From the NCBI GenBank assembly GCA_029940535.1, contig JAPYUM010000007.1, positions 21,861 through 82,006 on the forward strand: 60,146 nucleotides of DNA, given 5' to 3'. Each line of letters begins with the position of its first letter. The stretch's first letter is position 1. Source of the stretch: Vicinamibacterales bacterium. Its GTDB lineage: Bacteria > Acidobacteriota > Vicinamibacteria > Vicinamibacterales > UBA8438. Position numbers and translations under genes: made by a program. The notes beneath the pieces were generated by a model that saw nothing but the letters and a program-made list of their open reading frames with translations, searched no databases and was not told where the DNA came from. Shown here piece by piece: positions 1 through 60,146 of this stretch.

Positions 1-464
1 TACGGCCGGCGCACCATCGGCAGATAGCATACTCCCGCGAGGCCGACGTCGTATATCGCGCAGGCCGTCGAGTACCAGGTGGGCAGGGCGTCCGAGGGCA
101 GCGCGCCAGCTCCATGCAGCAGGTCGACGGCCGCGTGACCGGCAAACCCCAGCGCCAGCATCGTGAGCGCGGTACCCGGGTCCTGCGTGATCGCCAGCGA
201 GGCGAGCACAAGAAACCCCACGGCGAGGGCCACGTCGATGCCACTCCCCGGGCTGGAGCCATGCGCGAGAGCGAATCCGACATACACGCCGGCTGTCAAC
301 ACCAGTATCAGAGCGCCAAACTGCGCGAGCCGCAGCTCCGCCACCAGTCGGTCCGGCGCCGTCGGATCGGCGCGCGACGCGGTCAGGGACAGCCGGATCA
401 GGGCGAGCGCCATGACTACGCTGGCGACGATCAGCGCGAGGTCGGCATCAGTGAGATTCGCCAC
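1..464 (-). CDS. Membrane protein of unknown function (3' end outside window)
   Basis: Reading the minus strand from GTG at 464 gives at least 154 codons without a stop, running off the window edge. The product is rich in Leu, Ala and Val, with about four to five hydrophobic stretches separated by short polar loops (one carries SRADPTAPDRL, another HGSSPGSG), so it is an integral inner-membrane protein. It starts inside the stop of the small upstream ORF (TAGTG, one-base overlap), which implies translational coupling and fixes the start. I do not recognise the family. Membrane nature is seen in the sequence; function is unknown. Confidence 0.7.
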   Translation of the reverse strand, partial: MANLTDADLALIVASVVMALALIRLSLTASRADPTAPDRLVAELRLAQFGALILVLTAGVYVGFALAHGSSPGSGIDVALAVGFLVLASLAITQDPGTALTMLALGFAGHAAVDLLHGAGALPSDALPTWYSTACAIYDVGLAGVCYLPMVRRP

Positions 465-592
465 TAGAGGTACTCGAGGGGGTCGACGCCGTATTCGGCC
501 GGGTCGAGCGGGGCCGCGCACGTGCGGGCAAAGGCGATGAGACGGGCAGCTCGGGCAGAATCGAGCGGCTCTGGTGTCGGGGCGTCACTCAT
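464..592 (-). CDS. Small 42-aa hypothetical protein, coupled to downstream membrane protein
   Basis: ATG at 592 opens a 42-residue frame (begins MSDAPTPEPLDSARAARLIA) that ends in TAG overlapping the GTG of the following gene by one base. It is acidic, has no membrane segment, and contains one Cys. The precise TAGTG overlap and sensible amino-acid composition favour a real gene. Its role is unknown; it may be a small partner of the membrane protein it is coupled to. Confidence 0.5.
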   Translation of the reverse strand: MSDAPTPEPLDSARAARLIAFARTCAAPLDPAEYGVDPLEYL

Positions 593-679
593 GGTCCAAA
601 ACGTCACCAGTATCATATCCGGCGGTCCGCCGGCGGGCCGACGGCAGGCACGGGATACGCGTATGATCTTCAGGTCGTC

Positions 680-2029
680 ATGACCCTCGTAGCGAACGAT
701 TCGTCCGGATCCGACGATTGGCGCCTGCGTCTGGCGCTGGCGGCCGGTGCCGGTCTGCTCGGAGCCGGGGCGCTGTGGCTACAGGATGTGCTCGACCCCC
801 GAGTGCGCGCGCTGGCCGGCGTCGTGGCGTTTCTCGCCGTCGCTGGCGCTTGTTCGGCCCGGATCCGTGCCGTGAATCCGCGCCTGGTGGCGAGCGGGTT
901 GGCACTCCAGATCGGACTCGCGGTCCTGATCTTGAAGGTCGAGGTCGGCGGGGTTCGGCCCGGCTACCAGTTCTTCGCCATGGTGGCCGCCGTCGCGACG
1001 CAATTCCTCGAGTTCACCAACGCCGGGTCGCGGTTCGTCTTCGGCGTACTGGCCGACCCGCAACAGATGGGGGAGCAGTTTCAGGACGGGATGGTCCTGG
1101 CGTTCGCCTCCCTGCCGATTCTCATCTTCATGTCGTCGGTCTTCACGGTGCTCTATCACCTCGGGGTGCTGCAAGTGGCCGTGAAGTTGATGGCCCGCGT
1201 CATGTCGCGCGTCATGGGCACCAGCGGCGCCGAGAGCTTGTCGGCAGCGGCCAACGTGTTCTTGGGAGTGACCGAGGCGCCGATTGTCATTCGACCCTAT
1301 ATCGCCGGTATGACGCAGTCAGAGCTGTTGGCACTGATGACGGGGGGGCTGGCCACGATTGCGGGTACCGTCATGGCGATCTACATCAGCCTGGGCGCCG
1401 ACCCGGTCGGCGTTCTCACGACCAGTGTCATGGCGGCGCCCTGCGGCCTCTATCTGTCCAAGATCCTGCTGCCGGAGATGGAGACGCCAGCCACCGTCGG
1501 CGATGTGCGTATCGTCGTGGAACGTGAACACGTCAACATCATTGATGCGCTGGCCTCCGGTGCCTCGGATGGGACCCGGCTCGCGATCAACGTCGCGGCG
1601 ATGTTGATCGCGTTTTTGGCCTTCATTGCGATGATTGACTACGGCCTTGGCCTGGTGAGCGCGAATCTCAGTTTGACCGCGATTTTCGGATGGCTGTTCG
1701 CGCCGGTGGCGGCCTTGCTGGGGGTCGCGTCGAGCGACCTGCCGGCGGTCGCCGATCTGCTGGGCACGAAACTGGCGACCAACGAGTTCGTGGCCTTCAT
1801 CAAATTGAACGACACCTATCTCGGCGCGGTCAGCGAGCACACCCGCATGGTGGCGACGTTCGCGCTCACGGGGTTCGCCAATTTCGGATCGGTCGGCATT
1901 CTGCTCGGCGGTATCGGCGCACTCGCCCCGTCTCGTCGCGCGGATCTCGCGCGCCTCGGTCCCATCGCCCTACTCGGTGGGTTCCTCGCCACGCTGATCA
2001 ACGCCGCCCTGGCCTCGATCCTGCTCTAG
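680..2029 (+). CDS. nupC: Concentrative nucleoside transporter (NupC/CNT family)
   Basis: Cation-coupled nucleoside symporter of the inner membrane. The 449-aa product has N-terminal membrane segments, then the CNT core: the F-T-N-A-G-S-R-F-V-F-G stretch at residues 112-122, and the nucleoside-binding segment at about 180-208 containing G-T-S-G-A-E-S-L and T-E-A-P-I-V-I-R-P-Y. C-terminal helices contain the expected N-E-F-V-A and F-A-N-F-G-S-V-G-I motifs. Length is slightly above the roughly 400 residues of enteric NupC because of an extra N-terminal region. A TATGAT hexamer lies at 662-667, close to the ATG at 680, so the transcript leader would be very short. It precedes mtnA, so import of nucleosides and salvage of methylthioadenosine carbons may be linked, but this is inference. 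Confidence 0.9.
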   Translation: MTLVANDSSGSDDWRLRLALAAGAGLLGAGALWLQDVLDPRVRALAGVVAFLAVAGACSARIRAVNPRLVASGLALQIGLAVLILKVEVGGVRPGYQFFAMVAAVATQFLEFTNAGSRFVFGVLADPQQMGEQFQDGMVLAFASLPILIFMSSVFTVLYHLGVLQVAVKLMARVMSRVMGTSGAESLSAAANVFLGVTEAPIVIRPYIAGMTQSELLALMTGGLATIAGTVMAIYISLGADPVGVLTTSVMAAPCGLYLSKILLPEMETPATVGDVRIVVEREHVNIIDALASGASDGTRLAINVAAMLIAFLAFIAMIDYGLGLVSANLSLTAIFGWLFAPVAALLGVASSDLPAVADLLGTKLATNEFVAFIKLNDTYLGAVSEHTRMVATFALTGFANFGSVGILLGGIGALAPSRRADLARLGPIALLGGFLATLINAALASILL

Positions 2030-2075
2030 CAATCTCCACCTGCCGGACAAGAAGCATCGGAGAGGTCAAGCCCTG

Positions 2076-2124
2076 GTGGCGCAGGCCTTCAGGCCTGCGA
2101 TCGCACGGCTAAAGTCGTCCGCCA
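2076..2124. repeat. REP-like double hairpin element (copy 1)
   Basis: Between nupC and mtnA lies a compact structured repeat. GTGGC (2076-2080) pairs with GCCAC (2120-2124). Inside it GCAGGCCT pairs with AGGCCTGC around a TC loop, followed by a small ACGGC/GTCGT hairpin with a TAAA loop. The same layout with related sequence recurs at 60039-60092. It resembles dispersed REP elements and could also act as a terminator for nupC. Confidence 0.6.
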
Positions 2125-2160
2125 CGATGAGATCTGTGCCCTGGCGCGCGGCCACGTTAC

Positions 2161-2166
2161 TATGAT
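2161..2166 (+). promoter_or_regulatory. Possible -10 element (TATGAT) for mtnA operon
   Basis: TATGAT, one mismatch from the sigma-70 -10 consensus, sits 28 bases before the mtnA ATG. I see no convincing -35 hexamer at the proper spacing, so this is only a candidate. Confidence 0.3.
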
Positions 2167-2193
2167 TGACGGCTGCGGAGGACGACGACAGAC

Positions 2194-3240
2194 ATGCTAC
2201 CGACGATTGATTGGGAAGACGGCGACGTGGTGATGATCGACCAGCGGAAGCTGCCGGCCCGCGAGGTGTACGTGCGCTGTCGAACGGCGAAGGATGTGGC
2301 CAAGGCGATCCGAACAATGGTGATCCGCGGCGCCCCGGCGATTGGGGTCGCGGCGGCGATGGGGCTGGCGCTGGCCGTGCGCCGCAGCACCGCGACCGGC
2401 ACCACGCAGCTGGCGACCGAGTTCTATCGGGCGTGCGGCATGCTGGCGGCGACCCGTCCGACGGCGGTGAATCTGTTCTGGGCCATCGAGCGGATGAAGC
2501 GGGTATTCGCCGCGGCGATGCTGGCCGGACAGTCGACGGATGAGTTGACCGCCACCATCGACGCGGAGTCGGCCCGCGTGCACGACGAAGACGTGGCTAG
2601 TTGTCGAGCCCTGGGTGCGCACGGGGCCGCCGTCGTGCCGGACGACGCGCGTGTGCTCACGCATTGCAACGCCGGGGCGTTGGCCACGGGGGGATATGGC
2701 ACGGCGCTCGGAGTGGTGCGGGCGGCCGTCGAGGCGGGGAAACGGGTGGCGGTATTCGCGGACGAGACGCGCCCGTTTCTGCAGGGGGCCCGTTTGACGG
2801 CGTGGGAGCTGGTGCGGGACGGCATCGAGACCACGGTCATCACCGACGGCATGTCCGGGGCGCTGATGCGCGCCGGGTGCGTCGACCTCGTCGTGGTCGG
2901 GGCTGACCGGATTGCCGCCAATGGGGACGTCGCCAACAAGATCGGCACCTACACTGTCGCGGTGCTCGCGCGCGCGCACGGCATACCGTTCTACGTGGCG
3001 GCCCCCGTGTCGACGATCGACTTGTCGACCCCGGACGGGTCGGGCATACCGATCGAAGAGCGTGACGCCAAAGAGATCACCCACCTGGGTCCGGCCCAGC
3101 TGACGCCCGAGGGGGCGAGCGTGTGGAACCCGGCGTTCGATGTGACCCCGGCCGAATACGTGGCGGGCATCATAACCGAGCACGGCGTGTGTCGGCCGCC
3201 GTTTGACGCGAGTCTCCGTGAGGCGTGCGGCGCGGCCTGA
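2194..3240 (+). CDS. mtnA: S-methyl-5-thioribose-1-phosphate isomerase
   Basis: Converts 5-methylthioribose-1-phosphate to 5-methylthioribulose-1-phosphate in methionine salvage; cytosolic. The 348-aa product has the family's R-G-A-P-A-I-G-V motif (45-52), the catalytic Cys158 in [16 protein letters not shown], and the catalytic Asp238 in [12 protein letters not shown], followed by N-K-I-G-T-Y. Length is typical (about 350). ATG at 2194 follows a GGAGGA-like site. tsaD starts 25 bases downstream, so co-transcription is likely. No other methionine-salvage gene is seen nearby. eIF2B-alpha-like paralogues exist, but the Cys/Asp pair supports MtnA. Confidence 0.95.
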
Positions 3241-3265
3241 AGGCGCGTCCTGAAGGCCGGACACC

Positions 3266-4381
3266 ATGAGCCTGACCACGCTCCTCGCTATCGAAACCTC
3301 CTGCGACGAGACGGCGGCCGCGGTCGCCGTTGACGGCGGCGGAGACCGGCCGGCGCCCGAGATCCGGTCGAGCGTGATTGCCTCGCAGGTTGAGATCCAT
3401 CGCGAGTGGGGCGGCGTGGTGCCGGAGTTGGCCTCGCGACAACACTTGCGCGACCTGTGTGGAGTCGTCGAGCGCGCGTTGGCCGACGCGGGCGTCGGGT
3501 GGACGGACCTCGACGCCATCGCCGTGACCCAGGGGCCCGGCCTGGTCGGGTCGCTCCTCGTCGGGGTCGCCTTCGCGAAGGCGCTGGCGCTCGGACTCAA
3601 CCGCCCGTTGGTCGCGGTCAATCACCTGGCCGGACACATCGAATCTCTCTTCCTCTGTCATCCTGACCTCGCCCTTCCGGGTGTCGTACTCGTCGTTTCC
3701 GGCGGGCACACGAGTCTGTATCACCTGCCGGAGGCGGGCACCTACCGGCTCGTGGGACGGACCCGCGACGACGCCGCGGGGGAAGCGTTCGACAAGGTCG
3801 CCAAATTGCTCGGGTTGCCGTACCCCGGTGGACCGGCGGTCGACCGGCTGGCCCGCGCCGGCGACGAGCGGTCGATTGCGTTTCCGGTGGCGCGGATGAC
3901 CCACGCCGATCGCGCCCCGGGAGCGCCGAGGGTGAAGCCGCCGGGATTTCCGATGTCGCCCGGGCGACTGGATTTCAGCTTCAGCGGACTCAAGACGGCG
4001 GTCGCACGGCATGTGCAGCGTCACGTGGCGGAGCACGGCCGCCCGCTGAACGAGCGGGAGACGGCCGACGTGTGCGCCAGTTTTCAGCGGGCGGTGGTGG
4101 ACGCCCTGCTTGAGGGGGCGTTCGAGGCGGCGCGGCGGTTCGGGGCCCGCAGCCTCGGTATCGCCGGCGGCGTGTCCGCCAACGGTCGGCTTCGCGATGT
4201 GGCGACGTCGGAAGGAGAGGCGCGCGATCTGCCGGTCCTGTTTCCGACGGTGCAGCTCTCGACCGACAACGCCGCGATGATCGCCGCCGCCGGGTTGCGC
4301 CAACTGCGGGCCGGTGCGCGGGCCTCGCGGGACCTGAAGGCGCTACCGACCCTTCCGCTCGAAACGGGTCGTACGCCGTGA
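3266..4381 (+). CDS. tsaD: tRNA N6-adenosine threonylcarbamoyltransferase TsaD
   Basis: Transfers the threonylcarbamoyl group to A37 of ANN-decoding tRNAs, working with TsaB/TsaE; cytosolic. Seen: ASKHA-type start L-L-A-I-E-T-S-C-D-E-T (residues 6-16), metal-binding His120 and His124 in N-H-L-A-G-H-I, S-G-G-H-T-S-L-Y, D-D-A-A-G-E-A-F-D-K, F-S-F-S-G-L-K-T-A-V, G-G-V-S-A-N-G-R-L, and the C-terminal S-T-D-N-A-A-M-I-A metal Asp. 371 aa is slightly longer than the usual 335-350, mainly from an extra segment around 220-240. Its TGA overlaps the GTG of the Nudix gene. Confidence 0.95.
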   Translation: MSLTTLLAIETSCDETAAAVAVDGGGDRPAPEIRSSVIASQVEIHREWGGVVPELASRQHLRDLCGVVERALADAGVGWTDLDAIAVTQGPGLVGSLLVGVAFAKALALGLNRPLVAVNHLAGHIESLFLCHPDLALPGVVLVVSGGHTSLYHLPEAGTYRLVGRTRDDAAGEAFDKVAKLLGLPYPGGPAVDRLARAGDERSIAFPVARMTHADRAPGAPRVKPPGFPMSPGRLDFSFSGLKTAVARHVQRHVAEHGRPLNERETADVCASFQRAVVDALLEGAFEAARRFGARSLGIAGGVSANGRLRDVATSEGEARDLPVLFPTVQLSTDNAAMIAAAGLRQLRAGARASRDLKALPTLPLETGRTP

Positions 4382-4803
4382 GTCGCGAGTATCCCTCCCG
4401 GCCGATCATCGGTGTCGGGGGCGTGGTGTTCATCGAGGGTCGCGTGGTCCTCATCAAGCGTCGACATCCGCCGTTGCAGGGACGGTGGAGCCTCCCCGGC
4501 GGGGGCGTTCAGGTCGGAGAGACCCTGCGAGAGGCCGTGCAGCGTGAGCTGCGCGAGGAGATTGGCATCGGCACGCGGGTCGGACCGCTCATCGACCTGT
4601 TCGATCACATCACCCGCGAGCCGGACGGGCGCGTGCAGTATCACTTCGTGCTGGCCGACTACCTGTGTCACCAGGTCGGGGGCCGCCTCCGGCCGGGGTC
4701 CGATGCCGAATCGGTGGCGACCGCCGATCCGGACAATCTGTCGTCGTACGAACTGACGGATAAGACGCTGGAAGTGATCCACCGGGCCGCCACACTGCGT
4801 TGA
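4378..4803 (+). CDS. Nudix hydrolase
   Basis: Pyrophosphohydrolase of a nucleoside-diphosphate-linked substrate. The 141-aa product is one Nudix domain; the full Nudix box G-x5-E-x7-R-E-x-x-E-E-x-G-x is intact at residues 42-64 (E48, R56-E57, E60-E61). GTG at 4378 overlaps the tsaD stop (GTGA), so it is translationally coupled to tsaD. The start S-R-E-Y-P-S-R-P-I-I-G-V-G and the P-L-Q-G-R-W-S-L-P-G segment resemble ADP-ribose pyrophosphatase/MutT-type members, but the substrate cannot be fixed from sequence. Confidence 0.9.
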   Translation: MSREYPSRPIIGVGGVVFIEGRVVLIKRRHPPLQGRWSLPGGGVQVGETLREAVQRELREEIGIGTRVGPLIDLFDHITREPDGRVQYHFVLADYLCHQVGGRLRPGSDAESVATADPDNLSSYELTDKTLEVIHRAATLR

Positions 4804-4873
4804 CAGTGTCGAAACCCCGGTGCTACCGTCGCCTGCGTTCGGGGGCGTAGCCCCGTCTTCGGAATAGCCACAC

Positions 4874-6175
4874 ATGCCCTGGTACCGCGAAGCTCACTGG
4901 CGCATCCTGATCGCCCTCGTCCTCGGCCTCGGCTACGGCGTCGTCGCCGCCTATGCCGGATGGGGCCGGTTCACGGCCGACTGGATTGCTCCGTTCGGCG
5001 CCATTTTCTTCCGGTTGCTGCTGCTTGTTGCGGTCCCGTTGGTCCTGGCCTCGCTCGTGACCGGCATCGCGTCGCTCTCCGACCTGAACAAACTGTCCCG
5101 GATCGGCGGCAAGACCATCGCGATCTATCTGGCCACGACCCTGGTTGCACTCCTCATCGGGCTGACGCTGGTCAATGTCATGCAACCGGGCCGGATGGTG
5201 CCCGACAGTGTCCGGCTGACCCTGCAACAGAGCTACGAAGGCGATGTGGCGTCGAGAGAGGCAATGGCCGCCGCGGCCAGCGAGCGGGGACCGCTACAGC
5301 CTCTCGTCGATATGGTGCCGGACAACATCGTCGGGGCGGCGTCCGACAACCGGCGCATGTTGAACGTCGTGTTCGTGGCGATGCTGTTCGGTGTCGGGCT
5401 GATGCTGATTCCGCCCGAGCGGGCGGCCCCGCTCCTGGCGCTGTTCGAGAGTCTGAACGCCGTCATCATCAAGATCGTCGAGATCGTCATCATGTTCGCG
5501 CCGATCGGAGTGTTCGGGCTGATTGCCGATACCGTGACCCGGGTGGCCGGCGACTCGCCGGCGGACGTGCCCCAGTTGCTGGGCGCGCTGGGGTTCTACT
5601 GTCTGACGGTGCTGATTGGGCTCGCGATGCAGATGTTCATCGTGTACCCGACATTGCTGCGTCTTTTCACGCCGTTGACGCTACGCCAGTTCTTCTCCGG
5701 GATGGTCCAGGCCCAGATGGTGGCGTTTTCCACGTCGTCGAGTGCGGCCACGCTGCCGGTGACCATGAAGAGCGCCCAGAAAAATCTGGGTGTGTCCGAG
5801 GAGGTGGCGTCGTTCGTGCTCCCGCTCGGAGCCACGATTAACATGGACGGTACCGGGCTCTACCAGGCGGTGGCGGCCGTCTTTATCGCCCAGACGCTGG
5901 GGATCCCGCTTGACGTGCCGGCGCAGCTGACCATCGTGCTCATGGCGTTGCTCGCCTCGATCGGGACGGCGGCCGTACCCAGTGCCGGCGTCGTGATGCT
6001 GGTCGTCATTCTCGAGGCGATCGGGGTGCCGGCGGCAGGCATCGCGTTGATCCTCGGGGTGGACCGGATCCTAGATATGTCGCGGACCGCGGCCAATGTG
6101 ACCGGTGACGTGACGGTCGCGGCCATTGTGGCCGCCAGCGAAGGACAACTGGCCCCAGCCAGTCCCGAAGCCTGA
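4874..6175 (+). CDS. Dicarboxylate/amino acid:cation symporter (DAACS, GltP-like)
   Basis: Sodium- or proton-coupled uptake of glutamate, aspartate or C4-dicarboxylates. The 433-aa inner-membrane protein shows the family signatures: the serine-rich hairpin A-F-S-T-S-S-S-A-A-T-L-P (about residue 288), P-L-G-A-T-I-N-M-D-G-T-G (about 320-331), and a C-terminal substrate helix with D-R-I-L-D-M-S-R-T-A-A-N-V-T-G-D. The D-x-x-R-T-x-x-N-V pattern fits acidic-substrate binding. It starts 70 bases after the Nudix gene and 17 bases precede the next gene, so it may belong to the same transcript. Confidence 0.92.
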   Translation: MPWYREAHWRILIALVLGLGYGVVAAYAGWGRFTADWIAPFGAIFFRLLLLVAVPLVLASLVTGIASLSDLNKLSRIGGKTIAIYLATTLVALLIGLTLVNVMQPGRMVPDSVRLTLQQSYEGDVASREAMAAAASERGPLQPLVDMVPDNIVGAASDNRRMLNVVFVAMLFGVGLMLIPPERAAPLLALFESLNAVIIKIVEIVIMFAPIGVFGLIADTVTRVAGDSPADVPQLLGALGFYCLTVLIGLAMQMFIVYPTLLRLFTPLTLRQFFSGMVQAQMVAFSTSSSAATLPVTMKSAQKNLGVSEEVASFVLPLGATINMDGTGLYQAVAAVFIAQTLGIPLDVPAQLTIVLMALLASIGTAAVPSAGVVMLVVILEAIGVPAAGIALILGVDRILDMSRTAANVTGDVTVAAIVAASEGQLAPASPEA

Positions 6176-6192
6176 AGCCCGACGAAAGGCGC

Positions 6193-6762
6193 ATGAACTT
6201 CTCACGCGAGCACGCCTGGAGTCTCTTGACGGAATACACCGGCAATGACCGGCTGTTGAAGCATGGGCTTGCGGTCGAGGCCGCCGTGCGCGGGTACGCG
6301 CGGTACTTCGGGGAGGACGAGGAGGCGTGGGGCATTGTGGCCCTGCTACACGACTTCGACTACGAGCGCTGGCCCGATCGGGAGGACCACCCGTACCGCG
6401 GCTGCGAGATTCTGCGCGCGCAGGGGTATCCCGAGTATGTGATGCGGGCGATTCTGTCGCACGCGGACTACACCGGTGTGACGCGGGAGTCGCGGCTGGA
6501 GCACACGCTGTTCGCCTGTGACGAGATGGCCGGTTTTGTCACGGCGGCGGCTCTGGTGCGGCCGTCGCGCAGCGTGCTGGACCTCGAGGCGAAGTCGGTC
6601 AAGAAGCGGATGAAGGACAAGGCGTTCGCGCGCGCCGTGCCACGAGATGATCTGCGGCAGGGCGCCGAAGAGGTGGGAGTGTCGCTCGATGACCACATCA
6701 CCAATGTGATCGCCTTTATGCGTCTGCGGGCCGACGACCTCGGCCTGCGAGGTAGCTTGTAG
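6193..6762 (+). CDS. HD-domain phosphohydrolase
   Basis: Predicted metal-dependent phosphohydrolase of 189 aa. The HD signature is intact: His24, His53-Asp54 (L-L-H-D-F-D-Y-E-R-W) and a downstream Asp110 (F-A-C-D-E-M-A-G). Members of this compact HDIG-like group are usually annotated only as HD superfamily hydrolases; substrate is unknown. It lies 17 bases after the symporter and may be co-transcribed. The C-terminal helix pattern (V-S-L-D-D-H-I-T-N-V-I-A) is typical of the group. Confidence 0.85.
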   Translation: MNFSREHAWSLLTEYTGNDRLLKHGLAVEAAVRGYARYFGEDEEAWGIVALLHDFDYERWPDREDHPYRGCEILRAQGYPEYVMRAILSHADYTGVTRESRLEHTLFACDEMAGFVTAAALVRPSRSVLDLEAKSVKKRMKDKAFARAVPRDDLRQGAEEVGVSLDDHITNVIAFMRLRADDLGLRGSL

Positions 6763-6884
6763 CCGCCTGTGGTGAACGGCCCTGCCTCCAATGAAGGCTG
6801 CGCCATCCCGTCCAACGCCTGTGTTCCCGCATCTACGGTGAGTCGAACCTGCGCGCGCCCGTCTCCGTATTGCCTTCTAGTGTG

Positions 6885-7823
6885 ATGTCCATCCCCGGAT
6901 CCGAAGACCAGCCGGTTGCCAGCCTCGACAACGTCTCCGTGCGTTTCGGCGCGCAGGAGGCGCTCCGGGACGTGTCGGCGAGCTTTGCGCCCGGCGCGGT
7001 CGGGCTGCTGGGGCCGAACGGTGCCGGTAAGAGCACCCTGCTGAAGGTGCTGTTGGGTTTCGTGACACCGACTGCGGGGCGGATGGACGTGCTCGGTATC
7101 GATGTGGCCGCGCATCCCCAGCGCATCCGTGCCCGCCTCGGCTATATGCCGGAGTCTGACGGACACATTCCTGGGATGAACGCCGTATCCTTCGTCGCCT
7201 ACTGTGGTCAGCTCGCCGGTCTGCCCCGCAGCGACGCGATGCAGCGCGCGCATGAGGTGCTCCACTACGTGGGGTTGGGCGAGGCGCGCTACCGGAACAC
7301 GGAGACCTACTCGACCGGGATGAAGCAGCGGATCAAACTCGCGCAGGCGCTGGTGCACGACCCTGACCTCCTGTTTCTCGATGAGCCGACCAACGGCATG
7401 GACCCCAAGGGCCGCGAGGAGATGCTGGAGCTGGTCGTCGATCTGGCCACTCGTAAGAGTGTGAACCTGATCCTGTCGTCCCATCTCCTGCCCGACGTTG
7501 AGGCGACATGCGACCGGGTCGTCGTCATGCACCAAGGCACGGTGGCCACGCAGGGATCGATCGCCGACTTGAAGGGACTGCGGCGTCAGGTCTTCGAAGT
7601 GCGCATCAAGGGCGATGTCGACACGTTCATCGCGGCCCTCGAGGCAGAGGGGGCGGAGTGCCATGGGACGGGTGAGGATCTGCTGCGGGTGCTGGTGACA
7701 CCCGATCAGGGGCCGCGTGACCTCTTCAGCCTCGCGGCCCGGCAGCAGGTTCAGGTGCGGCATTTGCGCCCCAGTGTGCCCACCCTCGAAGATGTCTTCG
7801 CGGAAGCGATCGGAGAGGAATGA
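6885..7823 (+). CDS. ABC transporter ATP-binding protein (ABC-2 type, first of two)
   Basis: ATPase of an ABC-2 type export or membrane-remodelling system. ATG at 6885 is preferred over upstream GTG/TTG options because it lies just before the conserved start of the domain. Motifs: Walker A G-P-N-G-A-G-K-S, Q-loop region, signature Y-S-T-G-M-K-Q-R-I-K-L-A-Q-A (the S-x-G-M variant usual in this subfamily), Walker B L-L-F-L-D-E-P, switch His in S-S-H-L-L-P-D. A C-terminal extension of about 80 residues ends in T-L-E-D-V-F, as in NatA/CcmA-like ATPases. Stop overlaps the next gene's ATG by four bases. Substrate unknown. Confidence 0.9.
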   Translation: MSIPGSEDQPVASLDNVSVRFGAQEALRDVSASFAPGAVGLLGPNGAGKSTLLKVLLGFVTPTAGRMDVLGIDVAAHPQRIRARLGYMPESDGHIPGMNAVSFVAYCGQLAGLPRSDAMQRAHEVLHYVGLGEARYRNTETYSTGMKQRIKLAQALVHDPDLLFLDEPTNGMDPKGREEMLELVVDLATRKSVNLILSSHLLPDVEATCDRVVVMHQGTVATQGSIADLKGLRRQVFEVRIKGDVDTFIAALEAEGAECHGTGEDLLRVLVTPDQGPRDLFSLAARQQVQVRHLRPSVPTLEDVFAEAIGEE

Positions 7824-8662
7824 CCCCCATCCACGATCAGAGCTACCGGCGCTACACCGGTGTCCGTCAAGAGCCTGGGACCGCCTGGCTGGTCATCGCG
7901 GCGACTGGGATTCGGACCGTGCTGACCAAGAAGTTCTTCTGGCTCGTGCTGCTGGCCGCGTGGGGACAGTTCTTTGTCCGCGCCGTCATGTTCTATCTGT
8001 CCGCCAATTTTTCGAACCTGGACCTGCTGGCGCCGTCCGTCGAGACGTTTCGGCAGTTCTTCGAGATACAAGAAATCTTTGTCCTGTTCGTCACGGTCTA
8101 CGTCGGCTCCGGATTGATCGCGAACGATCGGCGATCGAACGCGCTCCAGATTTATCTGTCGAAGCCGTTGACCCGGGCCGAGTATGTGGCGGGCAAGCTC
8201 GGGACCTTGCTGTTCTTTCTGCTCCTGGTGACCCTGGTGCCGGCGCTGATGCTTCTGTTCCTGGAGATGATGTTCTCCGCCAGCTTGGCGTTTGTCGGTG
8301 CGAACCTGTTCCTGCTTCCAGCCATCACGCTCTACGCCCTGGTCGAGGTCCTGCTGTCTGCGTTCACCATGCTGGCGCTGTCATCGCTCTCGACCAGCGC
8401 CCGCTACACCGCCATGCTCTATGCGGGCGTCGTACTGTTCACGGCCGCGGTGTTTGGCATCGTGAACGGCATCACCAACAGTTCGTCGCTCGCCTGGCTC
8501 TCGTTTCGGGCGAACCTGGATCAGATTGGCGATGTCATCTTCCGGCTTCAGCCGCGATTCGAGTCGCCGTGGCTGCTGTCGGTCGTCGTGGTGGCGTTGC
8601 TGATCGGTCTGTCGGTGTGGGTGCTCGAGCGACGCGTGCGGGGCGTGGAGGTGGTGACGTGA
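7820..8662 (+). CDS. ABC-2 type transporter permease (first)
   Basis: Inner-membrane permease of 280 aa with about six hydrophobic segments. The N-terminus R-T-V-L-T-K-K-F-F-W precedes the first helix, and the cytoplasmic loop N-D-R-R-S-N-A-L-Q-I-Y-L-S-K-P-L-T-R-A-E-Y is the coupling segment typical of ABC-2 permeases. ATG overlaps the preceding ATPase stop (ATGA), and its own TGA overlaps the GTG of the second ATPase, so the three genes are translationally coupled. Confidence 0.88.
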   Translation: MTPIHDQSYRRYTGVRQEPGTAWLVIAATGIRTVLTKKFFWLVLLAAWGQFFVRAVMFYLSANFSNLDLLAPSVETFRQFFEIQEIFVLFVTVYVGSGLIANDRRSNALQIYLSKPLTRAEYVAGKLGTLLFFLLLVTLVPALMLLFLEMMFSASLAFVGANLFLLPAITLYALVEVLLSAFTMLALSSLSTSARYTAMLYAGVVLFTAAVFGIVNGITNSSSLAWLSFRANLDQIGDVIFRLQPRFESPWLLSVVVVALLIGLSVWVLERRVRGVEVVT

Positions 8663-9582
8663 GCGTCCCTGTGGTTGCCGCTGATCGGGTGTCCAAGTGG
8701 TACGGGCAGGTGATTGGCCTCAACGACATCACCGTCGACGTGAGGCCTGGCGTGACCGGGCTGCTGGGGCCCAACGGGGCGGGGAAGTCGACGTTCCTCA
8801 AGCTGATCACCGGACAGCTCAAACCCAGCAAAGGCACGATACGCGTGCTGGGGGAGCCGATCTGGGGCAATCCTGGCTTGTACCGTCGCCTCGGCTTCTG
8901 TCCAGAGCAGGATTCGTTCTACGAGCGGATGACCGGGCTGCAATGGGTCACGGCCTTGGTCCGGCTGAATGGTCTGTCAGACACAGCCGCCACCGAGGCG
9001 GCTCGCCAAGCGCTGGACACGGTTGGTTTGCTCGACGCTGCCGACAAGAAGATCGGCGCCTACAGCAAGGGGATGCGGCAGCGGGTGAAGCTGGCGCAGG
9101 CGGTCGTGCACGACCCCGACGTGCTCGTGCTCGACGAGCCGCTGGCCGGTATGGATCCGATCGCGCGGCGCAAGGTGATCCGGCTCATCAAGGGCTGGGG
9201 GCGTGAGGGCAAGAGCGTGCTGGTGTCGAGTCACATCCTGCACGAGATCGAGTCGATGACGTCTACCATCCTCTTGATCAATAACGGCCGCATCCTGGCC
9301 GAAGGGAACATTCATCAGATTCGTGACTTGATCGACGAACACCCGCATACCGTGAAAATTCGAGCCGACGACCCCCGACGCCTGGCCCACGCGTTCATCG
9401 AACACGACGGCGTGCGGAGTCTGACGTTTGAGGAGGGTGCGGTCGTGGTCGAGACTGGGAAACCGGATGCCTTCTACGGGCAGCTCACTCAGATCGCGGC
9501 GAGCGGCGAACTTGGTGAGGTGCATGAGGTCAGCTCGCCCGATGACGACCTGCAGGCGGTGTTCGAGTATCTGGTGAAGTAG
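8659..9582 (+). CDS. ABC transporter ATP-binding protein (second)
   Basis: Second ATPase of the operon, 307 aa. The frame stays open far upstream (to 7717) through the permease gene, but the real start is GTG at 8659, which overlaps the permease TGA and precedes S-V-P-V-V-A-A-D-R-V-S-K-W-Y-G. Motifs: Walker A G-P-N-G-A-G-K-S-T, signature Y-S-K-G-M-R-Q-R-V-K-L, Walker B V-L-V-L-D-E-P, S-S-H-I-L-H-E-I-E. It is clearly a paralogue of the first ATPase. The C-terminal domain ends in D-D-L-Q-A-V-F-E-Y-L. Confidence 0.9.
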   Translation: MSVPVVAADRVSKWYGQVIGLNDITVDVRPGVTGLLGPNGAGKSTFLKLITGQLKPSKGTIRVLGEPIWGNPGLYRRLGFCPEQDSFYERMTGLQWVTALVRLNGLSDTAATEAARQALDTVGLLDAADKKIGAYSKGMRQRVKLAQAVVHDPDVLVLDEPLAGMDPIARRKVIRLIKGWGREGKSVLVSSHILHEIESMTSTILLINNGRILAEGNIHQIRDLIDEHPHTVKIRADDPRRLAHAFIEHDGVRSLTFEEGAVVVETGKPDAFYGQLTQIAASGELGEVHEVSSPDDDLQAVFEYLVK

Positions 9583-9605
9583 CGCCATCCGGAGACAGGC
9601 GATAG

Positions 9606-10499
9606 ATGTCCACCCCGACCAGGTCTTCGGTTCCTGCGGCGACCAGCGAATCCGCCGTCGCGCCGGCGTTCTTGTCGTCAGCGTGGCGGATCTACGATCT
9701 GTCGCTCGGTCAGATGCTCTGGTCGCGGCGGACCGTGTTCATGGCGTTCGTGGTCGGCGGCCCGGTCGTCGTCGCCGTGATTCTGCGCTTGCTCGTAACC
9801 ATGGATCTCGTGTCGGGCCGGGGGATGGTCGATGGCCGGCCAATCATCGTGGACGGGCCGATCATCTTCGGGTTGATGATCTGGGGCTTCTACTTGCGGC
9901 TCTCGGTGCCGTTGCTCGGAGTGTTCTACGGTACGGCCCTGATGGCCGACGAAGTCGAAGACAAGACGATCACCTATCTGTTCACCCGTCCGGTGTCGCG
10001 GGGGGCGGTATTGTTTGGCAAGTATCTCGCGTATCTGGCGAGCACCGGCCTGGTCGTGCTGCCGTCGGTGATGCTGGTGTTCTTTCTCGTCGTGCCCCTG
10101 CTCGGTGGCGACATCGGCTCGAACTTTCCCAGCCTGGTGACGGACCTGGCGCTCCTGACCGTCGGGCTGGCGGTGTATGGCGCGCTGTTTGCGTTGATCG
10201 GGGCGTGGTTCAAACGGCCCTTGCTGACCGGGTTGGTGTTCATCTTCGGTTGGGAGCCGATTGTGGTCGTCGTGCCCGGCTACATGAAGCGGTTGACAGT
10301 GTCCTATTACCTGCAAGGGCTAGTGCCGCACGCGATGCCGCAAGAGGGTCTCGTGTCGACGATTCTCAGCATTCTGCAGGCGAACGAGGTATTGCCGTCT
10401 GCCGCGGTCAGCGTCATCGGCCTCGGTCTCATTCTGGTTGTCGGCTTGGGACTGGCGACCTGGCTCGTTGAACGTCGGGAATACGTACTCGAGCAGTGA
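9606..10499 (+). CDS. ABC-2 type transporter permease (second)
   Basis: Inner-membrane permease of 297 aa with about six membrane segments and the ABC-2 loop A-D-E-V-E-D-K-T-I-T-Y-L-F-T-R-P-V-S-R. It follows the second ATPase by 23 bases and closes a four-gene operon of two ATPases and two permeases, which could form two separate exporters or one mixed complex. Substrate is not deducible; similar loci are often called multidrug, sodium or copper (Nos) export on weak grounds. Confidence 0.88.
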   Translation: MSTPTRSSVPAATSESAVAPAFLSSAWRIYDLSLGQMLWSRRTVFMAFVVGGPVVVAVILRLLVTMDLVSGRGMVDGRPIIVDGPIIFGLMIWGFYLRLSVPLLGVFYGTALMADEVEDKTITYLFTRPVSRGAVLFGKYLAYLASTGLVVLPSVMLVFFLVVPLLGGDIGSNFPSLVTDLALLTVGLAVYGALFALIGAWFKRPLLTGLVFIFGWEPIVVVVPGYMKRLTVSYYLQGLVPHAMPQEGLVSTILSILQANEVLPSAAVSVIGLGLILVVGLGLATWLVERREYVLEQ

Positions 10500-10604
10500 T
10501 TCCGCCTTCGCCAAGGCTTGGCGGACGGGCCGTCCGCTTCCACGACTGGGCGCCACCCCACGCGAGCCTGCCCGCCGAAGCGTCCAGGCGCGAAGGCCGG
10601 AACT
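10500..10604. repeat. Intergenic palindromic repeat after ABC operon
   Basis: The spacer holds nested palindromes: CGCCAAG/CTTGGCG at 10509-10523 and GCGGACG/CGTCCGC at 10521-10537. The outer segments CCGCCTTCG and CGAAGGCCGG (near 10600) are partly complementary. I see no second full copy in the window. It may serve as the operon's terminator. Confidence 0.4.
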
Positions 10605-10682
10605 TTGTTGGCCGATAGTCGGTATACTCTGATAAGGCTCGTTGGACGCTCGGAGTACGGTCGACGGGCACCTGGAATCTGC

Positions 10683-11645
10683 ATGACACGTCAGACCCGT
10701 TTCTTCGTACTCGGGGCCAGCGGGCTCCTCGTACTGGGCCTGTGCACCGGCTTGTTCGCCTATATCAACCGCGAAGCGGCCCTCGCCGTGGCCGTCGACG
10801 GGCCGGTTGAGTTCCGCTACGTGCCCGCCGACGCCTCGGTGGTCGCCTACGCGAACATTCGCGAGGTCATGCTCTCAGAGGTGCGGGAGCGGATTCGGCA
10901 GATTGCTCCGGACGACATCGGACAGAACGAATTACAGACGCAGCTCGGGCTCGATATCGAGCACGATATCGACCACGTGCTCGCCTTTCTGTCCCCCGGC
11001 GTCGAGGGTCGGCCCGCCGGGCTCGTCTTGTTCCGAGGCCGGTTCGACACCACCCGTCTCGAGGGCGTCGCGCGTGCCGGTGGCGCGACCGTTGACACCT
11101 ACGAGGGAAAGCGGGTGGTGAGTGTCGACAGCGATGAGGCCGGCTCACTGGCGATGGTGTTCATGGAACCGGGACTGGTCGCGGTCGGCGACCTGTCGAC
11201 GGTGCAGCAAGCGATTGTGCGCGGGTCGACGACGTCTGACATCACGTCGAATCCGAACATGATGGGGTTGCTCGACTTGGTCGAGACGGGTAGCAACGCG
11301 TGGGCGGTCGGGCAGTTCGGCGATCTCAGTGCCCTCGGCTTCCTCCCAGATGAGGTGTCGGCACAGATGCCGGCGGTGGCGGCCTTCGCCGTCAGTGGTC
11401 GCGTCAACGGTGGGTTGAGCGGGTCGCTCTCCATCGAAGGACGTGACGAGGAAGCCGGTCAGAATCTGCGCGACGTCCTGCGGGGCTTCCTGGCGCTCGC
11501 CGCGATGCAGACGACCGATCGGCCCGAATTGCAGGCGATGGTCGACTCCTTGCAACTCAGCGGCGCCGGAGCGTTCGCAACCCTCTCGTTCTGGGTGCCT
11601 TCCGACGCGCTGGACCTGCTTCTCTCGTCATCCGACGAATCGTAG
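10683..11645 (+). CDS. Hypothetical exported or membrane-anchored protein
   Basis: ATG at 10683 is chosen over an in-frame upstream extension because it is followed at once by M-T-R-Q-T-R-F-F and a strong hydrophobic segment (L-G-A-S-G-L-L-V-L-G-L-C), a signal peptide or N-terminal anchor. The rest of the 320-aa product is soluble. It contains R-Y-V-P-A-D-A-S-V-V-A-Y-A-N-I-R-E-V-M, a pattern I associate with DUF3352-like secreted proteins in which a barrier to cellular constraints is unknown, and two repeated segments around G-L-V-L-F-R-G-R-F and A-M-V-F-M-E-P-G-L. Function is unknown; family assignment is tentative. Confidence 0.7.
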   Translation: MTRQTRFFVLGASGLLVLGLCTGLFAYINREAALAVAVDGPVEFRYVPADASVVAYANIREVMLSEVRERIRQIAPDDIGQNELQTQLGLDIEHDIDHVLAFLSPGVEGRPAGLVLFRGRFDTTRLEGVARAGGATVDTYEGKRVVSVDSDEAGSLAMVFMEPGLVAVGDLSTVQQAIVRGSTTSDITSNPNMMGLLDLVETGSNAWAVGQFGDLSALGFLPDEVSAQMPAVAAFAVSGRVNGGLSGSLSIEGRDEEAGQNLRDVLRGFLALAAMQTTDRPELQAMVDSLQLSGAGAFATLSFWVPSDALDLLLSSSDES

Positions 11646-11733
11646 ACACACACGATATCCGCGTCTGGGCGCGACCCCCGCGACGCCGGTCGCATGCGTC
11701 GCGCGTATCGCGTCATTGGCGCGTCCGGACGTG

Positions 11734-12090
11734 TCAGTCGCGTGTGGCGCGCAGATGATTGAGCAGCGCAGTGATGGCGTCGAGGACCCCGTCGGGCGGG
11801 TCGATGAACTCGATGGCGCTCCGGTAGGTCACCCGCCCGTCCCCGATCTGGCTCACGCGCGAGTCCACGACGCGCGCACTCGCGACGACGTTCGTGGGGC
11901 CGAGCGCCAACCGGAACTTGTGGGATGACTGGGGCAGGAGGGGAAAGGCCGTTTCGATCACCGCGCCGACGAGCGAGAGTTGTCTGAGGGTCATCGGCTG
12001 GTAGACCAATACCTCACCCTGCAGGTCGCCGGGCACCCGGACCCGCTCCGCGTCTCGATGCTCGTCGCTACCCGGCATGGAGCGCAACAT
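11734..12090 (-). CDS. PilZ domain protein (probable c-di-GMP binding)
   Basis: About 118 aa from ATG at 12090 (12078 is an alternative start). It has an N-terminal Arg-rich segment R-D-A-E-R-V-R-V in the place of the PilZ RxxxR, then Q-L-S-L-V-G-A-V-I-E in the place of D/NxSxxG, followed by beta-rich sequence ending in A-I-E-F-I-D-P-P-D-G. The pattern fits PilZ but both motifs are imperfect, so c-di-GMP binding is uncertain. It stands alone between two plus-strand genes. Confidence 0.65.
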   Translation of the reverse strand: MLRSMPGSDEHRDAERVRVPGDLQGEVLVYQPMTLRQLSLVGAVIETAFPLLPQSSHKFRLALGPTNVVASARVVDSRVSQIGDGRVTYRSAIEFIDPPDGVLDAITALLNHLRATRD

Positions 12091-12147
12091 ACCACACCAG
12101 GGCACCACCGCCCGTGCCGCCACCGATGTCACAACGGGGCAGTTTGC

Positions 12148-12153
12148 TATGAT
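12148..12153 (+). promoter_or_regulatory. Possible -10 element (TATGAT) for hbd operon
   Basis: TATGAT lies 82 bases before the ATG of the hydroxyacyl-CoA dehydrogenase gene, in the spacer from the divergent PilZ gene. No clear -35 box. Confidence 0.3.
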
Positions 12154-12235
12154 CACAGGTCACCGTCACGGTGGCACGCGCCGCCTCATGGATATGGACG
12201 GCGTGGCCGCGACGCCGTGACGCGACGAAAGGAAG

Positions 12236-13099
12236 ATGATGGCGGACGAGGCGGGAGTACGGGGAGTCGGCGTGCTGGGCTGCGGGCTGATGGGCTCGGG
12301 CATCGCCCAGGTGTGTGCCCAAGCGGGTTATCGCACCGTTGTACGGGAAGTCGACCAGGCTGCGGTTGACGCGGGATTGGGTCGTATCGCCCGGTTTCTC
12401 GACAACGGCGTCACGCGCAACAAACTGACAGCCGAAGCCCGAGACGCCACCATGGGACGTCTGAGTGGGACCACCTCGGTGGACGCGCTGGCTGAGTGCG
12501 ACTTGATCATCGAGGCGATTGTCGAGAATGTGGACGCCAAGCGGGCGGTGTTTTCCGAGGTTGAGGCAGTCGTCGGTTCCGACGCGGTGTTCTGCTCGAA
12601 TACGTCCTCCGTTTGCATTACAGAGCTGGCGGCGGCGACCCGCCGGCCGGACAAGTTCGCCGGGATGCACTTCTTCAGCCCGGTGCCGATCATGAACCTG
12701 GTCGAGGTGATCAGGGGGTTATCCACGACCGACGAGACCTACCAGCGGGTCTTCGACTTTGCGGGCTCGCTCGGCAAGCAACCGGTGACCGCCCCGGACC
12801 GTCCGGGGTTCATCGTCAACCGCCTGCTCATTCCGTATCTGCTCAGTGCGGTCCGCGCCTTTGAAAGCGGCTGCGGTACGGTGGAGGATGTGGATACCGC
12901 GATGACCCTGGGGTGTGGTCACCCGATGGGGCCCTTTACCCTGCTCGACTTTATCGGGCTCGACACCACGTACTACATCGCGAACATCATGTATGAGGAG
13001 TTCCGAGATCCCGTCTACGCCCCGCCACCACTCCTGAAGCGGATGGTGTTGGCGGGACAGCTGGGACGCAAGAGCGGTCATGGCTTCTACAAGTACTGA
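12236..13099 (+). CDS. hbd: 3-hydroxybutyryl-CoA dehydrogenase
   Basis: NAD(P)-dependent interconversion of 3-hydroxyacyl-CoA and acetoacetyl-CoA, in fatty-acid oxidation, butyrate or PHB-related metabolism; cytosolic. The 287-aa product has the N-terminal Rossmann motif [13 protein letters not shown] (about 12-24), S-N-T-S-S (about 120), catalytic His in G-M-H-F-F-S-P-V-P, and the C-terminal domain with R-P-G-F-I-V-N-R and G-C-G-H-P-M-G-P. Length matches standalone Hbd. A purine-rich GAAAGGAAG site precedes the ATG. Its 3' end overlaps folE by 20 bases. Confidence 0.93.
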
Positions 13100-13775
13100 G
13101 GAGGGTCTTCCAATCGTCGGCGACGCCGCGTATCGCGACGACCGCGACCACCCGGTGGGCGCGGGGCGGATCGAGTCGGCTGTACGGTCGATGCTGGTGG
13201 AACTCGGTGAGGACCCCACGCGCGAGGGTCTCGCCAGCACACCTGAACGTGTGGCCAAGGCCTTTCGCTTTCTGACCAGTGGCTACGAGAGGGACATCGA
13301 CGCCGTCATCAACAACGCGTTGTTCACGGTCGACTACAGCGAGATGGTCATCGTCAAGGACATCGACTTTTACAGTCTGTGCGAGCATCATCTGCTACCG
13401 TTCTTTGGCCGGTGTCACGTGGCCTACCTGCCGCGCGACAAGGTCATCGGGTTGAGCAAGCTCCCGCGGATCGTCGAGGTCTTCAGCCGACGACTCCAGG
13501 TGCAGGAGCGGCTCACGAACCAGATCGCCGAGACCATCGTCGACAAGTTGAATCCGCTGGGGGTGGCGGTGGTGGTTGAAGCGTCGCATTTGTGCATGCG
13601 GATGCGGGGCGTCCAGAAGCAGAACTCGACCGCAATGACCAGCGCCATGCGCGGGGTCTTTCGGTCCGACGCGCGCACGCGAATGGAGTTTTTGGACCTG
13701 TTGCGTCCCGGCAGCAGCGGCGCCGGGGTGTTGCGAGGTGGCGCGGAGCTCGAGAACGATGACGACTTGGTGTAG
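13080..13775 (+). CDS. folE: GTP cyclohydrolase I
   Basis: Converts GTP to 7,8-dihydroneopterin triphosphate, first step of folate/pterin synthesis. The 231-aa product has an extra N-terminal 25 residues, then R-E-G-L-x-x-T-P-x-R-V-A, zinc ligands in [10 protein letters not shown] and S-H-L-C-M-R-M-R-G, and [10 protein letters not shown]. All zinc ligands (C-H...C) are present, so this is the classic FolE-IA type. The start lies inside hbd (20-base overlap), and the 3' end overlaps the next gene by 17 bases. Confidence 0.95.
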
Positions 13776-14364
13776 GTTGCGCGTGGTGACCGCCGGCCTG
13801 ATGCTCGGGGTGGCGACCGTGTCGTCAGCGCAATCGCAGCGGATCGAACCGGCGGAAGTGCGCTGTCCCTCGGTGCTGGGTGTCGGGGTCGACACGGGCC
13901 GCACCTACTGCGACGTGCTGATCGGCACGGAAGTGGCCGACGGCATCATCGTGGTGATCCCTGCGCATCGCGGTCCGGCGGTGGTGACGTTCAATCTGCA
14001 TGGTCGCCACACCTATTCCGAGGACGAAGTGTCCAGGGGGCGTGGCTATGCCCGTTATCTCGCCAGCACGGCGGTGGCGACCACCGAGGTGGTGCTGACG
14101 CGTCCGCTGGTGCTCGCCGAGTTCCGCTCTGAGGCCGATCTCGTTGACCGCGTGGGCGGCGGGGCCGGGCCAGGCGGGGTGAAGGCGGTCGCCCCCGTGG
14201 CCGGTGAGGGTATCCGGGTCACCGTGCCTGACGATGTCACCCAGATCAGCATCGTCGGCATCGAGTTGGATGTGTTGCGACTGGACGGTTCCGAGACGTT
14301 TACCTCGCCGGGCCGGCCGATTGCCGTGATCAGTGACGTGCAGGTGGAGTATCGAGCCCGATGA
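13759..14364 (+). CDS. Hypothetical secreted protein
   Basis: ATG at 13759 lies inside the 3' end of folE. About 201 aa: a signal peptide ([21 protein letters not shown] style) with a probable cleavage after S-S-A, then a soluble beta-rich domain with two Cys (E-V-R-C-P-S, T-Y-C-D-V) that could form a disulfide. I do not recognise the family. Its TGA overlaps the ATG of the ypdA-like gene (ATGA). Confidence 0.7.
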
Positions 14365-15461
14365 ATGAGGGGAGTGGCACCGCACCGGTGCGGGACGTGA
14401 TTGTGGTCGGGGCGGGTCCCGCCGGTCTGGCGAGTGCGATCGCCGCCAAGCAGGCTGGACTCGATTGCGAGGTGATCGAACGCCGGGTGGTGGTCAATTC
14501 GATCTTGCACTTCCCGACGAACATGGCGTTCTTCACCACCCCGGAGCGGTTGGAGATCGGGGGGCTCCCGTTCGTCACGCCATACCAGAAGCCGACACGG
14601 GACGAGGCCCTTCGATACTACCGGCGCGCCGTCGACACCTACGACCTGACGGTCGATCTCGGACATGACGTCGAGGCGATTCAAACCGTGCAGGACGAGG
14701 GTGGGCGCCCGTGCCTGGCCGTCGACACGCGGCATCCGCACACTGGGGCGCGTCGGCGGGTGTCGAAGACGGTGGTGGTGGCGGTCGGTGCCTACGAGTG
14801 TCCCAACATGCTCGGAGTGCGGGGTGAGGACCTCGCGCACGTGTCGCACTACTACACGGAAGCGCATCCGTACTATCGGAAGCGGGTCGTCATCGTCGGG
14901 GGGAAGAACTCGGCGGCGGAGGCCGCGTTGGAGCTCTACCGGGCGGGGTGCCACGTCACGCTGGTGCACCGCCATGCTGAACTGGGGAGCGGGATCAAGT
15001 ACTGGGTACGTCCGGATATCGAGAACCGCATCAAGGAAGGTTCCGTCGAGGCCCTCTTCGAGACACGCGTGGCGGAGATTCACGAGACGGACGTCGTGGT
15101 CGAGGATGCCGCGGGCCGGCGGACGCTCCCGGCTGATGCGGTGTTCCTGCTGACCGGCTATCACCCGGATACGACGATGCTCCGGCGTTTCGGTATCGAG
15201 GTTGATCCCACGACGATGGTGCCGGCGCACGACCCGGACACCTACGAAACCAATGTGCCCAACCTCTTCCTGGCCGGACAGGTGATTTCGGGTATCCACA
15301 GTGGTCTCATCTTTATCGAGAACGGGCGTTTCCACGGGGAAATGGTCGTGAAGGAGATCGCTCGGCGGCTCGCCGCGCGTCGTGAAACCCCGCGTCGCAC
15401 CGAGATGGGTGATTCGCCCGGCGGACAAGGCGCGAGGAGGGAGAATACGACAAGTATTTGA
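14361..15461 (+). CDS. ypdA: YpdA-like FAD/NAD(P)-dependent disulfide oxidoreductase
   Basis: Flavoprotein related to YpdA/Bdr, the putative bacillithiol-disulfide reductase. N-terminal FAD motif V-V-G-A-G-P-A-G-L-A-S-A, the family's H-F-P-T-N-M-A-F-F-T-T-P segment, second Rossmann motif V-V-I-V-G-G-K-N-S-A-A-E-A (about residue 175) and C-terminal N-L-F-L-A-G-Q-V. There is no CxxC redox pair, as expected for this family. 366 aa: the last 28 residues from about 339, rich in Arg and Gly, lie inside a palindromic repeat element and look non-native; the usual length is about 330. Bacillithiol synthesis genes are not in the window, so the thiol is not proven. Confidence 0.85.
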   Translation: MNEGSGTAPVRDVIVVGAGPAGLASAIAAKQAGLDCEVIERRVVVNSILHFPTNMAFFTTPERLEIGGLPFVTPYQKPTRDEALRYYRRAVDTYDLTVDLGHDVEAIQTVQDEGGRPCLAVDTRHPHTGARRRVSKTVVVAVGAYECPNMLGVRGEDLAHVSHYYTEAHPYYRKRVVIVGGKNSAAEAALELYRAGCHVTLVHRHAELGSGIKYWVRPDIENRIKEGSVEALFETRVAEIHETDVVVEDAAGRRTLPADAVFLLTGYHPDTTMLRRFGIEVDPTTMVPAHDPDTYETNVPNLFLAGQVISGIHSGLIFIENGRFHGEMVVKEIARRLAARRETPRRTEMGDSPGGQGARRENTTSI

Positions 15462-15525
15462 CCGACGAGCAACGCCGTCAGCCGGGATGAAGCGCCCGTC
15501 GAATGCAGCGGGGTTTCACGACGCG
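15376..15525. repeat. Large palindromic element overlapping ypdA 3' end (family A, divergent copy)
   Basis: An 18-bp perfect inverted repeat (15376-15393 with 15508-15525; CGCGTCGTGAAACCCCGC and its complement) encloses about 115 bases. Read on the minus strand the core shares the segments GCGTTGCT, CGTCGGTC, CTCCCTCCTCGCGCC with the elements at 27418-27551 and 35553-35662. It lies between the convergent ypdA and Lon-N genes and could form a bidirectional terminator, yet it also supplies the last codons of ypdA. Confidence 0.65.
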
Positions 15526-15532
15526 CGGCTCC

Positions 15533-16159
15533 CTACTGCAGCCCGAGACCGCCCAGCGGTTGCGTCGTAAGCGCTCGCATCTCGAGCAGCTCGATCAACG
15601 CCAGCGACCGCTGTGCGATATCGTCCCGCTCCAACAGCGCCTGCTTTTCGACCGGGTCGAGGTCGAGATATTGCGCCAGGGTGTTGATCAGATCCGCGTC
15701 GTTCATGTCTCCTGGCACCATGGCCTCGCCACCCGTCATTTCGAGTCGGCCCCGGAGGAGGGCTTCGAGCTTGGACCGGGCCGCGCGTACGTCGTGACAG
15801 ATGGCGTCGGTGGCGATCTCCGCGAGCGGTTCGATGTGCGCCCGCCGATACACGCGGCCCTGTTCTTCCCAACCGACTCGGAATCGCTGCATTCCCCGCA
15901 GGATGATGTTGGAACGGCCATCGGGCAGTGTTTCGGCCTGGCTGATGAGACCGGCGCACCCGACCGGGTAGAAGTCTGGCGGCTCCGCGGGGCGCGGTTG
16001 CCGCTGTTTGACCAACACCATCCCGATGATCCGGTCGCCCTGCAGCGCGTCCGACAGCATCTGACGGTACCGCGGCTCGAAGATGTGAAGGGGAAGAAAG
16101 ACAGACGGGAACAACACCACGTTCGGGAGCGGGAAGATCGGGATGAGGGAGGGGAGCAT
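15533..16159 (-). CDS. Lon N-terminal (substrate-binding) domain protein
   Basis: 208-aa standalone Lon-N/PUA-like domain with no ATPase or protease part. Typical start I-P-I-F-P-L-P-N-V-V-L-F-P-S, then L-H-I-F-E-P-R-Y-R-Q-M and G-M-V-L-V-K-Q. Such proteins are widespread and their job is not settled. It is the last gene of a three-gene minus-strand operon; 12 bases separate it from the VWA gene. Confidence 0.9.
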   Translation of the reverse strand: MLPSLIPIFPLPNVVLFPSVFLPLHIFEPRYRQMLSDALQGDRIIGMVLVKQRQPRPAEPPDFYPVGCAGLISQAETLPDGRSNIILRGMQRFRVGWEEQGRVYRRAHIEPLAEIATDAICHDVRAARSKLEALLRGRLEMTGGEAMVPGDMNDADLINTLAQYLDLDPVEKQALLERDDIAQRSLALIELLEMRALTTQPLGGLGLQ

Positions 16160-16171
16160 TCCGCGCCTGGC

Positions 16172-17437
16172 TTAATGCACGGTTCTCGTCTTCTTGTTGA
16201 GATAGTCCGTCAGCACGTACTTGCCGAGCGTGCGTGGTGTCGTGAAGTAGGCCTTGCCGTGGCAGATCTGCGAGACACGTTTCACAAAACTCACGAGTTC
16301 GTAGTCCTGGGCCAACATGAACGTGTTGATCAAGATCCCCGCCTTGCGACAGTTGGCCACCTCGGCGAATGTCTCGGCGATGACCCACGGGTCGAGACCG
16401 AACGGGTTGCGGTAGATCTGCCCGTCGGGTTGCGTCAACGCGGACGGCTTACCGTCGGTGATCATCACGATCTGGCGCATGTCACGCTGCTGCCGCTCCA
16501 GAATCCGACGCGCCATCCGGAGACCCTCCCGCGTGTTGGTGTAGTGCGGTCCGACCCGCACGCGTGCGAGCTGTCGGAGCGGGATCTCTTCGGCGGAATC
16601 GTGGAATAGCACGACGCGCAAGGTGTCTCCAGGGTACTGATGCTTGATGAGGTTGGCGAGGGCAAGCGCCACTTGCTTGGCCGGGGTGAAGCGGTCCTCA
16701 CCGTAGAGGATCATGCTGTGGCTGCAGTCCAGCATGAGCACGGTCGCGCACGCGCTCTGATATTCGCCTTGGGCCACCATCAGGTCCGCATACTCCACGT
16801 CGATACCGGGGCCGGCGATGGCGTCCGGGCCCATCCGCCTGACCGCGTTCAAGATGGTCGCGCTCGCGTCCAGGTTGAGGGTGTCGCCGAACGCATATTG
16901 TTTGGGGGCACCGCTTGCCTCGACCCCGGTGGCGAGGTCGCGTGTGTCATGCCGGCCAAGGCTGCTGCGTCCGACGGAGCCGAGGAGGTCTCGAAGGGCC
17001 CGATAGCCGAGAAAATCGAGCCCCTTGTCGGTGACCTCGAAGCGCATCGGCGTCTGGGTTCCATCACCGGCTCCCTGCCCTGACCGCTCCGCGTTCGGGT
17101 CAGGGTGGCGTGTGATGTAGCCCTGCTGGGCCATCTGCTCGATGAGGCGCTGGACCAGTTGCTCGAGCTGTGACGCGCCGTCGGCATCGGCGGCGTCGCC
17201 CAGTAGCTGCGAGACGGCGTTGTCCGACAGGAGGTCTTCATTGAGGAGGGCGTCAAGCAGAGCGTCGTGTAGGGCCTGCTCCGGACGCTGGTCGGTCGCG
17301 TCCGTCGGGTCGTCGGCGACACCCGATGGATTCCCAAAGCCGCTCGCGAGCAGCAACCGCGACAGCTTGGACACCAGCTCCTCCAGGTCGATGTCCTCGA
17401 GGTCGTCGCCCGTGTATCGCGTGTACTTGTATTTCAT
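16172..17437 (-). CDS. VWA domain protein, partner of AAA+ ATPase
   Basis: 421-aa cytosolic protein. N-terminal half is acidic and helical (L-E-E-L-V-S-K-L-S-R, E-D-L-L-S-D-N). The C-terminal half from about residue 230 is a von Willebrand A domain with the MIDAS D-x-S-x-S (M-L-D-C-S-H-S-M) and I-T-D-G-K-P. ATG abuts the TGA of the upstream AAA+ gene with no spacing, so the two are coupled. This matches MoxR/magnesium-chelatase-type ATPase plus VWA pairs that act as chaperone or insertase complexes on protein targets. Confidence 0.88.
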   Translation of the reverse strand: MKYKYTRYTGDDLEDIDLEELVSKLSRLLLASGFGNPSGVADDPTDATDQRPEQALHDALLDALLNEDLLSDNAVSQLLGDAADADGASQLEQLVQRLIEQMAQQGYITRHPDPNAERSGQGAGDGTQTPMRFEVTDKGLDFLGYRALRDLLGSVGRSSLGRHDTRDLATGVEASGAPKQYAFGDTLNLDASATILNAVRRMGPDAIAGPGIDVEYADLMVAQGEYQSACATVLMLDCSHSMILYGEDRFTPAKQVALALANLIKHQYPGDTLRVVLFHDSAEEIPLRQLARVRVGPHYTNTREGLRMARRILERQQRDMRQIVMITDGKPSALTQPDGQIYRNPFGLDPWVIAETFAEVANCRKAGILINTFMLAQDYELVSFVKRVSQICHGKAYFTTPRTLGKYVLTDYLNKKTRTVH

Positions 17438-18949
17438 TCAGTTGTAGTACTTCTTCTTGCCCCGCGGAATTCGGACGTCGGTGTCGAAGAGCTGTTCCGC
17501 GGTCGGGTTGGCGCGAGGCCGCGTCGGGGTGGCCTGATACTGCCACTCGTCGCTGCGGCTGATCTTCTTCTGCGCGTATAGGCCCTCGATCACGAACTCC
17601 ACAGCTGAGGCCACCGTGGGAGCCGGGTCGGACGCGCTGACCTGGGCATGGGCCGCAAGTTCTCGCAGGCCCTGGATGGGCGCGGTCTGTTCGAGCAGAT
17701 CAGCCGCCGACATGGTGTCCCCGACCTGCAGCGTGCCGCCGAGGTCGAACCATTCCACGACGGCGCTGGTATCGACATCGGTGAACCAGCCGTCGAATAT
17801 CTGACCGACCGCCGTGCGGATGATGTCGCGAGCCACCCGGTCCGCGCCCCGCAGCTCCCCCTCGTACTCAAGCTCGAACTTGCCAGTGATGGCGGGCAGG
17901 GCCGAATACAGGTCGGCCACCCGCGGCACGGCGAGCGTCTCCCCGTCTGCGAGCGCCCGGCGCTCGGCATTCGACACCACGTTCTCGAGCGAGCTGATGG
18001 GTAGACGCTGGCTCACGCCCGAGCGCTTGTCTACCTTGGCGTGGCTGCGCGCGACAAACGCCACTTCCTCCACCAGCTCACTGATGTACCGGGGGATTAT
18101 CGTGTCGAGGGTGGCCGATGTCGTCTCTTCGCGTGCGACCCATGATTCCTGGGCCGTGATCGCCATACCGGCCTGTCGGGTGCGGGGGTAGTGGGTACGA
18201 ATCTCCGAGCCGATCCGGTCCTTCAACGGGGTAATGATCTTGCCGCGCGCCGTGTAGTCTTCCGGATTCGCGGTGAACGTCATCACCACGTCGAGCGGGA
18301 GGCGAATGGGGTAGCCCTTGATCTGGACGTCTCCCTCCTGGAGGATGTTGAACAGGCCGACCTGAATCTTCCCGGCGAGGTCCGGCAATTCGTTGACCGC
18401 GAACAGGCACCGGTTGGCCCGCGGGAGCAACCCGTAATGCATCGTCAGCTCGTCGGACAGTTCGAGCCCGGATCGAGCGGCTTTGATCGGGTCGACGTCG
18501 CCGATCATGTCTGCGATGGTCACGTCCGGCGTCGCCAGTTTTTCGATGAATCGACGTTCACGGGGTAGCCAGGCCACCGGGAGGGCGTCCCCCTCCTCGG
18601 CCACGCGCGTGCGGCACGCACGACAGACTGGCGCGAGCGGATCGTCGTTGATCTGACACCCGGGCACGACCGGCAGGACATCGTCCAGCAGGGCCGTGAG
18701 CCCACGAAGAATGCGGGTCTTGGCCTGGCCGCGTAGCCCCAGCAGCACGAAGTTGTGCTGTGACAATACGGCATTGGCGATCTGGGGGATGACCGTGTCT
18801 TCGTAGCCGACGATGCCAGGGAGCAACGTGTCGTGGCGCCTCAGCAGACCCATCAAGTTCTGACGCATCTCCAGCTTGACCGTACGATGCGGCACCGTGC
18901 CCGCGGCTACCGCCGCACGAAGTTCTCCGAGGTGTTCCGGTCGCGACAT
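17438..18949 (-). CDS. AAA+ ATPase, magnesium-chelatase ChlI-like
   Basis: 503-aa AAA+ protein. Walker A is L-G-L-R-G-Q-A-K-T-R: Ala replaces the usual Gly before Lys. The Walker B position reads L-F-A-V-N-E-L-P, with Asn in place of Asp. Before it lies a segment with C-R-A-C and another Cys (G-C-Q-I) that may bind metal. Sensor-1 type F-T-A-N-P-E-D-Y and L-K-D-R-I-G-S-E-I are present. The same changes recur, from memory, in a subfamily of ChlI-like ATPases paired with VWA proteins. Predicted to drive conformational work with its VWA partner. Confidence 0.88.
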   Translation of the reverse strand: MSRPEHLGELRAAVAAGTVPHRTVKLEMRQNLMGLLRRHDTLLPGIVGYEDTVIPQIANAVLSQHNFVLLGLRGQAKTRILRGLTALLDDVLPVVPGCQINDDPLAPVCRACRTRVAEEGDALPVAWLPRERRFIEKLATPDVTIADMIGDVDPIKAARSGLELSDELTMHYGLLPRANRCLFAVNELPDLAGKIQVGLFNILQEGDVQIKGYPIRLPLDVVMTFTANPEDYTARGKIITPLKDRIGSEIRTHYPRTRQAGMAITAQESWVAREETTSATLDTIIPRYISELVEEVAFVARSHAKVDKRSGVSQRLPISSLENVVSNAERRALADGETLAVPRVADLYSALPAITGKFELEYEGELRGADRVARDIIRTAVGQIFDGWFTDVDTSAVVEWFDLGGTLQVGDTMSAADLLEQTAPIQGLRELAAHAQVSASDPAPTVASAVEFVIEGLYAQKKISRSDEWQYQATPTRPRANPTAEQLFDTDVRIPRGKKKYYN

Positions 18950-18963
18950 AGGGGTATCTTAGC

Positions 18964-19147
18964 TTAGACGGGGCTTCGCCCCGAACCACCTGAGACGGGG
19001 CTTCGCCCCGAACCCCACGCGGCGGCTCCGCGGGGACCCCGAGTGCCCCACTCCGCGGCCGCGGGGCGCGCATTGTCGCGCGCCTGGGGCTTCCCTCGCC
19101 TAGACGGGGCTGCGCTCCGAACCCCACGCGACGGCTACGTGGGGCGG
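18964..19147. repeat. GC-rich dispersed palindromic repeat (family B, composite copy)
   Basis: Spacer between the AAA+ gene and the M49-like gene. It contains GACGGGGCTTCGCCCCGAA twice in tandem and a third variant, GGGGACCCCGAGTGCCCCAC, and the hairpin GGCGCGC-attgtc-GCGCGCC. The same modules in opposite orientation recur at 35711-35810, 50629-50724 and 55709-55796. No gene is seen inside. Confidence 0.7.
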
Positions 19148-19167
19148 GATGCCACGCCCGGAAACCG

Positions 19168-20868
19168 TCAGCGTGTCTGTCGGGCCAGCTGGACCGCGGT
19201 GACGTATCGCGGCTGAATGTCGGTGGGCACACTACCCAGGCGGTCGAGCACGAGTTGCACCTCGGGGCGGACCACGCCGCGGGTCGCAAGTATCGTCTCC
19301 GCCGCCTCGACGTCGCCGGTCGCCTGCAGGGTCATCAACTCGGTCGTCAGCGAAGTGACCGCGTCTCGGATCAGGCTATGGTCGACGGCGAAGCGACCGT
19401 CGCCGTCCACCGTGACGGCGCCGGCATCGAGAAACGAGTTGAGCTGGATGGCGACGCCCCGTCCGTGCGCTTCGTTGATGCCGAACCGGATGGACCGGAA
19501 CGTCGACGCCAGGAACGTGCTGTACATGCTCCGCGCCAGCGATGAGTCGACCACGCCCCGGTCGATGAGTTGGTGGAGCGCCCAGAGACCGGACACGTCC
19601 GCCTTGGCTTCTTCGATGGTGCTGTAGGTCTCTCGCAGCTGTCGGCGGACGGTGGTCTCGGCGCCATCGACCGTGATGGTGCTGGGGCCAAGCCCGTGCA
19701 TCAGTTCGTGCATCAGGATATGGGTAAAGAAGGCGTCGAAGGTCACGTCGCGCTGTTCGTCCGCCGACAGAGCGACCCGCGAAATGGGCGTCAGCACGCG
19801 CTCGAATTTGGCCTCCTGCACGTTCTTCAGCATGACCCGCTTCGACCCTTTTTCCCGGACTACCCGTTCATCGTTGGGCAGGTTGAAGGCCGCTGTCTGC
19901 ACCCCGCTGTTCGCCTCGCCGGCGGTGAAGACGACGTTGACCACCCGAATCGGGGCCAGTCCGCCGAGCGATGGGTTTCGGAACGATGGGTCGATCGGGA
20001 GGGTATCTTCCAGCCCTTGGAGCTGGTCGCCGAACCGGGTCAGATTTGACGTGGCGGCTGCGTCGCGGACGGTGACGAACGCCTCGAAGGCGGCCTTGTA
20101 GTTGAACCATTCGTCTTCGTAGACTTCATACGGGCCGATGGTCGGTTCGATCGACGCATCGAGCTCCATCCAGGCGACGTCACTGTCGTAGTAGTCGTTT
20201 GAGACGAACGACGCCGCGCGACTCTCGAGGTATCGACGAAGCGTCGGCTGCGTCGTGGCGCGGGCACCCGCGCGGAGGTGCTCCGCTGCAATCGCCAGAG
20301 GACCCTGGTATTCCACGCTGTAGGGCACGCTGATGAACTCGCCGTCCAGACCCCGTCGGATCGTCGTGAAAAACCCGGTCGCGTCCGCTCGCGCGGCATC
20401 GTCCAGCCGGTCAAACCAGGCCGCGACATTCTCCCGGGTCGCGTCCGCCGGGTAGAAGTTGGCGCCGGCTGGTTTGTCGGGAGCTTCGGCCACGAAACTC
20501 CGGTTGTTCTCGATGCGTGACCAGGGCCCCTTGTTCAACAAGAAGAAGTCGAGCCGGGCCTCGCCCGCCGCGCTCTGATCGCCGAGGAGTGACAGCAACA
20601 TGGATGGGTTGCCGGCCCATACCTGTTGGAGGAAGAGACCGTCCATCACCCGGGCGGCGTCCACGATGTGGGCCAGTGCCAACCGCTCCGACGCGGGCAG
20701 GTCCGACAGGTCGGCGCCGATTTCGACCGGCGCGAACAATCGAGTCATGATGGTGTCCTGACGGGCACTCACCTTCATGCCGCCGGTGGGGGCGACAAGA
20801 GCGACGATGCCGGTCATGAGAGAGAGACCGACCAACCGGCCGCCGAAGGATGCTCCGAATCTGCGCAT
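19168..20868 (-). CDS. Secreted M49-like (dipeptidyl-peptidase III family) zinc peptidase
   Basis: 566 aa from ATG at 20868, which directly precedes a signal peptide (M-R-R-F-G-A-S-F then a hydrophobic run to about residue 30). Zinc site: H-E-L-M-H at about 387-391 followed 30 residues on by E-E-A-K-A-D, the counterpart of the DPP III E-E-C-R-A-E. True DPP III has HEXXGH; this protein has the five-residue HEXXH form, as in a bacterial branch annotated as DPP3-like. Likely a periplasmic or exported metallopeptidase. The alternative upstream start at 20949 would bury the signal peptide. Confidence 0.78.
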   Translation of the reverse strand: MRRFGASFGGRLVGLSLMTGIVALVAPTGGMKVSARQDTIMTRLFAPVEIGADLSDLPASERLALAHIVDAARVMDGLFLQQVWAGNPSMLLSLLGDQSAAGEARLDFFLLNKGPWSRIENNRSFVAEAPDKPAGANFYPADATRENVAAWFDRLDDAARADATGFFTTIRRGLDGEFISVPYSVEYQGPLAIAAEHLRAGARATTQPTLRRYLESRAASFVSNDYYDSDVAWMELDASIEPTIGPYEVYEDEWFNYKAAFEAFVTVRDAAATSNLTRFGDQLQGLEDTLPIDPSFRNPSLGGLAPIRVVNVVFTAGEANSGVQTAAFNLPNDERVVREKGSKRVMLKNVQEAKFERVLTPISRVALSADEQRDVTFDAFFTHILMHELMHGLGPSTITVDGAETTVRRQLRETYSTIEEAKADVSGLWALHQLIDRGVVDSSLARSMYSTFLASTFRSIRFGINEAHGRGVAIQLNSFLDAGAVTVDGDGRFAVDHSLIRDAVTSLTTELMTLQATGDVEAAETILATRGVVRPEVQLVLDRLGSVPTDIQPRYVTAVQLARQTR

Positions 20869-21057
20869 GAACACACTCCCCGTGACAGAGGCCCGCCGAC
20901 CTTGCGACGGCGCGGGGTTGTCCCATGATGGAACGGCGCGCCCGCTCAAGGCAAGGAGCGGCCTTGCTACACTTACGGCGGGCTAGGACGCGCCGTGGGA
21001 GGCCCGGAGTCCAGACGGGACGTCGGGGAATCGCTGAATCGGGATGGGACACGTAAC

Positions 21058-22500
21058 ATGACGAATTCGACGCAGCTTGCGGTGATTGGTGGTGGACCCG
21101 GAGGCTACGCTGCCGCGTTTCTGGCCGCGGACCTGGGGATGCAGGTCACCCTGATCGACGAGGCTGCCGACCCGGGCGGTGTCTGTCTCTATCGCGGGTG
21201 CATGCCGTCCAAGGCGCTTCTACACGTCGCCAAGGTGCTGACGGAGGCCCGCGAGGCGCGCGCCTGGGGCGTGGAGTTCGGGGAGCCGGCGCTTGACCTC
21301 GACCGGCTGCGGACCTGGAAAGAGGGGGTGGTCGGCCGGTTGACCGGTGGGTTGGGTCAGCTGTCGACCCAGCGCGGTGTCACGTATCTGCGGGGCCGGG
21401 CGGAACTACTCGGTCCGACGTCTCTGCGGGTGACGAGGTCGGATGACATCGACGGAGACGATGAGCCGGTCGATCTGACATTTGCCCACGCGATTCTGTC
21501 GACCGGGTCGCGCCCGGCCGTGCCCGCCGCCCTGTCGCTCGACAGCGAGCGGGTGTGGGACTCCACCCGGGCGTTGGACCTGCCGAGTGTTCCGGGGTCG
21601 CTGCTGGTTGTCGGTGGCGGTTACATCGGGCTCGAGTTGGGGTCGGTCTATGCGGCACTGGGATCCGCGGTCACCGTCGTGGAGATGACGTCCGGGTTGC
21701 TGCCGGGCGCCGACCGCGATCTGGTGTCCGTCGTGGCACGGCGGCTGGACAGTCTCTGTGAGGCGGTGCGGCTGGAGACGACCGTTGTCGGCCTGGCGGA
21801 CGACGGTGACGGCGTCCGGGTGACATTGGAGGGCGCCGCGATCGACCACCCGGAGCACCATTTCGACCGTGTGTTGGTGGCCGTCGGTCGCGTGCCGAAC
21901 TCGGACATCCCGGGATTGGAGCGTACGGCCGTCCAGCGGGACGCGCGTGGTTTCGTGGTGGTCGATGGGCAACGCCGCACCGGCGAGCCGAGCCTGTTCG
22001 CGGTGGGTGATCTGGTGGGAGAGCCGATGCTGGCCCACAAGGCGAGGCACGAGGCGCGCATCGCGGTGGAGGCGATTGCGGGTCACAAGGCCGGTTTCGA
22101 GCCCCGCGCGATTCCCGCCGTCGTGTTCACGGACCCTGAGGTGGCGTGGTGCGGCCTGACCGAGACGCAGGCCAAGGCTGATGGCCGGTCGGTGCAGGTC
22201 GCTCGTTTTCCATGGGCGGCCTCAGGTCGGGCGATGACCCTCGATCGCCCGTCCGGCGTCACGAAACTGATCATCGACCCGGAGTCGGAACAGATTCTTG
22301 GGGTGGGAATCGCCGGCAGCGGCGCCGGAGAGCTGATTGCCGAGGGCGTCGTCGCCACCGAAATGGGAGCGACCGCCGCCGACCTCCGACTGTGCATACA
22401 CCCTCATCCGACCCTGTCTGAAACACTGATGGAGTCAGCTGAAGTCTTCTTCGGTCAGAGCACCCACGTCTATCGTCCCAAGCGGGCGCGCAAAGCCTGA
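21058..22500 (+). CDS. lpdA: Dihydrolipoyl dehydrogenase (E3)
   Basis: FAD enzyme reoxidising dihydrolipoamide in 2-oxoacid dehydrogenase or glycine cleavage complexes. 480 aa from ATG 21058; an in-frame upstream extension to 20995 lacks conserved sequence. FAD motif A-V-I-G-G-G-P-G-G-Y-A-A, redox pair in G-G-V-C-L-Y-R-G-C-M-P-S-K, NAD motif V-V-G-G-G-Y-I-G-L-E-L-G, F-A-V-G-D-L-V, and the C-terminal base H-P-H-P-T-L-S-E. It converges on lipA with a 31-base 3' overlap; the two genes share lipoate as the functional link. Confidence 0.92.
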   Translation: MTNSTQLAVIGGGPGGYAAAFLAADLGMQVTLIDEAADPGGVCLYRGCMPSKALLHVAKVLTEAREARAWGVEFGEPALDLDRLRTWKEGVVGRLTGGLGQLSTQRGVTYLRGRAELLGPTSLRVTRSDDIDGDDEPVDLTFAHAILSTGSRPAVPAALSLDSERVWDSTRALDLPSVPGSLLVVGGGYIGLELGSVYAALGSAVTVVEMTSGLLPGADRDLVSVVARRLDSLCEAVRLETTVVGLADDGDGVRVTLEGAAIDHPEHHFDRVLVAVGRVPNSDIPGLERTAVQRDARGFVVVDGQRRTGEPSLFAVGDLVGEPMLAHKARHEARIAVEAIAGHKAGFEPRAIPAVVFTDPEVAWCGLTETQAKADGRSVQVARFPWAASGRAMTLDRPSGVTKLIIDPESEQILGVGIAGSGAGELIAEGVVATEMGATAADLRLCIHPHPTLSETLMESAEVFFGQSTHVYRPKRARKA

Positions 22501-23444
22501 TCGGCGGTGAAGGCCTCCATCTGCTCGTGCGCGTGATACGAGCTGCGCACGAGCGGTCCTGACTCGACGTGCCCGAACCCCAGCCTGAGGGCCTCCTGCT
22601 TGAGCGCGGAAAACTCGTCAGGGTGATAGTAGCGATCGACGGGTAGGTGGGCCGGTGAGGGTCGCAGATACTGGCCGATCGTCAGGATGTCGCACTCCAC
22701 CTGGCGAAGGTCCGTCAGCGTTTCGAGCACCTCATCCCAGGTTTCTCCCAGGCCGACCATGAGCCCCGATTTGGTCGGAGCCTCAGGACGGGCCCGGTGC
22801 GCGCGTTGCAGCAACTCCAACGCTCGCGGGTACTTGCCGCCCGGACGCGCCTGGCGATACAGACGCGCCACCGTTTCGATGTTGTGGTTGAGCACATCCG
22901 GCGCTGCGGTGAGCACGGTGTCGAGCGAGGCGGCTCGGCCGGCGAAGTCCGGAATCAAGGTTTCAATGCGACAGTGCGGTGACAGCGCGCGGGTGGCCGT
23001 GATGGTCTGGGCGAAGGCCGAGGCGCCGCCGTCCGAGAGGTCGTCGCGATCCACGGAGGTGATGACGACATACTCGAGGTCGAGGGTCCGAACCGCGTTG
23101 GCGATGCGCGTCGGTTCTGTCTCGTCGACCGGCCCCGGTTGTCCGTGCTCGACGTTGCAATAGGCGCAGGCCCTCGTGCAGACGCCACCCAGGATCATGA
23201 AGGTAGCGGTGCCATGGTGCCAGCACTCCCCAATATTCGGGCAGTTCGCCTCTTCACAGACGGTATGCAGGGACTGCTCCGTCATCAGGCGCTTGAGTCG
23301 TCGGTACCCCTCGCTGCCAGGCGGCCGAACCTTGAGCCAGCGCGGTTTTCCACTGGCTGGCCCCGCGTCCGGCCGAACCCGGCGCCCCCGAAAAAAGGTC
23401 GCCGGCACCGCGTTCGCCGTTCCAGGAGATCCCGAAGTCGTCAT
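22470..23444 (-). CDS. lipA: Lipoyl synthase
   Basis: Radical SAM enzyme inserting sulfur at C6 and C8 of octanoyl-lipoyl domains. 324 aa from ATG 23444 (an earlier ATG at 23510 is possible but would overlap the divergent gene). Auxiliary cluster C-E-E-A-N-C-P-N-I-G-E-C and radical SAM C-T-R-A-C-A-Y-C (CxxxCxxC), then E-Y-V-V-I-T-S-V-D-R-D-D-L and the C-terminal R-S-S-Y-H-A motif that ligates the auxiliary cluster. Complete and of normal length. Confidence 0.95.
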   Translation of the reverse strand: MTTSGSPGTANAVPATFFRGRRVRPDAGPASGKPRWLKVRPPGSEGYRRLKRLMTEQSLHTVCEEANCPNIGECWHHGTATFMILGGVCTRACAYCNVEHGQPGPVDETEPTRIANAVRTLDLEYVVITSVDRDDLSDGGASAFAQTITATRALSPHCRIETLIPDFAGRAASLDTVLTAAPDVLNHNIETVARLYRQARPGGKYPRALELLQRAHRARPEAPTKSGLMVGLGETWDEVLETLTDLRQVECDILTIGQYLRPSPAHLPVDRYYHPDEFSALKQEALRLGFGHVESGPLVRSSYHAHEQMEAFTADQALRARLGR

Positions 23445-23476
23445 GACTCCGATGTTAGCACCAGGAAACCGATAGA

Positions 23477-24205
23477 ATGCCGCGGCAGATGATTGGTTCC
23501 ACGGCCGCACCGTTGCGCATGACCTGGTTGGGGCATGCCACCTTCGTGCTGCAGACGCCGGGCGGCGTGACGGTGGTGATCGATCCGTGGTTGACCACCA
23601 ATCCTGCGTGTCCCCAGGCGTGCAAGCAGATCGACCGGGCCGAGGTCGTGCTGGTGACTCACGGCCATGCCGACCACATTGGCGATCTCATTCCGGTGGT
23701 CCGATCAACCGGCGCCGGAGTGGTCGCGATTGTCGAGTTGTGCCACTGGCTGGAAACGAAGGGCATACGCAAGCTGCACCCCATGAACAAGGGGGGGACG
23801 ATTCGTCTGCACGGGGTGACGATCACGATGGTTCGCGCCGAGCACAGCGGCGGGTGGGCCGATGACGATCCGTCCTGGTATCTCGGCGATGCCGTCGGCT
23901 ACGTGTTGGGCCTCGAGGATGGCTTGACCGTGTATGTGGCGGGCGACACCGCACTGTTCGGGGACATGCGCCTGATCGGTGAGTTCCATGCGCCGGACAT
24001 CGCCATTTTGCCGATTGGCGATCGGTTTACGATGGGCCCGGCCGCCGCCGCGCGCGCCTGCGAATGGCTGGGGGTTCGACAGGTGGTGCCGATGCACTAC
24101 GGGACGTTCCCGCAACTGACCGGGACCCCGGCCGCGCTCCGCAGACTGGTCGAGCCGAAGGGGATCGCCGTGCTCGAGCTACAGCCGGGGGAAATCAGTT
24201 CGTGA
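23477..24205 (+). CDS. UPF0173-type metal-dependent hydrolase (MBL fold)
   Basis: 242-aa metallo-beta-lactamase-fold hydrolase. Start of the domain M-T-W-L-G-H-A-T-F-V, then the metal site T-H-G-H-A-D-H-I-G-D, V-A-G-D-T and M-H-Y-G-T. These fit the UPF0173/YtkL-like group. ATG options are 23477, 23489 and 23519; the last matches the normal family start. Divergent from lipA with a 32-base gap, so the promoters would overlap. Substrate unknown. Confidence 0.85.
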   Translation: MPRQMIGSTAAPLRMTWLGHATFVLQTPGGVTVVIDPWLTTNPACPQACKQIDRAEVVLVTHGHADHIGDLIPVVRSTGAGVVAIVELCHWLETKGIRKLHPMNKGGTIRLHGVTITMVRAEHSGGWADDDPSWYLGDAVGYVLGLEDGLTVYVAGDTALFGDMRLIGEFHAPDIAILPIGDRFTMGPAAAARACEWLGVRQVVPMHYGTFPQLTGTPAALRRLVEPKGIAVLELQPGEISS

Positions 24206-24547
24206 GCACCGTGTCGGACCCCCAGGACCGAAGACCCGCTGCTTGCACCACAGGCTGCTAGGGATGACGACAAGACGTCGCCGGGCGACCGTTTCCTGCG
24301 ACGCAGCAACGGCAAAGATTCATACGCTCGCCGGTCTTGCACTTCCACGGATACGAGGAGAGGTTTGCCGGGCGTCTGAAGATTGTGTAAGCGACACCGG
24401 CCCCTTGAACCCGAACACCCCAGCGGGGTATTCTTTGGGCGCCCAGCGGGTCAGATCGTTCCGGATGTTGGGGCGACACTGCCGCGTCCGGGTCCGGCGG
24501 AGGATGCGCTCGGCGCATGATGAGGGTGATGAACACGGAGGAGTTTG
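24206..24547. other. 342-bp intergenic region, no gene seen
   Basis: Between the MBL hydrolase and the ferredoxin gene. No plausible coding frame, tRNA or clear riboswitch. There is a small hairpin CCCC-agc-GGGG near 24418-24428. It may hold the promoter and leader for the ferredoxin-nuoB-nuoI block. Confidence 0.4.
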
Positions 24548-24811
24548 ATGGCGTACAGTATCTGTGAACCATGTATCGGGACCAAGGACACGGCCTGCGT
24601 GGACGTGTGTCCGGTGGATTGTATCCACCCGCGGAAAGACGAAGACGAGTTTGAAGCTGAGACGATGCTCTACATTCACCCGGAAGAGTGCATCGACTGC
24701 GGCGCATGCGTGCCCGCTTGCCCCGTCGAGGCGATCTTCGCCAATGACGAGGTCCCTGATCAGTGGGAGGCCTTCTGCGCAACCAACGCCGATTGGTTCG
24801 AAGGCAAGTAG
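24548..24811 (+). CDS. Ferredoxin, 2x[4Fe-4S] or 7Fe type
   Basis: 87-aa electron carrier. N-terminal cluster region [20 protein letters not shown] and second [16 protein letters not shown]. The irregular spacing in the first region (an insertion G-T-K-D-T-A between Cys residues) matches 7Fe ferredoxins of the FdxA type. ATG 24548 follows G-G-A-G-G at ideal spacing. It precedes nuoB by 16 bases, suggesting that it shares a transcript with the complex I subunits. Confidence 0.92.
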
Positions 24812-24827
24812 GCGAGCGACCATACCC

Positions 24828-25364
24828 ATGGGATTGATCGACCATCGGTTCGAAGACAACTTCATCACGACCAACCTGGACAAGGTGCTCAACTGGGCAC
24901 GCCAATCGTCACTTTGGCCGATGGGCTTCGGTTTGGCTTGTTGCGCCATCGAGATGATGGCGACCTCGGCGTCCCGGTTCGACATCGCGCGGTTCGGCGC
25001 GGAAGTGTTTCGCGCGTCGCCGCGTCAGGCGGACCTCATGATCGTGGCCGGCACCGTCACCAAGAAGATGGCGCCGGTGCTCAGGCGGCTCTACGACCAG
25101 ATGCCGGAGCCTAAGTGGGTGATCTCGATGGGGAGCTGCTCGAATGCCGGCGGTCCATTCCCCACCTATTCGGTCCTGCAGGGCGTTGACAAGGTGGTGC
25201 CGGTTGATGTTTACGTATCCGGCTGTCCGCCTCGCCCCGAGGCGTTGCTCTACGGGCTCTTGCGGTTGCAGGACAAGATTCGCAAAGAGGACACCGTGCT
25301 CCGCAAGGAGCGTGTGGTGATGTTGGGGCAGACGGAGTCGATTCGCGTCGACGGCCGGGCGTAG
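24828..25364 (+). CDS. nuoB: NADH-quinone oxidoreductase subunit B
   Basis: Complex I subunit that carries cluster N2. 178 aa from ATG 24828; an open frame continues upstream through the ferredoxin gene but is not coding. Conserved: [35 protein letters not shown], and [10 protein letters not shown]. All four cluster Cys are present. Usually nuoB sits between nuoA and nuoC; here it is followed by nuoI after 10 bases and no other subunit is present, so the rest of complex I must be elsewhere. Confidence 0.94.
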
Positions 25365-25374
25365 CCAGGAGAAG

Positions 25375-25848
25375 ATGGTGCAGCAGTTGGCGAAGTTTTT
25401 TCGGATGGTCTTTCTGGTCGATCTGATCAAGGGCCTCCTGATGACGCTCAAGTACACCCCGCAACCGGCGTTCACCTTCCAGTATCCGGCCGAACGCCGC
25501 CCCGTCGCGCCCCGGTTTCGCGGGGTGCTCAGGCTCCAGGTCGAACCGGAGACCGGTGCGCAGACCTGCATCGTCTGCGACCAGTGCGCCAAGGCCTGCC
25601 CTGACGAGCTGATCTTCCTGGGTGGACATCGTGAGCCTGGCCACAAGATCAAGGTGCTCGATTTTTTCGACTTCAACCTGTCACGGTGCAGTTTTTGCGG
25701 GTTGTGCGCGGAAGTGTGTCCGACCAAGCCTGTGAAGGCGCTCATCATGAGCGAGGACTACGAGCTTGGCACCTACGAGCGCCAGAAACAGATCTTGCGG
25801 GTCGACGAGATGTACGACGGGGTCGAGATCGAGCAATACGACCGCTGA
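25375..25848 (+). CDS. nuoI: NADH-quinone oxidoreductase subunit I
   Basis: Complex I peripheral-arm subunit with clusters N6a and N6b. 157 aa with an N-terminal amphipathic segment (F-L-V-D-L-I-K-G-L-L-M-T-L-K-Y) and two 4Fe-4S motifs: C-I-V-C-D-Q-C-A-K-A-C-P and C-S-F-C-G-L-C-A-E-V-C-P. Between them is a longer linker than in classic NuoI. Follows nuoB by 10 bases. Confidence 0.92.
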   Translation: MVQQLAKFFRMVFLVDLIKGLLMTLKYTPQPAFTFQYPAERRPVAPRFRGVLRLQVEPETGAQTCIVCDQCAKACPDELIFLGGHREPGHKIKVLDFFDFNLSRCSFCGLCAEVCPTKPVKALIMSEDYELGTYERQKQILRVDEMYDGVEIEQYDR

Positions 25849-25914
25849 GTTCCGTTTGCCCGGGTCCGAGGTTTTGGGGCATAGTGGCGGTAGACTGTTT
25901 CCGCTGGAGGTGAC

Positions 25915-27420
25915 ATGGGATTCGCGTCTCGTTCGTTGGTGTTTGCCGCGGCGGCGGGGGTGGCGGTGCCGATCGTCATCGATGCCCAGTCGACCTCGGC
26001 CACCGCGCGCAGCGAGACTCGTCTTCAGTTGGGCGACCTGCTCGAAGTTGACCAGCGCTATTGGGAAGCCATCCGGATCTACGACCTGGCGAAGTTGGGG
26101 GCGACCGCCGAGCAGCTCGTGCGGGCGACCAGTGGGGGCCTACGGAGCGCCCTGCAGGTCGCCGAATTCACGCAGTCGTTCAATGAAGCAGCGGTGTTAC
26201 GGCGGCTCGCGCCGGGAGACCCCGTCGCGATGTCACTCGTGGGGGACGCGGTGTGGGCGGCCGGACTGTTCGACGAGGCCGAAGCGGTCTATCGAGACGT
26301 GCTGTCGCTGGACCCCGATTCGGGAGGCGGGCGCCATGGACTCGCTCGGAGCCTCGCGACGCGGCAAGGGCTTGAGGACGCGCTCGACTGGGTGCAGGCC
26401 GCGCTGGAAGTGTCTCCGGACGAGCCGGCGTTTCATCACACCTTGGGTTCGATTTACCGACAGATGCACCGCTATCGCGAGGCGGCGGACGCCTACGAGC
26501 GGTATGTCGCGCTCCTGCCGGCGGCGACGAACACCGAGAAAGCGGATTGGGCCCGAAACGAGGTCCAGTTCCTGCGGTCATTCGGCGACCGACCGGCGGT
26601 TCAGTTCGCCGAGCCCCAACGGGTCCATACGATTCCATTCCGGGTGGAGCGCGGCAAGATCATCGTGCGCGGTCGGGTCAACGGCCGTGATGCGGTGGAC
26701 TTCGTCATCGACACCGGCGCGGAGCAGACCGTGCTGTCGCAGCCAGTGGCCAGAGCACTCGGCGTCCAGCCGATCACCAACACCCTCAGCGCGGGGGTCG
26801 GGGCAGTTGGGCTGCGCGGGTTGCAGGCCAGTCGACTCGATTCGCTGGCGATCGGTTCGTTCGAAGTGAGCAATTTGCCGGCCATCATCAAGAGTCCGCC
26901 TCTCGGCGGGCTCCCCACGCCAGAGGCAGAGGGATTTTCCCCCCTGGCGCTCGGGCTGTCCGTGACCATTGACTACGGCCTGCAGCAGTTGATCATTGGG
27001 AAGGACCTACCTGACGAACCCGCGGATGTCGTGTTGCCGATGCGGCAACACCGCCTCGCCGTCGTGCGCGGTGTCATCAACGACGATCTCCCACGTAGCT
27101 TCGTGGTCGACACCGGTGGCGAGGTCATCTCCATCAGCCGCGGGACTGCGAATCTGTTGCCACCGCTGACCGTCCGTCAGGTGCCGATCAAGGTCTATGG
27201 GACATCCGGGTGGGACGATGATGCGTATCTGCGGCCTGGGACGAAATTGGCGTTCGACCAGTTGCTGTTTCGCAACCATTCGGTTGTCGTGCTCAACCTG
27301 CATCGCCCGAGCGCGTTGCTCGGTTTTCAGATCGGTGGCATTGTCGGCCACAGCATGCTGAAAGACTACCGCGTGACGCTCGACCTGAGCCGCAGCGTGA
27401 TGAAGCTGAAAAAACTCTAG
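25915..27420 (+). CDS. TPR-containing retropepsin-like aspartyl protease with two DTG motifs
   Basis: 501 aa. N-terminal signal peptide or anchor (A-A-A-A-G-V-A-V-P-I-V-I), then TPR-like helical repeats about 35-215 (A-I-R-I-Y-D-L-A-K-L-G; A-E-A-V-Y-R-D-V-L-S-L-D-P; A-A-D-A-Y-E-R-Y-V). The C-terminal half has two aspartyl-protease half domains: D-F-V-I-D-T-G-A-E-Q-T-V-L-S near 263 and S-F-V-V-D-T-G-G-E-V-I-S-I-S near 400. Two lobes in one chain resemble a pepsin-like arrangement rather than a dimer of single lobes. Predicted periplasmic. The TAG stop coincides with the outer end of a hairpin repeat. Confidence 0.8.
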   Translation: MGFASRSLVFAAAAGVAVPIVIDAQSTSATARSETRLQLGDLLEVDQRYWEAIRIYDLAKLGATAEQLVRATSGGLRSALQVAEFTQSFNEAAVLRRLAPGDPVAMSLVGDAVWAAGLFDEAEAVYRDVLSLDPDSGGGRHGLARSLATRQGLEDALDWVQAALEVSPDEPAFHHTLGSIYRQMHRYREAADAYERYVALLPAATNTEKADWARNEVQFLRSFGDRPAVQFAEPQRVHTIPFRVERGKIIVRGRVNGRDAVDFVIDTGAEQTVLSQPVARALGVQPITNTLSAGVGAVGLRGLQASRLDSLAIGSFEVSNLPAIIKSPPLGGLPTPEAEGFSPLALGLSVTIDYGLQQLIIGKDLPDEPADVVLPMRQHRLAVVRGVINDDLPRSFVVDTGGEVISISRGTANLLPPLTVRQVPIKVYGTSGWDDDAYLRPGTKLAFDQLLFRNHSVVVLNLHRPSALLGFQIGGIVGHSMLKDYRVTLDLSRSVMKLKKL

Positions 27421-27551
27421 GGTTTTCCGACGAGGCGCCCGTCTGGCGGTGTTGCTTCGTCGGTCACCCCCGCCCGCCCGGCCGGGCGGGGCGCCCACCT
27501 GGCTGCTCCCTCCTCGCGCCTAGCCAGACAGACGCCTCGTCGGAAAACCTA
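27418..27551. repeat. Hairpin element, family A copy 1, flanked by CTAG
   Basis: TAGGGTTTTCCGACGAGGCG (27418-27437) and its near-complement at 27533-27551 form a stem of about 27 bp that continues into GTCTGGC/GCCAGAC. The core has GTTGCTTCGTCGGTCAC, a GC-rich inner hairpin (CCCGCCCGGCCGGGCGGGG) and GGCTGCTCCCTCCTCGCG. CTAG stands at both borders (27417-27420 and 27549-27552), possibly a target duplication. The outer TAG on each strand is the stop codon of the flanking gene. It could work as a bidirectional terminator for the convergent genes. Confidence 0.8.
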
Positions 27552-27821
27552 GCTCTCGCTCTGATCTAGGAATACGCTGAGGGTGCGCCGGAGGTCCGGC
27601 GGTAGGTCTTCCTCCCTGAGCGATCGGAGGAGCGACACGGTCGAGCGGTATGTGTGCAGCTGGGCGACGCAGGTCTGGCAGTTGTCGAGGTGGCGCGTCA
27701 ATTCGCGGTGTTGCGGCGGCGAGAGCCGTTCTTCCAGGTAGTCGGCGAGCAGCGCCATCACCCGCGAGCAGGGGGCCCGGGGGTGGGGCGCCAGGTCCGT
27801 CTTGTCCGACTCAGAAGTCAT
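27549..27821 (-). CDS. Putative zinc-finger (anti-sigma-like zf-HC2) protein
   Basis: 90 aa from ATG 27821. Contains L-A-D-Y-L-E-E-R-L-S-P-P-Q-H and H-L-D-N-C-Q-T-C-V-A-Q-L, the H-x3-C-x2-C core of the anti-sigma zinc finger. The rest is a short helical tail; no membrane segment. Its start overlaps the stop of the 1043-aa peptidase gene by 11 bases, so they are coupled. No sigma factor gene is adjacent on this strand. TAG is provided by the hairpin element. Confidence 0.75.
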   Translation of the reverse strand: MTSESDKTDLAPHPRAPCSRVMALLADYLEERLSPPQHRELTRHLDNCQTCVAQLHTYRSTVSLLRSLREEDLPPDLRRTLSVFLDQSES

Positions 27822-30800
27822 AGCCGATCCAGAAGTCGAACCGCGGTTTGCGGTACTCCTCGCTGCCACCCGCACTCGCAAACGCCACGTCTTCCCAGCC
27901 CTTGTTGAACAGCGTGCGCCACGACCAGTCGAAGTGGGCTGGGAAACCGATGACGAACGTCGTCAGACCGATCCCGTAGGAGGCTCGGGCATCGACCAGT
28001 CGGAACCCGGAGACGGCCTGCTCCGGACCAAAGGTTGGCACGATCTGCGTGCCGAGAGTCCCGTCAGGTAGCACCACACCCTCCTGAACGAACCCCACGA
28101 CCGGCGTGAAAGTCTCGGTGCTTCCAGAGGACAGCTTGAACGGGACGTCGTTCAAACTCGCTCCGCCCAGGTTGAAAAAGAACGTGCCGCGAATGCCTCC
28201 GAGTACGCCGATGGGTGTGAGCATCGCCTCGATCAGCGGGAACCGAAGCTCCGCGTTGACATGGCCGGCCTCGTGACCGATGAACTCGAGATATTCGAAC
28301 CCCCGCATGTCGCCGTTGCCGCCGAAGAAGTGAAAGTCGGGAAAATCACCGAAGCTGTTGAACCAGCGTCCACGCAGCGCCAAGACACCGGTCTGACCGA
28401 TGCGCTTGTAGTAGCGGCCGTCGGCGTCAAAGGTTTGCTTTCCGAGGAACGTGGTGCCGATTGACGGCGCATATTGATAGGCGAGACGCATCGCGTTGCC
28501 GTCTACCGGACCGAATTCTCGAAACACCGTCGTTTCCTGGATAAAACTGGCACCGAACGGTATCTGCGCGCCATCCCGAAACAGCGAAGTGCCGAACTGT
28601 TGCTCTTGAAACTGTACGGCCTGTTGCTCGAGCGCCTGGTTCCGGAACTCCTCTTTTGTGTGGAACATGCCGCCCGTGAACTCCATGCGTCTAAAGCGGT
28701 CGAAGGGATAGATGCCGAAGGCGGTGCCGCCGCGGGTGCTCGAGGTGGCTTGCGCATCGTCGCGGCTGAGGAACGACAGCGATGGGTCGTAGAATCCGTT
28801 GTTGCCGTAGAAGAATGATTCCTGGGAGAACCCCTGGAACCCATATTGAAAGCGACCACTCAGATTGAAATAGGACCCGGCAATGGTTCGAAATTGCTGG
28901 ATGGAGTAGGCCTGGAACTGGAAGCTCTGGTCGCCCAGCACGTCCGTGAAGGAGATGGCGGTACCGCCCATGACGTCACCGTTGCTCATGACCCCGATAT
29001 TGATCGGCGGCGCGCCGTCCAGGAACATCTTCTCGAATCGGCCCTTCCGCCGGTTGTTGGCCGCGATCACGTTGTGGGTGAGTGGCGCCTGGAAATCGAT
29101 GTTCGCACCGGGGCCGCCGAAGTCGGTGGCCGCGGCCGTGTAGAGCGGCTCCTCTCGCACCAACGTGTGAATACCGTACAGACCCTTGAAGTAGGTCACG
29201 AATGCGATCCGGTCCTCTTCGTCGCCCCGCAGCACGATGGTGGACACGTTTCCGGTCGCCGTGTCCGTGTATTGCCGCAGCTCGCCGTTGTCCAGGTCGA
29301 GGGTCCAGATGTTGTAGATCTCGGCGTTGGCGGCCTGCGTGGGGTCGATCGGGGCCAGTGGATCCGTGGCGGTCGACGCAAACGTCAGGGTGTGGTCGTC
29401 GAGAAACTGGGCCGCGGCGTCAGTGGCCGTACCAAACGTCAGCTGGGTTTTGGCCTTGGTCTCGAGGTCCAGCTTGAAGAGCTTGTTGTTGCCGCTGATC
29501 CGGGCGACATACACGAGATACGACCCGTCCGGCGAGAATGTCGGCGCGTAGTCGGCGAAACCGTCTTCCGTGAGGTTCGTGACCTCCTTGGTGCCCAGAT
29601 CCAGCAGATAGATGTCGCCCACCGCCCCTTGCAGGGCGGAGAAGGCCACTGTTCGCCCGTCCGGGGAGATGTCTGGTGACTCGGGTTCGTCGAGCATATC
29701 CAGGGGGATGAGGTCCTCGACCTCGCGGGTCACGACGTTCTGCATCAGCAGCGACCGGAACTTCCCCTTGCGGACGAAGTACGCCAGCCGGTCGTCGACG
29801 GGCGACCACGACATCCAGGGCACCTGATTGAACCGCAGGAGCGGCAGGCCAAGTGACTCAAAGCCCAGATTCCGGTTGAACCCGTCCGTCAAGTTGCTGA
29901 CCACCTCGCCGGTCGTGGCGGAGAGCAGCACAATATCGATTTCACCATCCTTGCGGTTTTGCGAAAACGCCGCCATCAGATCGCCCGACGGCGACGGCTC
30001 GATAGAAACCGTGGCCGCGTATTGTGTTTCCAGGGGGTCCGGGGCGAGGTCGCGACCGTAGTCGTCCGGGCGTTCCTTGTCACGGAACTCTTGAAAGCGC
30101 TCCCGAATGTAATCCTCGAACTCGTCGTCGAACTCGTCGGCCGGAATGTCGAATGCGTCGTCGTAGATGTCGCCGCCGCCGCCAATCGCGGTTTTGCGCA
30201 ATGAGAACAGGAATTCGCGCACGCCCTCCTTGCCCCATCGCTCCTCCATGAACTCGAAGGCGGCGTGTCCCAGGTTGTAGACCACCCGGAGGCTGCTGAA
30301 ATTGCCGTAGCCGTCGAACTGGCTCATCTCAGGCAGGATGTCGGCCAGGGCGGCATCGCGCACCTGCATCAAATCGAGGGGACGCCAGATCCCCGCCATG
30401 TAATCAGCGAGTCCCTCGTCCACCCAGAGCGGAATCCCCCGGCGAATCGCCGACCGGGGGACGATGTCGAACGCGAACTGGTGTGTGAGTTCATGGGTGA
30501 TCAAGCGGTAGAGCTGGTCTGGCGGTTCGTCGATGGGGAGGAGGATGCGGCGCCGGAATGGCTCGGCGAACGCCCCGACGCCTTCCGAGACAGCCCCGGG
30601 AATCACGTTCTGCTGCTCGAACTCGCTGTGGGTCTTGAACACGACCAACGGGATCAGCGTGGCCAGGTCATGCGTCAGGTCGGCGCTTACCTGGGCGTAG
30701 GCGCTCTCAGCGTATGACGCCACCCGCTCCAGATGTTGCTCGAGCTCCGGGTAGTAGAAGATCTCGAAGTGCTCCGTCTCGTAGATGTGCCAGTCGAAAT

Positions 30801-30942
30801 CGTCGTACTTGACCCGGTTCTGCCCAAAGTACGGGTTGAACTGGGCCATCGGATCGGCCGCCCAGCCAAACGTCAGCAGACTCACTAGGCAGATGACGGC
30901 CCAGGGGCCGTGGGCAGAGCGCCCGCGGTGGGTACGGCTCAT
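27811..30942 (-). CDS. Peptidase MA-like / TolB-like propeller / outer-membrane barrel protein
   Basis: 1043 aa with a signal peptide (about 1-33). Residues 40-290 form a gluzincin (peptidase MA) domain: H-E-L-T-H at 150-154 and the glutamate ligand in W-V-D-E-G-L-A-D-Y (E176). Residues about 300-600 have TolB/WD40-like beta-propeller repeats (S-P-D-G-R-T-V-A-F-S; F-S-P-D-G-S-Y-L-V-Y). The C-terminal 400 residues are rich in aromatic-ended beta strands (F-Q-F-Q-A-Y; G-L-T-T-F-V-I-G-F-P) and finish in F-W-I-G-Y-D-F, terminating in Phe as outer-membrane barrels do. Predicted outer-membrane protein with a periplasmic protease-like part. Protease activity is inferred from the zinc motif only. Confidence 0.85.
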   Translation of the reverse strand: MSRTHRGRSAHGPWAVICLVSLLTFGWAADPMAQFNPYFGQNRVKYDDFDWHIYETEHFEIFYYPELEQHLERVASYAESAYAQVSADLTHDLATLIPLVVFKTHSEFEQQNVIPGAVSEGVGAFAEPFRRRILLPIDEPPDQLYRLITHELTHQFAFDIVPRSAIRRGIPLWVDEGLADYMAGIWRPLDLMQVRDAALADILPEMSQFDGYGNFSSLRVVYNLGHAAFEFMEERWGKEGVREFLFSLRKTAIGGGGDIYDDAFDIPADEFDDEFEDYIRERFQEFRDKERPDDYGRDLAPDPLETQYAATVSIEPSPSGDLMAAFSQNRKDGEIDIVLLSATTGEVVSNLTDGFNRNLGFESLGLPLLRFNQVPWMSWSPVDDRLAYFVRKGKFRSLLMQNVVTREVEDLIPLDMLDEPESPDISPDGRTVAFSALQGAVGDIYLLDLGTKEVTNLTEDGFADYAPTFSPDGSYLVYVARISGNNKLFKLDLETKAKTQLTFGTATDAAAQFLDDHTLTFASTATDPLAPIDPTQAANAEIYNIWTLDLDNGELRQYTDTATGNVSTIVLRGDEEDRIAFVTYFKGLYGIHTLVREEPLYTAAATDFGGPGANIDFQAPLTHNVIAANNRRKGRFEKMFLDGAPPINIGVMSNGDVMGGTAISFTDVLGDQSFQFQAYSIQQFRTIAGSYFNLSGRFQYGFQGFSQESFFYGNNGFYDPSLSFLSRDDAQATSSTRGGTAFGIYPFDRFRRMEFTGGMFHTKEEFRNQALEQQAVQFQEQQFGTSLFRDGAQIPFGASFIQETTVFREFGPVDGNAMRLAYQYAPSIGTTFLGKQTFDADGRYYKRIGQTGVLALRGRWFNSFGDFPDFHFFGGNGDMRGFEYLEFIGHEAGHVNAELRFPLIEAMLTPIGVLGGIRGTFFFNLGGASLNDVPFKLSSGSTETFTPVVGFVQEGVVLPDGTLGTQIVPTFGPEQAVSGFRLVDARASYGIGLTTFVIGFPAHFDWSWRTLFNKGWEDVAFASAGGSEEYRKPRFDFWIGYDF

Positions 30943-31446
30943 GATTCACCTCGTGAGGAGCCAGCGGCGTGTCCGACTGAGCTGGCGAAGATTGAAGCCA
31001 TCTTACTGTAGGTATGACGGGGCTCGCAACGCGGTGGATCCCGTCCGGTTGACGGTCGGGGTAGCAGCAAGAGGTGTACCGACGGCCGCTCCCCCAGAAG
31101 TCCGATCGACCGAGCCGAGAGAGCGACGCCGCGTCGAGGCCCGGTCGACGCCAGGTGGAGGGATGTGCCCATCCTCGGCCGCGGTCGTCTTGGCCCACAC
31201 GCGCCCCGGAGGCGGTCCGACGCCGGAGGCTGGAGGCCCGTGTCGCGACGGAGACAGCGATCTGTCCACATCCGGCGAAACAGCGACCACCTTAGGAGAC
31301 ACCTCGGGCGTTGAGCGCTACGCGGGCGCGGGCCCGTCCGGCGCGTTGGGTCGGGACCGCGTCAGCTCGATGTAATCGAGCGGGCGGAATAATTCGGGCC
31401 GAGGCGGTGTTCCTCCCCATAGCGAGCGACGTGCTTCGGAATCGGG
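30943..31446. other. 504-bp divergent intergenic region, no gene recognised
   Basis: Longest gene-free stretch of the window, between the divergent peptidase/barrel gene and the sigma factor remnant. No coding frame looks real; amino-acid composition of all frames is poor. A small hairpin GCTCGAT-gta-ATCGAGC lies near 31366-31382, upstream of the sigma factor. It should hold two promoters and may hold an untested small RNA. Confidence 0.4.
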
Positions 31447-31794
31447 ATGTTGTCACCCATGCAGTTGGTCAGCGAACGAGCGGAAGGACCCGCGGCGGAC
31501 TCTCGTGCCTTGTCAGAACAGGCACTGGAGCACATTGACAGTCTCTATGGGGCCGCCATGCGTCTGACTCGCAACCCCGCCGACGCTGAAGATCTGGTGC
31601 AGGAAACCTATGTGAAGGCGTTCCGGTTCGAGAGGCAGTTCAAACCCGGAACCCATCTGAAAGCCTGGCTGCACACGATTCTGCACAATACGTTTCTCAA
31701 CCTGTGACGCCGGATGCTGTACCGGCATCTTACCGAACAGCAGCCTGACGGGCACGGGCTCCGAATCGTGGGTGGTGCGGGTGGCGGGCGCTGA
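31447..31794 (+). pseudogene. ECF RNA polymerase sigma factor remnant (internal deletion and TGA)
   Basis: The first 86 codons are an ECF sigma region 2: [44 protein letters not shown]. Then comes TGA (31705-31707). Reading on in the same frame gives 28 codons beginning R-R-M-L-Y-R-H-L-T-E-Q, which looks like the extreme C-terminal helix of region 4 (G-R-R-M-L-Y...). Thus the linker and most of region 4 are missing, apparently by an in-frame deletion. No promoter -35 recognition domain remains. The neighbouring anti-sigma gene is also interrupted. Confidence 0.72.
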
Positions 31795-31824
31795 GGCCCA
31801 GATCCTTGTGTTGGGGATTGACTG

Positions 31825-32598
31825 ATGAAGACCTGTGATGAGATCGACTCGTTGATGACGCCCTATGTGGACGACGAGGTGGACCCCGCGGTGCGGCAGG
31901 CTATTGATGCCCATCTTGGCCAGTGTCCGCCCTGTCACGAGCGCGCGCAGACCGAACGGGCCGCTCGGCGTCTGGTGCGGCCCCGCATGTCAGCGCTGAC
32001 CGGCGTCGCCCCCGCGTCTCTGCGCGCGAGATGCGTGGGAGCCGTTCCGTCCCACGCGGCTGCGTCGCGCCCGGTCGCGCGGGGATCGCGTGTACGGCAG
32101 TGGGTGCCGTTGTCGATGGCGGCCACGCTGCTGCTGGCCCTCGGCGGGGTGTTTGTCGCCGGGCAGCAGGGACGGCTGGAAGCGGCGTTCGCGGCGCAAC
32201 TGGCCATCGACCACGAGAAGTGCTTTGCCGAGTTCGGCACCGGTCATCCGCCCCTCGACGCGGCGGAGGCGGAGGCCCGTCTGGCCGCCGTGCACGGCGT
32301 TGAGGTGCGGGTGCCAGCGGGTGAAGATCGGGAGTAGATGGCACTCGTGGATGCGAGAAGCTGCGAGTACGACGGCGGTCACATGGCCCACTTGTTGTAT
32401 GAGGTCGACGGCCGGCAGGTGTCCCTGTTCGTGGTGCCGGACGTGCGACACACTGAGCGCTCCATCGACGTGGTGGGGCATCAGGCGCGTCTCTGGTCGG
32501 CCGACGATGTAGGATACGTACTGGTTGGGGACGGGGCCAGTGTCGACGATGACGCCGTTATGGACAAAGTCGCCGCCTATATGCGAGCCTACGAGTAG
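31825..32598 (+). pseudogene. Anti-sigma factor (zf-HC2) interrupted by in-frame TAG
   Basis: First part, 170 codons: zinc finger with C-D-E-I-D-S and H-L-G-Q-C-P-P-C-H, then one membrane segment (M-A-A-T-L-L-L-A-L-G-G-V-F-V-A-G). After TAG at 32335-32337 the frame continues 86 codons (M-A-L-V-D-A-R-S-C-E-Y-D-G-G, H-L-L-Y-E-V-D-G-R) to a stop at 32598. The second part reads as the periplasmic C-terminal domain of the same protein, not a separate gene: no ribosome site and no gap. One nonsense change therefore splits a protein of about 257 aa. Reversion, suppression or sequencing error are the alternatives. Confidence 0.7.
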
Positions 32599-32661
32599 TA
32601 GTGACGTAGTCCGGTACCGCTTGAATTGCCGGCGTCGACTGACGAGAGGAACACACCCATC

Positions 32662-33225
32662 ATGACGTTTCGCTGGATGATCGCAGGCGCGGCGGCCTTC
32701 GCGTTGGCCCTGTTGACCCTCCCGGCTGGACTGACGCACACCCACGCCCACACGGGGGAGACCACCAGGAGCCTCGCTGGGACGATGGCCCCGGCGTGCG
32801 ACACCGACGCCCGACCGGCGAACTTCGACTTCACCTTGCAGGATATGAACGGCGAGGCCGTGTCGTTCACGGAGCTCAAAGGGAAGGTGGTGCTGCTCAA
32901 CTTTTGGGCCACCTGGTGCGGTCCCTGCAAAATCGAAGTGCCGTGGTTCGTCGAGTTTGCCGAGCAGTACAAGGCGGACGGATTGGCTGTCGTCGGGGTG
33001 TCGATCGACGACACGGCGGACAAGATCCAGGAATTTTCCGAGCAGTATGACGTGGACTATCCGATGCTGGTCGGGTTGGGCCAAGACGATTTCATGGAAT
33101 CATACGGCCCGATTTGGGGTGTGCCGATGACCTTCTTCATTGATCGGGACGGCGCCCTGTGTCGCACGCACGCTGGCATCGCCAGCCGGGACGACTTCGA
33201 GAAGGACATCACCGATCTGTTGTAG
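32662..33225 (+). CDS. TlpA/ResA-like thiol-disulfide oxidoreductase
   Basis: 187 aa from ATG 32662 (the frame is open to 32626). N-terminal signal segment, then a thioredoxin fold with W-A-T-W-C-G-P-C-K (CxxC), V-P-M-T-F-F-I-D (cis-Pro), and Y-K-A-D-G-L-A-V-V-G-V-S-I-D-D. The extended linker before the fold and the export signal favour a periplasmic TlpA/ResA-like reductase, as used in cytochrome c maturation. An additional Cys pair (A-C-D-T; L-C-R-T) is not conserved in position. Confidence 0.88.
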   Translation: MTFRWMIAGAAAFALALLTLPAGLTHTHAHTGETTRSLAGTMAPACDTDARPANFDFTLQDMNGEAVSFTELKGKVVLLNFWATWCGPCKIEVPWFVEFAEQYKADGLAVVGVSIDDTADKIQEFSEQYDVDYPMLVGLGQDDFMESYGPIWGVPMTFFIDRDGALCRTHAGIASRDDFEKDITDLL

Positions 33226-33265
33226 TCGAACCCGTGTCGCCACAGGTCTCGCCGGACCGCTGTAG

Positions 33266-33271
33266 TATGAT
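33266..33271 (+). promoter_or_regulatory. Possible -10 element (TATGAT)
   Basis: TATGAT 26 bases before the ATG at 33297. No clear -35 box. Confidence 0.3.
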
Positions 33272-33296
33272 CGTCCGGCGAGGGGGGGGTGCTTCC

Positions 33297-33521
33297 ATGC
33301 TGAAGGGGTTCGTTCACGCTAGGCTGTCGTGCGGGTGTCGTCTCGCCTTCCGTGAGGGCGTGGAAGGCAGCCCCGTCACGGTGCTGGTCGACCACAAGTC
33401 GCCCGTGTGCGCGCTGTCGCTGCACGTCGAGGGCATGCCCATTTACGACTATCGAGAGGCGCTCCGACCTTCGACTCGCATCAACCCTTTCGAAGAAGAA
33501 GGCTACGAAGAGGAAGGGTAG
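33297..33521 (+). CDS. Small hypothetical protein (74 aa)
   Basis: ATG 33297 follows a purine run (CGAGGGGGGGGTGC). The product begins M-L-K-G-F-V-H-A-R-L-S-C-G-C-R-L-A-F and ends with an acidic F-E-E-E-G-Y-E-E-E-G tail. Cys at 12, 14 and about 40 could bind a metal but there is no recognised zinc motif. Cytosolic by composition. I cannot name it. Confidence 0.55.
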   Translation: MLKGFVHARLSCGCRLAFREGVEGSPVTVLVDHKSPVCALSLHVEGMPIYDYREALRPSTRINPFEEEGYEEEG

Positions 33522-33537
33522 CCGGCGACCAGTCGGT

Positions 33538-35189
33538 TCATCGCGTTATCTGCACGTCGAACGTCGTTACCGCTCCCGTCTCGATCACCACCTCGGCTCC
33601 AGCGGCCGAGATCTCCTGAAACATCGACGCGTCGTACAGGTCGCCTTCCTGGATGCCGGAAAGCGCCGTCACGAGATACACTCTGGCCGGCAAGCCGGCC
33701 ACGTCGTAGTGTCCGGTGAGATCCGGAAACGTCAGACGCACGTGCCGACTGCCCGGGTGCCGGAACGTCGGGTTGACCGAGAGCGCGATGACGGCTCGAT
33801 CGGTGATCGGGCGACCGGTTTGGTCGTGGACCATCCCGGTCATGCGACTGGCTTGGTCCGTGAGTACGAGTCGAACCCGTTCAGGTTCTCCGCCCGACTG
33901 TAGCTTAAACGGGATGTCGATGACGTTGCGCCCGCGGTAGAGTACCGACTCAAGCGACCAGGGCGCCTGCAACCCCTCCAGTCTGACCACCCGGTTGCCT
34001 TCTGGTGTCGTGAGATCGAAACGGCCATCCTCGACCAGTTGACTCCGCGTGAGTCCCGAGCCCATCTCGCCGTCAGCCAACGGCGCGCTGACCTACAGTT
34101 CGCCCATTCTGGCGCCAACGTCGTGGCACCGTCCGCGATGTCGACCTGACCGAACAGCCGCGCGCCGGGATTCAGGAACACCACCGCGTTGCCCACGTCC
34201 GCGTCTCGAATAAAGAACTCGAACGAGCCGAACAAAGTGGGGCCAGATTGACTGGTGCGTCCGATGGCCCGCAGCCGATAGTCCCCGGGGGGCACGTTCG
34301 CGAACTCGAAACTGCCGTCGGGTCTCGTCAGGGTCGCGTTCGCAACGCCGAGGCCCAGCCCGTCGTTCGACTCGGGGGCCATGGTGACCGAGGCGGTGGC
34401 CAACTCTATACCGTCCGGGTTCACGAGTTGACCGCGGACCGTGACCGTCGGCGCGCCCGCGACCGTAAAATCGATGTCGGCGCGCGTTCCACCGAACGAC
34501 AATTGCACCCGTTCGGCCGTGGCGGCGTTGGACACCCCCGGGAAGAACGTCTGAGCGGTCTGCATGCGCCCCGCCGTGTCTTCCGTCCGCTCGTCGCCAG
34601 GGTCGATGGCGGCCACGTAGTAGTGACCCGGGGGCAGGCCCGCGATCCGGAACTCGCCCCGGCCGTTGCTCGTGGTACGTCCCATCGGCACCAGTCGCCG
34701 CCGGTCACCATCGATGCGAGGGCGCAACGCTCCAACGTCCGCGGACGCCAGTGGCTGTCCGTCTGGGGTGGTGACCCGCCCCGTGATGGTGCCGCCAGGG
34801 GGCAGCGGGACGACCAGATCCGCCCGGTTCTCGCCGACGGCAAGTTCGATTGGCACCCCGCTCTCCATCGGGTGGCGTTGCCCGTACTCGCGTCCGACGT
34901 ACCCCAGCGCCGTCGCGTGTAGGGAGTACACAGCGGCCGGCAGATCGACTAGTCGAAATTCACCCTCGGCGTCGGTGTGAACCAGCCGCTGCTCGCGGCT
35001 GGTGAACTCGCGGAGCACGAGTACGCCGTCAACGATCGGATCGCCTGTCGACGTATCGACGAGCCGGCCCACAATGGACCCGGTCGTCGGTTGTCCGCCG
35101 GCCGAGAAGGTGGCGGCCAGGGTGCAGACACCGAGGAACACACCGAGGCGGGCGACACGCGCTGAGAGGTCGTAGCGGGAACCTCCCAT
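33538..35189 (-). pseudogene. Carboxypeptidase regulatory-like domain protein, frameshifted
   Basis: ATG 35189 opens a signal peptide then a run of Ig-like carboxypeptidase-regulatory (CarboxypepD_reg) repeats: G-S-I-V-G-R-L-V-D, F-R-L-V-D-L-P-A-A-V-Y-S-L, G-T-I-T-G-R-V-T-T-P-D-G-Q-P, F-R-I-A-G-L-P-P-G-H-Y-Y, F-E-F-A-N-V-P-P-G-D-Y. Around 34090-34097 the good sequence leaves this frame and continues in another (L-A-D-G-E-M-G-S-G-L-T...) to 33538. The total length is one base short of a multiple of three, consistent with one missing base, perhaps in a G run. Either a real frameshift or a sequence error. Predicted to be exported; function unknown. Confidence 0.75.
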
Positions 35190-35252
35190 GCAGTCTATGA
35201 TACCAATTCGGCCGCGTAGTGCGGCGTGATCGGATGAATTGAGGAACGCGTC

Positions 35253-35555
35253 ATGTCCAAATTGTCGTCGGAGTTCGACGTGGTCTGTCCGTGTTGCGGC
35301 ACGACGCAGACGGTCGATACCAACCTGAAGCGGGTTGTCGCTCATCAGGAGCCAGAGCGCGACGACAAGCCCAAGCTGGATCAGGCGCAGCAGATTCTGG
35401 CCGAGGAAGTCGCGCGCCGCGAGGCGCTGTTCCAGCAGTCAGTGAGCAACGAGCAGACCCGGGGCGACGCGTTGTCGAAACGGTTTGATGAAGCACTCGA
35501 GCAGGCGCGGCACGAGCCGATCACGCGGCCCGAACGAGAATTCGACCTAGATTAG
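35253..35555 (+). CDS. Zinc-ribbon-like hypothetical protein
   Basis: 100 aa. N-terminal V-V-C-P-C-C-G-T-T-Q-T-V gives a half zinc ribbon; the remaining 70 residues are charged and helical (Q-I-L-A-E-E-V-A-R-R-E-A-L-F; L-S-K-R-F-D-E-A-L-E-Q-A-R), probably a coiled coil. Cytosolic. Its TAG stop is the first three bases of a hairpin repeat. Not recognised beyond this. Confidence 0.7.
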   Translation: MSKLSSEFDVVCPCCGTTQTVDTNLKRVVAHQEPERDDKPKLDQAQQILAEEVARREALFQQSVSNEQTRGDALSKRFDEALEQARHEPITRPEREFDLD

Positions 35556-35662
35556 GGGTTTCCCGACGAGGCGTCCGCCTGGCGGCGTTGCTGCGTCGGT
35601 CACAGCCCACCGGGCTGCTCCCTCCTTGCGCCTTGCCAGACGAACGCCTCGTCAGGAAACCC
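35553..35662. repeat. Hairpin element, family A copy 2
   Basis: Arms TAGGGGTTTCCCGACGAGGCG (35553-35573) and CGCCTCGTCAGGAAACCC (35645-35662), continuing into the pair CCTGGC/GCCAGA, with a core GTTGCTGCGTCGGTCAC...GGGCTGCTCCCTCC like copy 1. Its leading TAG is the stop of the zinc-ribbon gene. Confidence 0.75.
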
Positions 35663-35710
35663 GTTCTGCGACGGATTCCGCGGGGCGGGGTTGTGTCCTC
35701 GGTCACATGT

Positions 35711-35810
35711 CAAGACGCGCACGTGCGCGTCTCGCGGACGCGGAGTGGGGCTCTCGGGGTCCCCGCGTAGCGTTCGCGTGGGGTTCGGGGCGGAGCCCCG
35801 CCTGACGAGG
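35711..35810. repeat. GC-rich dispersed repeat, family B
   Basis: Modules in order: hairpin AGACGCGC-acgt-GCGCGTCT, GGAGTGGGGCTCTCGGGG, CCCCGCGTAGCG, GGGGTTCGGGGCGGAGCCCC. Nearly the same order occurs at 50629-50724 and 55709-55796. The rest of the spacer up to 35889 includes GAGATGCCCGCTCCCG, shared with the hairpin at 44881-44910. Confidence 0.65.
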
Positions 35811-35889
35811 TCCGGTTCGCGGACCGAGATGCCCGCTCCCGGCGCCCGAGCGGATCCGCGTGCCAGATCCAGCGTGCCTCCAGGAGCCA

Positions 35890-36657
35890 CTACCTTGGGC
35901 TCGCGCCGCAGCGGCGGGTGTCACCCCGGCCGATGACCTTGCGGAACGGCGCCGGAAGCTCACTCCAACTCTTCTCTCCGGCGAAGAACCGTGGCTTCTG
36001 ACCGGGGAATCGGGCGATGAACGCGCGGTGACGGTTGCGCCATTGCGTCACGCGTTGGTCCGGGGTCCGAATCGGGCGGTGCGGATGGTCGAGTAGCATC
36101 CGCTCGACCTTCCAGACGTTGCGCTCCGAGAGACGCCAGTCATACCGGCCCAGCCCCCGCAGATCGACGACGGCGTATCCCGTAAGGCGACCGGTGAGGT
36201 CGACATACGGTTCGACATAGCTCAGCGCCAGCGCGCGTACCGTCCGGAAGACCGCTTTGCGTCCGTGCAATCCCGGGTCGCGTGATCGGGCCACCGCACC
36301 CCAACGTCCCCGTCGCCGGTAGACGAACAGCACGTGATCCAGTTGGTCGACCGATTCAAAGCTCAGGACCAGAGGTGGATAGCCGTGGTGCTCCATGGCG
36401 GTCGCGGCCAGCAGCACCGCTTCGAGGCAGTGGGCCGTCTGCTCGCGCACGACGCCTCGAAAGCTACGGAGCGTCAAGGGCGCGGCGGCAGCGTTGTACC
36501 GCAACCCATTGAGGTAGCGTTGGACCGTCAGCGGCGTGGACAACCGACGCAGCAGTCGACGCTCTGCGGGCGTGAACGCCGGGGCCGGGTGGTCTGGTCG
36601 GGGGGGCGAGGGTGTGCGTCCAGAGCCGTGTCGGGCTTGCGATACACTCACCGCCAT
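35890..36657 (-). CDS. Transglutaminase-like cysteine protease-fold protein
   Basis: 255 aa from ATG 36657. A Cys-His-Asp triad in the proper order: T-A-H-C-L-E-A, Q-L-D-H-V-L-F-V-Y, S-R-D-P-G-L-H-G-R, as in transglutaminase-like domains. N-terminal 50 residues are Pro/Arg-rich and probably disordered. No signal peptide. The start codon overlaps that of the divergent DUF72 gene (36656), so both are read from a shared tiny spacer. Enzymatic role unknown. Confidence 0.7.
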   Translation of the reverse strand: MAVSVSQARHGSGRTPSPPRPDHPAPAFTPAERRLLRRLSTPLTVQRYLNGLRYNAAAAPLTLRSFRGVVREQTAHCLEAVLLAATAMEHHGYPPLVLSFESVDQLDHVLFVYRRRGRWGAVARSRDPGLHGRKAVFRTVRALALSYVEPYVDLTGRLTGYAVVDLRGLGRYDWRLSERNVWKVERMLLDHPHRPIRTPDQRVTQWRNRHRAFIARFPGQKPRFFAGEKSWSELPAPFRKVIGRGDTRRCGASPR

Positions 36658-37419
36658 GGTGTCATCACCGCTCCCCGCGGCGGGAGCCGACATCGAGCCT
36701 ACTGCCCCCCGCATCCTGGTGGGCACCTCCGGCTACAACTACGCCGAATGGAAGGGGAGCTTCTATCCCGAGAAGTGGCCCGCCAAGAAGATGCTCCCGT
36801 TCTACGCGGAGCGGCTGTCGACCGTCGAGATCAACTACACCTTCTATCGGATGCCGACTGACCGTCTGCTGGCTGGATGGTCTTCGGTCACGCCCGATCA
36901 CTTCCGTTTCACGCTCAAGGCGCCGCGCCGCATTACTCATATCGCTCGGCTGCGAGGCTGTGAAGAGATGGTGTCGGCGTTTTGCGGCGCGGCCCAGACC
37001 CTTGGGCGAAACTGGGCGTGCTGCTGTTTCAGTTGCCGCCGTCCTTCAAGAAGTATTTGGCCGTGTTCGACGAGTTTCTCGGCATCCTGCCACCGGGGGT
37101 GCGGGCGGCTTTCGAGTTTCGGCATGTGTCGTGGCACGACCCGGATGTCTTCGATCGCTTGCGGGCGCGCCGACTGGCGCTCTGCGTCGCCGACAGCGAG
37201 CGCATGACCACGCCGATCGAGGGGACCGCGCCTTACGGCTATTTCCGGCTTCGCGACCAAGGCTATCAGCCTGACGATATCGCGCGGTGGGCGGAGACTA
37301 TCGCGACCGCGTCGGCGGCGTGCGGCGAGGTGTTTGTCTACTTCAAGCATGAAGACGAGGGGACGGGACCGGAATTCGCTCGCATGCTCTTGGACGCACT
37401 TCCCTCGCCGGCGCGCTGA
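36656..37419 (+). pseudogene. DUF72 (YecE) family protein, single-base frameshift
   Basis: N-terminal half in one frame: I-L-V-G-T-S-G-Y-N-Y-A-E-W-K-G-S-F-Y-P, V-E-I-N-Y-T-F-Y-R-M-P, F-T-L-K-A-P-R. C-terminal half in the next: L-G-V-L-L-F-Q-L-P-P-S-F-K-K-Y, F-E-F-R-H-V-S-W, F-V-Y-F-K-H-E-D-E-G. The break lies at GGG 37004-37006; one more G restores L-G-A-K-L-G-V-L-L-F-Q. Total length is one base short of a multiple of three. Otherwise a complete 254-aa DUF72 TIM-barrel. A homopolymer miscall is as likely as real decay. Confidence 0.85.
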
Positions 37420-37464
37420 GCCGTGTCGGCCTCCGGCCTGATCTCACGTGTGTGCTGAGCGCGG

Positions 37465-38457
37465 TTACGCCACTGATTGGCAGTGCTCTCTGGCGAATTC
37501 GACGATTCGCCGTTCGGCCCAGTACCCGTCGAAACCGGGGGTGGCGCCCGCGTAGTAGCCGCAGTGTCCGCCGTAGGGCGTCACCTGCACCGCGATGTGC
37601 GGGTTCGACGCGACTTCCGGGTCGTCGAACTGTTCGGGCGGCACGAAGGGGTCGTCTTCGGCGCTCACAATGAGTGTCGGCACCCGCACCTGGTCGATCA
37701 CCCGCAGACTACTCGCCCGGTAGTAGTAGTCATCGGCGTCGCGGAATCCGTGGTGCGGCGCGGTGAAACGCTCGTCGAATTCCCGTACGGTGCGCACGCT
37801 GTCGAGGGGGGCCAGGTCGAAACGGCCAGGCCACGCCCGGTCCTTCCGGCGCATACGGCTTCTCAAATTGCGCACGAAATTCCACTCGTAGATCAGATTG
37901 GACCGTCGTTCGAGCGCCTCGACGCAGAGTCCCAGATTCATCGTGGGCGAGATGGCCACGACGGCCCGCAGCTCTGACGGTGTGTCCGGACCGTAGTCGC
38001 CCGCCAGTCGGAGAGCGACGTTGCCGCCCAGTGAATATCCGGCGACCCCGATGGCGGGGAGCCGATCGAGCTGGGTCAATTCGGCAATGACCGCGCGCGG
38101 ATCGTCTGACAGGCCCGAGTGATACAACCCCTCCGACAGCGCTTCGGTGCCCCCGCAGTTGCGCTGGTTGAGCATGACCGCGTTCAGTCCTGCGGCGTAC
38201 GCTTTGTCGGCCAGTCCCTTCATGTAGTGCGCCTGACTCGACCCTTCGAGACCGTGCAGACCGATGAGCGTCGCATGCGCTCGCGGCTGGGGGTGCCAGT
38301 AACAATGCGCGAGCACCCGAGCGTCCCGGGCGACATCGAAGTAGCGGGGCACCGCCGGTGGCAACTGAGGAAAGTGGCGCACGCGTCCCCAGGTGAACAG
38401 CGTCATCCAATGCCCGTGCTTCAGGCGGGGGTGCGGCGTGTAGTCGGAGATGCTCAC
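37465..38457 (-). CDS. YheT-family alpha/beta hydrolase
   Basis: 330-aa alpha/beta hydrolase. Seen: H-G-L-E-G-S-S-Q-A-H-Y (oxyanion loop), N-Q-R-N-C-G-G-T-E, nucleophile elbow G-Y-S-L-G-G-N-V-A, acid Asp in V-S-A-E-D-D-P-F-V-P, and His in Y-G-G-H-C-G-Y. All catalytic triad members are present. YheT proteins are short-chain esterase-like; substrate unknown. Single gene, convergent with the DUF72 gene. Confidence 0.9.
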   Translation of the reverse strand: MSISDYTPHPRLKHGHWMTLFTWGRVRHFPQLPPAVPRYFDVARDARVLAHCYWHPQPRAHATLIGLHGLEGSSQAHYMKGLADKAYAAGLNAVMLNQRNCGGTEALSEGLYHSGLSDDPRAVIAELTQLDRLPAIGVAGYSLGGNVALRLAGDYGPDTPSELRAVVAISPTMNLGLCVEALERRSNLIYEWNFVRNLRSRMRRKDRAWPGRFDLAPLDSVRTVREFDERFTAPHHGFRDADDYYYRASSLRVIDQVRVPTLIVSAEDDPFVPPEQFDDPEVASNPHIAVQVTPYGGHCGYYAGATPGFDGYWAERRIVEFAREHCQSVA

Positions 38458-38547
38458 CGGTTGTCTGAGATGCGGCCACCGAGACGGGCTGCGATCAGGG
38501 TCTCAGTCACTCCGGCACGACCCGGGCGACGAGCCTGACCCGCAAGT

Positions 38548-39030
38548 TTACCGCACGGGTCCGTAGATCGGCGGCAGTGCGACGCCGCGCATCCGTAGAT
38601 ACACGCTCAGCTGACCCCGATGGTGAATCAGATGATTCAGAACCAGTACGCGAAATGTGGAAATGCGCGGGAGGGCGAAGATCAGCACGCCGTGGCGCTC
38701 AAGCATCCAATCGGCGGTCAGTTCTCCATCGAGACGCCCCGCCAGCGCGTCCCGCCCCGCGGCCGCGCGTGTATCGAACCCCACGAGTGTCTCCGTTACG
38801 CCGTTCTCTGGAGACGGCTCCGCCAGGGCCTCGAGGTCGTAGCGGTCGGATGTCATCACGATCGCAGTCCAGGCGGGAATCTCCGCCAGGTGTGTCACGA
38901 GTTGTCCCAGCGTCCGCGCGCCTGACTCCGGACGCCACCCCAGATCGGAGTCTGGCGCGGTCGCGATCAGGGCGCGCGTGGTCCCGACCTCGCGGTCGTA
39001 CTCGGGCAGCAGGATATCGATCAAGGACAT
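38548..39030 (-). CDS. DinB family protein
   Basis: 160-aa four-helix bundle of the DinB/YfiT-like superfamily. Metal-binding His: one in T-H-L-A-E-I-P, two in N-H-L-I-H-H-R-G-Q, and the typical C-terminal Y-L-R-M-R-G-V-A-L-P-P-I-Y-G-P. These are putative thiol-dependent, metal-binding enzymes; role unknown. Divergent from yvcK (123-base gap). Confidence 0.9.
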   Translation of the reverse strand: MSLIDILLPEYDREVGTTRALIATAPDSDLGWRPESGARTLGQLVTHLAEIPAWTAIVMTSDRYDLEALAEPSPENGVTETLVGFDTRAAAGRDALAGRLDGELTADWMLERHGVLIFALPRISTFRVLVLNHLIHHRGQLSVYLRMRGVALPPIYGPVR

Positions 39031-39153
39031 GACGTCGAGCCCCTACGGGTTGTTCGCGATTCTATCCGGAACCGGCTGGGGCAGACCGTTGGCGGCGGCG
39101 ATTGCTGTCGTTGTCGCTGGATTCGGGTAGTCGAGATCCGAGACAATGCCCGG

Positions 39154-40119
39154 ATGCGTTTGCGGCAGTTGAACGTCGGATGTTTCGGTGGCGGCACCGG
39201 GCTCCCCAGTCTGATCGGGGGGCTCAAGCACAATCCGTGGCTTCAAGTGCACGCCGTGGTCACGATGTTCGACAGCGGCGGTAGCTCCGGCGCGTTGCGT
39301 GACCAGCTCGGCGTGCTCCCGCCGGGTGATGTGCTCAGGTGCGCGCTGGCCCTGGCCGGCAACGAGACAGAAGCCCGTCGAATTCTGCTGACCCGGCTGT
39401 CGGGATTCGAGCACGACAAGCTCGGCGGGCATACGGGCGGCAACTTGCTGCTCTCGATGATGGAGCAGTACAGCGGCGACTTCCTCGCGGCCGTCGACGG
39501 ACTCCGCACGTTGCTGGGCTGCGTGGGTCGGGTCTGGCCGATCAGCGTCGAGCAAGCCACCCTGTGCGCCGAATACGACGACGGCTCGATCACGCGCGGC
39601 GAGGTCGAGGTTGACATGGAGCAGAGCCAGGGGCGGCAGGTTAGTCGGGTCTGGCTGGAGCCGGAAGTCAACATCCATCCAGCCGCGGCGGATGCGATCC
39701 CGACCTTCGATGCGCTGGTCATCGGCCCGGGTAGCTTCTACACCAGTCTCGTGCCGATCTTTCTCCCCGTGGGGGTGCGCGAGGCCGTGGCCGCCGTGAA
39801 CGGCCCTGTCGTGCTGGTGACAAATCTGCTGACCGAGGGACGGGGGATGCAGGGATTCACCGCGGCCAGCGCCGTCTCGCGTATCAGCGAGGCCATCGGT
39901 CGCCCGGTTGATGTGGTCATTGTCAACACCGGCCACCCGGGTGAAGACACGCTGGCCCGCTACGCGATCGAGAACAAGGAACCCCTGCTGCTCGGCGATA
40001 TGCCCAGCGAGTGCGAGGTCATCCGCGGCGAGTTTTGGCCACGTGGATTCGCCAGGCATGCGAGACGTCGACTCGCGTACACCGTCTGGAGTGTGTTGGC
40101 GCAGCGGCTACTGGGTTAG
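39154..40119 (+). CDS. yvcK: YvcK family protein (gluconeogenesis/morphogenesis factor)
   Basis: 321-aa CofD-like protein, in Bacillus binding UDP-GlcNAc and needed for growth on gluconeogenic carbon and for cell-wall localisation. Motifs: N-V-G-C-F-G-G-G-T-G-L-P-S-L, V-T-M-F-D-S-G-G-S-S-G, L-P-P-G-D-V-L-R-C, and V-I-G-P-G-S-F-Y-T-S-L. Normal length is about 320. rapZ and whiA, its usual neighbours, are absent here. Confidence 0.92.
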   Translation: MRLRQLNVGCFGGGTGLPSLIGGLKHNPWLQVHAVVTMFDSGGSSGALRDQLGVLPPGDVLRCALALAGNETEARRILLTRLSGFEHDKLGGHTGGNLLLSMMEQYSGDFLAAVDGLRTLLGCVGRVWPISVEQATLCAEYDDGSITRGEVEVDMEQSQGRQVSRVWLEPEVNIHPAAADAIPTFDALVIGPGSFYTSLVPIFLPVGVREAVAAVNGPVVLVTNLLTEGRGMQGFTAASAVSRISEAIGRPVDVVIVNTGHPGEDTLARYAIENKEPLLLGDMPSECEVIRGEFWPRGFARHARRRLAYTVWSVLAQRLLG

Positions 40120-40135
40120 GGCCCCGCCCGCGACG

Positions 40136-40579
40136 TCAGCGTTTCCGTTTTCGGCTGGTTCCGCTCGACGAGGCGATCTTCTCGGCCGCTTTGGCCATCA
40201 CCTCCCGCAGCATCTTGTTTGGCGCGCCGCCGCGTCCCGGTCGTCCGGTCACCCAGACGTCTGGCAGGTTCGACGCGAGGATGTCCTCGAAATCGCCTTC
40301 ACTCTTCACCGAGAGCGGCGCGAATGTGGTGATGTCGAGCGCTCAGGACCAGTGGTCTCGATGTTTGATCAACAGCTAGCTGCGTCCTTGCTGTGATCGC
40401 GCGGTACCGGGTCGGTCGCGGGTACGGAGGTCGTAGTGCAGCTGGCTCGCCAGGTGCTTCTGGACACAGAAGTAGAAGGTTGTTGGTTTACGTGACTTCC
40501 GAGCACGCGGCTTCCGCTCACCGGAGGGTTCGGGGGTCTTCGAGAAATCGCGCTTCCGGTTGTACTCGTCGAGGGACAT
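40136..40579 (-). pseudogene. LigD-type 3'-phosphoesterase domain protein, internally deleted
   Basis: From ATG 40579 the N-terminus reads M-S-L-D-E-Y-N-R-K-R-D-F-S-K-T-P-E-P and F-C-V-Q-K-H-L-A-S-Q-L-H-Y-D-L-R, the start of a LigD phosphoesterase (PE) domain. It then jumps to T-R-D-R-P-G... and, in the same frame, past TAG (near 40376) and TGA (near 40345), continues L-L-I-K-H-R-D-H-W-S and L-D-I-T-T-F-A-P-L-S to TGA at 40136-40138. L-L-I-K-H-R-D is the domain's terminal strand. About 70 or more central codons, with the catalytic His/Asp core, are missing. Two nonsense codons confirm decay. Confidence 0.75.
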
Positions 40580-40599
40580 CGGTCGGAAGAGGATGCCAG

Positions 40600-40605
40600 T
40601 ATGAT
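40600..40605 (+). promoter_or_regulatory. Possible -10 element (TATGAT) for the symporter cassette
   Basis: TATGAT lies 64 bases before the symporter ATG at 40669. Weak -35 match only. Confidence 0.3.
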
Positions 40606-40668
40606 GATGGGGCTCGGCGCGCCGTCGCCTGGCGGGGCAGCGCTTCCCTTGGACTCGGATCACCACTG

Positions 40669-42099
40669 ATGCTCACCGCCGTTCTGTTGTACCTGTCCTT
40701 CCTGATTCTGGTCGGGACCTACCGCAGTCGACAGGTGAAGACGGGCGACGACTTCCTCGTAGCCGGCCGGACGCTACCGGCGCGGGTGCTGGTGTTCACG
40801 CTGTTGGCCACCTGGGTGGGGTCTGGCAGTCTGTTTGGTGGAGCCGGTCTCGGATATCGCGCGGGGTTTCCAGCCTTGTGGCAGTCAGCGGGAGCGTGGG
40901 TGGGTATCGCGCTCGTGTATTTCATCGCCCCGCGCGTCCGGCGTATCGCCCAATACACGGTGCCCGACATTCTCGAGTTGCGGTACGGCCCCGCCGCGCG
41001 TGTGCTCGGCACCATCACCACCGTTCTGGCATACACGACGATTGCGGCGTATCAGTTCCGTGGCGGCGGTCGACTCCTCGGGCTGGTCTCGGGCGTGGAC
41101 CCGGATACCGGTGCGCTCATCACGATGGTCTTCTGCGTCGTCTTTACCTCGCTGGCCGGGATGCTCTCGATCGCCTACCTCGATGTCGGTAACGGGATCT
41201 TGATGACGGTCGGGGTCATGCTTGCGGTCGTGTTCATGGTGGGGGACGCGGGTGGGATCGGGGCGTCGCTCTCAGCCCTCCGCCCAGACCAGGTGTCGGT
41301 GTTCGGGACGCTGGGCCCCCAGGCGTCGTTGGCGCTGTTTCTGCCCACCATGTTCCTGCTGCTCGGCGAAGCGAACATGTATCAAAAGTTCTTCTCAGCC
41401 CGGGATGAGCGGGCGGCGCGGCGGGCGGTGGTGGCCTGGATTGTCGGCACTATCGTGGTCGAGACGCTGATCGACTCCACCGGCGTGCTCGCCAGCACCG
41501 TCATGCCGGGTCTGAGCGACGCACAGTCGGAAGAGGTCGTTATTCGGGTTGCGACCGATGTGCTGCCGTCATTCATGGGTATCTTGCTGGTGTGTGGGGC
41601 GGCCGCCATCATCGTCTCCACCGCGAACAGCTTCTTGCTCACACCGTCGACGAACCTGATCCGCGACGTCTACCAGCGGTTCATCAACCCCGGCGTGACG
41701 GATCGGCAGCTCATTGTCTATACCCGAGTGACGGTGGCGGTGCTGGGCGTGCTCGGCTACGTCGCCGGCAATTTTTTTCCCACGATTCTGGCGATGGCGC
41801 TCTGGGCCTACACTATGTACGGCGCTGGGATCACCCCAGCGTTGCTGGGTGCCTTGCTCTGGCGACGCGCGACCGCTCAGGGCGGCGTTGCCTCTATCCT
41901 GGTCGGCATGCTCACGACGCTCGTCTGGGAAATCGTGGCCTTGGCGCGCGGCGTCGACGGGGCCCCGGCCTATCTGTTGGGGCTCGAGACCGCCTATCCG
42001 GCTCTGGCGCTATCCATCTCGACATTGATCGTCGTCAGCCTCGCAACGCCCCGGCAGACTGACGAGCAGGTGGCCGTCCTGTACTCGGGGAGCGCGTGA
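40669..42099 (+). CDS. Sodium:solute symporter (SSS family)
   Basis: 476 aa from ATG 40669; the open frame upstream runs through the phosphoesterase pseudogene and is not coding. About 13 membrane helices. Start M-L-T-A-V-L-L-Y-L-S-F-L-I-L-V-G-T-Y with R-S-R-Q-V-K-T-G-D-D-F-L-V-A-G-R-T-L, the typical SSS N-terminus; then G-S-G-S-L-F-G-G-A-G and T-A-N-S-F-L-L-T-P-S-T-N-L. Imports an unknown solute. TGA overlaps the GTG of the radical SAM gene by four bases, so the transporter and enzyme are translationally coupled. Confidence 0.9.
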   Translation: MLTAVLLYLSFLILVGTYRSRQVKTGDDFLVAGRTLPARVLVFTLLATWVGSGSLFGGAGLGYRAGFPALWQSAGAWVGIALVYFIAPRVRRIAQYTVPDILELRYGPAARVLGTITTVLAYTTIAAYQFRGGGRLLGLVSGVDPDTGALITMVFCVVFTSLAGMLSIAYLDVGNGILMTVGVMLAVVFMVGDAGGIGASLSALRPDQVSVFGTLGPQASLALFLPTMFLLLGEANMYQKFFSARDERAARRAVVAWIVGTIVVETLIDSTGVLASTVMPGLSDAQSEEVVIRVATDVLPSFMGILLVCGAAAIIVSTANSFLLTPSTNLIRDVYQRFINPGVTDRQLIVYTRVTVAVLGVLGYVAGNFFPTILAMALWAYTMYGAGITPALLGALLWRRATAQGGVASILVGMLTTLVWEIVALARGVDGAPAYLLGLETAYPALALSISTLIVVSLATPRQTDEQVAVLYSGSA

Positions 42100-43529
42100 G
42101 CGCCACCGACTCGGCCGCGCCGCCGGCGTCGATCGCACCGGTGACGTCGGTGGAGCGGGCCATCCGGGTCACCCTGGTCGCGACCTACGAACTGGGACGC
42201 CAGCCATTCGGTCTGGCGTCGCCGGCGGCCTGGTTGCAGGCCGCGGGGTTCGGTGTCATCACGGTTGATCTGTCACGCGAACCGTTTCGGCCCCAGGCGT
42301 TCGAGAGCGATCTGGTCGCCTTTCATCTACCGATGCATACCGCGACGCGCCTGGCGGTACCGGTTATCCGACGGGTGCGCGCGTTGGCGGCCGAGGCCCG
42401 TTTGTGCTGCTACGGCCTCTACGCGCCACCCAACGAGCGGATGCTGCGCGACCTCGGCGTGGACCACGTACTGGGCGGCGAGTTCGAGCAGGCGCTGCTG
42501 GCCGTGGCGTCCGGCGCTCTGCCCCAGGCGTCCGCCGTGTCGTTGCCGCGGTTGCGGTTCCGGGTGCCGGAGCGCGGCGGTTTGCCGCCACTCGAGCGCT
42601 ACGCCTCGTTGCAGACACCGGGGGGGCGTCGGGTCGCGGGGTACACGGAAGCCAGCCGCGGGTGTAAACATTCTTGCCGGCACTGTCCGGTGGTCCCGGT
42701 GTATCGCGGTCGGTTCCGGGTGATTCCCCGCGATGTCGTGCTCGCCGACATTCGGACGCAGGTCGAGGCGGGGGCGCGACATATCACGTTCGGAGACCCG
42801 GACTTCTTCAACGGTGTCGGTCACGCGGTCGCTATTGTCGAGGCGCTGGCCTGTGAATTTCCCGGTGTCGGCTATGACGTCACCATCAAGGTGGAACACC
42901 TCAAACGTCATCGCGACCGTCTGTCCTTGTTGCGCGACACTGGTTGCCAGTTTGTCGTGACGGCGGTCGAGTCGCTGGACGACGTCGTGCTGGCGAGACT
43001 GGTGAAGGGTCACACCCGAGCCGACTTTGAAGCGGTCGTCGAGCAGTGCCGCACGATCGGGCTGCCGTTGACGCCGACGTTCATCCCGTTCACGCCGTGG
43101 GTCACGCCGCGTGGATACTTCGAGTTGTTACGGACGATTGACGCGCTCCAACTGGTAGAGCACGTGGCTCCGATCCAGTTGACGCTGCGGCTGTTGATCC
43201 AAGCAGGTTCGGGCCTGCTCGAGCTCGAGCGAGACGCCCTGGGTGCGAGCCTCGGGCCATTCGACGAGCGACTCCTCGTGTACCCGTGGGCGCATGTCGA
43301 CCCGGCCGTCGACCGATTGCAGGAGGCCGCGGCCGCGGTCGTGGGCCGGGGGCTCACCTCCTCTCGGTCAGAGCTCTTTGACCAACTTCTGGCGCTGACG
43401 GCTGAACGCCTTGGGGTGGCGACGCCAAGACGTGTGTCTGACGCTCAGCACCGAGCGGCCGTGCCCTATCTGAACGAACCGTGGTACTGCTGAGCCGAGC
43501 CGTCCGCCGAGCAGGTGGCTCTGGCATGA
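42096..43529 (+). CDS. CUAEP-tail radical SAM selenoprotein (TGA 43491-43493 read as Sec)
   Basis: Radical SAM enzyme. N-terminal 150 residues form a cobalamin-binding-like Rossmann domain (V-T-L-V-A-T-Y-E-L-G-R-Q) without the classic DxHxxG. The SAM motif C-K-H-S-C-R-H-C (CxxxCxxC) is near residue 189, in E-A-S-R-G-C. The apparent protein ends N-E-P-W-Y-C at TGA 43491-43493. Reading TGA as selenocysteine gives Cys465-Sec466-Ala-Glu-Pro and ten more codons to TGA at 43527-43529, 477 aa in all. C-U-A-E-P is the tail for which I recall a named family (CUAEP/CCAEP-tail radical SAM). A SECIS-like hairpin follows at once. Reaction and substrate are unknown. GTG start overlaps the symporter stop. 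Confidence 0.85.
43494..43525 (+). promoter_or_regulatory. bSECIS-like hairpin for Sec insertion
   Basis: Immediately after the TGA, GCC-GAG (43494-43499) can pair with CTC-T-GGC (43519-43525, one bulged T). After a four-base bulge on the 5' side, CCGCC (43504-43508) pairs with GGTGG (43514-43518, one G-U) around the five-base loop GAGCA, whose first base is G. A small apical stem-loop with G among the first loop bases, starting about ten bases after TGA, fits the bacterial SECIS pattern recognised by SelB. Pairing was worked out by eye. Confidence 0.65.
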
Positions 43530-43591
43530 GAACGCGGCGGCCGGCGTGGGGACGGATGGCGGGCGGCGTGTGCCCCCGCGCTGGGTGAGTC

Positions 43592-44854
43592 ATGCCTCGA
43601 GTGCTCGTGATCGCCACCACGACCGGGTATCAGACCCGAGCCTTCGGTGAGGCCGCTGAGGAGTTGGGCGTCGATCTGGTCTTTGCGACGGATCGCTGCC
43701 ACCAACTCGACAACCCCTGGCGGGACGACGCGGTGCCGGTGCGTTTCCATGATGAGCCACGGTCGGTGGCCGCCATCGAAGAGATGGCTGGCGACGCACC
43801 GGTCGACGGGGTGCTGGCGGTCGGTGATCGGCCCGCGGTGCTCGCGGCGTTGGCTGCCGTGGCGCTCGGCGTGCCGGGGCACCCTCCAGGAGGGGTCCGG
43901 GTCTGCGGCAACAAGCTCGACACGCGGCGGCGGCTGCAGGCGGCCGGTCTGTCATGTCCGCAGTTTCGGACGCTGAGGGTAGGCACGAACCCGGAGGCGT
44001 TCCCCGCAGACATCGTGTTTCCATGTGTGGTGAAGCCGCTGACGCTGTCGGGCAGCCGCGGCGTCATCCGGGCGAACAGTCCGACCGAGCTTCGGGCCGC
44101 GGTGTCTCGCGTGTGTCGATTGCTCGCGCGTGGCGAGGTGCGCCAGCGTCGCGACCCGTCGGACGCGCAGCTTCTGGTGGAGACGTTCATTCCTGGCCGC
44201 GAGTACGCGCTCGAAGGCGTGATGGAGAACGGTGCACTCCACATCCTGGCCCTGTTCGATAAGCCGGATCCGCTCGATGGCCCGTTCTTCGAGGAAACGA
44301 TCTATGTGACACCATCCGCCGAACCGGACGCCACGCGCGACCGGATCGTCGGGGCGGTGACGGAGTCGGCGCGCGCGCTGGGGTTGCACCACGGGCCGGT
44401 GCACGCCGAGTGTCGCGTCAATGAGCGCGGCGTGTTCGTGCTCGAGATCGCGGCTCGGCCCATCGGCGGGCTGTGCGCGCGGGCCCTCAGTTTTCGAGGG
44501 CGCGGCGATCGGGTCGTCTCGCTTGAAGAGTTGCTCCTGCGCCACGCCTTGGGAGAGCCGGTGCGAGGCTATCGTCTCCTGCCTGGGGCGTCGGCGGTGA
44601 TGATGATTCCGATTCCGCGAGCGGGCATCTACCGCCGAATGGAAGGAGGGTCGATAGCCAGCGGGATCTCCGGAATTGTGGATTTGGTGGTCACCGCAAA
44701 GCCGGACCAGCATCTGGAGCCGCTCCCAGAGGGAGCCAGCTATCTGGGGTTTATCTTCGCGCGCACCGAGGACCCCGCCGATGCGGTCCGCGCCCTGCGA
44801 CAAGCGCACGAAACATTGAACGTGGTCATCGATGCGTCCATCCCGGTTGTATGA
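43592..44854 (+). CDS. ATP-grasp domain protein
   Basis: 420-aa ligase of the ATP-grasp superfamily, forming an acyl-phosphate then coupling it to an amine, thiol or other nucleophile. Seen: pre-ATP-grasp Rossmann start L-V-I-A-T-T-T-G-Y, C-G-N-K-L-D-T-R-R-R-L, ATP-binding V-V-K-P-L-T-L-S-G-S-R-G-V, V-E-T-F-I-P-G-R-E-Y-A-L-E-G, and metal ligands in H-A-E-C-R-V-N...V-L-E-I-A-A-R-P-I-G-G. Intact and of carbamoyl-phosphate-synthetase-like/PurK-like length. It starts 62 bases after the selenoprotein stop and likely belongs to the same operon. Substrate unknown. Confidence 0.88.
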   Translation: MPRVLVIATTTGYQTRAFGEAAEELGVDLVFATDRCHQLDNPWRDDAVPVRFHDEPRSVAAIEEMAGDAPVDGVLAVGDRPAVLAALAAVALGVPGHPPGGVRVCGNKLDTRRRLQAAGLSCPQFRTLRVGTNPEAFPADIVFPCVVKPLTLSGSRGVIRANSPTELRAAVSRVCRLLARGEVRQRRDPSDAQLLVETFIPGREYALEGVMENGALHILALFDKPDPLDGPFFEETIYVTPSAEPDATRDRIVGAVTESARALGLHHGPVHAECRVNERGVFVLEIAARPIGGLCARALSFRGRGDRVVSLEELLLRHALGEPVRGYRLLPGASAVMMIPIPRAGIYRRMEGGSIASGISGIVDLVVTAKPDQHLEPLPEGASYLGFIFARTEDPADAVRALRQAHETLNVVIDASIPVV

Positions 44855-44880
44855 AGCCGGGCGGTGGTCACAAGAGGGTG

Positions 44881-44910
44881 GGCGGTGGGAGCGAGATGCC
44901 CGCTCCCGCC
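44881..44910. terminator. Probable bidirectional terminator hairpin
   Basis: GGGAGCG (44887-44893) pairs with CGCTCCC (44901-44907) around AGATGCC, extended by GGC/GCC. Sits between convergent ATP-grasp and Fe-trafficking genes. Same AGATGCCCGCTCCCG motif occurs at 35829-35843. No T run follows on either strand. Confidence 0.5.
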
Positions 44911-44928
44911 GACCGACCGCCCTGACGC

Positions 44929-45222
44929 CTAGGCCTTGCCTTGTTCGGGGACGTAGTCCGGCGGGAGGGCCGACCCTTCACCGAAGAAAAAGTCCTCCAT
45001 GTGTTTCGCCACCAAATCCTGCGCCTCTTTCTGCCACGGCATCAGGCGATACTCGTTGAGTATCATCTTCATCCGCTCTTCCCAGAGCTTCCAGGCCTCG
45101 GCGGAGACGTTCTCGTAGATGCGTTGACCCAGTTCGCCCGGCCACGTGGGGGCATCGAGGGCCGGGAGCTCTTTCTGGAACTTTACGCACTGCACCGTGC
45201 GGGGCGTCGTCGGTTCGCTCAT
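44929..45222 (-). CDS. Fe(2+)-trafficking / oxidative damage protection protein (YggX-like)
   Basis: 97 aa from ATG 45222. C-V-K-F-Q-K-E-L-P-A-L, P-G-E-L-G-Q-R-I-Y-E-N-V-S, W-K-L-W-E-E-R-M-K-M-I-L-N-E-Y and M-P-W-Q-K-E-A...H-M-E-D-F-F-F match YggX, with its conserved Cys near the N-terminus. Protects labile Fe-S clusters in enteric bacteria. An open frame upstream continues into the MFS gene antisense but is not coding. Single gene. Confidence 0.92.
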   Translation of the reverse strand: MSEPTTPRTVQCVKFQKELPALDAPTWPGELGQRIYENVSAEAWKLWEERMKMILNEYRLMPWQKEAQDLVAKHMEDFFFGEGSALPPDYVPEQGKA

Positions 45223-45282
45223 GATGATTGGTTGATAAGGGCTGAAATCGAGGAATCGTAACATGCGACGGGACACGCGGTG

Positions 45283-46734
45283 ATGGAAGAGCGAATCGGG
45301 GGCACCCGGCGGGTGGTGGCGACCGCCGGCGTGCTGGGGGGGAGTTTCCTGGCCGCAATCGAGACCACAGTGGTCGCGGCCGCCATGCCGACGGTGGCCG
45401 ACCAACTCGGCGGACTCTCGCTCTACAGTTGGGTCTTTTCCGCCTACCTGCTGACCTCCACGGTGTCGATTCCGCTGTGGGGGAAACTCTCGGACCTGTA
45501 TGGACGGCGCCGGTTCTATCTCTGGAGCGTCGGTCTGTTTCTGGTGGGGTCGGCGCTGTCGGGTGCCGCCCAGACCATGCCGCAGCTCATCCTGTTCCGG
45601 GCCTTGCAGGGGTTCGGCGCCGGCGGGTTGTTGCCGCTCGGGATGAGTGTGCTGGCCGATCTGTATACGCTCGAGGAGCGCGGGAAGATGCAAGGGTTGC
45701 TGAGCGGCGTGTGGGGCGTCGCCTCGATCGTCGGTCCGGTCACCGGTGGCTACATCACCGCGTTGTTCTCCTGGCGCTGGGTGTTCTACTTGAATATCCC
45801 TTTCGGCGTCGCGACCGCCCTAGCTGTCGCGGCCTCTCTGCGCGACAGACCGGCGGGGCAACGACATGCCGTGGACTACGCCGGCGCCGCCTTGCTGATG
45901 ACGTCAGTGACACTGCTCATTCTCGCGTTGAGTCGAAGTGGTCTGGATGCCGGGGGCGGACAGGTCGTGTGGTTGTGGCCCGCCTACCTCGGTGCGGTCG
46001 TGTGCGGAGTAGGACTGGTCCGAGTCGAGCGTCGCGCGGCCGAGCCGATGGTGCCGGTCGACCTGCTGGCGGACCGGATGGTGGCGGCCATCGCCGGCAC
46101 CGGGCTTCTGGTCGGTGTCGGCATGTTTGGCGCGATCACGTATGTGCCGCTGTTCGTGCAGGAAGGCTTGGGCGGAAGCTCCGTCGAGGCCGGGCGCGCG
46201 TTGACGCCGCTGATTCTCGGGTGGGTCGTGACGTCGATGATCACGGGACGGGCGGTGCTGCGGACTGGATACCGGCCGATGGTGTTGAGCGGCCTGGTCT
46301 GTGTCACGCTGGCGTTCGGCGGGCTTACGCAGGTCGGGGCGGAGAGTTCCGTGTGGCTGCTACGCGCCGACCTGACGCTCATGGGGATGGGCCTGGGCAT
46401 GACGATGCTGTCGCTGGTATTGGCCATGCAGAACGTCGTGGCCCGACGTCATCTGGGGGTGGCCACGTCTTTCGGACAGTTCACTCGGAGCATTGGTGGT
46501 GCGGTCGGGGTGGCTCTCCTCGGCGCCGTGATCGCCGCCGCCTTGCAAGACGCGGGGGATCCCGTGGCCGCAGACATGGTCCGCGGCATTCATCGCGCCT
46601 TCTGGCTAGCGGCCGCCGTCTCCGTGGTGGCCGTGGTGCCGGCGCTCCGGATTCCGAGCGGTCTTCCGTCCGAGCTGGTGCACCCGGGCCACGCCATGAC
46701 CCCCACCGGGCGCGAGATACCGAACGAAGTCTGA
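45283..46734 (+). CDS. MFS drug efflux transporter (DHA2, EmrB/QacA type)
   Basis: 483 aa (GTG at 45280 is an alternative start). About 14 membrane helices. Helix 1 carries F-L-A-A-I-E-T-T-V-V-A-A-A-M-P-T-V, the DHA2 motif D1 variant; then W-G-K-L-S-D-L-Y-G-R-R (motif A), R-A-L-Q-G-F-G-A-G-G (motif B) and G-P-V-T-G-G-Y-I (motif C), which marks antiporters. Proton-coupled efflux of unknown compounds. It starts 60 bases from the divergent YggX-like gene. Confidence 0.9.
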   Translation: MEERIGGTRRVVATAGVLGGSFLAAIETTVVAAAMPTVADQLGGLSLYSWVFSAYLLTSTVSIPLWGKLSDLYGRRRFYLWSVGLFLVGSALSGAAQTMPQLILFRALQGFGAGGLLPLGMSVLADLYTLEERGKMQGLLSGVWGVASIVGPVTGGYITALFSWRWVFYLNIPFGVATALAVAASLRDRPAGQRHAVDYAGAALLMTSVTLLILALSRSGLDAGGGQVVWLWPAYLGAVVCGVGLVRVERRAAEPMVPVDLLADRMVAAIAGTGLLVGVGMFGAITYVPLFVQEGLGGSSVEAGRALTPLILGWVVTSMITGRAVLRTGYRPMVLSGLVCVTLAFGGLTQVGAESSVWLLRADLTLMGMGLGMTMLSLVLAMQNVVARRHLGVATSFGQFTRSIGGAVGVALLGAVIAAALQDAGDPVAADMVRGIHRAFWLAAAVSVVAVVPALRIPSGLPSELVHPGHAMTPTGREIPNEV

Positions 46735-46812
46735 GCTGGGGCGTCGACGACCAAGTCACCGCGCGGAAGGTATCAAAGACGCGCGAGAATGCGCGGGGGG
46801 CACGCAGCCCCT

Positions 46813-48900
46813 CTAATGCACCGCGTCGCCCGACTCCGCGGCCCACTTCGACATGTCTTCGGTGTCGAGGCTGACGGTTACGACTCGAGCCACTTCCACC
46901 CGCACGTCGTTGAACACCGCCCCGCCCCCGATGTCGGTCAGGTCGTCCGAGACCAGCGCGTTGGCGGTCGAGCCGTTGAGCGTGCTCATTCGCCACAGCC
47001 CTTTCGGCAGGCCCACCGTGCCACGGCGCATGTCGGGGTTGCGTGTCAGCGGGCAGTGCACCTCTCCCAGCGCATTGAACATGCGGACGGTGTCGCCGGT
47101 CGACAGCCCGCGAGGTTCCGCGTCGTCTGGATGCATGTGCACGCTCGCCGGGCCGCGGCGCAGCTCACCGAGCGACGAATTGATCGTCTTCTCGGTAGCC
47201 GGCGAGATCAGGTTCAGTGGGTAGTCGTCGGTGGCCGGCTTTTCTTGGTATCGGTACAGCCCGGACGGAGTCTGGTTGTCCAGAGCTTCCGGAAACAGCT
47301 GCACCTTGCCGTCCGGTGTGCGGGGCGACACATCGACGAACTGAATAGGCGCGTCACCGGCCGGGTCGGTTACGATGCCGGCACCCATGAGACCGCGGCC
47401 GACCTCGTCCGGCATCGTCCCGGTGACGGCGAGCAGGGTCTCCACGTCGGTGGCGTGTTCCCCGCTCGTGGCCAAGCCCAGTCGGTTCGCCAACTCGGCG
47501 AAGACCTCGACGTTTGGCCGCGCCTCACCAACCGCGTCAATTGCGGGCTTGGCCAGTTGCATCGTGCTGAGGCCATAGCTCGTCACGATGTCGTACGACT
47601 CGAGAAACGTGGTGGCCGGCAACACGACATCGGCCAGGGCCGCCGTGTCGGTCATCACCTGGTCGAACACGACAGTGAAGAGATCCTGGCGGGCCAGCCC
47701 CTCCAATACCTTGTTCTGATTTGGCATGGTGACCGCCGGATTGCAGTTGTAGACAAACAGCATTTGAACGGGCGGGTCGCGATAGTCCAGGAGCGCCCGT
47801 CCCAGGTGGTTCATGTTGACCAGGCGGGTGTCCGGCTCCGGTGCACCGATCCAATCTTCGGACGTGTGCGCCCAGGCGCCGGTGTTGCTCATCGAGTATC
47901 CGCCGCCCCGTACGCCGAACTTCCCGGCGACCGTGGGCAGCGCCAGGACCGCGAGGGCCGCGTTCCCGCCGTTCCGATTACGTTCCAGGCCCCATCCGCA
48001 CCGAATGACAGCGGGAGAGATATCGGCGTACATTTCGGCGACGTTCTCGAGTAGTTCGGGGTCGAGGCCAGCCACACTCGCCGCATGGTCAATCGTCCAT
48101 TCGGAGGCACGTTCGCGTAGTTGGACCGCCCCGTGTGCGTGCTCGTCCAGGAACTCCTGGTCGGACAGTCCCTGCTCAAAGAGAAACCGATGCATCGCCA
48201 GTGCCACCACGACATCGGTGCCGGGCTTGACAGCGAGATGAATGTCGGCCTGTCGGGCCAAGTTGGTTCGCCGTGGGTCGATCACCACCAGCGCGGCACC
48301 CGCCGCCTGGGCCGCCTTGATGTGCGGGATCAGATGGATCCCCGAACTGGAAGGGTTGGCGCCCCACACGATGATGAGTCGCGCGTACCGATAGTCCGAA
48401 TAGGTGACCCCAGGCATCTTGCCGTAGAGCGCCTGGTTGGCGGTGCTCGTCGGCATGGCGCAGACGGTGCGGGCCAGGCGTGAGGTGCCGAACTGGCGAA
48501 ACAGCCGGGCGTCAGTGGTGTCCTGGGTCAGCAGACCGTTCGATCCGCCGTAGGAGAAGGGGAGAATCGCTTCGGCGCCCCATTCGTCGCGGATCGCTTC
48601 CATGCGCGACGCAATCAGTCCGAGGGCGTCGTCCCAGCTGGCTTTGCGGAACTCGCCGTCCCGCCCGCCGTCACGGATCAGTGGATACGGGATGCGGGCC
48701 TCTCCATACATCCGTTCGCCGAACCGTCGGACCTTGGCACAGATGTATCCGTTGGTGGTGTCGTGGGCGTGTGAGCCGTCGATCCTGAGGACCTTGCCAT
48801 TTTCGACGGTTACTGCCAGGCTGCACGCGTCGGGGCAGTCGAGCGGACAGACCGTGTCAACGGTCGACCGCCCCCACTTCAAATCGTCGTTGTCGCCCAT
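46813..48900 (-). CDS. Molybdopterin-dependent oxidoreductase (DMSO-reductase family)
   Basis: 695 aa catalytic subunit. N-terminal 4Fe-4S ligands Cys18, Cys22, Cys26, Cys54 (C-P-L-D-C-P-D-A-C; Y-I-C-A-K). Cys147 in T-V-C-A-M-P-T falls where formate dehydrogenases have Sec, and is the likely Mo/W ligand. Later W-G-A-N-P-S-S-S-G, V-I-D-P-R-R-T, and the C-terminal MoCo-binding domain with V-H-M-H-P-D-D-A. No Tat signal. No partner iron-sulfur or membrane subunit is adjacent, so electron acceptor and substrate are unknown; similar single-gene enzymes are called formate dehydrogenase-like or thiosulfate reductase-like. Confidence 0.88.
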   Translation of the reverse strand: MGDNDDLKWGRSTVDTVCPLDCPDACSLAVTVENGKVLRIDGSHAHDTTNGYICAKVRRFGERMYGEARIPYPLIRDGGRDGEFRKASWDDALGLIASRMEAIRDEWGAEAILPFSYGGSNGLLTQDTTDARLFRQFGTSRLARTVCAMPTSTANQALYGKMPGVTYSDYRYARLIIVWGANPSSSGIHLIPHIKAAQAAGAALVVIDPRRTNLARQADIHLAVKPGTDVVVALAMHRFLFEQGLSDQEFLDEHAHGAVQLRERASEWTIDHAASVAGLDPELLENVAEMYADISPAVIRCGWGLERNRNGGNAALAVLALPTVAGKFGVRGGGYSMSNTGAWAHTSEDWIGAPEPDTRLVNMNHLGRALLDYRDPPVQMLFVYNCNPAVTMPNQNKVLEGLARQDLFTVVFDQVMTDTAALADVVLPATTFLESYDIVTSYGLSTMQLAKPAIDAVGEARPNVEVFAELANRLGLATSGEHATDVETLLAVTGTMPDEVGRGLMGAGIVTDPAGDAPIQFVDVSPRTPDGKVQLFPEALDNQTPSGLYRYQEKPATDDYPLNLISPATEKTINSSLGELRRGPASVHMHPDDAEPRGLSTGDTVRMFNALGEVHCPLTRNPDMRRGTVGLPKGLWRMSTLNGSTANALVSDDLTDIGGGAVFNDVRVEVARVVTVSLDTEDMSKWAAESGDAVH

Positions 48901-48989
48901 TGCGCCAGTCTATCACCCGAGTGGAGACCGGTATTCCGGGTGGATTCCGGCGCGACTAAGACGCGCGGCGGTGGCCTCGTTGGGCGTGA

Positions 48990-49110
48990 GGTCCGGGTTC
49001 AGCGTGCCGGCTTCGCCGCCGGTCCCGGTCGCCCCGGTGGCGCCGTGCCCGGTTGGGCCGGTGTGGCCGGTCGGCCCAGTCGGGCCGGGGTCGCCGGCGC
49101 CAGTGACTGG
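48990..49110. repeat. Degenerate 9-bp tandem repeat (Gly-Pro-Thr coding on minus strand)
   Basis: About ten units related to CCGGTCGGC run between the molybdopterin gene and the DUF3810 gene. On the minus strand an 81-codon frame (48913-49158) reads it as G-P-T-G-P-T-G-H-T-G-P-T-G, collagen-like; on the plus strand it reads V-G-P-V-G-P. I cannot tell whether it is coding. The minus-strand frame has no clear ribosome site. Confidence 0.5.
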
Positions 49111-49122
49111 GGTGGTTCGACG

Positions 49123-49128
49123 TATGAT
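49123..49128 (+). promoter_or_regulatory. Possible -10 element (TATGAT) for DUF3810 gene
   Basis: TATGAT 42 bases before ATG 49170. No clear -35. Confidence 0.3.
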
Positions 49129-49169
49129 GATGACACGTCCACGCACCGCCGGTCTCAATCAGCCAAACG

Positions 49170-50285
49170 ATGGGCCCCTCGACCACGCGACAGTCGGCGA
49201 AGCAGGCAGGTACCGTGGTTCTCGCGGTTCGGGTCGCGTTGGTAGGTAGCGCGCTGGCGCTGGCGCTCTTGCCGCTGCCGCGCCCGTTCGTGGAATCGGT
49301 ATACGCGAGACGTCTCTATCCACTGATTCGTCAACTAGTTACATCTGTCACTCGACACGTCGACGTGGCGCTGTTCGACCTGCTGCTGAGTGGCGGCCTG
49401 CTGGTCATCTCGGCGTGGTGGGCAGTTCGCATGCTCCGAGTTCCGCGCGGTGGGAGGGTTCGCGAGCTGGCGAGGTTGGCCGGCCTGACGGTGGTGGTTG
49501 CGGCCGCCCTGTATCTGATGTTTCTGGCCACTTGGGGCTTGAACTATCGCCGGGAGGCGCTCGCGACCCGGCTGGGCTACTCGGACACCCGTGTGAACGC
49601 GGGGGAGATTGAGGCGCTGGCCGCATCGGCCATCCGGGAACTCAATCGCGCCTACGACGAGTCCGAACACGCGACCTGGCCGCAGTTGTCGGACTTGCCG
49701 AGTAGCCTGGGGCAGGCGTTCGAGCGGACACAACGGCATCTTGGCGTCTCTCCCGTGATGTCCGGCCTGGTGCCGCAGCGGTCACTCCTGACCCCGTACT
49801 TTCGACGCGCCGGAATAGATGGGATGGTCGATCCCTTCTTTCTGCAGGTGCTGGTGAATGACGGCGTGCTGCCATTCGAGCGACCATTCGTAACCGCGCA
49901 CGAGTGGGCCCATGTCGCCGGTTTCGCGCACGAAGCCGAAGCCAACTTTGTGGCGTGGGTGACCTGCCTGCAGGGTGATGAGCGGATGCGGTATTCCGGG
50001 TGGTCGTTCCTGGTGCCCCGTTTGGTGGCGGCCCTACCGCCCGACCGTCAGCCCGGTCTCTGGGAAACGGTCGGGCCGGGAGCGATCGCCGACTTCGCCG
50101 CCGTTCGCGCCCGGTTGAACCGAACCATCCCAGTGGTTCGCCGCACTGCGCGCCGGCTCAATGATCAATACCTGCGAGCGAATCGTGTGGCCAGCGGCAT
50201 CGCCAGCTACGGCGAGGTGCTGCAACTCGCGGTGGGCACGGACCTTGGCCGCGCGCAGTGGTCGGACGCCCCGGGCGGTAGGTGA
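49170..50285 (+). CDS. DUF3810 membrane protein with HEXXH-like zinc site
   Basis: 371 aa. Three N-terminal membrane segments (to about residue 125), then a soluble domain with T-A-H-E-W-A-H-V-A-G-F-A-H-E-A-E-A-N-F (HEXXH plus Glu/His, gluzincin-like). That matches DUF3810, a family of putative membrane-bound metallopeptidases. Activity is inferred from the motif. Single gene. Confidence 0.85.
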   Translation: MGPSTTRQSAKQAGTVVLAVRVALVGSALALALLPLPRPFVESVYARRLYPLIRQLVTSVTRHVDVALFDLLLSGGLLVISAWWAVRMLRVPRGGRVRELARLAGLTVVVAAALYLMFLATWGLNYRREALATRLGYSDTRVNAGEIEALAASAIRELNRAYDESEHATWPQLSDLPSSLGQAFERTQRHLGVSPVMSGLVPQRSLLTPYFRRAGIDGMVDPFFLQVLVNDGVLPFERPFVTAHEWAHVAGFAHEAEANFVAWVTCLQGDERMRYSGWSFLVPRLVAALPPDRQPGLWETVGPGAIADFAAVRARLNRTIPVVRRTARRLNDQYLRANRVASGIASYGEVLQLAVGTDLGRAQWSDAPGGR

Positions 50286-50321
50286 ATCTCAGTGTCCTAA
50301 GAGCGCGTCGAGCAGAAGCGG

Positions 50322-50327
50322 TATGAT
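50322..50327 (+). promoter_or_regulatory. Possible -10 element (TATGAT)
   Basis: TATGAT 67 bases before the ATG of the 63-aa gene. No clear -35. Confidence 0.25.
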
Positions 50328-50393
50328 CAGCACCGCTTGCTCGCGCGGCCGCCGCGAGCGACATAACGACAGAGCACCGGGAAAGCAGCGATC

Positions 50394-50585
50394 ATGTATA
50401 AGTTGATTCCGACCGTACGAGGGGGAGCGGTGAATTCCCCGATTACGTCCATGAAGTACGCCACGGTCGAGGAAGCGCGTGACGCCACCAAGGCGCTGAC
50501 TCACGAGAACGCCCGGGTGACGCGAGTGATGATTGTCGACGTCGCGAATGGCTCCAAGTTCGTCGAGTGGATCGAACGCAGTTAG
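50394..50585 (+). CDS. Small hypothetical protein (63 aa)
   Basis: Begins M-Y-K-L-I-P-T-V-R-G-G-A and has an alternating beta pattern with helices (Y-A-T-V-E-E-A-R-D-A-T-K-A-L; T-R-V-M-I-V-D-V-A-N-G). Soluble, no Cys. A GGGAAAGCAG stretch lies upstream. TAG stop is followed by GGGGTT, like the border of the hairpin elements. Not recognised. Confidence 0.6.
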   Translation: MYKLIPTVRGGAVNSPITSMKYATVEEARDATKALTHENARVTRVMIVDVANGSKFVEWIERS

Positions 50586-50628
50586 GGGTTCGTTGCAGCG
50601 CCTCGGCCAGCGAGGTGCGGAACGCACC

Positions 50629-50724
50629 AAGGCGCGCGACAATGCGCGCCCCGCGGCCACGGAGTGGGGCACTCGGGGTCCCCGCGTAGCGGCCGCGGGG
50701 GGGGCGGGGCGTAGCCCCGACTAA
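50629..50724. repeat. GC-rich dispersed repeat, family B
   Basis: Hairpin GGCGCGC-gacaat-GCGCGCC, then CCGCGGCCACGGAGTGGGG, CACTCGGGGTCCCCGCGTAG, and GGGCGTAGCCCC at the end. Best-preserved copy of the family; lies between the 63-aa gene and metF (convergent). Confidence 0.7.
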
Positions 50725-50727
50725 GTA

Positions 50728-51684
50728 CTAGTCTCGCAGCGCCAGGTTCCTGACTATCTGGGTGGCGGCGTGCGGTTTGTTGAGCGAGTAGAAGTGCAGT
50801 CCCGGGGCGCCGCCGGCGAGCAGCGCCTCGCACTGATGTGTCGCGAGCTCGATACCGAAGTCCGCGACCGCGTCGGCGTCGTCGCCATACCTCTCGAGCT
50901 TTGTCGCCAGTGCCGCCGGAAGTGTCGCGCCGCAGAGCGCGGTGAAGCGCTTGATCTGCCCCGTGTTCAGAATGGGAAGGATGCCCGGCGTGATTGGCAC
51001 GCTGACCCCGAGCGTGTCGACTAGGTGGTCACGGAAGGTGAAGTAGTCGTCGTTGTCAAAGAACAGTTGCGTCAGGACGAAGTCCGCCCCCCGGTCGATC
51101 TTCGCCTTGAGACGTTGCCAGTCGACATGCCGGCCTTCGGTGCAGGCAATGTGGCTCTCGGGGAATCCGGCGGTGCCGATGGAGAAGTCGCCCATCTGTT
51201 TGATGAACTCGACCAGCTGATACGAGTACTCGAACCCACGCTCGAACTGTTCGGATCCGGTCGCGAGTGGCGGATCGCCGCGCAACGCCAGAATGTTCCT
51301 GATGCCCTTGGCCCGTGCCTCGAACAAATAGCGTTCGATCTCCAAGCGTGAGGTGCTGATGCAGGTCAGGTGCGCCATCGTCGTGGCGCCGTGCTCGCGT
51401 TGGATCCGATCCACGATCGCCAGCGTCTTGTCCCGTGTGCTTCCGCCGGCCCCGTAGGTCACCGAGTAGAAGTCCGGTTGCAATGTCTGCAGGGCCGGAA
51501 GGGTCCGTTCGAACAACGCGACGTCCCCTTTCGGGGTTTTCGGCGGGAAGAACTCGAACGACAGCGCCGGTCGTCCCTGTGCGCGACGTTCAGCGTAGAT
51601 GTCTCGAATTAAGCGGATCGCGGGCGTGGCTACGCTGGCCGGCGCTGGTGTCTGAGTGAGCCGCGCGTTGGTCGTCGAGGTCAT
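50728..51684 (-). CDS. metF: Methylenetetrahydrofolate reductase
   Basis: Reduces 5,10-methylene-THF to 5-methyl-THF for methionine synthesis. 318 aa from ATG 51684; an in-frame upstream extension to 51933 lacks family sequence. TIM-barrel flavoprotein motifs: S-F-E-F-F-P-P-K-T-P (catalytic Glu), T-Y-G-A-G-G-S-T-R, H-L-T-C-I, A-L-R-G-D-P-P, G-A-D-F-V-L-T-Q-L-F-F-D-N, P-G-I-L-P-I. Length is that of the bacterial single-domain enzyme. Divergent from the OPT transporter (225-base spacer); no SAM riboswitch seen by eye. Confidence 0.95.
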   Translation of the reverse strand: MTSTTNARLTQTPAPASVATPAIRLIRDIYAERRAQGRPALSFEFFPPKTPKGDVALFERTLPALQTLQPDFYSVTYGAGGSTRDKTLAIVDRIQREHGATTMAHLTCISTSRLEIERYLFEARAKGIRNILALRGDPPLATGSEQFERGFEYSYQLVEFIKQMGDFSIGTAGFPESHIACTEGRHVDWQRLKAKIDRGADFVLTQLFFDNDDYFTFRDHLVDTLGVSVPITPGILPILNTGQIKRFTALCGATLPAALATKLERYGDDADAVADFGIELATHQCEALLAGGAPGLHFYSLNKPHAATQIVRNLALRD

Positions 51685-51909
51685 GCGATGCGTTCTGAGA
51701 TCACCGGTTCTGTCCGTTGTATCGGCCGACTGACGGGTGGGATGCACTGGACAGGTGGTGCGGAGTCTCTTGCGAGCGTACCATTCCGGTTCGCGGCGTG
51801 ACAAGGCGGCGGGTTGCGTCCGGCCCGGGAAGCGCTTATAAAGACGGGCAGCCGGTTCGGGGTGACGACGCGTGACGCCGAGGTTGGCTGGCAAGGAGAC
51901 AACCCAGAG

Positions 51910-53898
51910 ATGAGCACACCCGACGCCCCACAATCAGGGTTCACGCCGTTCGTGCCCGAAGACACCGATCTGCCGGAGCTGACGTTCCGGGCGGTCGCCT
52001 TGGGCGTGCTGATGGCGATCGTCCTCGGCGCCGCGAATGCCTACCTGGGCATGCGGGCCGGGCTCACCGTCGCCGCGACGTTCCCCGCCGCGGTCGTCGC
52101 GATGGCGGCGCTTCGGGCCCTGGGTGGTTCGGTGCTGGAAGAGAATATTTCGCGCACCACCGCCTCGGTCGGCGAGGCGCTGGTCGCCGGCGCCATCTTC
52201 ACGATTCCGGCGTTCGTCATCAGCGGCGTGTGGGACGAGCTGCGCTACTGGGAGAGCACCGCCATCATGCTCGTCGGGGGCTTGTTGGGTGTCCTGTTCA
52301 TCATCGTGCTCCGCCGTACGATGGTGGTCGAAGCAGACCTCCCGTTCCCCGAGAGCGTCGCCGCGGCCGAGCTCGTCAAGGCAGGCCAGGGCGGTCAGAC
52401 CGGCGCGAAGTATGTCTTCCAGGCGATGGGTCTCGCCGCGCTGTGGGAGTTGGTCAAGAACTCGAACGGGGTCCAGATCGTGTCGAGCTCGGCCACAACG
52501 TTCGTCAATCTGGGCCGCTCCACCATCGAGATGCTCGGCCAGCAGGTGAACTACGTGGGTGGGTTCATCATGCAATCGCCGGCGGCGTCACCGGCGCTGG
52601 TCGGGGTTGGTTTCATCGTGGGCCCGGCCATCGCATCAACGCTCTTCGCCGGCGCCGTGATGGGGTGGCTGCTGCTCGTGCCGCTCGGATTGTTCTTGAA
52701 CCCGTCCCTGGCGGCACAGGCGACCGATACGACGGCGCTCATCGACCTCAGTACGGAAGTCTGGCTCAAGCAGGTGCGCCCGCTGGCCGTGGGCACCATG
52801 ATCGTCGCCGCGTTCTACACGCTGTTCAAACTCCGCACGGCGCTCGTCGAAGGAATCGGCCGCGCCTTTACCGACATCAAGAGTGCCCGGAGTGGCAGCG
52901 GTGCGGTGACCCGCCTGAACCTCGATCTCGACTTCACCAAGGTCGGATTCGGCATCATGGCGATGTCCGTGCCGGTCGCCGGTCTCTACTGGTACTTCAG
53001 TCAGAGTCTCCCGGGCGCGCTGGTGCTGACGGTCGTGATGATGATTCTTGGGTTTCTGTTCTCGGCCGTGGCCGGCTATCTCGTCGGGTTGCTCGGTAGC
53101 TCGAACAATCCGATCAGTGGGCTGACGCTCAGCACCCTCCTCATCGCGGCGGTGCTGATGGTTGGGATGGGGATTACGGGACCGGGTGGGATTCTTGGGG
53201 TGCTTGGCGTGGCCGGCATTGTGTGTTGCGCCGCCGGCATTGCGGGAGACATGTTGCAGGACCTGAAAGTGGGGCACATTCTCGGCGGCACGCCGTGGAA
53301 AATGGAACTGGCTGAGATTATCGGTGTCTGCATCGCGGCGATGGTCCTGATTTGGCCGATGATCGCCATGGACCGGGTCTACGAAATCGGGAGTGCCGAG
53401 CTGCCGGCGCCGCAGGCCGGCCTCATGGCGTTGATGGCGCAGGGCATCGTCGGCGGCGACATGGCATGGCCGCTGGTCGTGACCGGGATGTTCCTCGCGC
53501 TGGGGCTCATTCTGATCAACTCGCCGTCGCCCATGCTCATTGCGGTCGGGATGTATCTTCCGTTCGGGTCCACCTCGGCCATCTTCGTCGGCGGGCTGAT
53601 GGCGTGGATGCTGTCGAGGTCGCTCACGGCTCGCGGGGCGGATGCGGCGCAGGTCACACGAGCCACCAACACTGGCGTGCTGCTGTCTTCCGGGTTTATC
53701 GCGGGCGAAGCGCTGATGGCCGTGCTCTTGGCCTTCGTCGTGCTCGGAGGGTCCGCGTTCGGGGTAGACCAGGTGTTGCCGCGCATTGCCGAGAGCGCGT
53801 TGCTCGGGGCCCTGGTGTTCGTGGTGCTCTACTACATGCTGGTGAACGTGCCGCTGAGCGCCAGTGACTCGGATAGCACCCTTCAGCCTCCTAGGTGA
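51910..53898 (+). CDS. OPT family oligopeptide transporter
   Basis: 662 aa from ATG 51910. About 15 membrane helices. Signature start L-T-F-R-A-V-A-L-G-V-L...A-N-A-Y-L-G-M-R-A-G-L-T-V, then E-N-I-S-R-T-T-A-S-V-G-E-A, L-P-F-P-E-S-V-A-A-A, G-S-S-N-N-P-I-S-G-L-T and D-L-K-V-G-H-I-L-G-G-T-P. Proton-coupled uptake of peptides or metal chelates. Its TGA overlaps the GTG of the PqqD-like gene. Confidence 0.92.
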   Translation: MSTPDAPQSGFTPFVPEDTDLPELTFRAVALGVLMAIVLGAANAYLGMRAGLTVAATFPAAVVAMAALRALGGSVLEENISRTTASVGEALVAGAIFTIPAFVISGVWDELRYWESTAIMLVGGLLGVLFIIVLRRTMVVEADLPFPESVAAAELVKAGQGGQTGAKYVFQAMGLAALWELVKNSNGVQIVSSSATTFVNLGRSTIEMLGQQVNYVGGFIMQSPAASPALVGVGFIVGPAIASTLFAGAVMGWLLLVPLGLFLNPSLAAQATDTTALIDLSTEVWLKQVRPLAVGTMIVAAFYTLFKLRTALVEGIGRAFTDIKSARSGSGAVTRLNLDLDFTKVGFGIMAMSVPVAGLYWYFSQSLPGALVLTVVMMILGFLFSAVAGYLVGLLGSSNNPISGLTLSTLLIAAVLMVGMGITGPGGILGVLGVAGIVCCAAGIAGDMLQDLKVGHILGGTPWKMELAEIIGVCIAAMVLIWPMIAMDRVYEIGSAELPAPQAGLMALMAQGIVGGDMAWPLVVTGMFLALGLILINSPSPMLIAVGMYLPFGSTSAIFVGGLMAWMLSRSLTARGADAAQVTRATNTGVLLSSGFIAGEALMAVLLAFVVLGGSAFGVDQVLPRIAESALLGALVFVVLYYMLVNVPLSASDSDSTLQPPR

Positions 53899-54227
53899 TG
53901 GCCGGGGGCCTCGACTTCGGCACTGTCCGGCCTCGGCGTCTACTGGAGTGGCAGGAAGATGACGGGCGCTGTGTGTTGCTGCGCCCACGTCTGGGCCCGA
54001 GCCGGTTCGGCCGCTGGGCGGCGCGGCAGTTCGGGGAGCCGCACTACCGGATCCGGCTCGACGATATCGGCTCACTCATCTGGAAAGCGTGCGACGGACA
54101 CACATCACTGGCGGACATCGTCGGCCGGATGCGAGAGCGGTTCGGCGCCCGCGTGGAGCCGGCTGACCAGCGCCTCGCCGCATTCGTCCGGAAGATGCTC
54201 AAGGCCCGTATGGCCGCGATTGAGTGA
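53895..54227 (+). CDS. PqqD-like small protein
   Basis: 110 aa. C-terminal two-thirds R-I-R-L-D-D-I-G-S-L-I-W-K-A-C-D-G-H-T-S-L-A-D-I and M-R-E-R-F-G resemble the PqqD/RRE fold that binds leader peptides for radical SAM RiPP enzymes. GTG at 53895 overlaps the OPT stop. No precursor peptide or RiPP enzyme is adjacent, so it may have another role with the transporter. Confidence 0.75.
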   Translation: MMAGGLDFGTVRPRRLLEWQEDDGRCVLLRPRLGPSRFGRWAARQFGEPHYRIRLDDIGSLIWKACDGHTSLADIVGRMRERFGARVEPADQRLAAFVRKMLKARMAAIE

Positions 54228-54240
54228 TCAGGAGCCTCAG

Positions 54241-54290
54241 CCCCACTCCGCGGACGCGAGGCACGCAGGTACGCTTCGTCAGAAAATCTA
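54241..54290. repeat. Half hairpin arm (family A) next to partial family B module
   Basis: CCCCACTCCGCGG (54241-54253) is a family B fragment. CGCTTCGTCAGAAAATCTA (54272-54290) is one arm of family A; its terminal TAG (minus strand, 54290-54288) is the stop of the serine hydrolase gene, and CTAG is at 54288-54291. Confidence 0.55.
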
Positions 54291-55601
54291 GTACCGACTC
54301 TGATACCCCATCACCGCCGGAGCATTGTGACGATTCGTCTCGATGATCGCCTGCGATGCGACGGTCGAGAAGTCCTGTCGCACGCTGAGATGCCCGTAGG
54401 ACGTGATCTGCATCATCAGAATGCCCAGCATGTCCTCAGCCGGGTCGACCCACGCCACCGTGCCCCAGGCGCCGCCCCACAAGAAGCTGCCAGGTGAGAG
54501 GTGATCGGTGGCCCGGCCGGGGTCCATCACGATGCCGTAGCCCAGCCCGAACCCGTAGCCCGGACCACGCACATACACCAGGTTGTCGCCCGCGTGGTTA
54601 CTGATCATCAGATTGACGGTGCGCGGGCTCAGTAGCCGCACGCCATCCAACTCCCCACCGTTGAGCATCATCTGGTGGAAGCGGAAATAGTCCGCGGCGG
54701 TCGAGCTCAGTCCCGCCTGTCCGCTGAAGTACCGCGTGGGCTCGCGAAACGCCGGCGCTCGGAAGAGCTCGATGGTGTTCGTGGGACCGGTCGGCCGATA
54801 CACCGCCGCCACTCGGTCGATCTTGGATTCGGGAATGTTGTAGTGCGTGTCAAGCATCCCCAGCGGCTCGAAGATGCGGTCGCGGAGGTAGTCATCGAGG
54901 CTCATTCCGGAGATTTTCTCCACCAGAATCGCGACGTAGTCGGTCGAGGCTCCGTACTGCCATTCGTCACCCGGGTGAAAGGCCAGCGGCACGTCTGCGG
55001 CCGCGTCGACTGCCTCGGACAGCGTGGTGGGACGCTCCGAGCGTTGCCCGCCGCGCCCCGCCGGTGGCCGGATACTGAGCCCGGACTGGTGGCTCAGCAC
55101 GTGGCGGACGGTCACCGGCCGCGCCGCTGGTTCCGTAACCGCCCGCCCGCCGACCGTCCGTCGCACGCTCTTGTCCGCGTAGGCCGGAAGCCATTTCGAG
55201 ACCGGGTCGTCGAGTCGGAAATGCCCCTCTTCATAGAGCATCATCAATCCGACGGTCACGATCGGCTTGGTCATCGACATGATCGTGAACAGGTTGTCCG
55301 GCGTCATCGCGACGCCAGCCTCCTCGTTTGCGAAGCCTTGGGCCTCGAGATGCGCCACCTTGCCGTGGCGCGCGATGAGGCTGACCGTGCCCGCGAGAAG
55401 GTCGTCGTCGATGTTCCGCTTCATCAGGGCGCTGACCCGCTGCAGGCGTTCGGACGACATGCCGACCTCTTCCGGGCTCGCCATCGGCAGCGTGTCTTCT
55501 ACCGCCCCTCGGACCGCAGAGATCGGAACGAGCACAACCACGGCGGCGCCCACCGTCACCGCGCTGAGCAGCTTCCGCGAACGGGAGTAGGACCACGTCA
55601 T
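54288..55601 (-). CDS. Serine hydrolase (beta-lactamase/class C-like)
   Basis: 437 aa from ATG 55601, preceded by GGAGGT at ideal spacing. Signal peptide in the first 34 residues. Active site S109-x-x-K112 (S-M-T-K), Y-G-A-S-T-D-Y as the YxN/YxS motif, H-x-G-equivalent G-G-A-W-G-T. Family includes D-alanyl-D-alanine peptidases, esterases and AmpC-like enzymes. Predicted periplasmic. Its stop lies in the half hairpin arm. Confidence 0.88.
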   Translation of the reverse strand: MTWSYSRSRKLLSAVTVGAAVVVLVPISAVRGAVEDTLPMASPEEVGMSSERLQRVSALMKRNIDDDLLAGTVSLIARHGKVAHLEAQGFANEEAGVAMTPDNLFTIMSMTKPIVTVGLMMLYEEGHFRLDDPVSKWLPAYADKSVRRTVGGRAVTEPAARPVTVRHVLSHQSGLSIRPPAGRGGQRSERPTTLSEAVDAAADVPLAFHPGDEWQYGASTDYVAILVEKISGMSLDDYLRDRIFEPLGMLDTHYNIPESKIDRVAAVYRPTGPTNTIELFRAPAFREPTRYFSGQAGLSSTAADYFRFHQMMLNGGELDGVRLLSPRTVNLMISNHAGDNLVYVRGPGYGFGLGYGIVMDPGRATDHLSPGSFLWGGAWGTVAWVDPAEDMLGILMMQITSYGHLSVRQDFSTVASQAIIETNRHNAPAVMGYQSRY

Positions 55602-55708
55602 GACTACCTCCAGGAACATCGGGAGTACCAACAATCGCGTATCGCCCGCATTATGACCCGCCGGCGTCGGGTGAAGGAAGCTCCCGCCAGCAAGGGAGGC
55701 AAGGTCGA

Positions 55709-55796
55709 GGGCGCGCGACAATGCGCGCCTCGCGGCGGTGGCGTGGCGCACTCGGGGCCCCCGCGTAGCCGTCGCGTGGGGTTCGGGCGCACCTCC
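55709..55796. repeat. GC-rich dispersed repeat, family B
   Basis: Hairpin GGCGCGC-gacaat-GCGCGCC, then CTCGCGGCGGTGGCGTGGCG, CACTCGGGGCCCCCGCGTAG and CGCGTGGGGTTCGGGCG. Lies upstream of the serine hydrolase start, close to the TIGR01777 gene's 3' end. Confidence 0.65.
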
Positions 55797-55797
55797 G

Positions 55798-56667
55798 TCA
55801 AACCAAGATTTCGCGAAGCGCGGGTTCGAGCTCTGGGAACCGAAAGGTGAATCCGGAGGCCAGGGCGCGGGTTGGGGTGACATGCTGTCCATCCAGGACG
55901 ACGCCCGCCACTTCTCCGAGCGCCAAGCGCAGCATGATACCCGGCATCGGGATGACCGCGGGCCGGTGCAGCACACGGCCCAGCGTGCGCGATAGTTCGG
56001 CGTTGGAGACCGGATGGGGCGCAGTGCCGTTGTATTCGCCACGGGCCTGATCGTTCTCCAACACCCACAGAAACATGCCCACCAGGTCGTCCAGGTGAAC
56101 CCACGAGACCCACTGGCGTCCATGACTCATCGGTCCGCCGATGCCCAGCTTGAAGGGGAGCAGCATCTTCTGCAACGCTCCGTCTCCCAGACCCTGCACG
56201 ACGCCAGTACGAATGGTCGCGGTGCGAACACTCGGTGCGTCGAGGGCCGGCTGTCTGGCCGTTTCCCAGTCGACGCACAGGCGGGCCAGGAAGTCGTGGC
56301 CCGGCTCGTCGCCGACGACGAACCGACGCTCGTCGCTGGTCCCGTAGTAGCCGATGGCGGAGGCCGTGATGAACACGTGGCACCCGGTGTCGGCGACCGC
56401 CTGCGCGAGCGCTCGCGTCGTCTGCACACGACTGGACACCAGCCGCGCCTTCTGCGTCGTGCTCCATCGGCGGCCGAACAGGTTCTCGCCGGCCAGATGG
56501 ATGACGGCGTCATTGCGACCGACGGCGGCCCGAAGCCCATCCGGATCCCAGGTCACGTCCCCGTGGCTGCCGCGGCTCACGATCGTGACGTGGTGCCCCG
56601 ACGAGGACAGTCGAGTCTGCAGTCTGGACCCGATGAAACCGGTGGCACCGGTCAGGAGCACATGCAT
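55798..56667 (-). CDS. TIGR01777 family NAD(P)-dependent epimerase (YfcH-like)
   Basis: 289-aa extended SDR protein. N-terminal M-H-V-L-L-T-G-A-T-G-F-I-G-S, H-L-A-G-E-N-L-F-G-R-R-W, A-S-A-I-G-Y-Y-G (modified YxxxK), S-W-V-H-L-D-D-L-V, A-P-H-P-V-S-N-A-E and a C-terminal DUF1731 tail (F-R-F-P-E-L-E-P-A-L). Substrate unknown; often called a nucleoside-diphosphate sugar epimerase. The tail ends in REILV. Confidence 0.9.
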   Translation of the reverse strand: MHVLLTGATGFIGSRLQTRLSSSGHHVTIVSRGSHGDVTWDPDGLRAAVGRNDAVIHLAGENLFGRRWSTTQKARLVSSRVQTTRALAQAVADTGCHVFITASAIGYYGTSDERRFVVGDEPGHDFLARLCVDWETARQPALDAPSVRTATIRTGVVQGLGDGALQKMLLPFKLGIGGPMSHGRQWVSWVHLDDLVGMFLWVLENDQARGEYNGTAPHPVSNAELSRTLGRVLHRPAVIPMPGIMLRLALGEVAGVVLDGQHVTPTRALASGFTFRFPELEPALREILV

Positions 56668-56739
56668 CTCTTCCTCCGGGTCTTGGTTCTGGCCGCGGCC
56701 GTGAGCGTCTTCAGGCCCAGTTCGCTCAGCTTGCCGCCC

Positions 56740-58524
56740 TCAACGAGGGCGATATCCGTTGGTAATCGGAAGCCGTCGATCTCGACCGAAGGCCCGGACC
56801 GAGATTCGGATACCGGGCGGCGCCTGGCGACGCTTGTATTCGGCCCGATCGACCATGGTCACGATGCGGGCGACCAGGGCCGCGTCGAAGCCGAGTCGCG
56901 CCACGTCGTCGGGGCTTCGGTCCTCTTCGACATACGCCTCGAGCACGGCGTCGAGCGTGTCATAGGGGGGCAGGCTGTCGCTGTCGAGCTGGTCCGCCCG
57001 CAGTTCCGCGGTCGGCGCTTTCTCGATGATGCGCGCCGGAATGACCTCGCGGTCGCGATTGCGCCATCGGGACAGGCGATAGACCCAGGTTTTCAGGACG
57101 TCCTTGAGTACGGCGAATCCGCCGGCCATGTCGCCGTAGAGCGTCGCGTACCCGACGCTCATCTCGCTCTTGTTCCCCGTGGTCAGCACCAGCCACCCGA
57201 ACTTGTTCGACAGCGCCATGAGCAGGTTGCCGCGAATACGGGCCTGCAGGTTCTCTTCGGCCACGCCCGGGTCGGTGTCGGCGAACGGGCCGGCCAGCGC
57301 CTGATCGTAGGCGGTCGCCAGGTCGGCGATCGGGAATTCCAGCAATGCCACCCCGAGCCGCGCGGCGAGGTCGCGACCATCTTCCTGATTCATGTCGGAC
57401 GTGAAACGCGACGGCATGGAGACTGCGGTCACCGCGTCAGGACCGAGCGCGTCCGCGGCCAGGGTCAACGCGAGGGCCGAGTCGATGCCACCCGAGAGTC
57501 CGAGCACGGCGTGCCGAAAACCGTTCTTCCGGAAATAGTCCGCCGTGCCGAGGGTCAGCGCGCGATAGACCTCGGCCTCCTCGTCGAGGGTGGGCGGGAT
57601 TGACCCGTCGACCGAGTTGACCGGGCCCGCAGGGCGCGGGGTGGCCGACACCGCGACCGAGCGGAGCCGCCGACTGCCGTCATCGGCCGGTTGTCGCCAT
57701 CGGGGGTCGTGCAGACGCCGCCGCGACGCACTGACCGCGTCGATCGTGACCAGCAGCACGTCTTCTTCGAACTGGCGCCCACGCGCCAGCACCGCGCCGG
57801 TTGGGTCAAGCACCAGACTGTGGCCATCGAACACCAACTCGTCCTGGCCCCCAACGGCGTTACAGAACGCAATGAAACATCCATAGTCGGCGGCGCGCTG
57901 GGCCAGCATCCGTTCTCGCTCGATGCCCTTTCCACGGTGATACGGAGACCCAGACAGGTTCACGACCAGTTCGGCGCCGCCTTCGGTCGCGGCCCACTGG
58001 CCCGGTCCCCCCGGGTACCACAGGTCTTCGCAAATCGTGACGCCGACCCGAACGCTACGCGCGCCGCTCCCGCGACCGACGTCAAGCACCAGACCATCCG
58101 TGCCACGGGCGAAGTAGCGCTGCTCGTCAAAGACACCGTAGTTCGGGAGGAAATGCTTCCGATAGGTCGCGGCGACCGCGCCGTCGGCCAGCACCGCCGC
58201 GGCGTTGTAGAGATCGTCCGTGAGATCCGGGAGCCCGACCAACACCACCGTCTCTGAGACCGAGCGTGCGAGGTCGCGGACACCTGCCGCGGCGGCGTCA
58301 GCGAAACGCGGGTTGAGCAGCAGGTCCTCCGGTGGATAACCGGTCACCGAGAGTTCCGGAAACACCGTCAGGTCCGCACCCTGTGCGCACGCCTGGTCGA
58401 TCAGTCCGCTGATACGGTGCAGGTTCCCGTCGATGTCGCCAACCGGGAGATTGCACTGACACAACGCGACGCGCAACGGGCGGGTCGTCGTGATGTCGTC
58501 TGAGGTGCTGGTCATATGCCGCAA
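56740..58524 (-). CDS. nadE: Glutamine-dependent NAD(+) synthase
   Basis: Final step of NAD synthesis. 594 aa (ATG 58524 or 58515). N-terminal carbon-nitrogen hydrolase domain: Glu in F-P-E-L-S-V-T-G-Y, Lys in Y-R-K-H-F-L-P-N-Y, Cys in V-T-I-C-E-D-L-W. C-terminal synthetase domain: L-G-L-S-G-G-I-D-S-A-L-A (PP-loop), T-T-G-N-K-S-E-M-S-V-G-Y, and K-A-P-T-A-E-L. Both domains are intact. Confidence 0.95.
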   Translation of the reverse strand: MRHMTSTSDDITTTRPLRVALCQCNLPVGDIDGNLHRISGLIDQACAQGADLTVFPELSVTGYPPEDLLLNPRFADAAAAGVRDLARSVSETVVLVGLPDLTDDLYNAAAVLADGAVAATYRKHFLPNYGVFDEQRYFARGTDGLVLDVGRGSGARSVRVGVTICEDLWYPGGPGQWAATEGGAELVVNLSGSPYHRGKGIERERMLAQRAADYGCFIAFCNAVGGQDELVFDGHSLVLDPTGAVLARGRQFEEDVLLVTIDAVSASRRRLHDPRWRQPADDGSRRLRSVAVSATPRPAGPVNSVDGSIPPTLDEEAEVYRALTLGTADYFRKNGFRHAVLGLSGGIDSALALTLAADALGPDAVTAVSMPSRFTSDMNQEDGRDLAARLGVALLEFPIADLATAYDQALAGPFADTDPGVAEENLQARIRGNLLMALSNKFGWLVLTTGNKSEMSVGYATLYGDMAGGFAVLKDVLKTWVYRLSRWRNRDREVIPARIIEKAPTAELRADQLDSDSLPPYDTLDAVLEAYVEEDRSPDDVARLGFDAALVARIVTMVDRAEYKRRQAPPGIRISVRAFGRDRRLPITNGYRPR

Positions 58525-58644
58525 AGTCCGAGTGGTTTCACCTTATCACTCGTCGCCGGCGGGGGTGCCCAGACGGGCGACCGGGAGTGTCGTTCCGCGC
58601 AATGGCGCGCAGCAGCGAGGGGGATCAGGGCTCCGGCGGCCGGC

Positions 58645-59073
58645 TCAGGTGCCCGTGGACCCGAAGCCGCCGTCACCGCGGTGAGTCTCGGACAACGTCT
58701 GGGTCTCGGTCACCTCGACCCCGAGCGTCGGCTGCACGACGAGCTGCGCCACCTTCATCCCCCGTCGGACCTCGAAGACGGTGCGGCCGTGGTTGATGAG
58801 AATGACGCCGACCTCTCCGCGGTAGCCTTCGTCGATGGTGCCAGGGGTGTTGAGCACGGTGACGCTGTGTTTCAACGCCAACCCGCTCCGAGGGCGCACC
58901 TGCGCTTCAGTGCCGGGTGGGAGCTCGAGCGACAGGCCGGTGCTGACCAGGCACGTGTCGCCGGGGGCCATGTCGAGGTCGACGTCGGCACACAGATCCA
59001 GTCCCGCATCACCTGGGTGGGCACGCGTGGGGACCGTGGCGGACGGGGTCAGACGCTTGACTCGGAGTTCCAC
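58645..59073 (-). CDS. dut: Deoxyuridine 5'-triphosphate nucleotidohydrolase
   Basis: Hydrolyses dUTP to dUMP. 142 aa, one trimeric dUTPase subunit. Motifs: A-H-P-G-D-A-G-L-D-L, R-P-R-S-G-L-A-L-K-H-S-V, G-T-I-D-E-G-Y-R-G-E, and C-terminal R-G-D-G-G-F-G-S-T-G-T, whose Phe stacks on the uracil. Normal length. DUF3014 gene ends eight bases before its start. Confidence 0.95.
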   Translation of the reverse strand: MELRVKRLTPSATVPTRAHPGDAGLDLCADVDLDMAPGDTCLVSTGLSLELPPGTEAQVRPRSGLALKHSVTVLNTPGTIDEGYRGEVGVILINHGRTVFEVRRGMKVAQLVVQPTLGVEVTETQTLSETHRGDGGFGSTGT

Positions 59074-59080
59074 CGGTCAC

Positions 59081-59902
59081 CTATCGGACGACCACGGGCG
59101 TCGGCAGGCTGGATGGGGTGATCCCCAACTCGCGCGCGATGTCGCGAACACTGGCTTGCACGGCGCGCACATTGCGCGGGCCCATACCAAGAAACTGCTT
59201 CTGGATGGGCAACAGCGCCTCCAATTCCGGATCGGCGAAGTCGAAGAAGGCGGCCCGGGGTACAAGGGTTACATCGCGTTCGAGGACCGGCGTTCGGAGC
59301 AGATTCTCCAGGGCGCGACGCAAGGTATCGTCGAATCCACCATCCGGGTGGCCGAGTTCGGTGTAGGCCTCGGTGATCAAGGGGTAGAGTCGACGGTAGA
59401 GCGAGGCGGCGCCAACCGGGTCGATCGAGGCGATGATCTCGGCATGCGTGTTGTACCGTGCGTAGCTGGCCGGGTCGATAGACGGTTGTGACGCGGTGCC
59501 CGTCGTCCGGAACCGCTGGGTCGGTCGGAGCGGCGCGAGCCGGGCCGACGGATTGTTGCCGTCGGCCAGGTTCTCCACCGCGAGCACGAACAGCCGCACG
59601 AGCTGGTCCGGAATCAGCCAGGCCGCGACCGCCGAGTGCGCAGTAAGCGCGGAGACGAGGTCGCGCACGAGGGCATCGCTCTCGGCGAGCGGTGGTAACG
59701 GAACCGGGGGAGGCGGCTCATCGGCGGGCCGAGGGGTCGCGGAGAACGCGGGAGCCTCGACGACCGGCTCCGGGTCTGCCGGCGCAGCCGGCCGGCCGAG
59801 CAGGTAGAACGAGGCGAGACCAGCCACGATGGCGACGGCGATGACGCCAAGCAGCGGCGCGAAGTACTGACCGCCGGGGCGGAACGCTGAGGCTGGTGTC
59901 AC
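59081..59902 (-). CDS. DUF3014 domain protein, membrane-anchored
   Basis: 273 aa. One membrane segment near the N-terminus (G-V-I-A-V-A-I-V-A-G-L-A-S-F-Y), a Pro-rich linker (to about 75), then DUF3014: S-Y-A-R-Y-N-T-H-A-E-I-I-A-S-I-D, L-Y-R-R-L-Y-P-L-I-T-E-A-Y and F-F-D-F-A-D-P-E-L-E-A-L. Periplasmic domain of unknown function. Seven bases separate it from dut, so the two are probably co-transcribed. Confidence 0.88.
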   Translation of the reverse strand: MTPASAFRPGGQYFAPLLGVIAVAIVAGLASFYLLGRPAAPADPEPVVEAPAFSATPRPADEPPPPVPLPPLAESDALVRDLVSALTAHSAVAAWLIPDQLVRLFVLAVENLADGNNPSARLAPLRPTQRFRTTGTASQPSIDPASYARYNTHAEIIASIDPVGAASLYRRLYPLITEAYTELGHPDGGFDDTLRRALENLLRTPVLERDVTLVPRAAFFDFADPELEALLPIQKQFLGMGPRNVRAVQASVRDIARELGITPSSLPTPVVVR

Positions 59903-60038
59903 AGTGGACTACTCCTGCTTCCCGTGGTCTGTGTCTTCAGCCGGGCGCTCAGCGGCCCAGCCGTCCGTGACGTCCTGGCGAACGAACTGCCATCGATCAT
60001 AGGACAGACGGCGCCCTCCCGCCAGATAAACGAGTGAG

Positions 60039-60092
60039 GCCTTGTGGCGCAGGCCTGTAGGCCTGCGCCACAAGGCTCAAGCCATGCGCCAC
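60039..60092. repeat. REP-like double hairpin element (copy 2)
   Basis: Perfect 18-bp palindrome GCCTTGTGGCGCAGGCCT / AGGCCTGCGCCACAAGGC (60039-60056, 60059-60076) with a GT spacer, followed by GGCtcaaGCC and GCGCCAC. The module order matches 2076-2124. Lies upstream of the DUF3014 gene in a 244-base spacer without other features. Confidence 0.65.
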
Positions 60093-60146
60093 ATTAGGGG
60101 GTTACCCGGAAGGTGGGTGCGCGTGGCGTGATGTCGTATCGCGCGA

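Follow-up and report, generated by a model that had tools for sequence, protein, structure and literature searches.

A radical SAM gene with an in-frame TGA codon

The window analysed here, 60,146 nucleotides from the draft genome of a Vicinamibacterales bacterium (4.83 Mb, 228 contigs, 96.9% complete), holds a gene for a radical SAM protein, rSAM_CUAEP, at 42096–43529 on the plus strand. It is preceded directly by a sodium:solute symporter (SSF) gene (40672–42099, plus strand) and followed by genes encoding an ATP-grasp enzyme of the L-amino-acid-ligase type (LAL_C2; 43592–44854, plus strand), a YggX-type Fe(2+)-trafficking protein (44929–45222, minus strand) and a DHA2-type MFS exporter (45280–46734, plus strand). 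The rSAM_CUAEP gene starts at a GTG that overlaps the stop codon of the symporter gene (GTGA), with a GGGGAG stretch immediately 5′ of this start codon.

From the GTG at 42096, 465 codons are open and end in ...VPYLNEPWYC at TGA 43491–43493. The codons behind this TGA read AEPSAEQVALA, 11 sense codons in all, before a second TGA at 43527–43529; this arrangement had been pointed out in an earlier note on this DNA and is borne out by translation. Read through with selenocysteine (Sec) at position 466, the protein has 477 amino acids. A standard, mechanical ORF call stops at 465 amino acids, dropping Sec and the 11 residues after it, the truncation that the earlier note had predicted. Plain gene calling thereby removes the very motif that gives the NCBIfam family NF040546, of radical SAM (seleno)proteins with a CUAEP or CCAEP tail, its name. 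The selenoprotein is thus 'hidden', as the note had it, from a plain ORF caller, but not from NCBIfam, in which a model already describes the tail.

Two motifs mark the protein. The radical SAM motif C190-x3-C194-x2-C197 (CKHSCRHC; 42663–42686, plus strand) lies in a match to PF04055 (Radical_SAM; Pfam, 48.9 bits), and its three cysteines are invariant in an alignment of 31 sequences. At the other end, the tail motif EPW[YF]C-U-AEP, with Cys465 and Sec466 (43479–43502, plus strand), is invariant in the homologue alignment. The full protein scores 578.4 bits against NF040546 and 557.6 bits without the tail, compared with a cut-off of 500. This identifies the radical SAM family with CUAEP or CCAEP C-termini that the earlier note had described, and membership of the window protein in it is virtually certain. 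The runner-up NCBIfam family is ArsL (NF040542), at 232 bits over residues 26–413 (cut-off 450).

The TGA column in homologues

Homologues were taken from a phylum sample, in which 60 of 396 genomes exceeded the NF040546 cut-off, and from named genomes, which were searched with the protein without its tail as the query. In the TGA column, the 107 homologous loci divide into 88 with TGA, 16 with TGC and 3 with TGT; no further codon occurs. Wherever the sequence extends through the next three codons, in 106 loci, these encode AEP or SEP without exception. An alignment of this kind had been put forward in the earlier note as the decisive check, and relatives do have Cys in the TGA column (19 of 107 loci), with AEP conserved behind it (CCAEP). 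The tail is not a product of chance: its inclusion raises the score against NF040546 by 21 bits, the column is restricted to TGA or Cys codons, and [A/S]EP is conserved. At the DNA level, identity between the window and loci L054–L059 is 70–88% over the 33 nt that follow the TGA but 24–39% over the same length beyond the second stop.

A SECIS-like hairpin downstream of the TGA

A scan of the window at Rfam gathering thresholds gave no match, that is, no known RNA family at those thresholds, and we therefore sought a recoding element by comparing homologues. The comparison identified a SECIS-like hairpin, GCCGAGC[AGGUG]GCUCuGGC, at 43506–43525 on the plus strand, with its loop at 43513–43517 and one bulged U. 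It occupies columns 16–35 from the UGA, starting about 15 nt downstream, and has a folding energy of −8.9 kcal/mol on its own.

Taken over 83 distinct Sec sequences, columns 18–22 pair with columns 28–32 (numbered from the U of the UGA) in 88.7% of cells, compared with 75.3 ± 1.1% (maximum 78.8%) in 1,000 partner shuffles and 31–56% in shifted registers, figures that are not to be read as probabilities because the sequences are related and coding. Of all the five-pair helices examined here, it ranks first. Stronger evidence than the shuffles comes from the contrast between gene types: all five pairs are present in 57 of 83 Sec genes but in only 1 of 18 Cys genes. The loop consensus is AG[G/U]U, which resembles the apical loop of the Escherichia coli fdhF SECIS.

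When the window's sequence is taken by itself, the hairpin stretch has a competing, overlapping fold of lower energy, and longer stretches adopt other folds. Folding the window alone gave z-scores of −0.06 to −1.23 for 60–141 nt and −1.96 for 40 nt; as the values for 60–141 nt are unremarkable, single-sequence folding was not used as evidence.

Selenocysteine machinery and a second selenoprotein

The genome from which the window comes encodes the components for which the earlier note had called for a search. Its selB (344.5 bits), selA (531 bits) and selD (292 bits) are all above their cut-offs, and a tRNA-Sec scores 66.8 bits, over the gathering score, with ARAGORN independently calling the anticodon TCA. 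Among the genomes compared, selA is present in 44 of 44 with a Sec-type gene, against 5 of 10 with a Cys-type gene (Fisher p 8e-5).

The same genome also holds, on contig C48, a frame for an FdnG-type formate dehydrogenase that reads ...YIDHQARI-TGA-HSPTVASLAATFGRGAMTNHW..., the known Sec context of this enzyme type. The frame lies on the minus strand in locus L162 (2500–5661 of that contig), with the canonical context ARI-TGA-HSPTVASLAATFGRG. The contig contains an N gap, and there seems to be a duplicated or frame-shifted stretch around the FdnG frame.

We considered whether the Sec machinery might be kept solely for rSAM_CUAEP and rejected this, since, of 19 genomes in the order or class that lack the family, 11 have selA above its cut-off; the formate dehydrogenase selenoprotein in the window's genome likewise contradicts a machinery kept for one protein.

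UGA codon 466 and its rival readings

Together, the column restricted to TGA or Cys codons, the covarying hairpin, the Sec machinery and the second selenoprotein support the proposal of the earlier note that the TGA encodes Sec466. Neither of the two findings that the note named as refuting it, a genome lacking Sec machinery or homologues that end at the preceding Cys with no conserved A-E-P, was borne out. Judged from these comparisons, UGA codon 466 almost certainly specifies selenocysteine, and the joint claim, that this UGA is decoded as Sec in a member of NF040546, is very likely.

The standard ORF call does end at TGA 43491, as it would at a genuine stop with an AEP tail that is a fossil or a chance read-through. 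However, the tail is conserved at the protein level between phyla, 19 of 107 loci have a Cys codon in place of the TGA, identity is lost only beyond the second stop, and the TGA is followed by a covarying hairpin. We therefore judge a true stop very improbable; it is already refuted by the homologues with Cys in this column and by the conservation of the tail. Less probable still is a sequencing or assembly error that turned a Cys codon (TGC or TGT) into TGA in this draft assembly of 228 contigs, as an independent assembly (L053, 93% protein identity) and 86 further loci share the TGA and the SECIS-like hairpin goes with TGA, not with Cys codons.

Repeated exchange of Sec and Cys

With the tail excluded from the tree, the Sec and Cys states require 10 changes, at least 8 of which are forced by well-supported branches. 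A Cys-type pair from Chloroflexi (L072 and L093) adjoins Sec-type Methylomirabilota, and L093, which has a TGT codon, retains a near-complete SECIS-like hairpin, suggesting a recent Sec-to-Cys change.

Few radical SAM enzymes contain Sec, and their use of it is largely unexplained. Enzymes that are otherwise alike, and in which Sec and Cys have been swapped at least 8–10 times, form a ready-made set in which the contribution of selenium can be tested.

Two observations concern individual loci. The Sec-type tails of L116 and L127 (Methylomirabilota) end in AEPTEEQLAPLAPC, with an extra C-terminal Cys. The rSAM_CUAEP protein of L110, on a contig labelled Acidimicrobiia, is identical to that of genome G175 (L051), which belongs to the window's order; the L110 contig is probably mis-binned.

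A recurrent ATP-grasp ligase and Fe–S proteins in the neighbourhood

Counting neighbours within 6 kb of rSAM_CUAEP in 108 loci, we found an ATP-grasp gene in 78. In the 62 loci flanked on each side by 3 kb or more, the gene is present in 47 and has no nearby copy in 15. Its arrangement varies (downstream on the same strand in 64 loci, downstream on the opposite strand in 8, upstream on the same strand in 5 and upstream on the opposite strand in 1), which argues for a functional tie rather than a merely inherited gene order. The genomic link itself is an observation; from it we infer that the ligase is probably the functional partner of rSAM_CUAEP. The window's enzyme shares the ATP-grasp fold family of the L-amino-acid ligase BL00235 (PDB 3vot; residues 20–412, E 9e-37, LAL_C2); no NCBIfam equivalog exceeds its cut-off for this protein. 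A recurrent ligase partner provides a concrete lead to the product of rSAM_CUAEP.

Proteins related to iron and Fe–S clusters recur as well. YggX (PF04362), which in the window forms the C-terminal part of an ORF at 44929–45693, is found near rSAM_CUAEP in 53 loci; in L092 and L121 it is the gene immediately upstream, on the same strand. An NfuA-like protein occurs upstream or downstream in 20 loci, mostly of a deep-branching clade, and aconitase in 15. NfuA-like genes (Nfu_N plus NifU) are immediate same-strand neighbours of rSAM_CUAEP, downstream in L143, L144, L147 and L153 and upstream in L030, L033, L148 and L152.

The symporter and MFS exporter genes of the window are conserved in close relatives only, and it is uncertain whether the exporter belongs to the module. 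Three further genes of the window are also conserved in close relatives. A gene at 35890–36726 (minus strand) encodes a bacterial protein that weakly matches PF14822, the vasohibin family (27.5 bits, cut-off 24). A molybdopterin oxidoreductase gene at 46813–48900 (minus strand; formate dehydrogenase alpha-like, below curated cut-offs), free of in-frame TGA codons, adjoins the module in these relatives too. A homologue of the DUF3810 protein of L081, encoded at 49170–50285 (plus strand), is conserved near the module.

Predicted fold and relation to ArsL

The AlphaFold2 model of the rSAM_CUAEP protein (pLDDT 87, pTM 0.86) has as its best structural match AprD4 (6fd2; Z 26.6, 404 residues aligned), followed by MgmA, OxsB, TsrM and MiaB. 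It predicts an N-terminal B12-binding-like Rossmann domain and then a radical SAM barrel, whose [4Fe-4S] site has the CX3CX2C motif. AprD4, a radical SAM 1,2-diol dehydratase, is thus the closest solved fold, but it shares only 19% identity, and its alignment stops at model residue 443, with the Cys–Sec tail beyond it. The tail is modelled with middling pLDDT (about 65–76), so a position of Cys465–Sec466 over the active site is tentative.

Among named families, the relation to ArsL is the sole biochemical lead on function. ArsL has been proposed to transfer the 3-amino-3-carboxypropyl group of SAM to arsenite (PMC8552651). Deep-branching CUAEP members in the phylum sample reach at best about 348 bits against the ArsL model, and no protein of that sample exceeds the NF040542 cut-off. 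The window protein does not qualify as an ArsL, given its 232 bits against the required 450 and a translation that does not contain RCCLKC; that it works like ArsL is a tentative proposal.

A proposed function

We propose the following mechanism. SelB and tRNA-Sec would decode UGA codon 466 as selenocysteine, aided by the hairpin about 15 nt downstream, a step that is well supported by comparison of sequences. The C-terminal tail would present the vicinal Cys465–Sec466 pair. Reductive cleavage of SAM would give a radical, by analogy with ArsL (for which a 3-amino-3-carboxypropyl radical is proposed), and the Cys–Sec pair would either hold or reduce a soft acceptor, such as As(III) or a selenium or sulfur species, or work as a selenylsulfide redox pair. 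The earlier note had suggested that the pair could form a selenylsulfide or ligate a metal. The enzyme may thereby make or modify an amino acid that the ATP-grasp ligase would couple to another amino acid, and the YggX and NfuA-like neighbours may supply or repair oxygen-sensitive Fe–S clusters.

We advance this ArsL-like chemistry, in which the pair handles a soft element or acts in redox and the ligase couples the amino acid product, as the most likely function, though a tentative one. Equally tentative is the wider reading that the Cys–Sec enzyme, the LAL-type ligase, YggX and NfuA constitute an undescribed pathway for a small peptide-like compound with a soft element at its core (Se, As, S or a metal), a pathway tied to Fe–S upkeep; under the same joint reading, this putative pathway would be spread through Acidobacteriota and present in several other phyla.

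A real Sec could also serve in another way. The Cys–Sec pair might be a selenylsulfide redox relay that passes electrons to the radical SAM cluster, or might resolve a protein-bound intermediate, without binding a metalloid or handling the substrate; the product would then be a conventional organic amino acid or dipeptide. In thioredoxin reductase and other selenoproteins, vicinal Cys–Sec pairs are known to be redox-active; here the neighbours are YggX and NfuA-like Fe–S proteins rather than arsenic genes, and repeated substitution by Cys fits a redox role. By contrast, the nearest named relative, ArsL, is proposed to act on As(III). We consider such a relay a plausible alternative that falls clearly short of an even chance.

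A B12-dependent radical SAM methyltransferase is unlikely. The fold includes a B12-binding-like domain, and MgmA, TsrM, OxsB, CysS and TokK are among the structural matches (Z 16.5–25); however, the Pfam match to the B12-binding domain PF02310 stays below its cut-off (20.9 against 32.1 bits), the best match, AprD4, is a diol dehydratase, and MiaB and RimO, which are not cobalamin enzymes, also match the fold well.

Two features open the function of rSAM_CUAEP to testing: the repeated exchange of Sec and Cys, and the ligase/Fe–S neighbourhood.

Comparison with known systems

Our literature search found no description of the SECIS-like hairpin, the Sec/Cys tree or the ligase/Fe–S neighbourhood and no mention of CUAEP; two papers outside its reach, Haft and Gwadz 2023 and Haft and Tolstoy 2025, may cover parts of this. 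A 2026 review lists other radical SAM selenoproteins, TIGR04167 (rSAM_SeCys) and NF045646 (TrsS), and does not name NF040546 (PMC13188914). Those two are likewise radical SAM selenoproteins but different families, neither of them among the NCBIfam matches of the window protein at E 0.001.

ArsL (rSAM_RCCLKC) shares with the window protein the CX3CX2C motif and is its second-best family match. By its name, RCCLKC is a paired-Cys motif, whereas the window protein ends in YCUAEP. The arsinothricin cluster includes an efflux permease gene, arsQ (PMC8552651), and an MFS gene lies near rSAM_CUAEP in the window. The context otherwise differs: here the recurrent neighbours are an ATP-grasp ligase, YggX and NfuA, and neither arsM nor another arsenic gene was seen among them.

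With NF040546 itself, the window protein shares a full-length match above the cut-off, the radical SAM motif and the CUAEP tail, and it shows no family-level difference; the interchange of Sec and Cys is already in the family's name. Novelty is limited accordingly, as the Sec tail is part of a named NCBI family, and the window gene is a further member of that family rather than a new kind.
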